Below, one piece after another: positions 1-64,000 of a stretch of DNA of 64,000 nucleotides (the first letter of the stretch is position 1; each line of letters opens with the position of its first letter). The translations under genes were made by a program, and so were the position numbers. This DNA is from Zygnema cylindricum. Its lineage: Eukaryota > Streptophyta > Zygnematophyceae > Zygnematales > Zygnemataceae. The notes under the pieces were generated by a model. The model saw only the letters and a program-made list of their open reading frames with translations, was not told where the DNA came from and made no database searches. Location: assembly GCA_037447655.1 (NCBI GenBank), contig JBBHKE010001578.1, positions 1 through 64,000 on the forward strand. The letters are read 5' to 3'.

Positions 1-4
1 AAAA

Positions 5-91
<87 letters not shown>
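1..91. repeat. poly(A) plus (TA)n microsatellite
   Basis: Bases 1-22 are all A. They are followed by an uninterrupted TA dinucleotide run to about 91. It lies just upstream of a family A LTR and has no coding content. Confidence 0.97.
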
Positions 92-99
<8 letters not shown>

Positions 100-143
100 T
101 TTGATGGGAGTTGAAAGAAAATTAGACTATAAAATAATGAGAG

Positions 144-1331
144 TGTTGAAATTCAAAGTGTTTTCTAATTCTAGAGATTATAAAATAAAAGGCAAAAAGG
201 AGACACAGACAACTTGCCTCAAACACTTCTCTCAAGTCCCCACACTTGTTGCATTTACTAAAGACCGTGGGAGGAGTGAGAGCCATGGCTGAATAAGCTG
301 TCCAAAGAGGACAGGAAGGCCAATCTTGATAGAGTTACAAAAAAGTTTGATGGAGTTAGGAATTGAGCCTGGTACATGTCGTTCGTCATAGTAGCCGTCA
401 GCTTTATCCTATAAGTTTAGGATCAATGCTATGATAGATGGAGTTTGACACGCATTTAAATAGTTACACGTAGCCTAGTTTGTTTAACGGGAAATAGATA
501 CGTAGTGCATAGATACAGTCTTAGATAGTACGGAGTACGGTTTTATGTACTCTATAAAACGGATACCGCGCATTTGTTGCGACCGCAAAACATTTACCGC
601 GCGTCTATTTTCAACAGCAAGAAATATAGTCAGATTTGATCGGACGACCACGATAGGCGCCCAAATCGCAAAATATGTACTTTTGGCGTTTTATGATCAT
701 CGCCACATCATGTAACATGTGGAAAGTCAACATTGGATTGGGACAACTCCGGAGATTAGGGGAACAAATCCGGATATGACATGTGTCGACATTTCGTCCA
801 TGTTGTACGATGGTCGTACAGAAGTACACCGACACCTGTACCTTTTAATACGACACAGTAATATGATTGGTGTCGTAAGTAATTAGATAGAGTTTTAGAG
901 AGAGATAAGACTTAGAGAATTTAGTAGGTAGCCGCCTCTCTCCGAGAGAGCTCTTGTACAAAAGGTCATTTTTGACACTCAATAACTTACTGCTCAGGGG
1001 AGCAAATTCAAAGATTCTTTTTGCTGCCAACTCACGAGAGTCTACGCTACACACGGGTGTAGTCGGTCATAGATTTTGTCTGATAGGGTGGCTGTATTTC
1101 TAAGGGAAATTCAAAGTGGGTGAATGTGTCCAAAACTCATATTCTAACTCTACATTCTGTGGTGGAACTGAGCACACGGAAAGTATTATTTCACAAGGTT
1201 GAAGCTCTATTGGGGTTTTGATTGTAAAGGGGTTAATCATTTGGGTTTATATCAAGTTGAATCGACACTACCTAGATTAGTTTCTTTTGGATGTGCGAAT
1301 TCTGTGGGATAATGGAGCCCATATAGTTTCA
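144..1331 (+). mobile_element. Family A copia LTR (5' LTR, plus strand)
   Basis: This is a full LTR of about 1.19 kb, starting TGTTGAAATT and ending GTTTCA. It aligns along its length with the solo LTR at 39394-40574 in the same orientation and, reversed, with the LTRs at 21298-22351, 49954-51103 and others. It is followed directly by a primer-binding-site-like sequence and a gag remnant, so it is the 5' LTR of a truncated element. The last bases include an ATG at 1315 that opens the gag frame, followed within the LTR by an in-frame TAG. The 5' boundary is inferred from similarity to the other copies. Confidence 0.8.
339..415 (-). promoter_or_regulatory. tRNA-like module in family A LTR (copy 1)
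   Basis: Read on the minus strand there is an A-box-like GCTGACGGCTA block, then a B-box-like GGCTCAATTCC, then a run of six T. This is the same arrangement and the same antisense orientation relative to the LTR as in nine other family A LTRs here. Promoter activity is inferred, not shown. Confidence 0.5.
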
Positions 1332-1344
1332 AGTTACGGGCCCA
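1332..1344 (+). other. Putative half-tRNA-iMet primer binding site (A, plus copy)
   Basis: AGTTACGGGCCCA follows the LTR terminal CA with no gap. It matches 11 of 13 positions of GGTTATGGGCCCA, which is complementary to the anticodon arm of eukaryotic initiator tRNA-Met. It is in frame with the gag remnant. Confidence 0.6.
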
Positions 1345-1599
1345 TCATCTAGGATGCCTATGTTTGATGGAACATGCTTCACTTATTGGGGATTTTTGAT
1401 GGAGGGATTACTTTTCGAAAAGAACTTATGCGGAATTGTTTTGGGAGAAGTGAGGTGTCCGCCACCAGGCTTTGGAGGAACTCACTATAGAGAATCATCT
1501 CGGGCTACCCATAAAACCAACCAGAGATGAGATGCAACGAAAGGTGAAGGGAAAACTATTGCCATAGAAAAATAGAGAAGGATAAAGGGACCATATGGT

Positions 1600-2047
1600 G
1601 AGGGATGGTAGATCGATGGTAGAGGAGGGTGAAGGAAGTGATGCACGAGAAAAAGTGGAGAAAAAATGAAGAAGAATAAAACGAAAATTAGTATTTTTTG
1701 ATGAGGGCGACGAGGAGGAAAAAAGTGATGGTGGTAGGGAAGATAATTTGTTGAGTGAGGAGAGGGAGGAGAAAACGACATTGGGAGTGGGAAGAAAGGG
1801 AAAAGAGGCTACGGTCGAGGAGGGTGGGGGTAGTGAGGCACGGGGAAGATTAGGTAGAAAAAGGAGAATAATTAAAAAAAAGTTCATAAGATTTTGTGAG
1901 ACCGTAGAGGAGGAAGGAGTGGGGGAGGTGGCGGCGGTCGAGGGGGGTGGGGAAAGTGAAGCACGGAAAATGATAGTTAGGAAGAGGGAGATAGCACAGG
2001 GTAAGCAGAAAGTGAGTGATGGGGGCGACGAACTATGTTGTATTTGA
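1600..2047 (+). repeat. Purine-rich imperfect repeats in gag-like frame
   Basis: Three copies of a block like GTCGAGGAGGGTGGGGGTAG followed by GAAGCACGG occur near 1614, 1811 and 1946. Each is followed by A/G-rich sequence. Translated on the plus strand, each encodes a VEEGGGSEAR-like segment followed by a basic RKRRI-like segment. The unit length is irregular, about 195 then 135 bp. Function is unknown. Confidence 0.6.
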
Positions 2048-2646
2048 AATGTTAGTTTCCTGCATACGCCACATTTTGTGCGCACGCGACGTTTGGTGCG
2101 TAGATTATTACCTGAAGCAATGTGGTGGTACAAATAGAGGTTCGAATGGATTTGTGGATTGGGGGAGTAATTGCACGATTGCAATTAAAAGGACGTGAGA
2201 GAGTATTTGAATGGCACCTGTTGCATTGAGAAAGGACGGCGGATCGCGAAGCGATCCGATTCGAAATATTTGAAATGTTGAAAAAATATGCCGCTGGTAC
2301 GAAACATAGTGCGACCGGCGCATTTATAAAAAAAGACGCCGCAGGTACGAAGCGTCTTATTTGGCAAGTGGAAGTGAAACATATCGAACAACATTTTAGG
2401 GCAAATGACACGGTCTCGGTAAAAAAAATATTTAGGACATAGAAGATCAATTCGACAAGTGGTTTGTGCTGCACGTAGAGGGTGAACAGCGTCCGCCACT
2501 ATTTTACAAGGTTCCCGATATTTTGATGACGTATGATTGTGTGCACTCTACTTATGTAATATCGGTTCACTTAGTGGACTTATCATTAAGTGACAAAGCG
2601 AACTGTCATACGCAGATTTTACGGAGGTGTCGGTGTAAATATTTGA
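2048..2646. other. Unassigned intergenic stretch
   Basis: No recognisable coding domain was found. The region holds local inverted short repeats such as GCGATCCGATTCG near 2245 and two related GCGCATTTATAAAAAAAGACGCC-type patches. It probably derives from transposons but I cannot classify it. Confidence 0.4.
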
Positions 2647-3260
2647 TTGAACATTGTTTTGTCTTTTTGTGAATTAGTTATTAGTGTAGATTTACTCATT
2701 TTGACATACCTTGAACTATTCGGGTATACTAACATTAATAAAAGTAGCTGGTAGATAGTGTACGACTGGTATGCCTCTGTACATTCAGTAGCGTGCTCTA
2801 GTTTGTATTTGTATGACTTAGTCATTTTAGGACTACGGGAACTTTTCTATACCAAACCTGGCTATGGTCATTTTTGGTAATTTTATCTGAGGATTGCTCT
2901 CAGATCTGTTGGCAAAATTATCTGGAATTTTGCATGGGTGTTCTTTCCTGTATTGTCTACATTCAACATATTTTGTGTCTGGTCTGTGTGTAGCTTCATT
3001 GTGAAGTTGTCAGTTTTATCAAAGAATTAAAGCAAGTTGTTTTTCTGCAACTTTTACAGGATGATGTGATAATTATGTTTAGTATTTTTATATGAAATTT
3101 GTGAGAATACTTAATGACCCGTAAACTATTTGTTTATATAGTTTTATGTTGTTTTGTTATTTTTGTAGAATATTTAGTGGATTCAAAGTAGGTTGTTTTT
3201 AGGGTAGTCTGTGGTGCTTCCGAGGGTAAATCCATGGCTGAAAATGGCTATGGAAAACAG
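2647..3260 (+). mobile_element. Family D copia LTR fragment (plus)
   Basis: This matches, in reverse complement, the 3' half of the family D LTR at about 14944-15590. Shared stretches include GTAGTCTGTGGTGCTTCCGA and the ATGGCTGAAAATGGCTATGG that opens family D gag (MAE-GYG). The upstream half of the LTR is missing. Downstream of 3260 the PBS and gag are not recognisable, so only the LTR end survives. Confidence 0.7.
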
Positions 3261-3289
3261 TAGTTTTAGATTCTGTGGTGCAATTTATG

Positions 3290-3990
3290 AGAGAGTGTGA
3301 CAAAAGGGCCCCAAACGCAGGGAAGCTATATTATGGTTTCTACATGATTCGCTAGTACTTAGAACAATATTAACAATAATATAGTAGAGTGAAATTATGA
3401 AGGATTGTAAATTTTGGAGGAGTTTTAGATATCCTGGATGACCATATGAATATGGCACAAAACCCCGTATGCAGCCGACTTTGTACTCGATTTTGAGTAT
3501 CAAAGTACTGCCTATAGGAACCATTCAAATATGAAAGCTATGGCAAGTTTTTAAACTATGTTTGATAGGATGTTACCAAATGCGGATGACCAAGCCAAGG
3601 TCCACATTGAGTTTTCTATGTATAGAGTTTTTTATGGTGTCTTTAGGAGGGAGGTAACAATATTTTATGCTAAGAAGATGTTAAAGTGAAATTGGTGGCA
3701 ACAAATTGGGGATGTCACAAAGTAAGCAATGAGGACCCATGCCTTCTGTTCAGTTACCACCTCCTACGAGAAAGTCATCCTATGACTGTATTCATTCTAA
3801 GAAAAAGAACACGTTGACAACTAAAGGGGCCAACGATCTTGTTGGGGTAATTTCATATTAGCACATAATAATAGGGATGTTAGCTTTGTGGAGGCTATGA
3901 TAGCATGGTAAGAAAAGGAAATGAAGGTGGGGGAAGAGTAGTCTGATGAAGACTTGTTTGACTTAGATCTATATTAAAAAGATAAAGGAG
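3290..3990 (+). pseudogene. hAT-family transposase, C-terminal remnant
   Basis: Broken plus-strand frames resemble the C-terminal half of plant hAT transposases (DUF659 / hAT dimerisation class). A block PNADDQAKVHIEF resembles the segment before the dimerisation domain. A WWQQIGD block resembles the conserved WW-x-x-YG region. SSYDCIHSKKKNTL with NDLVGV at about 3779-3850 matches the CERNWS-IHTKKRNRL-NDLVFV dimerisation motif, with the Cys-Glu-Arg part decayed. Several stops and frame changes make it non-functional. A related fragment on the opposite strand lies at 7516-7790. Confidence 0.7.
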
Positions 3991-4129
3991 ATAGGTGAGT
4001 TGAGATAATATTCATATGAAGCCACATCCCCAAAATAAATACAAAATTAGCTTTTTATTTGCTTCAATTGTGAACTTGTCTTTATTCCTTGTTGACATGT
4101 TAAATAGGGCCATGCTCAACGAACCACAA

Positions 4130-4380
4130 GTCATGTTGGTTGATGGTTGCTATACAACCGACAAGCGAGCGTGGTCGTTGTTTGAATAGCAACCTGGTCC
4201 CTGGTTCATGGTTCAATATTGAGACTGTTTTGCCGCCAGTTTTTGAACCACGGACAAGGTAGCTTGGTCATTTGGTTAGCAACCTAGTCGTTGGTTGATG
4301 GTTCAATGAGAGGTAGCATGGTCGTAGATTCAACACCGTGGTCGATGGTTGTTGATTCAAGGACAACACAATCTCGTAGC
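4130..4380. repeat. Degenerate short-period repeat, partner of 7912-8008
   Basis: The segment contains repeated TGGTTGATGGTTCAA-like units. Its last 100 bp, ending CAATCTCGTAGC, recur with few changes at 7912-8008. The A3 LTR begins exactly at the end of this copy. Confidence 0.7.
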
Positions 4381-4716
4381 TGTAATTATGTGACCTCCAT
4401 TGGTCCACAGAATGTCCAACTTATATAAAGCCTCTAGGATAATATTTACACTTTTGACTTTGCCGATGAATAAGTGCCATCCTGGCACACCAAAACTCTG
4501 ACCGACTACAACTTTGTGTAGCGTGGACTCCCTTGAGTCCACAACAAAAAGAATCACTGAATTTTCTCCCCTGATCATTAAGTTATGGCTGGCCAAAGGT
4601 TGCCTATAAATACAGATGCACTCTGGGAGAGAGGCGGCTACCGAAAGTTTGTCTAAGTCTTAAGCTACCTCTTTGTACCTACTACTATTGTACCTAGCCA
4701 ATCAAAGGACTGTAAG

Positions 4717-4753
4717 GTACAAGAAGGTACAGGTACCGCGGTACTTCTTGTAC
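4717..4753. other. LTR hairpin
   Basis: GTACAAGAAGGTAC at 4717-4730 can pair with GTACTTCTTGTAC at 4741-4753 around a short loop, with one bulged base. Equivalent hairpins occur at the same place in the other family A LTRs with compensating changes. Confidence 0.65.
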
Positions 4754-5117
4754 GACCATAGTACGGCATGGGCGCTCCGCTGACGTGTGTCAGCTCCTGA
4801 GCCGTAGTTGCTCCCCCCGTAATATCCGCTTTCCAATCATAACTCGCCAGGTATCATCCGCTGACATTGGCTTGCAAAACGCCAAATGTCTACTCCATAA
4901 TTTTGGCTCCTCTGGGAGCCATCGATTGCAAACTGCGTTTGATTTCGTGCGTTGAAATTAAATGTCGTTTCGTTTATTTTGTGTGGTCTATTATTTCGTG
5001 TGGTCCTACACGTTTCATGTTCATTTTGTTTCGTAAGTTAAAAAGTGCAATGTGTCGCTGCGTCACTATTTAAATATTTATCACAACCCATATACGTAAC
5101 ATTTTATAAAAACCTAC

Positions 5118-5184
5118 CGGATAAAGCGGATGGCTAATCCGTGCGGCGGTTATCGAAGAAGTCACACGATCAAATCATACTTTT
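5118..5184 (+). promoter_or_regulatory. tRNA-like module in family A LTR (copy 2)
   Basis: An A-box-like GATAAAGCGGATGGCTA is followed by a degenerate B-box-like GATCAAATCAT and then TTTT. It is antisense to the LTR, and it is one of the weaker copies. Confidence 0.4.
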
Positions 5185-5343
5185 GAGAGTCCATCTTTTG
5201 CAATGGTTCTATCTTCCGCGTGTCTCCTTATCTGCCTGAGGATTCCATGGTTGTTTGCCATTTCTTAGTGACTAGGACAAGTATGAGAGTTGTAGAATTA
5301 CCATAGACTAACTAGATAGAATACAAAATACCATTTTTCAACG

Positions 5344-5356
5344 CTCCCCTTATTTT
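5344..5356 (-). other. Polypurine tract of A3
   Basis: Between the 3' LTR and the pol stop, the minus strand reads as a purine-rich run ending GGGGAG immediately before the LTR. This is the expected plus-strand primer of a retrotransposon. Confidence 0.6.
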
Positions 5357-6560
5357 CTAGTCTGTCTTCTGCTTTAGTCTACACTTCTCCCTACAAAATA
5401 TCAATTTGGGAGAAGGAACCGGCTTAGTCATCATATCTGCTACCATTTTTCCATCCGGTCTATATTCCAAACTTATTATTTTATTCTCAACCTTCTCTCT
5501 AACAAAGCTCAAACGAATTTCCATATGTTTTGCTTTAAAGTGATGCTCAAGGTTTGCTGCAATTGCATTAGCAGCTTGATTATCACAAAGTATCTTTTGC
5601 ACTCAATTCTTAATATATCCTAGTTCTTGAAGCAAAGAATTCACCCACATTAATTCTTTCACATTCGAACAAGAGGCCATATACTCAGCCTCTATGGTGG
5701 ACTGAGCAATCACCTTTTGTCGCTTGCTGCTCCAACAGCAAGCCCCATTCCCAACATACAACATATACCTAGAAGTACACCTCCTCATCGGAGCATTCCC
5801 ATAATTGGCATCACTCCAAGTGGTGATGTCAATATTATCCCCTCCCAAATGCAACCATAGATCTTTTTTTCCTATCAAGTACTGAATGACCCTTTTGGCC
5901 GCTTCCCAATCTTTCTTCCTAGGATCATTCAGACTCCTACTTAATATCCCCACAATTGATGTTATATCAGGACGAGTATAGTTCATAAAATAGATCAAAC
6001 TATTGACAATGTGTTTGTACAGAATAGTTTACATAAACTTGCTTTCCTCAGGTCCTAACTCATTATCCAAGATCCAGACTCCCTCTTCTGAGCTCCATTT
6101 ATTTCCCTTCTTTAAATCCATTGGAGTTGTACAACTATTTGCTTCATCTATTTGACATTTTTTAAGCATATTTCCTATTGCTTCCTTTTGAGTTAGTCTA
6201 ATTGTTTTCTTCTCTCTATCGCTCTCCATCCGAATTCCCAAAATATACTTTGCCTCTTTGAAGTCCTTCATTTCAAAACTACTCTTTAGATCCTTTTTCA
6301 ATCCATTAATTTTCTCCATTGATTTACTCAAAAGAAGCAAATCATTGACATAGATGGCAATGAAAAATATACCTTTCTCGTCCTCAAATAAATAGATGAA
6401 ATGATCTGAACTGATTTGGATATATCCTAAACCCGTCAAAAACTCGTCTAGCTTCTTGTTCTAATGTGGGTCTTGCTTTAGTCCATAAAGAGACTTTATC
6501 TATCTGCACATCTTACTTTCTTCTCCTTTCTCCACAAATCCTACGGCAGTTTATTAGATA
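5357..6560 (-). pseudogene. Copia pol remnant: RT C-terminus and RNase H (A3)
   Basis: This minus-strand remnant encodes the end of reverse transcriptase and the RNase H of a Ty1/copia element. RNase H is at about 5357-5998, with TRPDI, TTWSDANYG, ESTIEAEYMA-like (QSTIEAEYMA) and a CDNQAANAIA block. RT C-terminal sequence lies at 6029-6439, with KYILGIRMESD and TTPMDLKKGNKWS. The RT motif usually reading YVDD is YVNDLL here, so a catalytic Asp is lost. There is a frameshift near 6000-6030 and another at about 5600. Coding homology stops abruptly near 6560. RT fingers, integrase, gag and 5' LTR are absent. Closest relatives in the window are A1 and A2. Confidence 0.85.
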
Positions 6561-7510
6561 TTGTTGGTGTTATGGTCGCAATTAGAGTCAACATTGGCTC
6601 TAATAAGGGGTTCGTTTTTCATTTACGCCCACGAAACGCAAGAGTATTACAGTTAAGGATCCATATTAGAGTAAATTAACTCTAAATAAGCAACCGAAAT
6701 GCGACATTATTAGAGTTAAGAGACATTATTAGCGTTCATTTTTCAAATGAGCGGAAACCATATTAGAGTACATCGTCCTTTCAAATGTACCTTTTACGCA
6801 GAGTAACGACAAACAATGCCTTTTTGCCGTCAAACTTTTACAAATCTCAGATGAAACAAAAAACCGAGGTAAAATATGACACTTGCAATGTTCTGTAGCG
6901 TTAACGACTAACTAAGTTATGCAACCAGACGCATAGAATCAACAAATAACATCACGATGTACGGTTTCACAGATTTTCCATTTTACCTCTATTAGTGTAA
7001 ATATATTGATCGCAGAAAAAATATACCCAAATGGGAGTTAATCCATAATAGGATAAAACCACGATTAGGTGTACGATATAGAAGATTGCGAACTTGTACC
7101 TGTTTTAGTGTTCATTTATTTGTCGCGTATTGCCTACACCCTAAAAAACCGAAATTAGAGTTAGGTATTAATTAGAGTTAAAGTATGCGACAGTGTACGA
7201 ATTGTCAGAATTTGTACTTCTACCTATATTACTGTGAATATCCTCTCGACAAATCAGTTGTACTCATATTGGCGTTAGTTAAAAAATTAGTGTATAACTT
7301 TTTTTTCGAAATTTTTCTGAGTCAAAATTAGTGTACATGACACTAAATTATTCTACACACTAATAATTTCTACACGCTGAATACGATCGACGGTGTAACA
7401 TTTAAAAACAACAACTACCACAGCCTACATCACATTCATCAAAAACTCTTGGGAAAATGTGGCCCTTAACCGTTGCCCTCTCCGACTTCTATGTAGCGTT
7501 GCACGCCCAC
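6561..7510. repeat. AT-rich repeat with recurrent TTAGAGT motifs
   Basis: No coding domain was found. The short motif ATTAGAGT(T/C/A), or its complement, recurs many times between 6583 and 7180. A near-palindrome TTAGTGTACATGACACTAA lies at 7328-7346, and a close relative occurs at 17135-17155. It probably derives from a transposable element of unknown class. Confidence 0.45.
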
Positions 7511-7515
7511 TACTT

Positions 7516-7790
7516 TTATCCAACATGAAACATTAAGCGCTCCCCGGTGTCTTTCACCTCTAAAAAGCTTTGGAACATGAAAAAAATAGTCGCAAAGGAG
7601 GTCTCTCTATCTTTCAAAAACGTAAGTGTAAAGATCTTGTTCAATATAGTTGCATTCATGTTATGGTGGTTTGTGACGAATCTCAACACCTTGTTCGCCA
7701 CGCGGGCAGATGTTGCAATAAATTCCGACTTGCCCCAATCCTCTAACATTAGGTTTCAATGGCGGCTTCATAATAATGAAAAACCGTTCT
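7516..7790 (-). pseudogene. hAT-family transposase, central fragment
   Basis: The minus-strand frame contains NLMLEDWGKSEF, VANKVLRFVTNHH and ETSFATIFFMFQSFLEVKD. These match the conserved block of plant hAT transposases that reads LEDIGK, VNFITNHH and TRFATNFIMLQSLLEVKD. The expected CAAHCLDL before LMLEDWGK has stops. Only about 80 codons are recognisable. It is in the opposite orientation to the hAT fragment at 3290-3990, so the two are not one simple gene. Confidence 0.75.
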
Positions 7791-7911
7791 CACTGAGTTC
7801 GAATGTAAAGGCCAAAATTTTGCAACAGTCTTTTTCTCGAATTTTCAATACATTTTCCGTACAAATTTCACACAGAAAACTACACAGAATTTACAAGATT
7901 TTAAAATCACT

Positions 7912-8008
7912 ACGTTGGTTAATTGTTCAATGAGAGGTATCATGGTTGTAGATTCAGCAGCGTGGTGGATGGTTGTTGTTTCATTTACAACACAATCTCG
8001 TAGCTGGT
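7912..8008. repeat. Second copy of the 4280-4380 repeat
   Basis: About 100 bp ending CAATCTCGTAGC match the sequence immediately left of the A3 LTR, in the same orientation. The two copies bracket 4381-7911. Confidence 0.7.
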
Positions 8009-8215
8009 TGGTGAACGATTGATGATGCTGCCTCGCTGGTGATTGTTGCTTCAACCTCTCGTTGCCATGCCAAGGCTTAACCATTTTGCACATGTGATTC
8101 ACTTTTTTTTTCTTATTGAAAAGCCAAAGTCACGTACGGATTCTATAAACTATTGTTGTGTATCAAGGACCACTTGTCCATATTCGATATGTACCCAAAT
8201 TTAGGTACCCAATAA

Positions 8216-9145
8216 TCAATATATTGCTTCAATATATCGAAAAGCGAAATATCACGATATATCGCCGATATATCGTATGGCGATATATCGAAGATCTTTT
8301 TCTTACTTTTTAAAACTATTCGATCTACTAATGCTAGTACTAGTGGTGTTGCTTGTACTATTGGTGCTGCTGGTGTTGCTTGTACTATTGGTGCTGCTGT
8401 TGGGAGTACAGTGCTACAATAGCAGGTTGTACTAGTTACTACTAGTTACTGCTGCCGGCAGTACTAGTGCTATTGCACTTACTATTTCTAGCTACAAGTA
8501 CTACTGCTACTGCACTTGGTATTACTAGCTACAGCTACTCGAAATTAATAAAAATAATAAAAAAAATCACATTTTTTATACTTCAAAAAATGCAATATAA
8601 TTCTAAATAACTCTTGAAATTAATATGTTTTCATAAGTAACCCATATTTCCACATTAAAATTAATTATTTGCTTTCCAAAATTCCAAATTTAATTCCCTA
8701 AATGAAAAAAAAAATCAAATTCCTGAAGCTTTCAAAATCCGACATGTCCAAATTATGCGATTAATAGGACATTTCATGGAAGCATGAAACGAACAATCTG
8801 CAATTTTTTTTGTTATCACATCATACTCTGGTTAAATTAGTGTGAACTTTTCGTACGTTGAGTTGTGTACGTACTAAATAAGTAATTATATGAATTAGAG
8901 AATTTGTAATTTTTTGTCGGTTAAATTTTGCATTGTCTACCTTGGAGTAATTGAACGAACATCAGGTCGTAAGTGGAGTATCAGACAATTTGTCTTTTTT
9001 GATAAAATAACATATTGTATAAAATATTAAATTTTAAAAATACTATATATCGTAATTTATGTTGGTCCCGGTACGATATATCGAGGAGTTTCTTCGATCG
9101 ATATTCGATATATCGAATATCGAAATTATCGCGATATGAGTTTAC
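8216..9145. repeat. About 0.9-kb AT-rich block bordered by CGATATATCG clusters
   Basis: Clusters of the palindrome CGATATATCG and its derivatives occur at 8226-8295 and again at 9055-9140. The interior is AT-rich and non-coding, apart from a trinucleotide-rich minisatellite. It may be a non-autonomous element with palindromic ends, but no target duplication was identified. Confidence 0.45.
8344..8397. repeat. 27-bp tandem duplication in a (GCT/ACT)-rich tract
   Basis: A 27-bp unit containing GTTGCTTGTACTATTGGTGC is repeated exactly twice. It lies in a wider imperfect trinucleotide tract at about 8330-8535. Confidence 0.85.
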
Positions 9146-9439
9146 CCGATTCCCAACACTAGTGTAAACACTTCATTTTGATGCGCATATTTAATATTTT
9201 TGGTTGTTTGATGAGTGCGTTTTATGGGAATCAAACAATTAGGTGAACAACGAATGGTAAAACGTTTACGCACATGTCACAAGAATGTGAAGAGTTTTGC
9301 ACGAGGTAGAGTAGACGTTGTTTTTTTATAGCCCTTCACGCGCATGTACGTAAAAAAAAATTTGCAGGAGTCTTTGTGCTTCCATTCATGGATTTTTTCT
9401 TACCGTTTACTTCGTCGTTTTTAGGTTCAAATGTGTAAT

Positions 9440-10060
9440 CGTAAATACCATGTTTGCGGCGTATGTTTAAGTCCGTACGAGGACTTCCTAAGCCGTTATA
9501 CTTCTCTTTCATTCGAAATCACTTTTACCGACATCTCTTTCCTTCTCTTAATCTCCAAATAAAAACGCGGTTTTGACGTCCATTTGGTGCGTATTACGGG
9601 TAGGGCAATAGCAATGCTCACTTGTAATGAGTTAAGTTTAATTATTGTAGCATCAATCTTCGTATAATCGATTCCCTCACGTTGGTCAAACCTCTTTCAT
9701 AATAATTAAACCTCATATTTCACAATTTTATCCGATGCACTAGTTTTTGTTTTAAGCACCTACTTTGCGTTAATTCCTTTCTTCCATTACAATATGCTTA
9801 TCTCCTCAAATGTACGATTATCAAATATCAATTTAATCTCCTTCTCCTATGTCGATCGCCATTTTTCTTTCAAAATGCACGATTTACAAACTTCGGTGTA
9901 TGAGTGCGCATCTTTAGTCAAATTTCCACATAGTCATTGTTATATGAGGAATTCCTCCTTAGCCACGAAAATATAATAATGAGAATTTTTGACATTTTGA
10001 CCTTTTCGGTCAAATGGGAGTCGGGCCCGCTTCATATCCATATTTTCTCTTAAACTGCTG
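9440..10060 (-). pseudogene. Decayed copia RT fragment (B-like)
   Basis: The nucleotide sequence aligns with the family B RT region at about 19370-19960, in the same minus orientation. Shared tracts include GCACTAGTTTTTGTTTTAA and the TCCATTTGGTG / GCAATAGCAAT pattern. No open frame survives. It is an old, heavily mutated fragment. Confidence 0.6.
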
Positions 10061-11060
10061 TACCATGCCGCGTTGATTTTTTATTTTTTTAAACATGTTA
10101 TTGGAGATTTGGTGAGATTTTCCAAACATTTGGTCAATAACTTTGACCGTCCGACTTTGTTTTTTTTGAAGCAAACGCTCATTCTATCCAATATGACGCT
10201 ATTTTTCTCAAAGAAAACAATAGCCACACACTGGACTTGTACTATGAGTACACTTTGAAAAGTCAGATACGATCCATGATGCACTTGAGATGACAACATT
10301 ACATGTGGCAAAGGGCATGCGCCTTCGGAGAAGGTGGATTAAATTCCACCAATATCGACGAAAAAAATATTGTTGGAGGATATCCTCAAACATTGCTTTT
10401 GGCATCCATTGACCTTCACGAAGAGGAATTTAGGTTAAAAAAAAAATGGCGCAATTTGTACAATAATAAATTACGCACGTACCAAGCTTAAAATTTATTT
10501 CGTTTGTGGATCTAAAATTGTCTCTTTGTGCAAACACGGCGTTCAAATTTTGTGCTTTGACGGTCTTTGACTATTTTCGGCGTTTGAACAAAAACCAACG
10601 CGATACTAGTCGGAATAAAGCACGAAGGCAATGGGTGCCTTGGTGGCAAGACCTTATGGAATAGTGATAAAAATATTATTGCGAGTAAACGTCTACGTAC
10701 GATTATTGGTGACGCCTGATGGACGAGAGCCATTAGTCGGATTTACGTTCCAGGTTATTGGTCTTATGGCATGTCAATTTCGCTTCGACCAATTGTAGGT
10801 TGAATATTGTTTGTCGTACTTTGTTGTTTCGTTTGTAGGCGGTGGTTTATAGGATCATTTTGTCCAATCGAAATTACGGTTTTACATTACATTTGGAGAA
10901 GTATAGTGAGGAGTGGGGAGAGAGACTTTTACTTGTAAGGAAAATTCTCCATGGAATATAATTGTTTCCGTGGAGTAATCACCTTCTTCTTTGAGATTAT
11001 ATTTTTGCTTTCCCTTATTTTTGCACTATCTTTTGTTAGGATATTGTACTGAGCACTTAC
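10061..11060. other. Unassigned stretch with one short ORF
   Basis: A 62-codon plus-strand ORF at 10303-10491 (starting MWQRACAFGEGG) has no recognised domain and no supporting context. The rest shows no coding signal or clear repeat family. Confidence 0.3.
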
Positions 11061-11336
11061 TTAGCGACGAGATACTCTCGTAACTAAAGTAGCGACGACT
11101 AGCAACGAAAGTTGTCTCGTTGCTAGATATTTGAAGTGACGTAGAAGTTAGCGACGAAGTAGTTTCGTCACTGGATATTTGAAGTGACGTTGGAATTAAG
11201 TGATGTTTCGTTTCACGTATGTTTGAATAGTACTATAGAATTGACGTGGAAATTGCTTGGTAGTTTCGGTTCACGTAAGTTCAAGTCGTACCGTGTGATT
11301 CAAGTTGGTTCGCGGTTGACTTTCCTAGTCGTACCG
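11061..11336. repeat. Local GCGACGA / TTGAAGTGACGT repeats upstream of family F LTR
   Basis: The words TTGAAGTGACGT, GCGACGA and CGTCAC/CGTTGC recur between 11065 and 11200. A GTTCAAGTCGTACCGTGT-like phrase is repeated at about 11279, 11300 and 11340. This may be an upstream extension of the family F LTR. Confidence 0.5.
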
Positions 11337-11601
11337 TGTTGTTCAAGTCGGTTCAACTTATTGGTCGTGCATTTTACCACGTTGATTCCTACGCGTTTCT
11401 AGTCGTGTACCTATAAATATTAGTTGAGACTTCGTGGTAGAATTATCTTTTGGAGGGGTAGCTTGTTAAGGAGGCGTAGAAAGATCAGAAGTAAAAGGAA
11501 GGAAGAAAAGAAGTTGTATTTGCATTGTGTTTAATATATTGAATGTCTTTTGGAGGAACACCATTGCTGTGTGTGTATTTTATTAGGTTTGTAATATTTC
11601 A
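11337..11601 (+). mobile_element. Family F copia 5' LTR
   Basis: This is a short LTR of about 265 bp ending ATTTCA. It is almost identical to 17295-17557, including GGAGGAACACCATTGCTGTG and the TATAAATA-like box near 11415. It is followed by a standard tRNA-iMet primer site and gag. The 5' boundary is inferred from where similarity with the second copy begins. Confidence 0.8.
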
Positions 11602-11603
11602 AT

Positions 11604-11615
11604 TGGTATCAAAGC
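11604..11615 (+). other. Primer binding site, 3' end of tRNA-iMet (family F)
   Basis: TGGTATCAAAGC lies two bases after the LTR end. It differs by one base from TGGTATCAGAGC, the usual complement of the 3' end of initiator tRNA-Met in plant copia elements. Confidence 0.85.
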
Positions 11616-11639
11616 GGGTTACTGGCAACACTTGCCGGT

Positions 11640-12249
11640 ATGGCGAAGAAAGGGAAATTCCCGGCGGAACCTAGTAGAGGAGCTAGTGGGGGAGTTAGTG
11701 GAGGAGTTACAAGGACACAATATGATGAGTATGACGAGTGGGGGGAGAAAAATGTGAAGATGGACGAAGGAACGTTTGAACGCTTTCAAAGGTTTCTCAA
11801 AACACAAGAAGATCATAGAGATGGAGGAGTAAGTCGAGACTCACGCAACTCTAAGAAAAAAAAAAAAAAAGGGAAATCTAAACTTTATGAGGAAGAGGAG
11901 GAGAGCGAAGATGATGATTTTAAAGTGTTTAATAAAACCATCGTCTTCACGGGTTCCAACTATGCAATTTGGAAGAGATACATTCGAGGAGCGTTCACAC
12001 CGAAAAAACTTTGGGACATCGTTATCGGGAAAGAAACACGACCGGATCCTTCCGTGGATCCAGCCGGAGCACATAAGTGGGACAAGAAAGATATGGCGGC
12101 CTCCACCGCACTAATACAAAGTTGTGCTAGTTCTATGCATGAACACCTTCTAACTCATGATAGGGCTTTTGATTGTTGGACCGCTTTGCAAAATGCGTTT
12201 GAAAAAGGATTTGAGGCAAATGAAAATTATCTCTTTGAAGAGTATATTG
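11640..12249 (+). CDS. Family F copia gag, N-terminal part (runs into gap)
   Basis: The start ATG is 24 bp after the primer site and opens a frame (MAKKGKFPAEP) that is uninterrupted to the N gap at 12250. A hydrophilic N-terminus with a poly-Lys stretch near residues 72-78 and an acidic run EEEEESEDDD precedes the UBN2-type gag core. Core features are FTGSNYAIWKRYIRGAF, KKLWDIV, AASTALIQSCASSMHEHL and CWTALQNAFEKG. The core resembles family B gag (IWKKYIKAQL, LMQSCTSSVHDH). Gag would form the particle that packages element RNA. Everything after about residue 203 is unknown. Confidence 0.85.
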
Positions 12250-12726
12250 NNNNNNNNNNNNNNNNNNNNNNNNNNNNNNNNNNNNNNNNNNNNNNNNNNN
12301 NNNNNNNNNNNNNNNNNNNNNNNNNNNNNNNNNNNNNNNNNNNNNNNNNNNNNNNNNNNNNNNNNNNNNNNNNNNNNNNNNNNNNNNNNNNNNNNNNNNN
12401 NNNNNNNNNNNNNNNNNNNNNNNNNNNNNNNNNNNNNNNNNNNNNNNNNNNNNNNNNNNNNNNNNNNNNNNNNNNNNNNNNNNNNNNNNNNNNNNNNNNN
12501 NNNNNNNNNNNNNNNNNNNNNNNNNNNNNNNNNNNNNNNNNNNNNNNNNNNNNNNNNNNNNNNNNNNNNNNNNNNNNNNNNNNNNNNNNNNNNNNNNNNN
12601 NNNNNNNNNNNNNNNNNNNNNNNNNNNNNNNNNNNNNNNNNNNNNNNNNNNNNNNNNNNNNNNNNNNNNNNNNNNNNNNNNNNNNNNNNNNNNNNNNNNN
12701 NNNNNNNNNNNNNNNNNNNNNNNNNN
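12250..12726. other. Assembly gap (477 N)
   Basis: Every base is N. Family F gag enters from the left and the family D 3' LTR emerges on the right, so the join is not observed. Open frames spanning the gap are artefacts. Confidence 0.99.
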
Positions 12727-13141
12727 TCTTCCAAAAATGACGGCGGACTCCGTCCGCCTTCCACGTATTCTTTCATCACCGAAGATGAACCTCCACGTGT
12801 AAATCCGGTCCCCAAAAATGAAACTGTACTTTTCCATCGGGAAAACCAATCTTGACTTCCTCACGGAGTGACACGTGTATTTGCAGTGTACCACTGTCCA
12901 TTTCCCTTTACGCAAACCGTACTTTTCGTCTATGTTTATTCTCGTCCCTTGAAGTCCAATTCCGTACGTTCCAATACACTTAGTATATAGTACACAAGCT
13001 GCTATGACTGCGATGTGACCAACGCAGCATGGCAGCAAAATATCTTTTTTATACACGCTTCTATGGCTGCGGTGTGATCAGCGCAGCATGGCAGCATAAC
13101 AATGTGATATAGAGAGGACTAAGGATTTCCAAAAACCAACA
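12727..13141 (-). mobile_element. Family D copia 3' LTR (partial, from gap)
   Basis: It is nearly identical to 15777-16192 and ends AACCAACA. It includes two tandem GCTATGACTGCGATGTGACC...GCGCAGCATGGCAGC-type imperfect hairpins. The left part is lost in the gap. It is followed by a polypurine tract on the minus strand. Confidence 0.85.
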
Positions 13142-13153
13142 CTCCCCCAAACC
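13142..13153 (-). other. Polypurine tract of element D
   Basis: The minus strand reads GGTTTGGGGGAG directly against the LTR. The same configuration occurs at the end of the family C internal region (60687-60700). Confidence 0.7.
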
Positions 13154-13790
13154 TTTAGACTCTCTCAACCATTGAGTCCACATTCCTCCCTTCTTCCCTT
13201 TTGTTTAACCGTTACTCAAATAATTCTGTACATCCCAACACAGTTAGTATCATTACTCCCCCAATTCGCATATCCTTTCAAACCTCCACTGTAAATCCAG
13301 ATTGCATACAAAATATAAACCGCGTACTGTACTCACGGAACATTGTGTACCCACGAAACGTCGGCGTACGCACGAAACTCATTTTCCAAAAAACCAACAC
13401 TCCCCCAAAAATTTAGTTTCGTGCACCCGAATAAAATAAGAATATAGTGGCTGCTATAATTGCGATGTCACATAAGGGGAGTATAGCAGCATAGCAACGC
13501 CGGATAGAAATATAGCAGCATAGCAATGACGCATAGCAACACAGCAGCATGGCAATGCCGCATAGCAACATAGCACCGCAGCAAGATGGGTTCAACGTCT
13601 CCACTGCTCCATCTCCCTGCGGCCATCTATTCCAAAATTCGTCCTTCCTAAACACACCTTTGCTTCCGCTGCCTCTTTCTAGGTCTTTAAAATAAAACTC
13701 TATTTTTCAATCAATTTTAGAACAAACAAAAACCAAAGTTCAAAATTCGAGGAATATTACCGGATGTTAATGGTAGTCACTTCCGTAAAG
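13154..13790. repeat. Family D 3' internal non-coding region with GCAGCATAGCAA repeats
   Basis: No coding domain was found. Between about 13450 and 13590 the phrase GCAGCATAGCAA and variants recur, echoing the GCAGCATGGCAGC units of the LTR. No RT or RNase H is recognisable where pol would be expected. Confidence 0.6.
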
Positions 13791-14969
13791 TTATTTTTCA
13801 CGCCGTCTTCTTTTGATCACTTTCGGAATACGTTTTCTTCTACGATTCATCCTTTGAATTCTACTTCCTTTCTTCGTTTTCTTACTGAATTTTGATGTTT
13901 TTCCCATTTTCGCAATTTTATTTTCTTTTTCCGTATTATAAACTTCTTCACGTACTCCAACTTTTTTAACACTTTTCCTCTCTCGTTCTTCTTCCGTATT
14001 AATCTCCTCCAATATGTCGCTTGTAAAAGTTACAAAAATTGACTCTTTTTCTGTCACTTCTTTCTCCACTCCATTTCCGATAACATTAAGGTTTTCTTTT
14101 CCTTCCTCATGTTCTATATCTCGAAGAACAACAATCAGTAAGTATACAAATTCTTCGACGGGAAGTGTAAGCGTTCGTTTAGGGGGTCGAACTCGATTGT
14201 CATCCCATCCATTCCTGAAAGTTCCTGCAACACATGCACTTTTATATACCGGACATACCCTGAAAGTATGCCCTACATCATTACAGTAAAAACAGTTTTC
14301 AAGCTAACAACTTTTATTATTTCTTTGAAACTGTGATCTGACACCTTGACAATTCCCCCTATTCTTTAAAGACTCGTTATTAGCATCTTCCTCTAAAACA
14401 CACCTGATTGCTAAAGGTAAGTTCTAATCCATTTTATCAACTTGTCGTAATCTATCTAAATCACACCTATGTTCCTTCGGTAATCCTTTCATTAACAGGA
14501 AAGCCTTTTGAGCATTGGTAAAGTTTCCTCCTGCAATATCGTTTTCTGCAAACAGTATTTGTATCCCAATACAATAATTCAACATACTACCTCCATCATA
14601 CTTGTACTCAATTATTTTTGTAATATTACTCATCCTGTGATACACATAAGTCTTTTGATAAGCACGTTCTAAACACTTCCATAATTTAGTTGCACTTTCT
14701 AAACCAAGGTAAGTCATTACAAGTTCCTCGTTCAAGGATAGCTTGATAGTCAGCATACACTCATTGTTCTTCTCCTCCCATCCAACCGATGATTCAACAC
14801 ATGTCCCGTCCACAACATCCATTAGCTTCCTCGACTTGAAGTAGCTCTCCATCATACTCCTCCAATAGTAATATTTAGAACCATCAAATATGGGCAGGGT
14901 TGATTCATCCAAAATGGGTAGCCATGGGCGTGGGCCCATAACCTGTTGTTCATAGCCCTTTTCAGCCAT
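13791..14969 (-). pseudogene. Family D copia gag with zinc knuckle (gag-only element)
   Basis: A single reading frame runs for 393 codons from MAEKGYEQQVMGP, with only two in-frame stops, both TAG (14424-14426 and 14304-14306). The N-terminal half is a UBN2-type copia gag, with LPIFDGSKYYYWRSMMESYFKS, KLWKCLERAYQK and FTNAQKAFLLMKGLP blocks. A CX2CX4HX4C zinc knuckle (CFYCNDVGHTFRVC) lies at about 14255-14297. An acidic segment and a very basic tail (KKTKKGSRIQRMNRRRKR) follow. No protease, integrase, RT or RNase H lies between here and the 3' LTR. The start codon lies inside the 5' LTR and the frame reads through the primer site. It looks like a gag-only (TR-GAG-like) non-autonomous element, or a large pol deletion. 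Confidence 0.75.
14931..14943 (-). other. Half-tRNA-iMet primer binding site (family D, perfect)
   Basis: On the minus strand GGTTATGGGCCCA follows the LTR end (...ACA) with no gap. It matches all 13 bases complementary to the anticodon arm of eukaryotic initiator tRNA-Met. It is read in the gag frame, where it encodes part of the QVMGP segment. Confidence 0.75.
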
Positions 14970-16192
14970 GAATGTACCCTCGGAAGCACCACAGACTACC
15001 CCAAAACATCCTCCTTTGATTCCACTCAGAATTCTACAGAATAACCAAACCAAGCTGAAACTACTCAACCAGATAGTTCCTAGTCCACTAAGTATTCCCA
15101 CCAAATTTCATAAAAAATACCAAACCGAATAATCACAACACTCAGTCAAAGTTGCAGAAAAATAGCTTGCGAGAACTTTGATAAATATGACCAACTTCAC
15201 AATGAAGCCCCAAGCAAATTAGACACACAATAGGTCTGCAAATTTGCCTCAATATTGCCCACACAAGGAGGAACACACATGACAAATTTCAGATAATTCT
15301 GCCTATAAAACTGAGAGCAATTCTGAGATGAAAATTCCCAAAAAGGAGCAGAAACAGTTTCTGTCCAAAAAGTTCCTAAACCTGAAAGATGACTTAGTCC
15401 TACAAATATACACTAGAGTTTACTACTGTATGTACGGAGGCATACCAGCCGTACGTAATAAATTAACTACATGTATTAATGTGAGTATATCCGAATACTT
15501 CGTGATATGTCAGAATGAATAAATCTACACTAATAATTAATGCAAGTAGGACAAAAACATTGTTGTAACTATTTACAAACCTTACGAATTTTGTCAAATG
15601 AATCTGGACCGTCCATGATAAATAACATGTGATGGACGCGATTTCGCGTCCCTCACCAAATTGACCAAACTGACGGCGCTGCTGTCCGTAGCTCCGGTGG
15701 AGTCCAATCCATCACATGTTGACCCCTGCATTATGTTTCGTACGGCCAACATACAATGACAGCACAGTCGATATTTCTCTTCCAAAAACGACGGCCGACT
15801 CTGTCTGCCTTCCACGTATTCTTCCATCACCGAAGATGAACCTCCACGTGTAAATCCGGTCCCCAAAAATGAAACTGTACTTTTCCATCGGGAAAACCAA
15901 TCTTGACTTCCTCACGGAGTGACACGTGTATCTGAAGTGTACCGCCGTCCATTTCCCTTTACGCAAACCGTACTTTTCGTCTATGTTTATTCACATCACT
16001 TGAAGTCCAATTCTGTACCTTCCAATACACTTAGTACATAGTACACAAGCTGCTATGACTGCGATGTGACCAGCGCAGCATGGCAGCATAATATCTTTTT
16101 CATTCACGCTGTTATGGCTGCCGTGTGGTCAGCGCAGCATGGCAACATAGCAATGTGATATAGAGAGGACTAAATATTTCCAAAAACAAACA
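14944..16192 (-). mobile_element. Family D copia 5' LTR
   Basis: This is a complete LTR of about 1.25 kb. On the plus strand it runs from TGTTGTTCATAGCC to AAAACAAACA. Its right 416 bp match the 3' LTR at 12727-13141. Its left part matches, reversed, the LTR fragment at 2647-3260. It contains the gag start codon (14967-14969) and the tandem GCAGCATGGCAGC hairpins near 16046-16150. Confidence 0.85.
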
Positions 16193-16574
16193 CAGGCCAT
16201 TTGCCACCTGCCACGCTGGATGTAGGTGAGTTCGAAAATATCCTCGCACGCTCTGTCTGACATCCAGCGACATTCAAAGTTTGCCGTGTCTTTTTAACTT
16301 TCCGTTTCGAAATTTTGATTTCCATTTTCAAAATCAAAATTTGGCCGCAAACTTTACGTACGAATCATAAACTACCTCCGGTCGTACAGATATGTCGTTT
16401 AGACTTTCCGTTTGTAGATTTTTTTGAGATTTTCTGAATATGGAATGTAACTATGTGGCGCTAATTATAGTTGAGTAAGGTTTGTTACTGGCCCGACAAA
16501 ATGGAGCGGACTTCCAGTAAACACTGTGAGTAGAATTGTCCGTACGTTTACTGGGACCGCCTAATGGAATGTTA
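16193..16574. other. Unassigned non-coding stretch
   Basis: No ORF, domain or repeat was recognised here. Confidence 0.4.
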
Positions 16575-16865
16575 CCCTAAGTCCTGAATACTCGAAACAC
16601 TCCTACCAGACAAAGTACTACTCAAGCGACGTCTTACAAAAGTACGCCGTGCGAACCAATCAAACCAGAGTACCAACGAAACGACATACCGTACGCGGTA
16701 CTATACGAAAATGTAAGTCCGCCGTACAAACAGAAGTACCACACAATATTCGCAACTACCGTACATATCTAAAGTACTACGCACGCAAAACCAAACCAAA
16801 CTATATAAAACTAAACTAATCACACCACGCCAAACAAAACCACACGTAAACTATATAATATATAA
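16575..16865 (-). mobile_element. Degenerate family B-like LTR fragment
   Basis: It is similar to 17995-18220 of the family B LTR. Shared features are CTTACAAAAGTACG, GCGAACCAATCA, the CCGTACAAAC-type phrase, AAACTATATA and ACCACACGTAAACTATATAATATATA. It is diverged and has no flanking pol. Confidence 0.6.
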
Positions 16866-17160
16866 GGGAATTGCTAATCGCAGAGACGATTTTTGCTGCG
16901 CGCAGATAGTTGTCACAAATTGTTACGTACCTTTAATTTCAGATTTGACGGTTAATCCGTCGAACAACTTTGACAAGCGGAATATTGTACCGGCAGTTAA
17001 AAAAGTGTCGCGCTTGCAAACGTCGACCGTCATAAAAAAAATAAAATCACACGGCCGGCGCAGGTTTCCTGTAACCAAACTGCGGCAGCCACATATAAAT
17101 AAAATGGCTGCGCGCGGATACACCGTGAATCGCTATTAGCGTACATGACGCTAATTGGGC
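16866..17160. repeat. Interspersed repeat R, copy 1
   Basis: About 290 bp match 36042-36325 in the same orientation. Shared stretches include GTCGCGCTTGC, ACGTCGACCGT and CAGATTTGACGG. No convincing protein is encoded, and class and function are unknown. It ends with the near-palindrome ATTAGCGTACATGACGCTAAT at 17135-17155. Confidence 0.75.
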
Positions 17161-17294
17161 TACCCCTTTTTTTAGGGCAAATTCTCAAATAGAATAAAGT
17201 ACGCTAAATGTTTTTGCACGTTATTTGAGGTACCCTGCTCAATACGGTTCATAACTGTAATTTAATGCCCTTTTAAATAGTGTGATATACGGAC
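17161..17294. other. Unassigned short AT-rich spacer
   Basis: Nothing was recognised between repeat R and the family F LTR. Confidence 0.4.
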
Positions 17295-17557
17295 TGGTTC
17301 AAGTCCGTTCAACTTATTGGTCGTGCATTTTACCACGTTGATTCCTACGCGTTTCTAAACGTGTACCTATATATATCAGTTGAGACTTCGTGATAGAATT
17401 ATCTTTTGGAGGCGTAGCTTGTTAAAGAGGAGTAGAAAGATCAGAAGTAAAAGGAAGGAAAAAAAGAAGTTGTATTTGCATTGTGCTTAATATATTGAAT
17501 GTTTTTTGGAGGAACACCATTGCTGTGTGTGTATTTTATTAGGTTTGTAATCTTTCA
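17295..17557 (+). mobile_element. Family F copia LTR (solo or orphan)
   Basis: It is almost identical to 11337-11601. It has no primer site after it and no pol before it. No matching 5-bp target duplication is evident, so it may be an orphan rather than a clean solo LTR. Confidence 0.75.
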
Positions 17558-17861
17558 ATGTACTCGTCGCAAAATGAAAAAAAATAGTAACAGGGTTGAG
17601 TTGCACATCAATTGACACAGAATTAAGCATCACGTCTAAATTTTGAAAAACATTCTGACAAAAAAAAAAAAGTGAGTTTTGAGGTATTTTTTATTGAAAC
17701 CGTCGGATTTGGACGATCGGACAGTCATTGATCAAAATAGTGATGTAAGAAGATCACATGAAAAGCCCATAACACAACTCATCCTACGCAGTGTCAGTTT
17801 GTTGAAAATTCGTCCAGCTGCGTACGCTGTACTATGATCATACGTCAGATTCGTACGTTCG
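17558..17861. other. Unassigned non-coding stretch
   Basis: No feature was recognised. Its last five bases, GTTCG, resemble GTTTG at 31810-31814 and may be the target duplication of family B. Confidence 0.4.
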
Positions 17862-18258
17862 TGTAAGGATTGATACACACAAGGATAAAAGAAAGATAGG
17901 ATATGATGCGGAAGCAAGAGACAGCAAGAAGAAGACACTCCAGCAAAAGACAAATATATTTCACTGGAAGTTTTCCCCTTACAAAAGATAAAATTTCCCC
18001 CAAACGACTAAGTCCTACAAAAGTACGTGCGCGAACCAATCACAACAAAATACTGCCTAAATAATATCAAGAACGCGATAGTGTACGAAAACAACACACC
18101 GCCGTACTAAACAAAAGCCCGTTGTACAAACCAAACGAAATAAAATCAAACTATATCAAACAAATCGCAACACGCCACACAAATCACACGCTAATTAAAT
18201 AATATATATATTACGGCGCTCAACAGAACTGAGACGCCGTTTCACAAAGAAAGTAATA
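17862..18258 (-). mobile_element. Family B copia 3' LTR
   Basis: On the plus strand it runs from TGTAAGGATTGATACAC to AAAGTAATA (397 bp). It is roughly 90 percent identical by eye to the 5' LTR at 31356-31809, which carries about 57 extra bp in the middle. The flank GTTCG (17857-17861) versus GTTTG (31810-31814) is a possible 5-bp target duplication with one mismatch. Confidence 0.85.
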
Positions 18259-18285
18259 GTCCCCCTCTCTTTTTGAAACCCCCTC
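18259..18285 (-). other. Polypurine tract of family B
   Basis: The minus strand reads AAAAAGAGAGGGGGAC directly before the 3' LTR. Confidence 0.75.
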
Positions 18286-21200
18286 TTAAACTAAAAACAA
18301 TCCTAGTTTAGGTCTACCCCGTAAAAGTACATCGTAGACCGCCGCTTTCGTTAACATATCTGCGGCCTCCTCCAAAGTTGACACGTATGAAAATTCAATT
18401 TCCTTCGCAACGACCAAATCTCTTACGAAGTGCCGCTGGATACGAATATGTTTTGTTCGCTTGTGAAAGACCAAATTTTTCACAAGCGCCATCGAAATCA
18501 TGCTGTCATTAAAAATCTGCAAGCAGCCAATTACAACGCCCAACTCACCAAGCATCTCCTTGATCCACACAGACGCCTTCGCAGTGTGACACGCAGACAT
18601 GTATTCAGATTCCGTATAACTTAGCGCAATCGGAGGTTGGAGCCGCAAACTCCAAGATACTGCCGCGCCGCCCAAAATGAAAGCGTATCTTGACGTGGAT
18701 TTTCCACTGTCGAAATCTCCACCCCAATCTGCGTCGCAATAAACGATACACTGCAAAGAGTCCTTTTTGGACGCATACACCAACCCAAAGTCGATCGTAC
18801 CAACCAAATAGCGAAATATCCGTTTCACTGCCTCCCAATGATTCTGTTTTGGCGCGTTGCAATAACGACTGATAATTGAAACCGTCGCCGCAATATCCGG
18901 GCGCGTGCCTACATTTAAATACATTAAACTGCCAACCACTTCACGGTATGGTACTGGAACATTTTCTTCCTCTTCGTACTTTCTGTACTGTACTTTTGGA
19001 TCTAATGGTGTCGAAACAGATTTTGCGCTAATCATACCAAATTTAATCAACACCTCTTTACAGTACTAAGCTTGACTTAATTTAATTACATTCTTCCTGG
19101 ACCTTATGACTTCTATCCCCAAAATGTACCTCACTTCTCCAAGATCTGTCACTTTAAAATGAATGCTAAGGTACTCTTTTAACTTATTAATAACAGACAA
19201 CGTGTCACTAATCATTAGAAAGTCATCGACATACACATAAAAGATAATTTGGTCCTTTCCCTCTCCTTTAACGTAAACCCCGGAATCCAAAACTGTACGA
19301 ACAAAACCATAAATAGTAAATACCTTGTGAAGACGAAGATACCATGTCCTCGGCACTTGTTTTAATCCGTACAAGGATTTTCGCAGCCGCCATACTTTTC
19401 CTCCTTTCGAAGGCACACCCTCGGGCACCTTCATGTACACCTCCTCTTCTAACTCTCCATTTAAAAAAGGTCGTTTCTACATCCATTTGATGTATATGTT
19501 TATTCCTCGTGGCCGCAATAGCAATTATCATTCTCAAAGAATCAAGCTTAACAACTGGTGCAAAAGTTTCCGAATAATCAACCCCCTCTACTTGTTGAAA
19601 GCCTTTGCACACCAATCTAGCCTTATATTTTATTATCTCCCCCGTAGCACTAGTTTTTGTTTTAAATATCCATTTGGCATCAATCGCCTTATTCCCCTCC
19701 GATAAACTCACCTCCTCAAAAGTTTTGTTATTGATAATTGATTTTAATTCTCTCTCCCACGCCGGTTTCCACTTATCCTCCCAATCCATACAACTTTGTG
19801 CCACGGCGTAAGATTGGGGATCGCCAGGCATATTCTCGGTCAATGATTGCTACAAAATAAATGCCTCCTCCGAGGCGGCCGAGATAAAATAATTGGAGTT
19901 TTCAACATTTCCCCCTTTGCGATCAAATGATAATCGATTCGGCTTCTTCCCCCTCGTCTCACGTTGACTCCTTTATGGAACCTCATTTTCTCTTTTGTTT
20001 GCGGATTTTTCAATTTCGGTTTCTTCCTTGTGGAAAGAAGCACTCGGAGATTTAGAGCTCTTAGATCGGTGAGATTTTTCACTTGGGATCTCGTCAAAAT
20101 TAATTAATTCCGGATGAGTTTCAGAATTAGCTTTCCTCCTCTTAATATTGACGGCCGGATCCGCCTCATTTTCGGAACCCGAATCATCAAGATGAGGAAA
20201 AGAGAGATATTCATTCACTTCAAGAAAATCATGATTAGTAAAGAATTTTTCGGAACGAGAAATAGCAACTTTAAGATCCTCATGAAAATTCACATTACGA
20301 CTCTCTTCAATTACATGACGAATCGGATCATAAACCCGGTATAAACTCCCTTTGGAGCTATACCCCACAAAAATTCCCGACCAACTACGAGAAGAAAATT
20401 TACCTCGTCGTTTTACCGATTCGATGTACACCGTCGCACGACACCCCCAAATTCGCAAATGATGTAATGCACGTTTTCGACAATACCAAAGTTCATGAGA
20501 TTTGTTGCCCAAAATAGAGGTGAGTTGACGATTGCAAACATAATTGGCCGTCAGGATTGCATCTCCCCATAAATACTCCTATCTTCCCGATCCATGAATC
20601 ATCGAGCGCACCATTTCTTGAAGAGTTCGATTTTTGGGCTCGGCAATTCCATTCGACTCTGTTGAGTATGATGCCGTAAATTCTTGTCGGATCCCCCATT
20701 TCTTGCAATAAGGATCAAATGCCTTAAATTTCCCGCCGTTATCGGATCGAACCGCCTTTAATTTTTGTTCACATTGTCGTTCGGCCATAACATGCCACTC
20801 CTTGAATTTTGCGGATGCATCGGATTTAATTTTTTAGAAGGTAAACCCATGTGAACCTTGAGTAATTGTCCACAATTACCATTATGTATTTGTTTCCTTC
20901 TAAAATCTCAAGTTAAACATCGCCAGATAAATCCACATTTACCTTTTCAAGTGGGTGAGTTGACCGAAAGTCAGAGTCTTTCGTAGGATGCGGTTTTTCG
21001 GATCTGACGACCTTGACTGCAGCCGGTACAACGGTTGACTTTTTCGCCTAAAGTCAGATATAATCCGCGTGTGCAATCGAAATTAATCATACGCTTTAGA
21101 TTTTGCTTTGACGTATGGCACATTCGGTGATGCCATAGCGTCAGATCTCCCTTGATTTCTGCGATTTGACTAATGAGGCCGTAATCATGACGTTTTGACT

Positions 21201-21297
21201 TTGGACGCCTCCATAAAAGACGACTATGGAATGCGTCAGATACTTCGCCTTCACCGATTGTAATTCAATCAGATCGTACAATTTTGATCGTGGAATC
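18286..21297 (-). pseudogene. Family B copia pol, left copy (RNase H, RT, integrase)
   Basis: This is a minus-strand Ty1/copia polyprotein in several frames. RNase H (18286-19053) keeps YCDADWGGD and SYTESEYMS. RT (19066-19843) keeps KSLYGLKQ, YVYVDDFLMIS and YILGIEV, with the N-terminal IDAKWIFKTKTSATG and KARLVCKGFQQVEGVDYSETFAPV block. Integrase (about 19973-20900) keeps VRSDNGGKF and SNGIAEPKNRTL, in which the catalytic Glu region reads AEP rather than AER. A stop or frame change occurs at the RNase H/RT border (about 19054-19065) and others in integrase. The sequence ends abruptly at 21297 in the pre-integrase region, exactly where the A1 LTR begins. The segment 19545-21297 is present again at 27728-29505. 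Confidence 0.85.
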
Positions 21298-22351
21298 TGA
21301 AACTCTGAGACCTCCATAAGTCCTCAAAGTGGACAGCTTCCAACAAGCCTCTAGGATAACCCTGACCCCTTTGTGTTTCAGCAAAAACAATTGCCACCCT
21401 GGCAGACAATAACTCTGACCACCTTCACCCCTGTAAAGACAAGACTCCTCTGAGTCGATAGCAAAAAGAATCTCTGAATTTGCTCCCCTGAGCAGTAAGT
21501 TATGGAGGGTCAAAGTTGACCTTTTGTACAGAAGCTCTCTGGGAGAGAGGGTCCTATCTCCTAATTTTTCTAAGTCCTATCTCTCTCACAAACTCTATCT
21601 ACTGATGTACGGAGCCAATCAGATTACAGTTCCGTACACAAAAGTACAGCTGCCGGTGTACTTTATGTACGGACACTGTACGACATGGCCTAAATGTCGA
21701 CACGTGGTATGTCCGGATTCGCTCCGTTAATCCTCGGAGATGCCGCGATCCAATGTCATTCCGCCACGTGTCATCCGATGTGGGGATGACCAAAAACCGC
21801 CGAAATCCTCTTCCGGGTTCTCGGCGTTAATTCCGGCTGTCCGATTAAATTCACATTTAATCGAAGCCGTAATAAATACATGCGCGGTATTTGTTTCATT
21901 AAAGAAATAAATGCGCGGTATTGGTTTTTTATTCGTACCGTAATCCATACTTTTACATTACTGGATCTATGTTTCCTCTAAAAAGTTACAGTTAAATGAA
22001 TTATCCTACCTGATAATGTTTTATTAATTATCAAACCATATAGTACGTAGCACTAGTTAAAGACTTAACGGCTAAGGCTACCAGCTACTGGCCGTCTGTC
22101 GTCTGGTAGGTACCAGGATCAAATCCTGTGGCCGGCACATACCTTTTAGTAAACAAACCCCTAACTAATATAAATTTCTCGTAAACCTCTGGATAGCCTA
22201 GCTAGCCATGGCTCTAGCTCCCTCTCCAATTTCTTAGTGACAGCGACAAGTTTGAGAGTTAGAGAGAGAAGTTAGAGGTAGACTGCCTCGGCTTCTTTCT
22301 ATATTTCTATTTAGACCTAGAAAATACTAATAAAACCATTAGTTTCTACAC
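21298..22351 (-). mobile_element. Family A LTR (alpha type), 3' LTR of A1
   Basis: On the plus strand it runs from TGAAACTCTGAGACCTCC to GTTTCTACA. It belongs with the alpha LTRs at 49954-51103 and 39394-40574 and differs from the LTR at the other end of A1 (26688-27727), whose first 25 bp are unrelated in detail. The mismatch suggests recombination. Confidence 0.8.
22060..22147 (+). promoter_or_regulatory. tRNA-like module in family A LTR (copy 3)
   Basis: An A-box-like TAACGGCTAAGGCTA is followed by CAGGATCAAATCCTG, a self-complementary T-arm-like hairpin, and then TTTT at 22144-22147. It is antisense to the LTR. Confidence 0.5.
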
Positions 22352-22363
22352 TCCCCTTATTTT
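22352..22363 (-). other. Polypurine tract of A1
   Basis: The minus strand reads AAAATAAGGGGAG against the LTR start TGTAGAAAC. The same arrangement is seen in A3. Confidence 0.65.
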
Positions 22364-25300
22364 CTAGTCAATCTTTAATTTCAGACCACACTTCTCCCTG
22401 CAAAAAATTAGCTTAGGGGAAGGCACAGGTTTGGTCATCATATCTGCTACCATCTCACTATCTGGTCTGTACTCTAAACTGATTATTTTGTTTTCTACTT
22501 TCTCTCTAACAAAGCTGAGTCTGATGTCCATGTGTTTGGCTTTAAAATGGTGTTTAGGATTGGCAGAAATAGCGATTGCTGCCTGATTATCACAAAATAT
22601 TTTCTGCACACCACTCTTAAGGTGACCAAGCTCACCAAGCAAAGACTTGACCCACATCAATTCTTTTACAGCAGAGCAAGAGGCCATATACTCAGCCTCC
22701 ATGGTGGACTGAGCAATAACCTTTTGCTGTTTGCTACTCCAACAGCAAGCCCCATCACCCACATATAATACATATCCAGAAGTGCATCTTCTCATAGGTG
22801 CATCCCCATAACTGACGTCACTCCAAGTGGTGATATCAGTGTGCTCCCCTCCCAAATGCAACCATAAGTCTCTAGTTCCAACCAGATATCTCATGACTCT
22901 CTTGGCTGCCTCCCAGTCTCTCTTCCTAGGATCATTAAGACTCCTACTGAGTACTCCAACTGTTGCCGCTATGTCCGGCCTGGTACAGTTCATAAAATGG
23001 ATTAAGCTTCCTACGACCTGTCTATAAGGGATAGACTTCATGAACTCTCTCTCCTCTGGACTCATGTGATCGTCTAAGATCATCACTCCTTCTTCTACAC
23101 TCCCATCACTTACTTTTTTCAAGTCCATGGGAATGGTACAACTGTTAGCATTTTCCATCTGGAATTTTTCAAGCATATTACCTATTGCTTCTTTCTGAGT
23201 AAGTCTGATAATCTTCTTCCCCCTATCTCTCTCCATTTTGATCCCCAAAATATATTTTGCCTCCCCTAAATCCTTCATATCAAATATGCCCCTAAGATCT
23301 TTCTTTAGCTTATTGATTTTCTCCAAAGACTTACTTAACACAAGCAGATCATCCACATAAATTGCAATAAAAATGACACCATTCTCATCTTCAAACATAT
23401 AGATAGAATGGTCAGAGCTGATCCGGATGTTTCCTAGATCCGTGAGAAACTCATCTAGTTACTTATTCCACTGTCGGGGAGCCTATTTCATTCCATATAA
23501 GGACTTTATGAGCCTGTAGACTTTGCTCTCTTCTCCTTCTTCCACAAACCCCTCGGGTTGCCTCATAAAAATTTCTTCCTCTAACTCACCATTAAGAAAA
23601 GCAGTCTTAATGTCCATCTGGTGTATTTCCATGTCTTCCGCTGCGGCCAGACTGAGGAGAATCCTTACCGATGGGAACCGGAAAACAGGAGCAAAGGTCT
23701 CCTCATAGTCAATCCCCTCTTTTTGGGTGAACCCCTTTGCTACCAATCGAGCCTTATACCTCTCAATTGTATTATTTGGGTTCAGTTTTTATTTAAATAC
23801 CCATTTACATCCAATAGGTTTTCTGTATGGAGGACAATCCGCTAGTTCCCAAGTAATTGCTTCCATGATAGAAGCCATCTCATCATTTATGGCTCTAATC
23901 CATCTTTCTTTCTCTGGACTATTCACTGCCTCTAAGTAAGACTGAGGCTCATCTGGGTGAGATAGCTTAGTTACCTTATGGGCAGCTTGTTTTTCCTGTA
24001 TCCTTTTGCTGCTCCTCTTTCCTCCCTCAAACTCCGAAGCAGGAATGGATGGAAGTCTTGGATTTCTTCTCACTGTCTCATCGACTCCCCTGTCCATGAA
24101 AACTGGTTCTTGTCCCGCTTCTTCTATCTCCTCAAAGTCTATAGGAGCATGTGAGGTTTCCGGTGAGTCTCTAGTATCTTCGATCTCCCCTGAATCTGTA
24201 ATCACGGTTTCACTCATGTCCCTTTCGGGAACGACCAAATTCTCATCACTTTCGGACTCAAATGTGATCCTTATCTTCTTTGTATATTTGAAGGGGTCAA
24301 ATGAATTCCCTTCATCCATGACAACTAAGTGTTTGACCAGAATGATATCTTTCTTTGCTAAGTCATAGACTCTATATCCCTTAACATCCTCATCATATCC
24401 CACAAAGTATCCAGGTTTTCCCTTAGCATCTAGTTTCCAGTTTTTCCTATCCGTGTCAAGATTGTAAACTTGGCTACAAAATACTTTAAGGTGTGAGATA
24501 TCTCATTTCCTTCCAACCCATCTCTCATAAGGTGTCACTCCCTTTATAGCTGAGGTAAGGACTCTATTTTTAATGTAGTTGGCACAGTTCATTGCTTCTG
24601 CCCAAAATCTCTTTCCTATTTTCTTGTCTGCCAACATACTGCGCACACTATCTCCTAGTGTTCGATTCAACCTCTCAGCTACCCCATTTTGTTCCGGGTT
24701 ATATGGTACAGTTTTCTAGTGCTGCACTCCCTCATCTCTCATATATTCCTCAAACTCGTTAGAGGTATATTCCCCCCAATTATCACTTCTTATCCTCTTA
24801 ATGGGGGTTTCATGCAACTTCTCCCTCCAAGCTTTATATTCTTTGAAGTAAGTTGATGCTTCAGACTTTGTTTTGAGAAAGTAGACTCTATAGTATCTAG
24901 ACCAGTCATCAGTTATTGTCATCATAAACCTCTTTCCTCCAACCGAAGGTACTTTTGCAGGTCCCCAAATATCTGTGTGGACCAAATCTAACACTTTCTC
25001 ACCTCTATATGTGGCGTCTTTGGGAAAAGGAAGTCTGTGAGCCTTACCTTGAGCACAACCACTAGAATCATCCATCATTTCATTATCCTCAAACTGAATG
25101 CCATCTACTACCTCAAGCTTTTTCATTTCCCTCAACCTATCAAAATGCACATGCCCCAACCGCTTATGCCAAATCATCACCTTAGGAACACCAACATAAT
25201 AAGCATTCTTCTTTTCATTACTCAGGTTAAGCCTAAACATTCCTTGGCTACCTTTATCTGGTGTGAAGTAAACTTCATTCCCATACTTAGCTGTAAAGAC

Positions 25301-26707
25301 TCCCTTTTTGGTGAAAGTATCAAACTCTTTGTCATCTAACACAGACGTAGAGACAAGATTTTTACTCAGCAGAGGAATGTAAAGTACATCTGAGAATGTA
25401 AGTATAGAAGTCTTACCCTCCACTAAGACTTTTAGCTCTATTGATCCCACTAGATCTGTAGTAACCACTCTCCCATCCCCATACTCTATCTCTACAGTAA
25501 GAATCTTTCTTAACTTAGTGAAAAGTTCTTTATCACGACACATATGCATGGATGCACCTGAGTCGATGATCCATCCTTCCGGTGGAGCTTCCCGAATTGC
25601 TCCAAGGGCACACTTCTGCCTCCGAGGGATCTCCTTCTCCTCCAGACTCTCGTAAAGAAGAAGCTCCCCATCCTCCTCAGAGGACTCATCCTCGGTTTCT
25701 CCTGACACTTTTGTAACCACAAGTGCCTTTTTCTTCCCTCCGGAAGAACCTCCTCCACGGTTCTCTAGGAGCCTGAGCTCTGATAGCTTGACACAATCTG
25801 CGATAAAGTGTCCCGGCTTTTTGCAATAATGACAAACACCCTTTGGGGGCCTATGTCCACCAGAATGATCTCTTTCCCCTCTATAAGGTTTCTTCGGGTC
25901 CTTCCCCCATCGGTCCCCTCCTGCTGCTAGAGCTTGAATGCTCTTTCCTCCTCTCCTAATCTCCATTGTGTTTTCCTGCACAAGTATCATCCTGACTACT
26001 GTGTTCCATTTCCATGAACTATCACGCATTCCCTGTACTCGGTACACTATGTTTTCAAACTCATCTGGTAATTTCATGATAAGGGTGTTAACTTGCATTT
26101 TCATTGTACCTGTCCACCCGGCACTTTCCATTTCTATATACAAACAACAAAGATCATTACAGTAATCTAACATCTTTCCTCCTTTGTAAGTGTAACTTAA
26201 TAGCTTTTGCTCAGCCAACTGGAGCTCCTAAATAGTTAGAGCTCTATAAATCTCCACTAAACTCTCCCACAACTCCTCGGCCTTGTAAATGTGAAGATGA
26301 GGAGTGGCCAAACCTTGAGTGAGGTGCCTCAGAATGAAGTTCTTGGCAGCCATGTTTACATCCTCCCACATTTGAGAAACGTTATCCACGGTTTTCACGG
26401 TCGCCGCTCGCGATACTGTGGCAATAAGAGTGAGGGGTTTCTCCTTCCTTTTTTCCTTTTCGGACACACTGCTGTCCCCATCATCTGCCTCCTCCACTAA
26501 GGCAGCCGTTGTTGCAGAAAACCTTACTCCCCCAAATCCTGGTGGAGTTCCCGAAGGTGGACGTTTCACTTGTCCATTGACGATACCCCAGTATCGTTTT
26601 TCACACAAAGCTCCCATCATCATGGCTTCCCAATAGATGAACCCGGATCCATTGAAGGTGGGCACCCTAGAGGGTGGGCCCACAACCTGCAATTCTGTGT
26701 CCTCCAA
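22364..26707 (-). pseudogene. Copia element A1 gag-pol polyprotein (nearly complete)
   Basis: All Ty1/copia domains are present in order on the minus strand. Gag spans 26707-25800, with YWEAMMMGALCEKRYWGI and a CX2CX4HX4C knuckle (CHYCKKPGHFIADC, about 25798-25838). Protease has WIIDSGASMHMC (about 25541-25572). The pre-integrase block is WHKRLGHVHFDRL. Integrase keeps HTDIWGP, SDNWGEY and NGVAERLNRTL, so the D,D,E triad survives. RT has KARLVAKGFTQKEGIDYEETFAPV and IAIYVDDLLVLS (about 23349-23361). RNase H has STMEAEYMAS and CDNQAAIAIS. About six in-frame stops break the frame: one in gag, two in integrase (TAG and TGA) and three in RT. The expected ATG near the LTR end is TTG here, whereas A2 keeps ATG. 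It would have encoded the whole replication machinery. Confidence 0.9.
26675..26687 (-). other. Half-tRNA-iMet primer binding site (A1)
   Basis: On the minus strand GGTTGTGGGCCCA abuts the LTR end TTGCA. It matches 12 of 13 bases of the anticodon-arm complement of initiator tRNA-Met and is in the gag frame (QVVGPP). Confidence 0.7.
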
Positions 26708-27727
26708 TGGACTACAGAATACAGGAAGCCTCTAGATAGTATTTAACTAACCCACTTTAAGCCACGACCACTTCTGCCCAAGAAGGCAAATTGACGATTT
26801 GAATGCATCCCTGTGCAGCGTGGACTTCCCTGAGTTGGTAGCAAAAAGAATCACTAAAAACAGCCAACTAGCCGATAAGTTATGAGGCAGTAAAAATGCC
26901 AATTTGTACAAACTCTCAAAGGGAGAGGTGAGTACCTACCAAAATTTTCTAAGTCCTGATTCTCTCTAATTACTCCTATCTACTGAAGTACGGACCAATC
27001 AGATTACTGTATCGTACACAAAAAGTACTACTGCTGTTGTACCTTTTGTACGGCCTATGTACGACAAGGCTATTAAGTGGACGCGTGTCCGCTTTTCACT
27101 CGTCCGTACGTTCCTCGGAATTCCTATGACCGAATGTCATCTCTCCACGTGGCTCCAGGTCATGCCACGTCACAAAACGCCAAAGTGACCACTCCGGGAT
27201 TTCGGCGATGATGTGCGCCGTTGGATTTTATTCGAAACGCAATCTTAGTCGTAATAAATACTTGCGCGATATTTTTTATGATGTCGAAATAAAATGCGTG
27301 GTATCCGTTTTGAATTAGCGTCGTACGACGTACTTTATATAACTGAATCTATGTACGCTGTATACAGTTCTAGTTAAATGAATTTTATCCACTCGAACTA
27401 AATATATATCTATCACATACCATAGCACTTAGCATTGGTCCTAGTCTATTAGGATAAAGCTGACCGTTACCGGTCAACTTGACGAACCGCAGGTACCAGG
27501 ATCAAATCTCTGGTCCGTCAAGTATATTTTTAGTAACCTACTAAAAAATAGTTGTCTGTTGAACTAAGGCAGCCATGGATCAACCTCTCTCTCTTACCTT
27601 CAGTGACTACAACAAGTATAGGGGCTAGAGAGCGGAGGTGGAGGCAGGCTGTCCGTCTTTTTTCTTTTCCTTTTATAAAAACATATTTAAACCTAGAAAA
27701 TACTCTAGAAATCTATAAATTTCAACA
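26688..27727 (-). mobile_element. Family A LTR (beta type), 5' LTR of A1
   Basis: On the plus strand it runs from TGCAATTCTGTGTCC to AATTTCAACA (1040 bp). It is most like the A2 LTRs (36743-38892 and 44436-45429), not the 3' LTR of its own element. Its right flank AACTT does not match the left flank of A1 (GAATC), so there is no target duplication. Confidence 0.8.
27452..27531 (+). promoter_or_regulatory. tRNA-like module in family A LTR (copy 4)
   Basis: It contains GGATAAAGCTGACCG, then CTTGACG, a CCAGGATCAAAT B-box-like arm, CGTCAAG, and TTTTT at 27527-27531. CTTGACG and CGTCAAG pair. It is antisense to the LTR. Confidence 0.5.
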
Positions 27728-29640
27728 AACTTAACAACCGGAGCATAAGTTTTTGGAATAATCAATCCCCTCTACTTGTTGAAAGCCTTTGCACACCAAT
27801 CTAGCTTTATATTTTATTATCTCCCCCGTAGCACTAGTTTTTGTTTTAAATATCCATTTGGCATTAATCGCATTCTTCCCCTTCGATAAACTCACCTCGT
27901 CAAAAGTTTTGTTATCGCTAATTGATTTTAATTCTCTCTCCCACGCCGGTTTCCACTTATCCTTCCAATCCATAGAACTTCGTGCCTCGACGTAAGATTG
28001 GGGATCGCCGGGCATATTCTCGGTCAATGATTGCTACAAAATTTATGCCTCACCAGAGGCCGCCGAAATAAAATAATTGGAATTTTCGACACTTCCACCT
28101 TTGTGATCAAATGATAACCGATCCGGCTACTTCCCCCTCTTCTCACGTTGACTTCTTCGTAATGGAACCTCATTTTCTTTTTCGTTTGCGGATTTTTCAA
28201 TTTGGGTTTCTTCCCCGTGGAAAGAAGCACTCGGAGATTTAGAACTTTTAGATCGGCGAGTGTCCAAAGACATTTGAGATTTTTCACTTCGGATCTCGTC
28301 AAAATTAATTATCTACGGATGAGTTTCGGAATTAGCTTTCCCCCTCTTAATATTGACCACCGGATCCGCCTCATATTCGGAATCTGAATCATTAAGATGA
28401 GGAAAAGAGAGAGATTCATTCACTTCAAGAAAATCATGATAAGTAGAGAATTTTTCGGAACGAGAAATAGCAACTTTAAGATCCTCATGGAAATTCACAT
28501 TACGACTCTTTTCAATTAGATGACGAATCGGATCATAAACCCGATATGAACTCCCTTTGGACCTATACCCCACAAAGATTCCCGACCAACTACGAGAAGA
28601 AAATTTACCTCGACGTTTTACCGATTCGATGTACACCGTCGCACGGCACCCCCAAATTCGCAAATGATGTAATGCGGGTTTTCGACCATACCAAAATTCA
28701 TGAGGAGTCTTGTTGCCCGAAATAGAGGTGATTCGACGATTGCAAATATAATTGGCCGTTAGGATTGCATCTCCCCATAAATACTCCTTCCTCCCCGATC
28801 CATGAATCATCGAGCGCACCATTTCTTGAAGAGTTCGATATTTGCGCTCGGCAATTCCATTCGACTCCTGTGAGTACGATGCCGTAAATTCTTGTCCGAT
28901 TCAACATTTCTTGCAATAAGGATCAAACGCCTTAAATTCCCCGCCGTTATCGGATCGAACCGCCTTTAATTTCCGTTCACATTGTCGTTCAACCATAACA
29001 TGCCACTCCTCGAATTTTACGGATGCATCGGATTTATTTTTGAGAAGGTATACCCATGTGAACCTTGAGTAATCGTCCACAATTACCATTATATATTTGT
29101 TTCCTCCTAAACTCTCAAGTTTAACATCGCCACATAAATCCACGTGTACCTTTTCAAGTGGGTGAGTTGACCGAAAGTCCGAGTCTTTGGTAGGATGCGG
29201 TTTTCGGATCTGACGACCTTGACTGCAGCCGGTACAACCGTTGACTTTTTCGCCTGACGTCAGATCTAATCCGCGCGTGCAACCGGCCTTAATCATACGC
29301 TTTAGATTTTTCTCTGACGTATGGCACATTCAGTGATGCCATAGCGTCAGATCTCCCTTGATTTCTACGATATGACCAATGATGCCGTAATCATGACGTT
29401 TTGACTTTGGACGCCTCCATAAAATACCACTATGGAATGCGTTAAATACTTCGCCTTCATCGATTGTAATTCCATGAGATCGTACGATTTTGATCGTGGA
29501 ATCCCCCAGAGCGTACACGCTTGCGCCAGCTCGCTGGATCTGCGGCAAGCTCAAAAGATTTGCGGAGCCGCCCGGAATATAAAGTATGTTCAACAGCTGG
29601 ATTTTGGAGATTCGCTCAGATCCATTTGGATCTAGCGAAA
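27728..29640 (-). pseudogene. Family B copia pol, right copy (RT start, integrase, pre-integrase)
   Basis: The RT N-terminus (27731-28027: WIFKTKTSATGEIIKYKARL) is cut off exactly at the A1 LTR. Integrase (28313-29329) keeps the zinc-binding region (MCHTSEKNLKRM, CTGCSQG) and the catalytic blocks KVHVDLCGD, VRSDNGGEF and NGIAERKYRTL. Frame breaks occur near 28902, 28305 and 28027. This block repeats 19545-21297 at roughly 88-90 percent identity by eye. It keeps integrase residues that the left copy has lost. Confidence 0.85.
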
Positions 29641-31296
29641 TTAAATCAAGGCGTACGGTACAAACTGTACTGACATTAATTGTTTGACCATAGCGACAGT
29701 TATTCTTTTCGGAACGGTCAAGGCGCGCATCTCATCAAAAAGTGTGTAGCCCGTACAAACGTGATGCAAGGCTCCGGAATCAATGATCCGCTCCTTGTCG
29801 TTTTGCGCTTCAAAGTTTGGAGGTTCGTCGTTGACACTTAGCGTGGAAAACGTAATCGGTCCTTCTTCATTCTCATCATTTTCCCCGACGAAGTGTCCAT
29901 GGCCGCCGAATCGGCCGCCACGTCCACCGCGCCCCCCTCTATCAAATCGGCCACCGCCGCGACCTCCAAATCTACCACTACCGCCGCCGAGGCCGCCGCC
30001 GACGTCGCCTTTCGCGTAACATTGATGACTAATATGTCCCCACTTCCCGCAATAATGACATTGTTTTTCTTTGTCTGAGCAAGAGGAGGACATGTGGCCA
30101 GCTTTATTGCATCGAAAACAAGTGATAGTAGGTTGATCGGGAAAATTTCCCCTCCTTTCGGTGCTCTTTCCCCTTCCCCTAGATCCGCCTCCTCTTCCCC
30201 TTCGCCCTCTTCCCCCACGGAGATAATTTAGATCTGCGGGTTCTTGGAAAGCTGCATTTAAAGATCCACCCGAGGCCGAAGCTTTAGGAGGACATCCGCG
30301 ATTTCTCTTTGTTGTCTTGAGGTAGTTAACAAGAAACTCATAACTCGGATTTGTTTGTGCCCAAAGAATCTCCTTGAGTTAAGTGAGATTGTTGGGTAAA
30401 GCATTGATGAGACCGATTACTTTATCCTCTTCGATAATAGTCCGGCGCGTATTAGAGAGTTGCTCCACAATAATATTGTATCGCTTGATCGCATCATCAA
30501 TCCATTTGTTAGACTTTATCTTAAATTGGATGAAGTCCGTGTAGGCATATTGCCCCTTGTTTTGGAGTCCCTTCTCAAAATGGCCTTCGAGCGCCTTCCA
30601 ACATTCATGCGCCGTATCTCGGGTAAAGAAATGATCATGCACTGATGAGGTACAAGATTGCATGAGACCGGTGATTGCGGAAAGATATTTTTTTTTCCAA
30701 AGGCGGGGAGCCTTTGGATCGTCGTTCGGCATTTTCTCCTCTCCGTTCACGATCTTCCAAAGGTGACGAAGAATAAGTTGTGCCTTAATATATTTCTTCC
30801 ATATTTGGTAGTAAGATCTGTTAAAGAGGACGATCTTCCCCGGCATGGAAGGGATTGGTAACTCGTCATCGGATTCATATTCAAGATCCGAGTCGTTCTT
30901 GATCACAAACTTTCCCTTTCGGAGAGCCTCTCTCAAAATGTCATCATTCTCGACCCCTCCATCCGAAGCCACCTCAAAAGCATTCAAGATCGGATCCTCC
31001 TCCTCCACTTTAAACTTCCTCTTTCGATTGGCATCCGTGATCCGTTGATCTACTAGAGTGAGAAAGCCGTCAAACAACTCATTGAGACGATCTTCGGTCA
31101 AAACCACCCCTTCTTGTTTCTCTTCCTCTCCTTTTGGAAGTGGGTTGGAGGGAGACCCCTTTTCAAAAGTCTCTTCTCCGAAGCCGAAATCTTTCACACT
31201 CTGATCTGGAGATGAATCGGCCAGATCCGGTAGATCCAGATTAGGAGCCGCAATGGGAGAAGGTGTGGATGAGGACTTCTTCTTCTTTCCCCCCAT
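29641..31296 (-). pseudogene. Family B copia gag-protease
   Basis: The start is taken as the ATG at 31294-31296 (MGGKKKKSSSTPS), downstream of the primer site. The UBN2-type gag core (YYQIWKKYIKAQLIL, LMQSCTSSVHDHFF, CWKALEGHFEKG) runs to a TAA at 30379. The same frame continues through an RGG-rich segment to two CX2CX4HX4C zinc knuckles (CFRCNKAGHMSSSC and CHYCGKWGHISHQC, about 30020-30115). A Gly/Arg/Phe-rich tract and the protease motif RIIDSGALHHVC (about 29785) follow. One stop in gag and others after 29641 disable it. The RGG tract suggests nucleic-acid binding. Confidence 0.85.
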
Positions 31297-31341
31297 GGCG
31301 GCAAGACTTGCCACCTTGAGAACTCTTAATGGAGCAAGCTA

Positions 31342-31353
31342 GCTCCGATACCA
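31342..31353 (-). other. Primer binding site, 3' end of tRNA-iMet (family B)
   Basis: On the minus strand TGGTATCGGAGC lies two bases after the LTR end (CTTACA). It differs by one base from the standard TGGTATCAGAGC. It contrasts with the half-tRNA sites of families A, D and E. Confidence 0.85.
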
Positions 31354-31355
31354 CT

Positions 31356-31809
31356 TGTAAGGATCGATACACAAAAGAATAGAAGAAAGATAGGATATGA
31401 TGCGGAAGCAAGAGACATCAAGGAGAAGACACTCAAGCAAAAGACAAATATATTTCACCAGAAGTTTTCCCCTTACAAAAGATAAAATTTCCCCCAAACG
31501 ACTGAGTCCTAAATGCTCTCATATGAAACAAGCAAGTACTGCAAGGCACAAATGAATCGCGCGACGTACAACAGTACGCGCGCGAACCAATCACAACAAA
31601 ATACTGCCTAAATAATATAAAGTACGCGGTACTGTACAAAAACAACATACGGTGGTACTAAACAAAAGCGTGTCGTACAAACCAAACGAAATAAAACCAA
31701 ACTATATCAAACAAATTGCAACACGCCACACAAATCACACGCTAACTAAATAATATATATATTACGACGCTCAAAAGAACTAAGACGCCGTTTCACAAAG
31801 AACGTAACA
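31356..31809 (-). mobile_element. Family B copia 5' LTR
   Basis: On the plus strand it runs from TGTAAGGATCGATACAC to GAACGTAACA (454 bp). It is about 90 percent identical by eye to 17862-18258 and carries an extra segment of about 57 bp at around 31510-31570. Confidence 0.85.
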
Positions 31810-33473
31810 GTTTGTACAAAAATGTGCACCATCGCACACACATACAGTATGCATACTCTGCGCGAGTTTTGTGCCAAGTTTTGTGCGCCTTCCAAAGGCC
31901 TACCATAAAAACGCCTACTTTTGAACTAGGGGTGAGACCATTCGAAGCTTTCAATGGACGCATGACTGGGGCGTGATTCCCTTGTGACAATAAGCAAACA
32001 ACATTAAATTAATCCCTCAATTTTCTTGCATTTATCGCACTATCTTATTCTCTCGCTTCATTCCCTCACTCAATGTCAAGGCAAGAGGTGGCTCTCATGG
32101 ATTACACCAACATTATTTGAATGTGTATGTTATGTACTTAGCATTGGTTAAAGCTTTTGGAAAAGGGGTTTGGTTGTTAAAAATTGAGGAGTTTAGCTAA
32201 AATTAACTCCAAGCTCTAGCTTGCAGAGGGCGAGATTCTAATTAGAGCATTTCTCACAAGGTGACGTGATACACCTAAAGAGGTGATCTCAAGTTTTCTC
32301 GAAAGACTCAGTAGAAAGAGGGACATTATCCAAAGCTACATAAAATACATCAATCTGTTGTAGAACTTCGATTAATGAAAGGTGTTGTGTTAGATTTGAG
32401 CTCCATTGTACAGAAAAAAATATCGCTGGCTTAAAGGACCACATGATGGATGTATTAAATCGAGTCGGTAACAAGGCTCATGAGGTGGCACAAAGGACCC
32501 AAACGCTGCTAAACACGAAATTAGGACCTGAGATATTGTGGGATATATGTTTGTTGGATTAACATTTGTTAAATCGTGCAAATTGACACTTCGACGGACC
32601 AAAATATATATTGTTTACATCAGATGCATTCAACTTCCATTCTATTGTATGTTTCTTTTCAACACAAGTAGAGTTTCATAGAGATATTTTTGTTTTGTTT
32701 CGTTTCAAATAGAAAGCTCGTCGAAGTTTTCTTCGTGCAGTCAGCGTACGAACTTCTTTTTCGAGTCTTCTCGTTTCCGATCATATTCAAGGAGTGATAG
32801 TTCGATGGCATATACGAGTTGGGTGGTGACATTGTGTTCGATAGAACAAGATTGGATATATTTTACACATGAGTGAAGACTATTACATCATCGATATCTT
32901 CGAAGGACATGACCGATTGCAATCACGTTTCTTCTCCCCTTAACGTTTTTTATTGCCAAAAATAAACACGAACTTTGAACATCGCGTAGAATAGTAATAT
33001 TTTTTTTTCCTTCAAGCTAATACATTCATTTAATTACTGTCAACTACACTAATTAAAGATATATTAAAATATTATGTTGTACAAAAATGCTAGTCGATAA
33101 ATCGGCTGCTCATTTTATGTACAACAATATTTAAAAAAGATGTTCATAGTCGTAAGTGGCATCGACATGAGAAAGCACCTTCAGAATATATGTAAGCAAT
33201 ATAGACTAGGGTAAACAATAAGAATTTGTTCTCACATGTTCAAACATCGATCGTGTGAACAAAAAGTATAGGGGCCCTATACGTAGGAAAATTAGCCTTA
33301 TGGATCTTTAGTATTGTTTGACTAACGGTGGCTTCGATTCATGAAACCAAAAAAAGCTTAACAACACTATTTGATTCCACATTAGGAAAATTTTAATCTA
33401 ATAGCGATCCACGCCATAATTAACTTGAATCCATCCCTTATTTTACCAATTTGTACTGTTGTTTTTTTGTTTG
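31810..33473. other. Unassigned stretch of 1.7 kb
   Basis: No domain was recognised. A plus-strand stretch at about 32450-32560 (MMDVLNRVGNKAHEVAQRTQ) is briefly open but has no known match and no context. The rest is AT-rich and closed in all frames. Confidence 0.35.
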
Positions 33474-34349
33474 TGAAACTCTTTGGCCTCCATTGGCCTA
33501 CAAAACATGCAGCCTATGTAAATCCTCTAGGATAAAAATTTGCCCCTTCCACTTTCCTACTGAATAAGTGCCTCCCATGCATATAAATATTATGACCACC
33601 CTCACCATTGTGAGGGCCCGACTCTCCTGAGCTGAAAGAAAAAAACAATCACTGAATTTGTTGCCCTAAGCAGTAAGTTATGGCTGGTTAAAGATAACCT
33701 TTATAGTTACAAGCACTCTCGGGAGAGCTGGCTAAATTTCACTAAGTCCTACTATGCCTACTCACACCTACATAGTACTAAACCCTAGACCAATATAAAT
33801 ACTATACAACACAAGAAGGTACAGTGGCCGATTTACTTCTTGTACGGCCATTGTACGACATGGCTTTCAAGGTGACGCTTGTCAGATCGGGAGCCATGGT
33901 TCCTCCTCCCATCTTTTCCAGTGTCCAATAATGTGGCGCCACGTGGCATCGCGTGACACTATCTCCAAAAGCCGCCAAAAGTTCATTCTGGCGTGGCGGC
34001 AGCAAAGACGACCGTCCGATCAAATATGTTTACACGGTTTGTTTCACATACGCCTTTTCATCAATTTGTTTTGTTTATTGAATTAGTTGTTGCGTAACTA
34101 TTTATATATTTACAAAGCCCAACACGTGTATCGATTATAAAACGGCTTAACGGATAGAGCGACATGCTATATCTGGTGTACGAAGGACCTAGGACCATAT
34201 CCGGTCAAGTCCAACTTTTTGGTAAAGTGTCCCCTATTCTAATCTGCCACCTTCTAACCAAGGAGGCAGCCATGTTTTTCTCTGGTCCTCTCTCTCCCTA
34301 GAGTCTAACTAAAATAGATAAGTGAACTATTAACTATTTCTTTTCAACA
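33474..34349 (-). mobile_element. Solo LTR, family A
   Basis: It runs from TGAAACTCTTTGGCCTCC to TTTTCAACA (876 bp). Flanks GTTTG (33469-33473) and TTTTG (34350-34354) form a 5-bp duplication with one mismatch. No internal region is attached. It is closest to the A3 LTR. Confidence 0.8.
34151..34220 (+). promoter_or_regulatory. tRNA-like module in family A LTR (copy 5)
   Basis: It contains CGGATAGAGCGACATGCTA (A-box-like) and a diverged B-box region, with TTTTT at 34216-34220. It is antisense to the LTR. Confidence 0.4.
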
Positions 34350-34981
34350 TTTTGTTGAGACTGCTCCAACGTTCAATTTGTAAAGATTCTCGAGGAATTA
34401 GGCATGATATAACCTGTTACACAAATATTTTTTTTATGATAATAATGGTTGGTGATATAGTTATTGACTGCATCGACATTTTATAGAGACTACAAACGCT
34501 AATTAGAGTTGTTGGTTGTTCACTTTCCAGCTGCCATTTATGGTGGATGTCGCTTGCGCTCTTGTCCACATGGCAATATCGCTAGAGGATTTTGTATCAA
34601 AATAAAGGCGACGAAAGACAAGGTTGTATAGGATATGAATGGTGAGACATTACGAAAATCTAATGGTTGATTTTGGATACAAGTACAAGAAGTTGGCGAG
34701 AGAGCGATATTAATAAGAAAAAAAAAATAGAGAATGGGCTTGGAGAGGTAAAGGGAAAGGTTTGAAAGGGAAGAAGATGTGAGTTAGGTTTGTTTTGTTT
34801 CGGTTTATTTGTGCCCGTCTGTTTATCATTTGACTTTGTGAGAGCCCATTATTCTATATTCAGTAAAACGTGTTACCATGGTCTCAAAGTGGACTTCCAT
34901 TATCAAAATAGTTGGGTTGTTTAATGGATGTTATATGTTTTCGTATCATTTTGTATTATATTTTTGATTTAAAAAAATAGA
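34350..34981. other. Unassigned AT-rich stretch
   Basis: No feature was recognised between the solo LTR and the polypyrimidine array. Confidence 0.4.
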
Positions 34982-34989
34982 ATGTTTAT

Positions 34990-35610
34990 TGGAGATTTGC
35001 CTCTCCCTCTCCTTCTCCTTTCCCTTTCCTTTTCCCTCTCCCTCTCCGTCCCCCTTTCCCTCTCCCTCTCCGTCCCCCTTTCCTCTAAATTGGCACCCTC
35101 CCTCCCGCTCTCTCTCACCCTCTCCTATCTCTCCCGTTCCCTTCCTCTCTTCCAAAATTGTAACCTCTCCCTTTTCATCTCCCTTTCCCTCTTGGATGCA
35201 CCTAAATTTGTCCTCTCCTTTTCCTTCTCCCTATCCTCTCCCTCCCTCTCTCCTACATCGACGCTCTCGCTCTCCTTATCCCTCTCTTGTTTCTTTAAAT
35301 CGACATTCTCCATCTCCCTCTCCCTCTCCCTCTACCTCTCTCCGTCCTCTAAATCGGTATTCTCCCTCTCATTCTCCCCTAAATTTGTCCTCTTCTTTCT
35401 CTCTTCCTCTCCCTCTTCCTTTCCCCTAATCAGTACTCTCCCTATCCCTCTCCCACTCAAACATTGTCCTCTCCCTACCTCTTCCTCTCTCTCCCCTAAA
35501 TCCCAAGCCTATCTCTCTCTTCCTCTCTCCCTCTTCATCTCTCCTAAACAGGCAGTGTCCCTTTCCCCCTCCCTCTCCTATCCATATGAATCCGGCCTCT
35601 CCTATATTGG
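34990..35610. repeat. Polypyrimidine (CCCTCT)n array with higher-order units
   Basis: About 600 bp of the plus strand are almost pure C/T. They are built of CCCTCTC/TTCC hexamer-like words, interrupted at irregular 40-70 bp spacing by short phrases such as CTAAATTGGCACC, CTAAATTTGTCC, CTAAATCGGTATT and CTAATCAGTACT. This suggests a degenerate higher-order satellite. The long Ser/Pro/Leu ORFs here are compositional artefacts. Confidence 0.9.
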
Positions 35611-36041
35611 TGTTGTTATTTTAAATTTTATAGAAAAATGAAAATTTCAAATAACATCTTCACAATGAGTCACACGTTACTCTACGTGATGACTTGTAGT
35701 CCCAATTTGGATACTATCGTACTGTACCTTTTTTGTTTTGTAACATTCAAAAAAACCTAAAACAATGTTGAATTTCTATGTAATATGTAAGTTTCGTACG
35801 ATTTACAAACCTCAAAAATACGGCAACCGGCAAATGTTGTGAATGTACCACGTTGGCACGTTAAATAGTGTTGATGCCAGCTCAACGTACAAGCTACAAA
35901 TTATTCACGCAAATTCACGGTTAAAAATGCTAAAATTGACGTTAATGTATGTTTTTTTACACAAAAAAAAACAGCGTGAGTTAAAAGAAATGGTGAATCT
36001 CCATGTGTATGGTACACCGTGTATCGCTATCAGTGTTAATA
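35611..36041. other. Unassigned non-coding stretch
   Basis: Nothing was recognised, and the stretch leads into repeat R. Confidence 0.4.
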
Positions 36042-36325
36042 ATATTTGGGAATCGCTAATCGCAGATACAATTTTTGCTACGTGCAGTTCGTTGTCAAAA
36101 ATTGTACATATGAAGTACACTATAGTACAAGTTACGTACCTTTGAGTTCAGATTTGACGGGCAATCCGTCAAACAAGTTTGACTGGCGAAATATCGTAAT
36201 GAAGGTTAAAAAGGTGTCGCGCTTGCGAACGTCGACCGTAATAAAAAAAAAATATTCACACAGCCGGCCCAGGATTACGCTAACAAAAATACGGCAACCA
36301 CATGTAAATAAAATGGCTTCGCGTA
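36042..36325. repeat. Interspersed repeat R, copy 2 (interrupted)
   Basis: It matches 16866-17115. The match breaks off at AATGGCTTCGCG, where a TIR element is inserted. The expected continuation GCGCGC reappears on the far side at about 36734. Confidence 0.7.
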
Positions 36326-36730
36326 GATAGTTTCTCACTTCACGTGAGCTCCACTCTGAGAGCACATGTTGGCATTTAAGTACAAAATTTATTTTGTTTT
36401 TATGTGCGCATTTTACTTTTTCCGTGAATGTCAAACAATGGAAGTACGTTGTCAATGAAATAATGTTGATTCATAAATAGTGTGGTTTCTTTCAGTCAAC
36501 GTGACAACGCATTTTTTTGTCATTTAGTTTCATCGATATTTTTAGGCGGGTGCGCTTTCTTATCTTTTACGAATTTTATTTCGTTTCGTGCGAGTTATTT
36601 ATACATATGACGTCGTCCATAACTTGTGTCCAAGTTCAACGTAGCGGTTCGCGATTGGATTCCATTTTTGTGGCTAAGTTAAATATCAGTATGTGCTCTC
36701 ACAGTGGAGCTCACGTGAAGTGAGAAACTA
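36326..36730. mobile_element. TIR element (MITE-like, about 0.4 kb)
   Basis: The ends form a terminal inverted repeat of about 39 bp. TAGTTTCTCACTTCACGTGA begins at 36328, and its complement ends at 36730, with one mismatch in the inner part. The interior is AT-rich and non-coding. Flanks CTTCGCGTA (36317-36325) and CTTGCGCGCA (36731-36740) resemble a 9-bp target duplication with one indel, which would suit a Mutator-like element. The class is tentative. Confidence 0.75.
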
Positions 36731-36960
36731 CTTGCGCGCAACTGCAATTCTGTGTCCCCTATTGGACTACATAATTCAGGAAGCCCCTAGGTAGGTTTTG
36801 ACTAACCCTCTTTCAACTAGGACACCTGCTACCCAAGCAGACAAATAGACAATCAAACTACACTCCTGTGCACTTTGGACTCCCCTGAGCCCACAACAAA
36901 AGGAATCACTAAAAACGCCCGACCTGGTGATTAATTATCACAGGGCAAAGATGCTAAAAT

Positions 36961-38113
36961 TGTTAAAAATCATGTATTTGTAAGTCTGAATAGGGAAAAG
37001 AAAACGAGCAAGTCAGCAAAGGCACCTTGCTTCTCAAACCAAACTCCAATCCCCATACTTGTTGCAGTCACTGAAGACAGGAGAGAGAGCAAGAACCAAG
37101 GCTGCCTATGCTGTCCAAGGAGACACAGAATAGGCTAGATACTTAGTCTAAATCAAAAAGTGGTTGCCGGCACCATGAATTGATCCTGGTACCTAACGTC
37201 CATCAGACTAGCCGGTAGCTTTATCCTATAGTCTAGGACCAGTGCTAGAGTATATAAGGTACGATAACTATATAAACTTTATCGACGCAATATGCATCAT
37301 TCAACAGATTACAGAACGGAATGTACACAGAATTGAATTAGACCGCACGAATTCCGGCCCGCACGGAATTAACGAAACGGCATTTTATTTCGACTGTCAG
37401 TATTAAATGTCGATCTTCATCAACGGCCGTGGTGCGAGTCGGAATTCCGGGATGGCCGCCTTGTCGTTTTCGGACGTGGTGTGACCTGGCGACACATATA
37501 GAGATAACATTTGGTCGCGAGAATTTTGGGGAACATAATGACGAGTGAAATGTGGCACGTGCCACTGAATGGCCCTGTCGTACACGTGTCGTACAGAAAG
37601 TACAACGGCCGTAGTACCTTTCTGTGCAGTACAGTCTTGTGATTGGTTCATACCTCAATACTAGGGTGCTTAGAGAGGGGTTTTAGGACTTCGAATATTT
37701 TGGTAGGTAGCCGCCTCTCTCCCAAAGAGCACTTTGTATAAAAGGCTAACTTTGAGCAACCATAACTATCAACTCAGTTGACCATTTTTCAGTGATTGTT
37801 TTTGCTGCGGACTCAGGGGAGTCCAAGCTACAAAGGGGTGTAGTTGGTCAGAGTGTTTGCCTACCAGGGTGGTTGCATTTATAAGGGAAAGTCAAAGTGG
37901 GGAAAGTTATCCAAAAACTCATGTTCTAACTTTGCACTCTGTGGTGGAACTAAGCACCCAAAAAGTCTTATTTCCCATGGGTGAAGTTGTAATGGGGTTC
38001 GGATTGTCAAGGGGTCAATCATTTGGGTTTATATAAACTTGGAGTCGACACTATCTAGATTAGCTTCTTTGAACCTGCGAATTCAGTGTGACAATGGAGT
38101 CCATAGAATTTTA
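36961..38113 (+). mobile_element. Solo LTR nested inside the A2 3' LTR
   Basis: It starts TGTTAAAAATCATG and ends AGAATTTTA, and is related to 144-1331 and 39394-40574. Flanks AAAAT (36956-36960) and AATAT (38114-38118) differ at one base. No internal region is attached. Confidence 0.8.
37155..37228 (-). promoter_or_regulatory. tRNA-like module in family A LTR (copy 6)
   Basis: On the minus strand it reads ATAAAGCTACCGGCTAG, then CCAGGATCAATTC and a TTTTT run. It is antisense to its LTR. Confidence 0.45.
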
Positions 38114-38624
38114 AATATTTATAGAAGCTCATTGGGAGAGAGGCGGCTACCTCCTCGATCCTCTAAGTCCTAAACCCCTCTCACAAACCTTATCTATTGA
38201 TGTACATACCAATCAGAGGATTGTACAGTAGAAAAAGGTAAAATGGTCGATGTCCTTTTTGTACGGCCTGTGTACGACAAGGCCATGGAGCAGACGTTTG
38301 TCTCTTCAGACTTGTTATCATGCTCTCTGTGATTTTCGCTTTCCAATTCTATCGTGCCACATGGCACCAGGTCATGTAACGTCCAAAAACCGCTAAAGCG
38401 ACCATTTTGGGATCTCGACAATGATGTGTGTCGTCGGATCTAAACCGACTTTTAATGTTTGTCGTTCAAAACAAATGTCCAATACATTTGTTTCGTGCGG
38501 ACTTTTTTTTGCACTATTTTACACTGAGTCTCTATGTTATTCTAATTGTAATTTCGTTAATCGGGTAAATGTCGCTAACAATGTTAAAATAGAAATGAGA
38601 CCCTAAATCGTCTAACGAACTTCT

Positions 38625-38701
38625 ACGACAGACCGGTTAGCGCAGACGGCTACGCCTTGCTCCTCGGTCTGAGGTTCGAGTCCTGCTGGACTCAACCTTT
38701 T
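38625..38701 (+). promoter_or_regulatory. tRNA-like module in family A LTR (copy 7, best preserved)
   Basis: The A-box TAGCGCAGACGG (38638-38649) fits the eukaryotic tRNA consensus TRGCNNARNNGG. The B-box GGTTCGAGTCC (38673-38683) fits GGTTCGANTCC exactly. TTTT follows at 38698-38701. The spacing suits a tRNA of about 70 nt, but I cannot form a convincing acceptor stem, so it is called tRNA-like and not a tRNA gene. Confidence 0.6.
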
Positions 38702-39393
38702 GATAAGAGTGACTTATGTAACTCTTCTTTCCTACATTAGTTGAGGCAGCCATGGCTCCACCACTCTCTCTCTCCTTTAGTGACTACAACAAGTATGAGG
38801 GCTAGAGAGAGAAGGTGGAAGCAAGTTGTCTGCGCTTTTTACTTAATCTATTGAGACCTACAAAATACCCTCTAAATCAATTGATTTCAACACTCACATT
38901 AGTTTGTAGTCTATTTTTAATTTTTCTTTTAATCCACACTTTTCCCTACAATATTTGAACTTATGAGTGGGTACATGTTTGGTCATCATATCAGCCACCA
39001 TTTCCCATCACCCCTGTACACAAGATTCACAATTTTGATTTCGACCTTTTCTCTTACAAAACTTAATCTTATGTCTATGTGTTTAGCTTTAAAATAATGT
39101 TTTGGATTGTTTGCAATTGCAATGGCAGCCTGATTATCACAAAACACTTCATACACTCCCTCCTTCATAAACCCCAATTCTTGCAATAAAGACTTAACCC
39201 ACATTAACTATTTCACTGCAGAACAAGAGGCCATGTACTCAACCTCCATAGTGGACTAAAAAACAACCTTTTGTTGCTTGCTACTCCAACAGCAAGCACC
39301 TTCCCCCACATACAACACATACCCAGACGTGCATCTTCTCATAAGTACATCCCCATAACTGGCATCACTCCAAGTAGTGATGTCCGTGTGCTC

Positions 39394-40574
39394 TGTTGAT
39401 ATTTGTGTATTTTTTAGGTCTGTAATAGGATAGAAAAAGGCAGAGGCAATCTGCCTCTAACTCCCCTCTCCAAGCCCCCACACTTGTTGTAGTCACTAAA
39501 GGCTGGATAGGGAGCTAGAGCCATGGCTGCCTATGCTCTCTAGAAAAGACAGGGGGGAAATTAGTAAGACTTACCAAAAGGTACTTGACGGACCCAAGAA
39601 TTGGTCCTGATACCTACCGTCCGTCAATCTGATCTTAGCCGGTAACTTTAGCCGTTTAGACTAGAGCTAATGTTACGACGTATGGGGTTTGATAAATATG
39701 TAAAGAGTTACCCGTAGACTAGTTCATTTAACTGGAAATATATACGTATTGCATAGATACAGTTATGGATAGTACGGAGTACGGGTTTCTTTATTGAAAC
39801 GGATACCGCGCATTTGGTTCGACCGCGAAACAAATACCGCACGTCTATTTTAACGGCTAGAAATGTAGCCGGATATGATCGGACGGCCACGATAGGTGTC
39901 GCGATCACGGGATATGTACTTTTGGCGGTTTGCGGTCATCGCCACATAGGATGACACGTGGCACGTCAACATTGGATTGCGGCGCCACCGGAGATTACAG
40001 GAACAAATAGATATATGACATGTGTCGACATTTCAGCCATATCGTACGATTGTCGTACAAAAAGTACACCTCCACCTGTACTTATCTGTACGGTACAGTA
40101 AAGTGATTGGTGCCGTACGTGAGTAGATAGGGTCTTAGAGTGAGAATAGGACTTAAAATTTTTTGAGTAGGTAGTCGCCTCTCCCAGAGAGCATCTTGTA
40201 TAAATGGCTAACTTTTGGCAGCCATAACTTTTAATTTACTTGACCATTTTCAGTGATTCTTTTTGCTGCGGACTCAAGGGAGTCCAAGCTACACAGGGGT
40301 GTAGTCGGTTAGAGTTTTTTTCTGCCAGGGTGGCGGTATTTCTAAGGGAAAGTCAAAGTGGGTGAATGTGTCCAAATCTCATATTCTAACTTTGCATTCT
40401 GTGGTGGAACTGACCACACAGAAAGTGTTATTTCACAAGGGTGAATCAATATTTGGATTGTGATTGTCAAGGGGTCAATCATTTGGGTTTTTATCAACTT
40501 GGAGTCGGCACTATCTAGATAAGCTTCTTTTGGATCTGCTTACTCTAAGGGCCAATGGAGGTCTCAGAGTTTCA
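39394..40574 (+). mobile_element. Solo LTR inserted in A2 RNase H
   Basis: It runs from TGTTGATATTTGTG to CAGAGTTTCA (1181 bp), in the opposite orientation to A2. Flanks TGCTC (39389-39393) and TTCTC (40575-40579) match at four of five bases. The A2 coding sequence resumes directly beyond it at the CTCCCAAATGCAACC stretch. Confidence 0.9.
39576..39652 (-). promoter_or_regulatory. tRNA-like module in family A LTR (copy 8)
   Basis: On the minus strand TGACGGA and TCCGTCA pair around a GGACCAATTCTTGG arm, followed by TTTT. It is antisense to the solo LTR. Confidence 0.45.
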
Positions 40575-43500
40575 TTCTCCCCTCCCAAATGCAACCATAA
40601 ATCCCTGGTTCCCACCAAATATCTCATGACTCACTTGGCAACCTCCCAATCTTTCTTCGTAGGATAATTAAGACTCCTACCGAGTACTCCAACTACAACA
40701 GCTATGTCCGGCATGGTACATTTCATAAAGTGAATTAAACTTCCTACAACGTCCCTGTAAGGAATAAATTTCATAAAATCTCTCTCTTTTGGACTCATCT
40801 GATCGTCTAATATTATCACTCCTCCATCTACACTCCCATCATTTACTTTCTTCGAGTTCATGGGAGTGGTACAACTGTTTGCCTTTTCCATCTGGAATTT
40901 CTCAAACATATTCCCTATAACTTCTTTGTGAGTAAGTCTGATAATCCTTTTCCCCCTATCTCTTTCCATTTGGATTCCCAAAATGTATCTTGCTTCCCCT
41001 AAATCCTTCATGTCAAATCTGCTTCTAAGATCTTTCTTTAACTTAATGATCTTTTCCATAGACTTAGTGAACACTAGCAAATCATCCAGATAAATTGCAA
41101 TGAAAATAACATTATTCTCATCTTCAAACATATAAATAGAATGGTCAAAAACTGATCCGAATATATCCCTGACCGGTGAGAAACTCATCTAATTTCTTAT
41201 TCCATTGTCAAGGAGCCTACTTCAATCCATATAAGGACTTTATGAGTCGGCAGACTTTGCTCTTCTCTCTTTCCTCTAAAAACCCCTCTGGCTGCCGCAT
41301 GGAGATTTCTTCCTCTAGTTAACCATTGAGGAAGGCGGTCTTCATGTCTATCTGGTGTATTTCCATGTCTTCCCCTGCCGTTAGACTGAGGAGAATCCTT
41401 ATTGATGGGAGCGGAACCACCGGAGAAAAAGTCTCCACATAATCTATCCCTTCTTTTTTAGTGAACCCCTTTGCTACCAACCGAGCCTTATATCTCTCAA
41501 TAATATTTTCTGGGTTCAGTTTCAGTTTAGAGGCCCATTTTCACCCAATCAATTTTCTGTCTGGAGGACACTCCACCTGCTCCAGAGTATTTGCTTCCAT
41601 GATGGAGGCCTTCTCATCATTTATGGCTCTAACCAATCAATCTTTCTCCGGACTGTCCATTGCCTTTGAGTATGACTAGGGCTCATCTAGGTGAGACAGC
41701 TTAGGTACCTTATAGGCGGCATGTTTTTCCTGTAGACTTCTGCTGCTTCTTTGTCCTCCCTCAGAGTTTGAAGCTATAATAGAGGGAAGTCTCGGGTTCC
41801 TCCTAACCGTCTCCTCGGCTCCCTTATCTATGGAAGCCAATTTTGGCTCCTCCTCCTCCGTCTCCTCAGCGTGCATAAGGTTGTGAGGAGATTCCGCTAT
41901 GTCTCCCCCATCTTGGATCTCCCCAGAATCTGCATTCACTCTTTCACTCAGATCCCTTTCGGGAAGATCCGAGTCCTCCTCACTCTCGTACTCAAAACTG
42001 ATTCTTATCATCTTAGTATATTTGAAGGGGTCAAATGACTTCCCTTCATCCATGAAAACTAGAGACTTTAGTAGAATGATATCTTGTTTAGCTAAGTCAT
42101 AGACTCTATATCCCTTGACATCCTCATCATATCCCACAAAATATCTCGGTTTCCTTTTAGCATCTAGTTTCCAGTTTTTGTTATCTGTGTCAAAACTGTA
42201 AACTTGACTACCGAATACTTTCAAGTGAGATATATTCGGTTTCCTTCCAACCCATCTCTCATAAGGTGTTATTCCTTTAATGGCTTTAGTGAGGACTCTA
42301 TTCTTAATGTAGTTAGCACAGTTCATGGCTTCTGCCCAAATGTTCTTCCTATTTTCTTATCTGCCAACATGTTGTACACACTATCTCCCAAAGTCCGGTT
42401 CATCCTCTCAGCTACCCCGTTCTGTTCTAGATTATTAGGTACAGTTTTCTGATGTTGAACTCCCTCGTCTCTCAAATATTCCTCCAACTGGTTAGAGGTG
42501 TACTCTCCCCCATTATCACTCGTTATTCTCTTAATGGGGGTTCTGTGCAACTTCTCACTCCAAACTTGGTATTCTTTAAAGTATTTTGGTGTTAAAGACT
42601 TTGTTTTCAGGAAATAGACTCTGGAATATCTAGACCAATCATCAGTAATTGTTAGCATATACCTCTTGCCCCAAACCGAAGGTACTCTTGCTGGTCTCGA
42701 GATATCTGTGTGGACCAGATCTAGTACTTTATCACCTCTATATGTGGCAGTTTTGGGAAAGGAGAGTCTGTGAGCCTTACGTTGGGCATAATAACTACAA
42801 TCATCCATCATTTCATTGTCCCCAAACTGAATGCCTTCTACTACACCCAGCCTCTTCATTTCCCTGAACCTATCAAAATGCACATGCCCCAAACGTTTAT
42901 GCCAGATCATCAAGCTCGGGACACCACCATAGTAAGCACTCTTTTTTTCATTACTCAAGTTAAGCCTAAACATTCCTTGGCTACCCTTATCTGCTGTGAA
43001 GAAGATCTCATCTCCATACTTAGCTGTAAAGACTCCCTTCCTAGTGAAGGTATCAAAATCCTTGTCATCTAACACAGAAGTAGACACAAGATTTTTACTT
43101 AGCTGAAGAATGTACAACACATCTGAAAAATTGAGAATAAAAGTCTTACCTTTCACTAAGACTTTTAGATCTACCGATCCCACTAGATCTGTAATGACTA
43201 CTCTTCCATCTCCATAATCTATCAGCACAGTTGGGATCTTTCTCAGTTTGGTAAAGAGGTTTTGGTCACGACACATATGGATAGATGCACCTGTGTCAAT
43301 GATCCATCCTTCCTGTGGAGCTTCCCGAATAGCTCAAAGAGCACACTTTTGTAATCGAGGGATCTCTTTCTCCTCTAGATTTTTGTCGAGAAGTAGTTCT
43401 CCATCCTCCTCCTCTGAGTAATCATCCTCCTTGGTCTCCCCTTTCACTTGTGTGACAACAAGCGCCTTCTTCTTCCTTCCAGAAGAGTTTCCTCCACTAT

Positions 43501-44422
43501 TCTCTTGTAGCCTCTGCTCACTTAGCTTTGGTACACTCCCCAATGAAGTGTCTCAGCTTTTTTCAGAAATGACAAAGACCTTTTGGAGGCCTCGGTCCTC
43601 CGGACTGATCTTTCTCTCCTTTGAAGCCTCCTTACAGCTTCTTTGAATCCTTTCTTCATCATTCTGTTCCGGCAGCCAGAGCTTGAACGCTCTTACCTCC
43701 TCTTTAGATCTCAATCGTGTTTTCCTGCACAAGTATCTTTCCGACCACTGTGCTCCACTTCCACGAACTGTCATCCATTTGTTGCACTGGGTACACTATA
43801 TTTTCATACTCCTCAAGCAACTTCATGATGAGGGTATTAACTTTCATCTTCAAAGTGCCTGTCAATCTAGCACTTTCCATCTCCATGTACAGACAAGAGA
43901 GATCATTGCAGTAGTCTAACATCTTCCCTCCTTTGTAGGTATAACTGATCAGCCTTTGCTCTACCAGCTGGAGCTCTTGAATGGTACCAACTCTATAGAT
44001 CTCCACTAGAGTCATCCACAACTCCTCAGCCTTGAAGATGTGAGAATGAGAGGTTGCCAAAGCTTGAGTGAGATGCCTCGGAATGAAATGCATTACATTT
44101 ATGTTGGTGTACTCCCACATCTGAGTGTCGAATTCCTCACTCTTCACGACCACCGCTCCGGATGCGGTGGGAATAGGAGTGAGAGGTGTCTCCTTTCCTT
44201 TCCCTTTTTTGGACACACTGCTGTCCCCATCATCTTTCTCCTCTGCTGGAGCAGATCATATTGCAGAAAACCTCACTCCTCCAAATAGTGGTGGAGTTCC
44301 CTGAGATGAACGTTTCACTTGTCCACTAACAATACCCTAGTATCGTTTTTCACATAACGCTCCTGTCATCATGGCTTCTCGTAAATGAACCCAGATCTGT
44401 TGAATATGGTTACCCTAGAGGG

Positions 44423-44435
44423 TGGGCCAATAACT
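44423..44435 (-). other. Half-tRNA-iMet primer binding site (A2)
   Basis: On the minus strand AGTTATTGGCCCA abuts the LTR end TTGCA. It matches 11 of 13 bases of the initiator tRNA-Met anticodon-arm complement. Confidence 0.6.
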
Positions 44436-45429
44436 TGCAATTTTGTGTCCTCCATTCGGACCAAAATTCAGGAAGCCTCTAGGTAGTTTTTCACTAACCG
44501 ACTTTCAACTATAGCAACTACTACCTATGCATGATAAAGATAATGTGGTTGCACCCTTGTGTAGTCTAGACTCTCTTGAGTCCACAACAAAAAGAATCAT
44601 TGAAAACACCCAACCAGGCGATTAATTATAGAGTGGCAAAGATGCCAATATTTATACAAGCATGTTGGGAGAGAGGCAGCTACCTCCTCAATTCACTAAG
44701 TCCTAACCCCTCTCATAACCCCTATCTACTCATGTACGAACCAATCAGAAGACTGTACAGTAAAGAAAGGTACTCAAGCCAATGTACTTTTTGTACGGCC
44801 TGTGTACGACAAGGCTATAGAGTGAACGCCTGTCTCCTTTGGCCTTGTCCTCATGCTCCTCCAGATTTCTTGCTTCCCAATGATATCTTGCCATGTGTCG
44901 TCAGGTCATGTCATGTCCAAAAACCGCCGTGGCCATTCAGGGATCTCGACGATGATGCGGGTTGTCCGATCCAAAATGGCTTTTAATGTGCTCCGTTTAA
45001 AACAAATGTATGCTACATTTGTTTTGTGTATATTATTAAAACTTAACTAGTTTTTATGTCCGCTAATAGTAATTCCGTTAATTGGATTAATGTCCTAGTT
45101 CATGTTTAAATAGCAATCACACCCTATGTATCCTAACGGACTTCTACGACATACTGGTAAGGGTTGACGGCTACGCCTCGCCCTATTGGTCAAAGGTTCG
45201 AGTCTTGGCGGACTCTATCTTTTTGGTTGAGAGTTACTTAGGTCACTCTTTAGCCATGCTTGTGGAGTTAAGGCGGCCATGGCTCCACCGCCTTTTTTCT
45301 CCTTCAGTTATAACAAGTATGGGGGCCAGAGAGAGAGAAGGTGGAGGTAGAGTGCTTGTGTTTCTCTTTTAGCTAATTTAACTAATTAAGACCTAAAAAA
45401 CTCCTACCCTAAATCTATTGATTTCAACA
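44436..45429 (-). mobile_element. Family A 5' LTR of A2 (beta type)
   Basis: On the plus strand it runs from TGCAATTTTGTGTCC to GATTTCAACA (994 bp) and matches the split 3' LTR. The flanks of A2 (GCAAC on the left, CATTC on the right) do not form a target duplication. The right flank is family E LTR and the left flank is repeat R. Confidence 0.85.
45141..45224 (+). promoter_or_regulatory. tRNA-like module in family A LTR (copy 9)
   Basis: It contains GGTAAGGGTTGACGGCTACGCC, then the B-box-like GGTTCGAGTCT and TTTTT at 45220-45224. It is second best preserved after copy 7 and is antisense to the LTR. Confidence 0.55.
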
Positions 45430-45901
45430 CATTCTCCGTTATATTGATTGTTTAGTGATTGATTAGTTTTAGCGTGATTAGGAGCACTTAGACCTTAGTG
45501 GTAATTTAGCTATTTTGGATGTATCTTTTAGAACACTAGTATCGGCGGTAGAACACTATGTTGTAGGACAATTGAGTGAACAATATAAGACTTAGGACGT
45601 AGAACATTTTATGTATGAAGACTTCTAGACTGTGTAATTTGCACACTGTTTTTTGTGAAACTTCAAAGTTGCATATCTTAGTTTATGTTAGATCAATTGT
45701 GGTGGAACTTTGGGAGTTGTCAGAATTTGTGAAACACTAAACCGTGGTAGAAATTGAAGTAGTTTGGACCTTTGTGTCAACTTTATTGAGCTGTAGACCG
45801 CAGCTATTTGATAGTATTCTTGGTAAGCTTCCGAGCTGAATTATGTCTACTTCTACTACTATTGCTGCTGCTCCACCTACTCCAGTAGTCGTAGAACAAC
45901 A
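45430..45901 (+). mobile_element. Family E copia 5' LTR (left end missing)
   Basis: The LTR-like sequence ends GTAGAACAACA and contains the gag ATG at 45843. The same end occurs, reversed, at 63391-63470 (family C 5' LTR). The left boundary coincides with the A2 LTR, so the rest was lost or displaced. Confidence 0.7.
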
Positions 45902-47497
45902 GGTTATGGGCATGTCATCAAGAATTCTTATCTTCTCGGGGGAAAAATACGCTTATTGGGCAGATATAGTGGAGACACACTTCAAAATTTTTAACCTTTT
46001 GGATATTTTTGATGGTTTACTTGCGGAAAACAGATCCGTCTTCGTCAAAGAAAAATTTGCAAGCAAGGTCCCTTTTGAAATTCTATATCTCAAAAGAATT
46101 GGCTATGTCACAAACAAAAATGAAAAAGGTGATGATATCTGGAAATATCTTAAGGATGATTTTGAAAAGACTAATATTCAGGGAGAACTATTTTTGGTTG
46201 GACGCATTTGGGACTACATAAACACGAGTGGCACAATGGCAAAATATTGTAACAAATTTTGAATACTAATATATTCTTATGCTTGTGCTGGTGGATCTTT
46301 TTTTTAGTTTCAGCAGGTTGCTTTGCTAATGAGAGGTCTTCCTACTTCTATGAAAGCAGCATCTGCTAGGCTGAAACATAAAGATAAAGCTAGCTGGACA
46401 GTACAGTTAACTATTAATTTGATATTCAAAGAGGAAACTGATTCTAAAATTCTTAATGGTGAAAAACAAGTAAAGGCATTTAGCATATAATTTGACAAAA
46501 CAGCTCAGTTTAATCAGTAGAGAAATCAGTTTAATCACAATCAGAATCAGGTTAGATAGTTTAATAAAAGAAGAAACAGACAATATTTCAATGCTTGTTT
46601 TTATTGTAACGAAAAAGGTCATGGATATAAATTTTGTATTAAGCTTAAGAGAGCTTATGAAAAAGGTCTGTACAAGCCTAGATGGCAGCAGAGCCAATTT
46701 CATCAAGGCTTCACAAGATCATCATAACAAGGAAATGCACCCTTCTCGGCGTCTTCTTCACACCAGGACGAGTCTCTTTCACTCTCTGACAAGGAGGATG
46801 AGGATCTATTTGCTATGGCGGCAGCAATGGAGGGCGCGAAAGACAGTAGATGGATAATGGACACTGGAGCGTCGACCCACATGGAACAAGGCAGTTTTCA
46901 AAAATCTGAAATCAACACCGGAGAAAAATATCGACTATGCATGTGAAATGAGTGTGCAAACGCGGGCTATAGGTGATGTCTCCTTGCTAGTTGATGTAAA
47001 AGGCAAGGCGGTTGAGAGAACTCTTGATAATGTTTTCTATGTACCAGATTTAAAAAAAAAAATGTTTTCAACTTCTTTGGTAAAGAGTAAAGGGTTTGAG
47101 GTCAATCTGAAATATGGCAGGTAGGTTGTTAGCAAAAATGAAGAAATTGCAGTTACGAGAAATAAAGATGTCAGCAAAATGAATTGAATAGATATGCCCG
47201 ATAAAAAAAAAATGATGTTTTGTATTCCGATGCATTATCCTTAGATGAGCTAAGGCATAAAAGATTACGCCATGTGAACTAGGACAGTATGAAAAAGATG
47301 GTCAATGCTGGCAAAATAGGAGTCACTTTGTCAAATCAGTAACCTAGAACGTGTGATGGTTGTGCATTAGGAAAAATACACAAATTATCATTTCCTCAAG
47401 AGTTTGAACATAAATCTACTAAACTTTTGCAACTCATTCATTCTGATGTTTTTGGCCCTGCAAAGATACCATCTGCCAGGGGAATGAAATATATGGT
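45843..47497 (+). pseudogene. Family E copia gag-protease-integrase start (truncated)
   Basis: Gag (45843-46262) reads MSTSTTIAAAPP, then a UBN2-like core (FSGEKYAYWADIVETHFK, DDIWKYLKDDFEK). Broken frames continue gag to a zinc knuckle CFYCNEKGHGYKFC near 46595. Protease keeps WIMDTGASTHM (DTG at 46860-46868). Pre-integrase and integrase N-terminus follow to 47497 (CDGCALGKIHKLSFP, LIHSDVFGPAKIP) with many stops. Coding homology ends where the Ty3 element G begins. The copy is decayed and the rest of pol is missing. Confidence 0.8.
45902..45914 (+). other. Half-tRNA-iMet primer binding site (family E)
   Basis: GGTTATGGGCATG abuts the LTR end ACA. Its first ten bases match the initiator tRNA-Met anticodon-arm complement exactly. 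It is read in the gag frame (QVMGM). Confidence 0.65.
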
Positions 47498-48770
47498 TGT
47501 CAAGCCCGTGTGCATCTTTGGCACACTTACACTCCCAGGAGTTCCGAGGCCTCATCCCACCTTGTAAGGACTCCAGCGTATTGAGAAAGGGAGGACAACT
47601 AGCCTGATCAGATCTTTGTATTTTCATTTTGGAGCACTACGCACTTTTGTTCACCTTAAACAGAGGTCGAATGGCGGAGTTAGTCCGAGGCAAAGGTGTC
47701 GGCTCCATTACATAACATCCGTTCTATGTAGCTCTAGCAGAGGGGTACATTGTGGAACTACACGCAACCTTTGGGAATGTCCCGTTGATCTTGCTGTTAG
47801 CTGCAGTAGGATTTTAGTTCGTGCCTAACGGGTAAGTAGAGCATTTATGACTTAGGGTCAAAGTTAGGCGTTTCACGTCAATTCACAACTTTGTGGCCTA
47901 CTAGTGTACAATAGGAGGACCTTTGGCTGCCAATCGAGCCGGAGCCAGTCGTCTAACTTTTTGCCCTGAGTGTAGTACAGTGTGTTTTGTCTTATGTAAT
48001 TTTGATAACAATTTCTGGCCACTGATTAGCTTTTGGCATTGCTTTGTCTTTGACACCTGCAGTAGGACAAACTTTGGTTGTATGTGGCACTTTGGGCCGA
48101 AGGAGACAGGTTGCTTTTTCATAACTGTCCCCTGAGAAAACCCCTAGAGAATTAAATCAATTTTTTTGTTGGGAAACAGTTCCATTGTATTATGGACTCT
48201 ATTGCCATCTTTATTTTGGATTGTCTTTTGTAGAGACCGTAGCTCGGGTGAGAAGTTGACAGTACCCTCTCTTTTGGGCCGTTTGGATTTTTGTTGTTTC
48301 AAACTTAGAAGAGTCTAGTCGGATCCGTACGGCGCACCCGAGGGGTGAGGGAGACTTATACCTGTCTTTGGGGCCATTTGAAGTGCTTCTTCTTCTAAAG
48401 TTTTATCATCTTTGTACTCCGGGGTATGTGAGCTCGCTTCACCATTTTCATTTATTTCCATTCTCTGGTGCATCGTGATAATGTTAAATATGAAAAAGCC
48501 GATCTTTATTATTTCTATATTTCTGCGTGGAGGTTATTTGCACATTCTTGTGGTATTCTTTCGGGTTTGTGCGGGTTTCTTGTGGGCCAAATCAGGCAAA
48601 TCGCATTTCCTTTCTATTCTTTAAATAGTGGTCAAAGGTGTAATATTTAGTTGGCTTCCGGTGGATAAGCACAATACTGAATATCGACCTGTTTCCTTTG
48701 GTTAAAGAGGATAGCTATTACGGGTGGTGTACTTTTATAGAGAGATCTAGCTCCTCTGTTCCGATAGGTC
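47498..48770 (+). mobile_element. Ty3/gypsy element G, 5' LTR and leader
   Basis: The segment starting TGTCAAGCCCGTGTGC matches 59589-59660 near the other end of the element, including ACTCCCA(G/C)GAGTTCCG and GGCCTCATCCCACCTTGT. The LTR extent and primer site could not be fixed. The leader continues to the first long ORF at 48771. Confidence 0.65.
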
Positions 48771-49514
48771 ATGGGCGGAGGAGAAGCTCAGGATAAGGAT
48801 CTTCCCCGTGTCAATCCGGAAAAATGGGAGAGGCAAGAAGCAGTGGTACAAGAGGAAGAGTCACAGGTGCCCGAGGAAGCAGTCCCTTTCACCTCAGCTT
48901 TAAACATATATCACTTCCTTCAGGAAATGATGTTAGAGCCTTCTATAGTTGAGACTCCTCCAAAACAGCCAAAGAGGCAACCCTCTCCTCCACCTCTTTT
49001 TGTCTTTTCCCCTGAGAATTTCCCAACTTTGTCCGAGGCGGCCAGATCTAAGGACGCGGAGAAGGAGGAGAGACGAAAACTGTCCCCCAAATTGAGCAGG
49101 AAGGGCTTGGCACATAAGGAATCGGTCCCCGGTCACCCTGTCGAAGTGGGACGTCATACGAGATCTAAGGCTACAATAGTGGAGATATACATGGATCCCA
49201 AAATTTTATCAAATCTTAAGCGGCCAGGTCGCAAGGAAATCTTAGGCCTTCACAATCTCCTTGAGTTGAAAGTTAAGAAAGAGTTGGTGGAGCGTGTAGC
49301 AATGTCAGACCGAGCCAAGATCGTACGCCCTGCGGAAGGTGTAGTTGAAATATTGAGCAGTTCATTAGAGAGTGGCTCTTCAACCTTAGTCTGGGAGCAA
49401 CAACGGATGCCTTTGACTTCACACAAACAGCCCATCCGATCTCGGGACACTGCCACCATTACACCATCGCGGAGCAGGGCAACCTCTTCAAATCTGGTCA
49501 GGGGAAGGAACTAG
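48771..49514 (+). CDS. Element G ORF of unknown function (gag N-terminal region?)
   Basis: A 247-codon open frame begins MGGGEAQDKDLPRV. It is acidic and Pro-rich at first (PPKQPKRQPSPPPLF). It then has a basic segment (RRKLSPKLSRKG, HTRSKATIVEIYMDP) and a Ser/Arg-rich tail. I see no zinc knuckle or catalytic motif and do not recognise the family. Its position at the 5' end of the coding region suggests an extended gag N-terminus or an extra ORF. It is one of the longest uninterrupted frames in the element. Confidence 0.6.
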   Translation: MGGGEAQDKDLPRVNPEKWERQEAVVQEEESQVPEEAVPFTSALNIYHFLQEMMLEPSIVETPPKQPKRQPSPPPLFVFSPENFPTLSEAARSKDAEKEERRKLSPKLSRKGLAHKESVPGHPVEVGRHTRSKATIVEIYMDPKILSNLKRPGRKEILGLHNLLELKVKKELVERVAMSDRAKIVRPAEGVVEILSSSLESGSSTLVWEQQRMPLTSHKQPIRSRDTATITPSRSRATSSNLVRGRN

Positions 49515-49953
49515 CAAACGAGAGTTACTAAAGACCAAGAGAGTGCACCGGTTTGACCACCATGACAGTAAAGGCAGGTTCAAGCCAGTTGTTAAGGAAG
49601 AAACGTTACCCCCCACCAGGTTAACCGCACCAAAAAACTTCTCCGGTTGCACCAATCGTTCTACCTCCGAGAGGATTGTTGAGTACCATGGAAACAGATC
49701 CAGAAGTTTCGGGCATGGGGATTGAAGATTTGACTAAGATGGTTAGCACGGTTCAAGAGTTGGTGGAAATAGTAAAGGCACAGGGTCAAGCTTCTAGGGG
49801 GGTTGGACCGGTTACGGTAGATTGGGAGGTGTTAGAAAATGAAAGGCGGGCTTTACGGGAACAGGAGTTGAACCTTATACAAGAAGTGAGGCTTAGGTCT
49901 CGCGGACTTCCCAGTGGGCAGATGCTCACTTCCCTTGGGATAGGACCATAAAC

Positions 49954-51103
49954 TGAAACTCTGAGACCTCCATTGGCCCTCACAGTATGCACATCCAAAA
50001 GAAGCTAATCTAGATAGTGCCAACTCCAAGTTGATATAAACCCAAATGACTGACCCCTTGACAGTCATGACCCCAATATAGATTCACCTTTGTGAAATAA
50101 CACTTTCTGTTTGTTCAGTTCCACCACAGAATGTAAAGCTAGAATATGAGATTTGGACACATTCACACACTTTGACATTCCCTTAAAATAAGTGCCACCC
50201 TGGCACGTAAAGACTCTGTCCAAATACACCATTGTGTAGCCTGGACTCTCTTGAGTCCGCAGCGAAAAGAATCACGGAAAATGGTCAAGTAAATTGATAG
50301 TTATGGCTGACCAAAGTTTGCCATTTATACAAGGTGCTCTCTAGGAGAAGCAGCTACCTACCAAAAATATTCTGAGTCCTATTCCCTCTCTAAAACCCCT
50401 TCTACTGAAGTACGGCGCCAATCATAGGACTGTACCATACAAAAAATTACGGGCACCGATGTACTTTATGAACGGTAATTGTACGACAGGGCCGTATAGG
50501 TGACATTTGTCACATCCGGATTTGTTGTCTTGTACTCCGGGAATTCCGCAAACTTGTACGATGTCGCCACGTGTCATCCGGAGTGGCGGCATCCAGAAAA
50601 CGCCAAAACGCCCTATCCGCAATCTCGGCTCCTACCACGGCTGTTTGATGAATACCCGATTTTAATCCTAGCCGTCGAAAAGGATGTTGTTTCGATAATT
50701 CCGTGCGGTCCGAAATCCGTGCGTACTAATTCATTTCCATGTTCTGCCCGTCCTGTAATTAGTTAAATGAAAGATGTTACGGGGTAATGTTTTTATATTT
50801 ATTGTACCCTATATGGTCTAGTAGTGATCTTAGGCTATAGGTTAAAGTTACCGGCTGTCAAAGTCTTGACGGACTGGAGGGTCCAGGATCAAATCCTGGA
50901 TCCGTCAAGACCCTTTTTAGTAAAACCCACCATTATTTACTCCTGTCTCTCTAGAGAGCTTAGGCAGCCATGGCTTTAGCTCCCTTTCTAGCCTTCAGTG
51001 ACTACAATAAGTGTGGGGGCTTGGAGAAGGGAGTTTAGAGGCAGACTTCCACTACTCTTTTTCCTATCCTAATAAAGACCTAGAAAATACTCAAATATAA
51101 ACA
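49954..51103 (-). mobile_element. Solo LTR (family A alpha) inserted in element G
   Basis: It runs from TGAAACTCTGAGACCTCC to TATAAACA (1150 bp), flanked by a perfect 5-bp duplication TAAAC (49949-49953 and 51104-51108). There is no internal sequence. This is a clean LTR-LTR recombination product. Confidence 0.93.
50838..50918 (+). promoter_or_regulatory. tRNA-like module in family A LTR (copy 10)
   Basis: GTCTTGACGGA and TCCGTCAAGAC form a perfect 11-bp inverted repeat around an inner TCCAGG/CCTGGA hairpin with loop ATCAAAT. TTTTT follows at 50914-50918. An A-box-like GGTTAAAGTTACCGG precedes it. It is antisense to the LTR. Confidence 0.55.
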
Positions 51104-51343
51104 TAAACCAGAGCATCAGTACACGAACCCTCAGTTATCTCGGAAACACCCCTAGGGATGCCTCCTCCAACGACCAACCGAGACACCCCTCTTCAGCGGG
51201 AAGGGGGTGGAACTAAAGGACCTAATGGGAAGGGTTTGGGTGTAGATATACTTTCTGACATTGCCGCTTCTCCTCGAGGAGTGCGAACTGTTGTTTCGGT
51301 GGAAGACGCCTTTGCAGTAGTAGCCTTGGTTGAATTACGATAG

Positions 51344-51926
51344 GACTAAAGGGTTCACATTCCCTTGAGGGCATCCACTATGTCCACCATTCCCTGCTCT
51401 TATCTCTTCTCCTTCGCCACCCTTTTTTTCAGCTGCAGCAGTCCGCGGATCATCGGATCCCCCAGTCTTACCTTACAAATACACCGCTTACTCACCTCCT
51501 CACAGGCAATCCCCATTCTCCACTACTGGAACTCCTCCTCCCGAGCGTTCGAAGAGGCGGCATAAGAAACATACACCCTTTAGGAGACAGACACCTTCTC
51601 CTCGAAGCTTCTAGTTGTCAACGTCTTCGCCGCTATCTATTTGCGAGGGACCTTGACCACGTCTTCACATCCCCTCGGTCAAAACTGTTCTCAGGGAAAA
51701 ACATGCCTCTCTTAAATATAGATGAGCAGACAACACACCCTCTTCTTCAAGAGGACAACCTTCCTCAGTGGGGGGGGGGACCACTACTGCTGCTACCGTC
51801 TATCCTATCAGAGGAGGGACCAGGTCATATCTCTAGGGAGTAGATCGCGGAGCAATCTCACCGGTTCAATTTGTTAGCCCCACCCAACAGATCTCATCAT
51901 GTTTCAAGAGCCCTAACGAGGAGGAA
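51344..51926 (+). other. Element G linker, broken frames
   Basis: This is a Pro/Ser-rich, frameshifted stretch between ORF segments. No domain was recognised. A run of nine G occurs near 51771-51779. Confidence 0.4.
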
Positions 51927-52973
51927 ATGAAAATAGGGGACATCCGCATCTTCACAGGGGACAACTCGGGAATTGATTTTTTTTATTTTGAACCACTCTG
52001 GAAATCCTTCACTCAGTCGGAAATCAACAAATACAAGGGAAGGGCCTTACCCGCAGATTTTGAGACCACTCTTTTTCCTATTATGGTGAACTATCTTGTA
52101 GGAGGAGCTTTAGCTGACTATGAGGAACGTCAACCCTCTTTAATGGCTCCTAACATCAAAACCTCAAATCCAACGCTTGACGTTGAAGCCTGGGACGCAG
52201 CCGCCGACTTGGCCGCCGCAGCAATCCCTGTAAGTGCTACTTTCACAATGGACATGAAACATCAGGCCGAAGGAAGGGCCTATGTCAACCATCTGTTGGC
52301 CATACAAGCTGCCAAGGAAGCCACTCGGATGGTTGCCAGTTTAACCCCCTGCACCACTCTTTTAGACTCCTTCAGACTCTTTTATACAGAAAGGAACGAA
52401 ATTGCAATCAAAGAGTTCACGGACTTTCAATGTTTGAAAAATGAAACCCCTCAGACATTGTTTAATCGCCTCTCGAGCCTCTGTCAAAAGACGAAGCTGT
52501 CTACCATTAACACACCACCTATGGCCTCAAAATATTATGTCGCAGTTCGAAATTCGTTCGGACCAACAGGACAAGCCATTCTCAACAATTGGAGTGCTAG
52601 TCAGGCAATCCACGACAAGAATCCAACAGCGTAAGAAATTTCAGTGGCTGCTATGAAGTTATATAATCATTATTTAAACAGTGAAGCCTGACAAAAGGCG
52701 GTTACAGGCAAACCGCGAGCCAATTTCACAAGTTTCACGGGGGAATCCTCTCTTAACTAAGAGGAACAAACAAAACTTTAAGCTTTGCGGAAGCTTAAGG
52801 GAAAACAAGAAGTTGAGACTAGACCCGAACCTGCAATGGGTAAAGATCAAAAAGTTTACCTGTACAACTGCCTGAACTGCAACCAAACCGGTCACGGGCG
52901 GAAGCGATGCCCCAGGAAGCTCAACCCGGAACTCGCTATGAAGCAAAACGAGTTTGAGAAAGAAGAGGCATAA
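51927..52973 (+). pseudogene. Element G gag (capsid plus zinc knuckle)
   Basis: An open frame of 235 codons (51927-52634) has the Ty3-type capsid pattern: FTGDNSGIDFFYFEPLWKSF, a middle segment with FRLFYTERNEIAIKEFTDF, and ETPQTLFNRLSSLC plus NSFGPTGQAILNNW. A stop at 52634 and frame changes follow. A CX2CX4HX4C zinc knuckle (CLNCNQTGHGRKRC) lies at about 52868-52909. Gag would assemble the particle and bind element RNA. Confidence 0.75.
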
Positions 52974-54082
52974 AGGACCCGGAAGCAATAAGAACGTAGG
53001 CTGGGAGGTGGAGGAGGGGATCCCAGGCCGGTCACCAAAGACACTTATAAACCTACTCCCCGCTCTGAAACGGCAAAGATGTCTCAATCCTAGTTGAGAC
53101 AAATCAGATTTCCTAAATTTGACGATGCTCAGATCTCGAATGAGCTAAGGGGGATGTATGCCACAAAGGGGTCCAAATGTGAGGCTTTTAGGTTCATGTG
53201 CCACAAAGAAAGGCAATGTTTCCGAAAGAATGGGGTCCCCAAAAAAATGTTGCAATATGCTTTGTTCATATGCAAAAGGGAAACATCCGTTAATACTCTA
53301 CCGATGGAGCTTTAGTATTCCCGGGGATGTCGATCTTACGATGAACCTGAACCCACCAAACTGACGACGGAGCACATCATTCAGCAACAAAGCACGCTAT
53401 TGGCCACCTTGGCTGCAGAAACGGCTGTTATCCGATTGGGATCGAATGCCCACACACCTCCACCATTAACACCGGCTCAAAAACTACAAAAACAAAAACA
53501 AGAATTGCTACAAAAGCTGGCGGAGCTGGAACAGCATACCACTTAGGGTGGAGATGATGATGACCTAATAGGTTGGGATATAGAGCCTCCCAAGGCTCAT
53601 CACGCCCGGACATTTCTGTCCGGAGCCTAGAACGTTGGAATCAAGGACAATCGCAGGCACCTGCGCTCTACAACGTCCTCTCAAAGAAAGGATAAATAGC
53701 CGAGGGAACAAAAGTACCACAACCGCAAAGCCTTCGGTCCTCTATCCTTCAAACCGCGAGCGGTTCTTCTAAACAATGACATTGGGTTGGGCCTAAAGCC
53801 GACTCATCCACCTCCTCTGGCTCCAAAGAAACTTCCTCCCTATTTCAAAGATTGCAAGAAACCACAGCCGGAAAAGGATCTTTCAACCATTGAGACAGAT
53901 CATGAATGGTTCGACCTATACCTAGTTGAAAGACCACCAGCAAATCTGCCAATTACACCTCCAACAACAAATTTTGACGCAAAAAGTGAAGAAGCAGGGG
54001 AGGGGAACAGGAGAAATCAGAAGACGACAATTCACCCATTTCATCGTCCAAAGCTCTCCCTCTTTCCTCCAAACTGGCAGTA
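52974..54082 (+). other. Element G region between gag and protease, broken frames
   Basis: Short open segments occur at 53094-53315, 53158-53364 and 53787-54083, the last with a Pro-rich start HPPPLAPKKLPPYF. They belong to the element by position. No catalytic motif was recognised. A coiled-coil-like Gln/Lys/Leu stretch lies around 53470-53540. Confidence 0.4.
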
Positions 54083-54619
54083 ATGCTAGTACAACACCAG
54101 ATGCCCTACGCTCTAACTCACGTCAAAACGCTAGCCTCCTCACACAATGTGCCTGAACAGACACTCATACAAGCAATGGGGGAAGAGATTCACACCAAGA
54201 GGGAAAGGGTCGCTTTGGCAGAACCACCCAAGACATCCTTCATGTCGATAGAACCAAAAACTTCTATGGCGGATAGAGATTATAAGGCCCTGTCAGTGGC
54301 TTTTATTCTTAATAGGACAAGAAATTTTAAAATTAATAGATACAGCGGGTATCAAGATGCAATGGTGGACATCGGAGCACTTCCTAATCTCATAACCACC
54401 ACAACACTGCAACAAATGCCCAAAACACTCCTACCAAAAATCAGCCCAAGTGACATATGCTTCGGTACAATCAGCAATGGTAGCCACCCAGTTTATGGTA
54501 TCATAAAAGCAATGGAAATCGAATTTGCGGATAAGGCAAGACAACGCGTACAAATTCATCTTCCCTTCCAAGTGGTGGATGGTAAGCAATTTAAGAGTTT
54601 GTTGGGTATGGCTACGTAG
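54083..54619 (+). CDS. Element G retropepsin-like protease
   Basis: This 178-codon frame has the aspartic protease core. The active-site block reads AMVDIGALPNLI, corresponding to the usual VD(T/S)GA-x-x-N-(F/L)-I, so Ile replaces the Thr/Ser next to the catalytic Asp. Downstream FQVVDGKQFKSLLGM matches the flap-to-C-terminal ILG region. The DIG substitution probably abolishes or lowers activity. It follows gag and precedes the methyltransferase, consistent with a gag-PR-DNMT-RT order. Confidence 0.7.
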   Translation: MLVQHQMPYALTHVKTLASSHNVPEQTLIQAMGEEIHTKRERVALAEPPKTSFMSIEPKTSMADRDYKALSVAFILNRTRNFKINRYSGYQDAMVDIGALPNLITTTTLQQMPKTLLPKISPSDICFGTISNGSHPVYGIIKAMEIEFADKARQRVQIHLPFQVVDGKQFKSLLGMAT

Positions 54620-54625
54620 ACAAGA

Positions 54626-56100
54626 TTGAACATGGAATTGAGCGTTTCGAAGGAGCAAGTTACAGTGTTAGACCCGAAAAACCTCGAGGGCAGAAAAGTG
54701 GTGGTCCCCTTGGATTTATGGAACCAGGGGAGAATATCTGTTCCAGTGTCTGGATGCTATCTCATGTACACTGCATTCACCCCTTCGGAGCTGTTCGAAG
54801 GCTCCACCAATATCGCTGAGTCCATCTAGCAAATCCTTATTTCCAAGCGGTGGGAAAGGGAGTATCAAAACAGATTGGCACATATGACCACACTTCGGCG
54901 AGAAGTGGACAGGAGCTTTGCTGCAATATTACTCGGAACGGTAAAGGTTATCCGGTCAGAACTTCCAAAAGTTGCTAACAAAAAGAAGGATTTCAATCGA
55001 CAAGTGGTGTCACTCGAGATCTCGCCTTCAAGACTCAGAATTCAATTTCTATTTTTCTGCATTAGTTTTTGACTTGGAAGCTGTTCTAATATCTGGAGAC
55101 CGACTAGAAGCATAATCGGCAGTCAAAATTGACCAAGATGCCCGTGCAGTTAGTGAGTATAGACTTCAACAGCTGCACCAACTTTACCCATAAAAACTCC
55201 CGGTGTCTACCATGTCTAACTCTCACCATACTCTTCCCCAAAATGTGTACAACATCATGAAGTCACATTTGGAGAAGCTTAGAAAGTTATATCTAATAAT
55301 CGTCGGATGGCCGTGCCAAGGATATTCGTTAGAAGGACGGGGCAGGGGACACCAGGATGTTCGTAGCAAGACATTCTTTTAGATGACGTGATTGATAACA
55401 GAGTTATAGGGACGTTAGGGAACGCAAGTGGGGTACATCTTGGAAAATGTTCACCTCACAGATGACAAAAGGAAATGGGTGGTCGATAGCTGGAATAAAG
55501 TGATTAAGGTTCAGGGGACTCCCATAGTCTTTGATGAAGCTCAGATTGGATCAAGAGCCCATAAAGTTTGGGCTTATTGGACCAACTTGATTCATCTTCC
55601 CATCCTCCAGCAGCTGTTGAAAACAAAGGTTTCGGATCCCAGCATAATGTTTAACAGATTCTTCGACAAAGGCGAATGGCCACCCCCTTGACCAAAGCCA
55701 AACGAGCACCATTCTTTTGTTGCAATCATCTTGGAAATCCACGGAGAGCCCTACCAATACTGGTATCATTCCCTAGCAGCCATGCTTACCAAAAAAAGGC
55801 ACCAGGGATGATATTTGACAGTTCAACCGATACGTGGACAGCACCAAGTATTGAGGAACGAGAACAAGCAATGGGATTTTAACAAACAACCACAGCAGCC
55901 CCAAGGGTCTCAGTCTCAAAAAGGTGTAGTTAAATCGGACAAACTATGAATTTATATGCAATTTTCTGGGTTTTGCAACATTCTTTGGCATTTTCGAGCC
56001 TACACTCTCCACAGTCAAGGGCAACATACCTTCAAGCTCCACAGTTGTTGGCCATACAAGCCACTGTACAGCTTGAGGGGGGGAGAAAGGCAAGGAGGGA
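54626..56100 (+). pseudogene. C5-cytosine DNA methyltransferase domain within Ty3 element G
   Basis: The methyltransferase motifs appear in order. A degenerate motif I lies around 55040-55090. A motif II-like VKIDQDARAV is at about 55122-55151, and motif IV GWPCQGYS has its catalytic Cys codon at 55314-55316. The GRGRG-DVRSKTFF segment follows. Motif VI is LENV, with ENV at 55443-55451, in the same frame. A motif VIII-like GSRAHKVWAYWTN is near 55548. After a frame change, EEREQAMGF (about 55850-55882) and the motif X-like IGQTMNL (55934-55954) follow. The order and spacing fit a DNMT3/DRM-like or retrotransposon DNMT. Several stops (TAG, TGA) between motifs IV and VI and at least one frameshift make this copy non-functional. 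It lies between protease and RT, so it is part of the element. Confidence 0.82.
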
Positions 56101-56271
56101 AAAATTCACAAAATAAGATCGCTCACTGAACCCTGGAGTTTTCTCAATAGGGGGGAGCGGAGGCTTCCATCAAGAAGTCGTAAGTAGGAGCGTTTTTGGA
56201 GCCGAGCACGGAACAGATCCATAGGTAGAGCTTAAATTTGACATCTCCCTCTGGGGCTGACCCCCGAAAGC

Positions 56272-57210
56272 ATGGGATGTAGTGGAACCCGAGAGGATAG
56301 ATTGGGCTCTAAGGGAACAGCTAAACACACAGCAAAAGGCTTAGATCTCCAAGCTTTTAGAGGAGAACGAGCAGGTATTCTCTTAGTCAGACACACAGAT
56401 ATAGGAATCTATAAAGGGACATTTTTTCGGATCGATTTGACGAACGCGACGTCAACTATTTGGGAGAAACAGTACCCTCTAAGCTTCAAAGAGAAGGAGT
56501 TCATTACCACAAAGATGCAGACTTTGGAAGATGCACGATTGGTGCAAGAGTGTACAAGGCTTCATGGGTTTGCCTTTGTGATAGTGCTCCGGCCAAAGAA
56601 ATACGCCTTCAAGAAAACTAAAGATTTCTGGATATGTGGGCACTATCGGATGCTCAATGCGCCAACTGTCTCCGATCCTTATCCCATGCCCACCCCTTCG
56701 ACTCTCTTGTTGGGGCTACCATCTACTCCACGTTGGATATGAAGAATGAATTCCACCAAATTGCAATGGAGCCAAAGCATTGAGAGAGGACAGCTTATTG
56801 GGCAGGATCATGGTTCTACAAGTAGTTGTATATGCTGTTTGGCCTCAACAATGCACCTGCCAAATTCCAACGGGCTATGGACGAGGCCCTCAAAGGAATT
56901 GATTGTGCACGGTGTTACATCGACGATGGGATTATTTTTTTGTAGACATTCGATAAACACATAGAGCATATAAAGATTGTTCTCCGGGCTCTCCAAGCAG
57001 CGGGCTTCAAGTGCCACCAGGGGAAAGGCATCTTTGGGGTGCACAAAATCATTTATCTGGGTCATGAGGTGACTCTTGGGAGAATGGGTCCGCACATGGT
57101 TAAGGTGACAGCTCTTGACTCACTTCCACCCCCGCAGGACATTTCTGCCCTCCGAACTTTCTTGGGTCTGGGCAACTACTACCAAAGGTTTATCCCCGAA
57201 TTCAACAGCC
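56272..57210 (+). pseudogene. Element G reverse transcriptase (Ty3/gypsy type)
   Basis: Palm and fingers motifs are present: EKQYPLSFKEKEFITTKM, HGFAFVIVLRPKK, GHYRMLNAPTVSDPYPMP, then in another frame LFGLNNAPAKFQRAMDEAL. The catalytic CYIDD is at 56913-56927. The thumb follows with IYLGHEVT and LRTFLGLGNYYQRFI. At least two frameshifts (near 56740 and 56850) and stops disrupt it. The arrangement places it in Ty3/gypsy, not copia. It would have copied the element RNA into DNA. Confidence 0.85.
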
Positions 57211-57761
57211 ACGCCTAGCCATTGAATCAGTAATAATGGAAAAACCAGGAGTGGTAGTGGGCTGAAAAACAGCAGATCGCTTGCAGTTCCTCAAAGATTC
57301 CCTCAAGCAACATCTTGTGCTCCAGATGCTTGATCATCATCGACCTTTCCTCTTGTATACTGACTGGAGTAGGTTCGGATTGGGAGCAGTGTTGGCTCAA
57401 TTGGACGATGTAAGGGCGGAGTACGTCGTGGCATACGCAAGCCAAAGTAATAACAGAGGCGAGGAATTATAGCAGTTACCACAGGGAATTACTCGCCGCA
57501 CTATAAGCAATCCAACATTTCAGGCCTTACCTCTATGGAGTGCACTTCACGCTTATTACGGATCACCAGCCCCTTAAATGGATAATGAAGAATAGTAAGT
57601 TGACCGGCAAGCTAGCTAGATGGGTTCTCATATTGCAAGAAAACAATTTCAGCATCATCCACCGAGCAGGGGAGATTCATGGGAATGTAGACGGGCTCAG
57701 TAGAAATCCAGACCCCTCCACGAGAGACTCCACCGAAGCTCGAAACGATGAAGACCTGTAG
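57211..57761 (+). pseudogene. Element G RNase H
   Basis: Blocks typical of Ty3 RNase H are FLLYTDWSRFGLGAVLAQLDD (first Asp region), YVVAYASQS, YHRELLAAL, and FTLITDHQPLKWIM followed by LARWVLILQENNFSIIHRAGEIHGNVDGLSR. Stops near 57220 and 57470 break the frame. The domain lies directly behind RT, as expected. Confidence 0.8.
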
Positions 57762-57779
57762 CTTAGCTTGGGACTAATC

Positions 57780-59100
57780 TGAGATTCCTTTGCCTTCATT
57801 TGGCAACCTCGAGCAGAGGGAGAACTGTCAACTTTTACTGCGGTTGTCGAATGGCATGCTTCCCTTGGAGTCGGCCGCACAGATATTTGGAATGAGACTG
57901 ATGCTTTTCAGTCCATCCTGAAGGGTTCCCCTATTTCCCATCTAGCTGGAAGCCACTTATCGCGTGTTCAAACCCGGATGGTGGCATATGAATGGGATCG
58001 AGGCATCCTCTCAAAAAATGGGCCGATATGACAAGGAAAATGGTTCCTCCTCCAGCAGATCAAAAACCCTCATTGTTGGTCTTTACTAGCAATTCGGGCA
58101 TTTTGGATAGAAACGGACCACCTCCTTAGTCACAGGGTCGTATTAGTGTCATGGGTTACGGGCCTAAGTCAACCGCGTGGTGTTGACATGCCCATCCTGT
58201 GACCGAGTGAAAGCTGCCTTTGACCAAAAAGGTGGAACAAAACTTCACTCCTTTCCCATCCAAGGAATGTTTTACAATTGGTCACTGGATTTGTTGAGAC
58301 TACTTCCAACCAGCAGGAGGGGATATCGTTTTGTTTTGGTAATTATTGAACACTTCCCCAAATGGGTAAAATTGGTGGTTTTGCCCTAAAATGAATCAAT
58401 AGCGATCGCGAACGCATTTTTGCAAAGAGTATTGTCCCAATTTTGAGCACCAGCCCAAATTCTGACAAATCAGGGGTCTGAGTTTGCCGGAGAATTATCT
58501 AACCTTCTCAAAAAGTGCCTCATTTACCACCGGTTAAGCAGTCGAGACCACCCCTAAGAAGACGGTATGGTAGGGAGGTGCCTACAAATAGTGAAGCGGT
58601 CATTACGGAATTATGCGGTGGAAAAGGATTTGGGGGAATGGGATAGACGGGTGCCTTGGATTGCCATGGGATACAAGTTCTGTCGGTAGGCATCCCTCCA
58701 CTCCTATAGCCCCTTACTTCATTCTCTTCGACCGACATCCCATCTTACCTAGAGCTGCATTGGCTCAAGCGGTTGTGCTTCCAGAGATGGACAACCGTGG
58801 GACTGTAGAGAAACTTATTGCCGACATGGCCTAGGTATTTCACCAAGAAATACCTCTGGCTATGGGCAATTTACAAGCTGCTCAGCAGAGGGATGAGCTT
58901 TGGTATTCCCAACGGTGGAGCGGCAATTATGTCCCTCGCCAAAGGCGATTCGTGCCCGATGTTTTTGTGTATCGCATGCAACAAAAGAAATATAGTTCAG
59001 AAATCTCCACCAGACGGGTCATTGTGAAAGTAGTGGAGGTCTTTAACAAAGGGGTTCTTTCCTTGGAAGGGAAAGATGGCCGCAAAATTAAAGAAAATTA
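57780..59100 (+). pseudogene. Element G integrase, catalytic residues lost
   Basis: A CPSCDRVKAAF segment (about 58188-58220) is the end of the zinc-binding region. The core follows: WSLDLLRLLP (first Asp), ILTNQGSEFAG, where the usual Asp is Asn, and EDGMVGRCLQIVKRSL, where the usual catalytic Glu position reads Gly. The C-terminal part (RRFVPDVFVYRMQQ, VVEVFNKGVLSLEGKDG, 58862-59101) resembles the integrase C-terminal barrel. Stops and frameshifts are frequent. It could not integrate DNA. Confidence 0.78.
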
Positions 59101-59374
59101 GATCAATGTGGCCCCTTACCATCTACGAGGGCTAGAGGACGAACCCATTTTCCACCTCACTTACTTTGAATACCCGCCCTCTTACACCTTTACTTGCGAT
59201 GTTTCCTCCGTACCCAACCTCTTGTTGATGTGTGAACACTATCACCGAGGTGGCATGACTGTTGGTTACCGCTAAATTGTGAGCCCCACTCTCAACCCGA
59301 AAATTCGTTGTTCTGTGGGGACTGCGAATTTGGCGGCTAATTTATCTAATCCTCTTAGTCAAGCGAGACTAAGA
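59101..59374 (+). other. Element G 3' tail, partly open
   Basis: After a TAG at 59099 the integrase frame stays open for about 57 codons (INVAPYHLRGLEDEPIFHLT, then FEYPPSYTFTCDVSS, ending MTVGYR). No chromodomain was recognised. Confidence 0.5.
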
Positions 59375-59388
59375 GGGGGGGGGGAATC
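59371..59388 (+). other. Polypurine tract of element G
   Basis: AAGAGGGGGGGGGGAA (G run 59375-59384) is a strong polypurine tract. If it abuts the 3' LTR, the LTR would begin near TGGGAAGG at 59389. The matched terminal sequence TGTCAAGCC starts later, at 59589, so the LTR boundary is unsettled. Confidence 0.6.
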
Positions 59389-59588
59389 TGGGAAGGGGTA
59401 TGAGATACTTTTTCTTTTCACTCAATTCCTCATCATTACCTATGCATAGTTCAAGGTGGGGGAAAGGGCCTGAAAATGGCATGGTCACGAATGCGAGGGA
59501 CATCAAGATTTGGGTTGGATTGCAGGTTTCTTATGCACACCTCAAACCTCTTACCTAAACCTCACGGTTCTTAGGCACACTCGACAGC

Positions 59589-59665
59589 TGTCAAGCCTGT
59601 GTACATCGTTGGCACACTTGCACTCCCACGAGTTCCGGGGCCTCATCCCACCTTGTACGGAATCT
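59589..59665 (+). mobile_element. Element G 3' LTR fragment
   Basis: About 77 bp match 47498-47570 (TGTCAAGCC, GGCACACTTGCACTCCCA, CCTCATCCCACCTTGT). The match is cut at 59665 by the family C LTR. Confidence 0.8.
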
Positions 59666-60686
59666 TGATTTAAGGTAGCTGGTGCAACTGAAGAAGATGA
59701 AGAAGCAGCGGCAGTTGCCATGATAATAAATTATGCAAAGAGGAAACTCTCACGAAATCCCACAAACAACCAACTTCACAATAAAGTCCCAAGCAAATCA
59801 GACACACCCTAGGTTTGCAAATTTGCCAAAATATGGAATATACACCAAAAAACCGCATGCAAAATTTCAGAAGGTTCTGTCGAAAGATCACAATGATATT
59901 ATAATTCAAAACACCCAAAAACTGCTTCGTAGTTTTTCCTACACAACAATCCTAATTCCTAAAACAATCGTAATTCCCTAAGTCCTACATATACAAGTGA
60001 GCCTATAGCTAAACACGCCATACCATAATTACCATGGTCGATCGGTGTTCTAATCTTCATTAAATAAAACCCCACCGTCAACCGTACATAAAATAATTAT
60101 AACGATCAAGGAGCAAACAACCGCAAACATTAAATAGTGCGCGATCAAAGTTCGTCTGCTGAAATGATGGCGCAGTAAAAAATTCTCTTCCAAAAATGAC
60201 AACGGATGGAGTTTGCCGTCCGCGTATTCTTTCATCACTGAAGATGAACCTCCACGTGTTCCTTCGATCATCAATTGAAATTTTACTTCTTCTTCTAAAA
60301 CAACTAGACTTGACTTCCTCACAGCCCAACACTTATGCTTGAAGTGCATTGAGAATGTGTACTCCCTTTTGAATTACATACTAACTTCATCATGTCTTCG
60401 TCAATTTATCTTCACACAAACTTACTCATATTTAGAACACCTTTCTTGCGCAGAGTGCTATAGCTACTATGACTTTGCTACGACTGTTATGAATGCTATG
60501 ACTGCTATGATATGTCAATGCAGTTGTGATATTAGAGCAGCGCAGATGCGATGTCAGATCATCGCAGAATAGCAGTACAACAACAAGTGTAGAGTGTTAA
60601 ATTTTTCTAGTTGCGATGTCAGACTTAGCGCAACATGGCAGCATAGCAGCAAGATATATAGAGGACTCAAGGTTTTCAAAACAACA
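59666..60686 (-). mobile_element. Family C copia 3' LTR
   Basis: On the plus strand it runs from TGATTTAAGGTAGC to AAAACAACA (1021 bp). Its right half resembles the family D LTR, with CATCACTGAAGATGAACCTCCACGTG and GCAGCATAGCAGC-type repeats. Its left end contains an ATG-led gag start in the minus sense (MATAAASSSSS). It differs from the LTR at the other end of the element (63391 onward). Confidence 0.75.
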
Positions 60687-63390
60687 CTCCCCTAAACCTT
60701 TAGACTTTCTTAGCCACTTAGTCCACATTCCTCCCTACAATATTTCAACTTAGCTGAAGGTAAAGGCTTAGTCATCATATCTGCTACCTTCTTCTCATTG
60801 GAAGATAACTTAGCTTTAAAATTCTGTTCATCACCTTCTCTCATACAAAATGCAGCTTGATGTCAATGTGCTTACTTTTGAAGTGATGACTCGGGTTGGA
60901 TGAAATTGCAATAGCTTCCTGGTTGTCACACTACACTATTTGATGTTCGGATTGCATAAAATGAAGTTCTTGAAGGAGAGACTTCACCCATAGTAACTCC
61001 TTAACAGCTGAGCTCATTGCCATTTTTTCAGCCTCCATTTTAGACTGAGCTGTTACTTTTTGAAGTTTGCTGCTCCAGCAGCATGTTCCACTTCCAATAT
61101 TCATAATGAATCCGGTTGTGGAACGGCGAATTGGCATGTCTCCATAGCTAGCATCGCTCCTTGTCTGGATTTTGACTTCATCTCCACTGAGAGCAAGTCA
61201 AAGATTATGTGTCCAAGCAAGGTATTTAAGAACCCTTTTTGCTGCCTCCCAATCTGATTTCCTCGGATTCTGTAAACTCCGACTCAAAACACCAATTGCT
61301 GCCGCAATATCTAGCCTCGTGCAGTTTATGAAGTAGATGAGGCTCCCAACAATCTGTCGGTAAAGAATGGTGGCCATAAAATTTAACTCACCTGAATCCA
61401 AGATGTCATCAAAGATGAATCCCCCATCGGTCTCCATGCCTTCCATTTTTTGCTTAAATTCCATGGGAGTGGCACTTCCATTTGCCTCTTCTATGCCAAA
61501 TTTTCCATGCACATTTCCTATCGCTTCCCGCTGCGTTAGATGGATAGTTCTCCGATCTCTATCCCTTTCTACGTGAATTCCAAGAATAAACCTTGCCTCA
61601 ACTTAATCCTTTATCTCAAATCTTAAATTCAAGGCTGCCTTGATATTGTTATTCTCATTTACTGACTTGTTTAACAGCAGCACATCATCTACATATACAA
61701 CAATGTAAATGATCCCATCTTCCTCTTCCAAAACATAAAGTGAGTGATCTGAGCTAATCGTAACGAATCAAAGAGTGGTTAGAAACTCATCTAGTTTCAA
61801 ATTACACTGACGTGGAGCCTGCTTCAGACCATACAAGGATTTCAACAATTTACAAACCAGATTTTCTTCTCCGGTCTCTTCATACATTTGAGGCTGCTTC
61901 ATATAAACTACTTCCACTAGATCTCTATGCAATGAAGTTGTCTTAACATCCATTTGATGTAATTCCATATCCTCAATGGCCCCTAAAGACAACAAAATTT
62001 TAACAGCTACAAATCGGACCACCGGAGAGAAATTCTCTTCATAGTCAATTCCCTCCTTCTGACTATAACCTTTAGCAAAAAGTCTAGATTTATATGATTC
62101 AATAGAGCTACCCGGATTTAACTTGAATTTAAAGACCCACTTAGAAACGAAGGCCTTTTGATATGGCGGAAGCTGCACAAGCTCCCAGGTTTGAGCCTCC
62201 ATTATCGATCGCATTTCATCGTTGACTGCGGAGATCCATTGATCCTTTTTCGGAGCTGAAAATTATACCTGTATTATGACTGGTTCCATCATGCAGGTAG
62301 ACAATAGTGCAGCGTTGCAGCGTCGCAGCTTTGCAGCGTCGCAGCAGCCTCCCTGCTTCACAGTTTTGCAATTTCACATTTTTTACATGGTTCCAGCGTG
62401 CTGACACAAAATAGAGCACCTTCGCAATTTTGCAGCCAGCTGCTTTGCCTTCTTCCCACTGGAAAATCTGAGGCTGGAATTGCTGGATCCGTAGGCTGCC
62501 ACCAAGGAGGAGGAGGTGGAGGAGGAGGAGGAGAATCCTCCACACGTGGACCAACCGAAGTGTCGAAAGATTGACAAGGTGAAGTGAGAGGAATATTATC
62601 AAAATAACATATTCTTTGATTTTGGAATCTTTTCAAAATCTGTCATACCAAAAACATTTACCGATGTGCTATCTTCCTTAACTTGAATATTTCTAGCAGT
62701 CTGAAGAGTATTCCTATCTGTATTAAATACTCTCTATCCCACGGATTCATCATCATAGCCCATAAAAATTTCGGGAATCGATTTCGAACCAAGCTTAGAA
62801 ATAGGAAGATTATCCAAAATAAAACATTTACTTCTAAAACCTTAGAAGTGTCTAACATTTGGTTTTTTTCCGGTCCACACTTTATATAGTGTTTTCCCTT
62901 TTAATGCTCTAGTCTCTATTCTATTCTTAATATACGACGCACACGAGAAAGCCTCACCCCAAATTTGAAATATATTCCCTTATCTAGTAACATAGATTTT
63001 GCACTTTCCGTTAGAGTTTGGTTGAGTCTTTCGGATACTCCATTCTGTTTTAGAGTATAACGAACTGTAAATTGCCGAGAAATGCCATTGTCTTTTAAAT
63101 ATTCAGAGAATGTATGTGAAACATATTCCCCTCCGTTGTCGGACCGAAAGGAAAGGCTCGGTTTCCGATGAAGTTTTTCGGCCTATACCCGAAAATGCTT
63201 GAAGTGAGTGAGCACTTCACTCTTTTCTTTCATAAAGTAAACATTGCTGTATCTTGAGAAGTCATCCGTAAAAGGGACCAAAAACCGGTTGCCACTGAGT
63301 GAAGGAACTTTTGATGGTCCGCACACATCCGAATGAATAATTTGCAGCAAATTTATGGCACGTTTATCAGTTGTGTGAGGTAGTGGCTAT
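60687..63390 (-). pseudogene. Family C copia pol with gag-protease deletion
   Basis: On the minus strand RNase H remnants (60740-61137) are followed by LYRQIVGSLIYF and TRLDIAAAIGVLSR (61198-61512). RT (61600-62214) has LWVFKFKLNPG-type, EGIDYEENFSPVVRF, LLKSLYGLKQAPRQ and, on the nucleotide level, a YVDD-like VYVDDVLL. Integrase (62640-63390) has an IIHSDVCGPSKVPS start, FRSDNGGEYVS and NGVSERLNQTL, with the catalytic triad visible. The integrase start lies almost directly against the 5' LTR: gag, zinc knuckle, protease and primer site are gone. Stops and frameshifts are scattered throughout. Confidence 0.8.
62250..62460. repeat. GC-rich insertion in family C pol
   Basis: Between the integrase C-terminal linker and RT, repeated GCAGCGTCGCAG / GTTGCAGCGTCGCAGC words interrupt the expected coding alignment. 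Two GGTTCCA(T/G)C-type phrases lie at about 62281 and 62390. The same words occur in family C/D LTRs. Confidence 0.5.
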
Positions 63391-64000
63391 TGTTCTACAA
63401 CCACCGGTACAGGTGGAGGAGCAGCAGTATTAGTAGAAGTAGACATGATACACTCTCAGAAGCTATCAACAATCCTTCCAAACAGCTGTTCTTAAGTGCT
63501 CACCAATTCTTATACAAGCATCCAAACCTCACAAAACTCTATCAGAATATAGAGTAGCATAAACACTGATAACTCCCAAAGTTATAGCACAATTGACCCG
63601 ACAACACTCAAGATATAATACTCAGAAGTTTCCCAAAACTTGTCTGCAGTTTTACTACTTGGAAGTCTGGATGCATGATATGTTATGAGTCCTAAGTCTT
63701 ATACTTGTGTTGAACTGGCAACACCAGTGTACTTCAGAGGTACATCAAAACACCAAGCTACCACTAATCTGTCAAGCTACCATTTAGCTATCACTAAGCT
63801 ACCACTGAGCTATCACTAAGCTAACTAGAATCGTATCTATCGCAGTTGCTCTATCCTGTACAGAATCACATAAAGAATATCAGACGTTGCGTTGTCCGTA
63901 CGGACAATATCAAATATAATCGTGGTTGCCTTCTCGTAACTGTGTTGCAGCTTCGCTGATGCGCTGCTCTGCAGTATAGCAGCTGCTCTGCTATATAGCA
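63391..64000 (-). mobile_element. Family C copia 5' LTR, E type (runs off window)
   Basis: On the plus strand it starts TGTTCTACAACCACC. Read on the minus strand its end encodes MSTSTNTAAPPPV, matching the family E gag start (MSTSTTIAAAPP). The rest aligns with 45430-45901 reversed. It continues beyond base 64000. Confidence 0.75.

Follow-up and report, generated by a model that had tools for sequence, protein, structure and literature searches.

A 64,000-nt stretch of the Zygnema cylindricum genome (contig JBBHKE010001578.1, positions 1 to 64,000; hereafter the window) carries the remnant of a C5-cytosine methyltransferase (DNMT) inside a decayed Ty3/gypsy element, confirming the proposal of a sequence-only reading of this DNA. 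That reading suggested a search of the genome for intact copies, and we found these to encode the DNMT in one polyprotein with reverse transcriptase (RT), RNase H and integrase. Their sequences indicate that the DNMT, often accompanied by a PHD finger, belongs to a large, little-described group of elements. New in this family are the PHD finger, two domain orders, a proline/glutamate (Pro/Glu) switch at the active site and a wider host range; it is otherwise of a known kind. Cytosine methylation is usually directed against transposons, and elements that carry a methylation writer themselves turn this arms race round. The size of the family, its young intact copies, the PHD finger and the recurrent Pro/Glu switch make the role of a self-encoded DNMT testable.

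A methyltransferase remnant inside a decayed element

C5-methyltransferase motifs had been claimed for positions 54626 to 56100, and we found them there. VKIDQDARAV, GWPCQGYS, LENV and SRAHKVWAYWTN share one frame (55053-55688), so the placement of motifs II, IV and VI in a single frame was correct; EEREQAMGF and IGQTMNL are encoded on that strand too, but in a different frame. In a six-frame Pfam scan of ~54600-56100, the frame 55119-55691, its stop codons replaced by X, gave a significant PF00145 match (E 8.8e-6; 25.8 bits, the Pfam cut-off being 22 bits), and the other five frames gave none. The single open frames around the window DNMT had no DNMT match in Pfam because the gene is broken, with five stop codons in 55119-55691.

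Positions 54830-59337 are colinear with the intact polyprotein P0005 and preserve its order; protein identity is 66%-79% for the majority of the larger blocks, with one block at 52%. Colinearity at such identity makes a chance origin of the window motifs untenable. The match is spread over all three frames of the window strand and, together with the five stops, identifies the window DNMT as a pseudogene, a dead copy. Its location inside a Ty3/gypsy element is borne out by the remnants in Table 1, by the colinearity with P0005 and by the intact relatives.

The ends of the element were set by a direct repeat (76 bp, 89%; 47498-47573 and 59589-59664) and by colinearity with the C1374 copy (window 47496 to 59586), whose LTR length of ~1188 bp was placed from the position of its second complementary arm. 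The open reading frame at 48768-49514 has a start that resembles that of the frame at L013:397. The nested LTR that splits the element probably belongs to copia elements, because of the sequences that neighbor it. No Pfam family scored above its cut-off in the gag-like frame, and the protease-like remnant had no Pfam match; its active-site triplet is DIG in the window copy and DTG in the copy L018. Pfam detected Integrase_H2C2 (E 7.1e-7) and, below its cut-off, rve (E 1.6e-4). The identity of the PHD remnant leans on the Pfam PHD matches of intact copies.

Nested copia-type elements make up most of window positions 1-47000, where LTR-like repeats of ~1.15 kb recur many times in both orientations; a run of N occupies 12250-12726. 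A stretch resembling a tRNA T-arm by eye lies at 50860-50910, near the end of the nested LTR, and neither ARAGORN nor Rfam called tRNA or RNA genes in the window.

Table 1. Features of the methyltransferase-bearing element in the window
Feature	Position	Strand	Remarks
Decayed Ty3/gypsy-type LTR retrotransposon with DNMT, split by a nested insertion	~47498..59664	+	
5' LTR	47498..48679	+	End placed (~48670-48680) by colinearity with the C1374 copy
Gag-side coding region, first part	48768..49951	+	
Nested LTR, ~1.17 kb, of a probable copia-type family recurring in the window	49954..51122	+	Self-comparison
Gag-like open frame, 265 aa	51837..52634	+	
Retropepsin-like protease remnant	54335..54619	+	Limits approximate, by eye
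UAG in frame, next codon CAA, separating the protease from the DNMT part	54827..54829	+	
DNMT domain, motifs I-VIII, single frame with stops	55053..55688	+	
DNMT C-terminal part, other frame	55709..55990	+	
Reverse transcriptase remnant	56398..57218	+	RVT_1 E 6.8e-17; limits approximate
RNase H remnant	57219..57761	+	PF17917/PF17919; limits approximate
Integrase remnant, H2C2 zinc-binding part and rve core	58063..59251	+	
C-terminal PHD finger remnant	59251..59337	+	Colinear with P0005 1492-1520
3' LTR start, truncated, 76-bp stub	59589..59664	+	

Intact copies, relatives and domain orders

A PF00145 search of the window's own genome (352.8 Mb, 2689 contigs) saw 782 candidates at first, of which 659 went unscored and all 123 that were scored gave matches; these are not a count of element copies, since at least one (L007) is a host gene. 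We read 21 of the 123 places, 16 at 10 kb (mostly with long open frames) and five short loci. Matching open frames reach 2395 codons and show the same domain order at separate loci. In a Pfam scan of five such frames, DNMT, RT, RNase H, integrase and PHD occurred together in L009, L012 and L013, and DNMT with RT in L018 and L023. The order in intact copies is DNMT-RT-RNaseH-integrase-PHD, and no chromodomain was found by Pfam at E 0.01 in L009, L012 or L013. The zf-CCHC match stayed below its cut-off in both L009 (E 0.0086) and the window (E 0.41), with the pattern CX2CX4HX4C legible.

There are two main lineages, family A (the window's own, with GWPCQ) and family B (with GWECQ), which are 42% identical to each other; two further P-type copies, L003 and L018, are 59% and 53% identical to family A, respectively. 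The family B copy L009 is a single 2395-codon frame in which a gag-like part comes first, a protease-like stretch follows and the PHD finger is last. It is flanked by a plain pair of LTRs, 100% identical over 931 bp, which points to a recent insertion and hence to a family that has moved recently. No clear target-site duplication was seen at the L009 flanks, where the exact LTR end is unsure, and no LTR pair was found within ~3 kb on each side of the family A copy L013. Identical DNMT stretches are shared between different contigs by L024 and L002 (285 codons) and by L008 and L023 (325 codons); these are either recent copies or haplotype duplicates of the assembly.

The exon-like stretch L007:1498-1797 had as its best PDB matches 9mvy, 7ubu and 4fsx (E about 8e-28), compared with 6.6e-12 at best for other DNMT1 chains. 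We take 4fsx to be the maize chromomethylase ZMET2. The stretch is thus a probable exon of a host chromomethylase. A passage in PMC6453930 places the first appearance of chromomethylases in charophytes, which makes a streptophyte host probable from this locus.

The element DNMT is DNMT3-like, by sequence for families A and B and by predicted fold for the relative P0037. DNMT3A was the best PDB match of both family A (E 1.1e-14) and family B (E 9.2e-11). The 41 chains matching family A at E 0.001 or better were DNMT3A, 3B, 3C, M.HhaI and one other cytosine-specific methyltransferase, with DNMT1 absent by name among them. An AlphaFold2 model of P0037, a Glu-type relative with DNMT, integrase and PHD, had a mean pLDDT of 74.5 and a pTM of 0.43; pLDDT in its DNMT part was mostly 81-95, with a dip near residues 270-290. 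In a structure search of this model, the DNMT part matched DNMT3A/3B catalytic chains with a target-normalized TM of about 0.8, the next part matched foamy-virus and Ty3 integrase, and all of the best 50 of 581 fold matches were of DNMT3 or integrase kinds. The motif order is canonical (PF00145, alignment), unlike that of the permuted DRM.

The DNMT domain is under purifying selection. Its dN/dS was 0.13-0.43 in close family A pairs, 0.11-0.37 in family B pairs with dS below 1 and 0.54 for L018-L003, with saturated-dS pairs left out and the ratios given as point estimates. Between L013 and L012, dN/dS was 0.14 for the DNMT, 0.10 for RT-RNaseH, 0.09 for the integrase, 0.29 for the linker and 0.32 for the first 60 codons. 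The PHD stretch, with a ratio of 0.35 over 65 codons, is not tightly constrained.

A search for relatives found two proteins with the broken window frame as query and 43 with the intact P0005 domain, among them four from Marchantia polymorpha and one each from Closterium sp. NIES-53 (38% identical), Closterium sp. NIES-54 and Klebsormidium nitens. At this identity, NIES-53 is unlikely to be closely related to the host. A shortened query gave 39 proteins, 37 of them new. These shorter proteins appear to be largely polyprotein fragments, because their flanks match polyproteins wholly or in part; the less clear cases are P0071, P0076, P0081 and P0085. The sequence-only reading would have been contradicted by the domain occurring outside elements with RT and integrase, and we found no clear free-standing DNMT relative among length-limited proteins sharing short words with the query. 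A comparison of P0065 with viral contigs, in which a virus-borne free-standing DNMT was sought, yielded 13 pattern matches, none encoding a relative. By eye, each Marchantia protein opens with a gag-like region, followed by two zinc-knuckle-like motifs, a protease-like DSGA stretch and, last, the DNMT; Retrotrans_gag matched one of the four below its cut-off (E 3.5e-4). We found no open-licence PMC paper naming any of five Marchantia gene identifiers.

An RT match was present in 28 of the 48 proteins; the DNMT precedes RT in 12 of them and follows RT-RNaseH in the other 16, lying before the integrase where an integrase is present. A PHD finger was detected in 26 of the 31 integrase-bearing proteins (BLAST, E 0.01; some matches short). 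The integrase proteins that lack a BLAST match to PHD are P0028, P0029, P0034, P0040 and P0047; a Pfam PHD is listed for P0047 all the same, and P0034 and P0040 are incomplete.

We inferred a DNMT tree of 58 rows and an RT tree of 24 rows; all elements in both trees bear a DNMT. The DNMT tree combines human DNMT3A and the window sequence with chosen own-genome copies and 44 of the 48 proteins, P0001 and P0002 being excluded and two more protein rows being own-genome frames. The change in domain order takes one step on each tree, with support of 100/98 on the RT tree. Several pairs recur on both (P0003/P0014, P0040/P0015, family A/P0006 and P0026/P0032); the pair P0016/P0035 occurs on the RT tree only, and P0028 stands beside Closterium P0029 in the RT tree, a placement that the DNMT tree leaves open. 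The single change of order and the recurring pairs indicate that the DNMT has largely been inherited together with its element.

Active-site variation and a proposed role

At all five pattern-matched loci (C633, C1042, C1374, C544 and the window), an in-frame UAG CAA, a candidate readthrough context of viral type, lies upstream of the DNMT frame. The DNMT stretch shared by C633 and C1042 is identical in the two, which may represent one recent duplication. No UAG precedes the DNMT of the family B copy L009.

Within the L009 LTR, 18 nt (positions 457-474) are complementary to sequence at the LTR end. Complementary arms exceeded all 100 shuffles, which keep single-base content only, in six of 11 regions; these pairs are 14-21 nt long and of several different sequences, and the arms of L017 exceed the shuffles by one base only. 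No arms beyond the shuffles were found in the other five (L010, L011, L014, L015 and the window). We discarded the window's own 11-nt complementary pair as support for priming: it falls within the shuffled range, and by our own reading the place of its second arm is not homologous to that in the C1374 copy.

To our knowledge, C5-methyltransferases almost always have a proline before the nucleophilic cysteine. In our alignment this residue was Pro in 31 and Glu in 26 of 57 rows, with no other letter. The catalytic Cys is kept in 56/57 rows, the motif VI Glu in 58/58 and each of the two motif VIII arginines in 57/58. The window copy and family A have the Pro-Cys of motif IV, and family B replaces the Pro and keeps the Cys. 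Among the 37 shorter relatives, which stand outside the trees, 30 read PCQ and three ECQ, with four unread. The Pro/Glu label changed four times on the first DNMT tree, with at least three changes forced by supported branches, and five times once that column and three long rows were removed. A single clade of Glu rows was rejected in a comparison of two trees (p 3.6e-107), the group having been chosen after inspection of the tree. Both states are under purifying selection within the window's own genome. We found no open-licence PMC paper on ECQ and PCQ methyltransferase variants.

Tentatively, and at somewhat less than even odds, element-borne DNMT3s may fall into two catalytic classes, with the Glu class a natural active-site variant of altered chemistry, target or control; together with the PHD finger, this would unite a chromatin writer and a chromatin reader in one polyprotein. 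Two side observations concern the same alignment and copies. The Klebsormidium-type proteins P0040, P0065 and P0072 have EHV in motif VI, and nearly all others ENV or similar. The pol stretches of P-type copies are CpG-poor (observed/expected 0.62-0.64 in four copies, L012, L013, L018 and L023; 0.60 in the window pol), and those of the E-type family B have ratios of 0.83-0.93 (three copies, L009, L010 and L022); the CpG poverty of the P-type may reflect methylation or codon use.

The best explanation of these data, to which we assign a probability of about one half, is that a DNMT-bearing element methylates its own cDNA and docks on chromatin through its PHD finger. The default product would be Gag-protease, and readthrough of the UAG would give a smaller amount of DNMT-RT-RNaseH-integrase-PHD. 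The RNA of the element would fold back on the binding site and so prime its own reverse transcription; de novo methylation of the product by the DNMT would take place within the particle or pre-integration complex, and the PHD finger would steer the integrase to chromatin bearing a given histone mark. A new copy would thereby arrive already methylated, in chromatin where methylation is normal. Sensors of foreign or unmethylated DNA would miss it, and the host would suffer less damage. The role suggested in the sequence-only reading, self-methylation or mimicry of host methylation, is plausible. The components of this scheme read directly from sequence are the domain order, the intact copies, the purifying selection on the DNMT and the UAG at five loci.

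Passages of PMC5890265 report de novo CG methylation in yeast by two Symbiodinium retrotransposon DNMT3s and no activity there for the Klebsormidium DNMT, a result that its authors call inconclusive. Activity of the Glu-type DNMTs (26/57) cannot be assumed. Relative to L013, the window copy showed no CpG-specific decay: 61 of 200 CpG read TG or CA (~15% per cytosine), and non-CpG changes (C>T 154/974, G>A 161/1033) occurred at the same rate. This comparison does not support reading CpG decay as proof that the window copy was once methylated.

The DNMT might instead act on chromosomal copies and not on cDNA, restraining its own element by silencing integrated copies or slowing transposition. 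A slowed retrotransposition rate is one of the options named in the text of de Mendoza et al. (PMC5890265), and the CpG poverty of family A copies, intact ones included, is what lasting CG methylation could leave; but this poverty is possibly codon use, and purifying selection within the element would hardly maintain a purely restraining trait. We consider such restraint unlikely. An equally doubtful alternative, which concerns above all the Glu lineages, is that the particle keeps the DNMT fold for its structure or for binding nucleic acid, or that the domain methylates RNA, with DNA methylation not being its task. The Glu found before the catalytic Cys in 26/57 rows, with its four or five changes on the trees, would suit such a function, as would the inactivity in yeast described for the Klebsormidium enzyme in PMC5890265; however, the conservation of the catalytic Cys, the motif VI Glu and the motif VIII arginines exceeds the needs of a scaffold. 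Finally, we found nothing in favor of a host DNMT gene or retrocopy lying in a gypsy element by chance, or of an assembly artefact, and can practically dismiss both in view of the long open frames that repeat one domain order at separate loci, the joint occurrence of DNMT and gypsy parts in Klebsormidium and Closterium records as well as in many other contigs, and the agreement of the RT and DNMT trees on the two architectures.

Comparison with known systems

The resemblance to reported charophyte retrotransposon DNMTs that the sequence-only reading had noted holds, in that the window element and the published charophyte element belong broadly to one kind. This known parallel is KnitGypsy-Dnmt3 of Klebsormidium nitens, as presented in the text of de Mendoza et al. 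2018 (PMC5890265). Shared features are a gypsy Pol, an intronless and unpermuted DNMT3-class domain, and purifying selection. P0040 (KFL_009030040, K. nitens, partial) is 42% identical to family A over 75% of the query and has the order DNMT-RT-integrase; we infer that it is the published KnitGypsy-Dnmt3 element. Unlike the DIRS-like repeats of Klebsormidium, as the legend of Fig. 4 in PMC5890265 describes them, the repeats of L009, the one element examined in this respect, are a plain LTR pair. As far as its main text goes, PMC5890265 makes no mention of PHD, of readthrough, of self-priming or primer binding, of a proline/glutamate switch or PCQ, or of Marchantia, Closterium or Zygnema. None of the open-licence PMC matches listed was a paper on a methyltransferase with PHD in a Ty3 polyprotein of streptophytes.

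The dinoflagellate SymbioDIRS-Dnmt3 and SymbioLINE-Dnmt are, like the elements described here, retrotransposons bearing a DNMT. SymbioDIRS-Dnmt3 likewise carries its DNMT3 in Pol, and the two SymbioDIRS structures given in the text of PMC5890265 differ in domain order, in parallel with the two architectures that we observed. SymbioDIRS-Dnmt3 is a DIRS element with a tyrosine recombinase and SymbioLINE-Dnmt a LINE, whereas ours are LTR elements with an rve integrase.

As in chromoviruses, a domain of chromatin-reader type lies C-terminal of the integrase; it is a chromodomain in chromoviruses and a PHD finger in L009, L012 and L013, and P0038 lists both Chromo and PHD. We know of no DNMT in ordinary chromoviruses. 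Tf1/sushi-type Ty3/gypsy elements are self-primed, and Tf1 uses the extreme 5' end of its mRNA as primer. Our elements, candidates for self-priming, resemble this type in that part of the LTR is complementary to sequence located at the LTR end or shortly downstream of it.

A passage in PMC12344493 notes earlier reports of DNMT3s carried by LTR and DIRS elements in streptophytes and dinoflagellates, and the published case, as laid out in the text of PMC5890265, rests on dinoflagellates and one charophyte. For land plants, a 2019 statement in PMC6338049 holds that they are without DNA-methylase-encoding transposons. The four Marchantia polymorpha proteins, with their gag-like, zinc-knuckle-like and DNMT parts, would speak against this statement for a liverwort.
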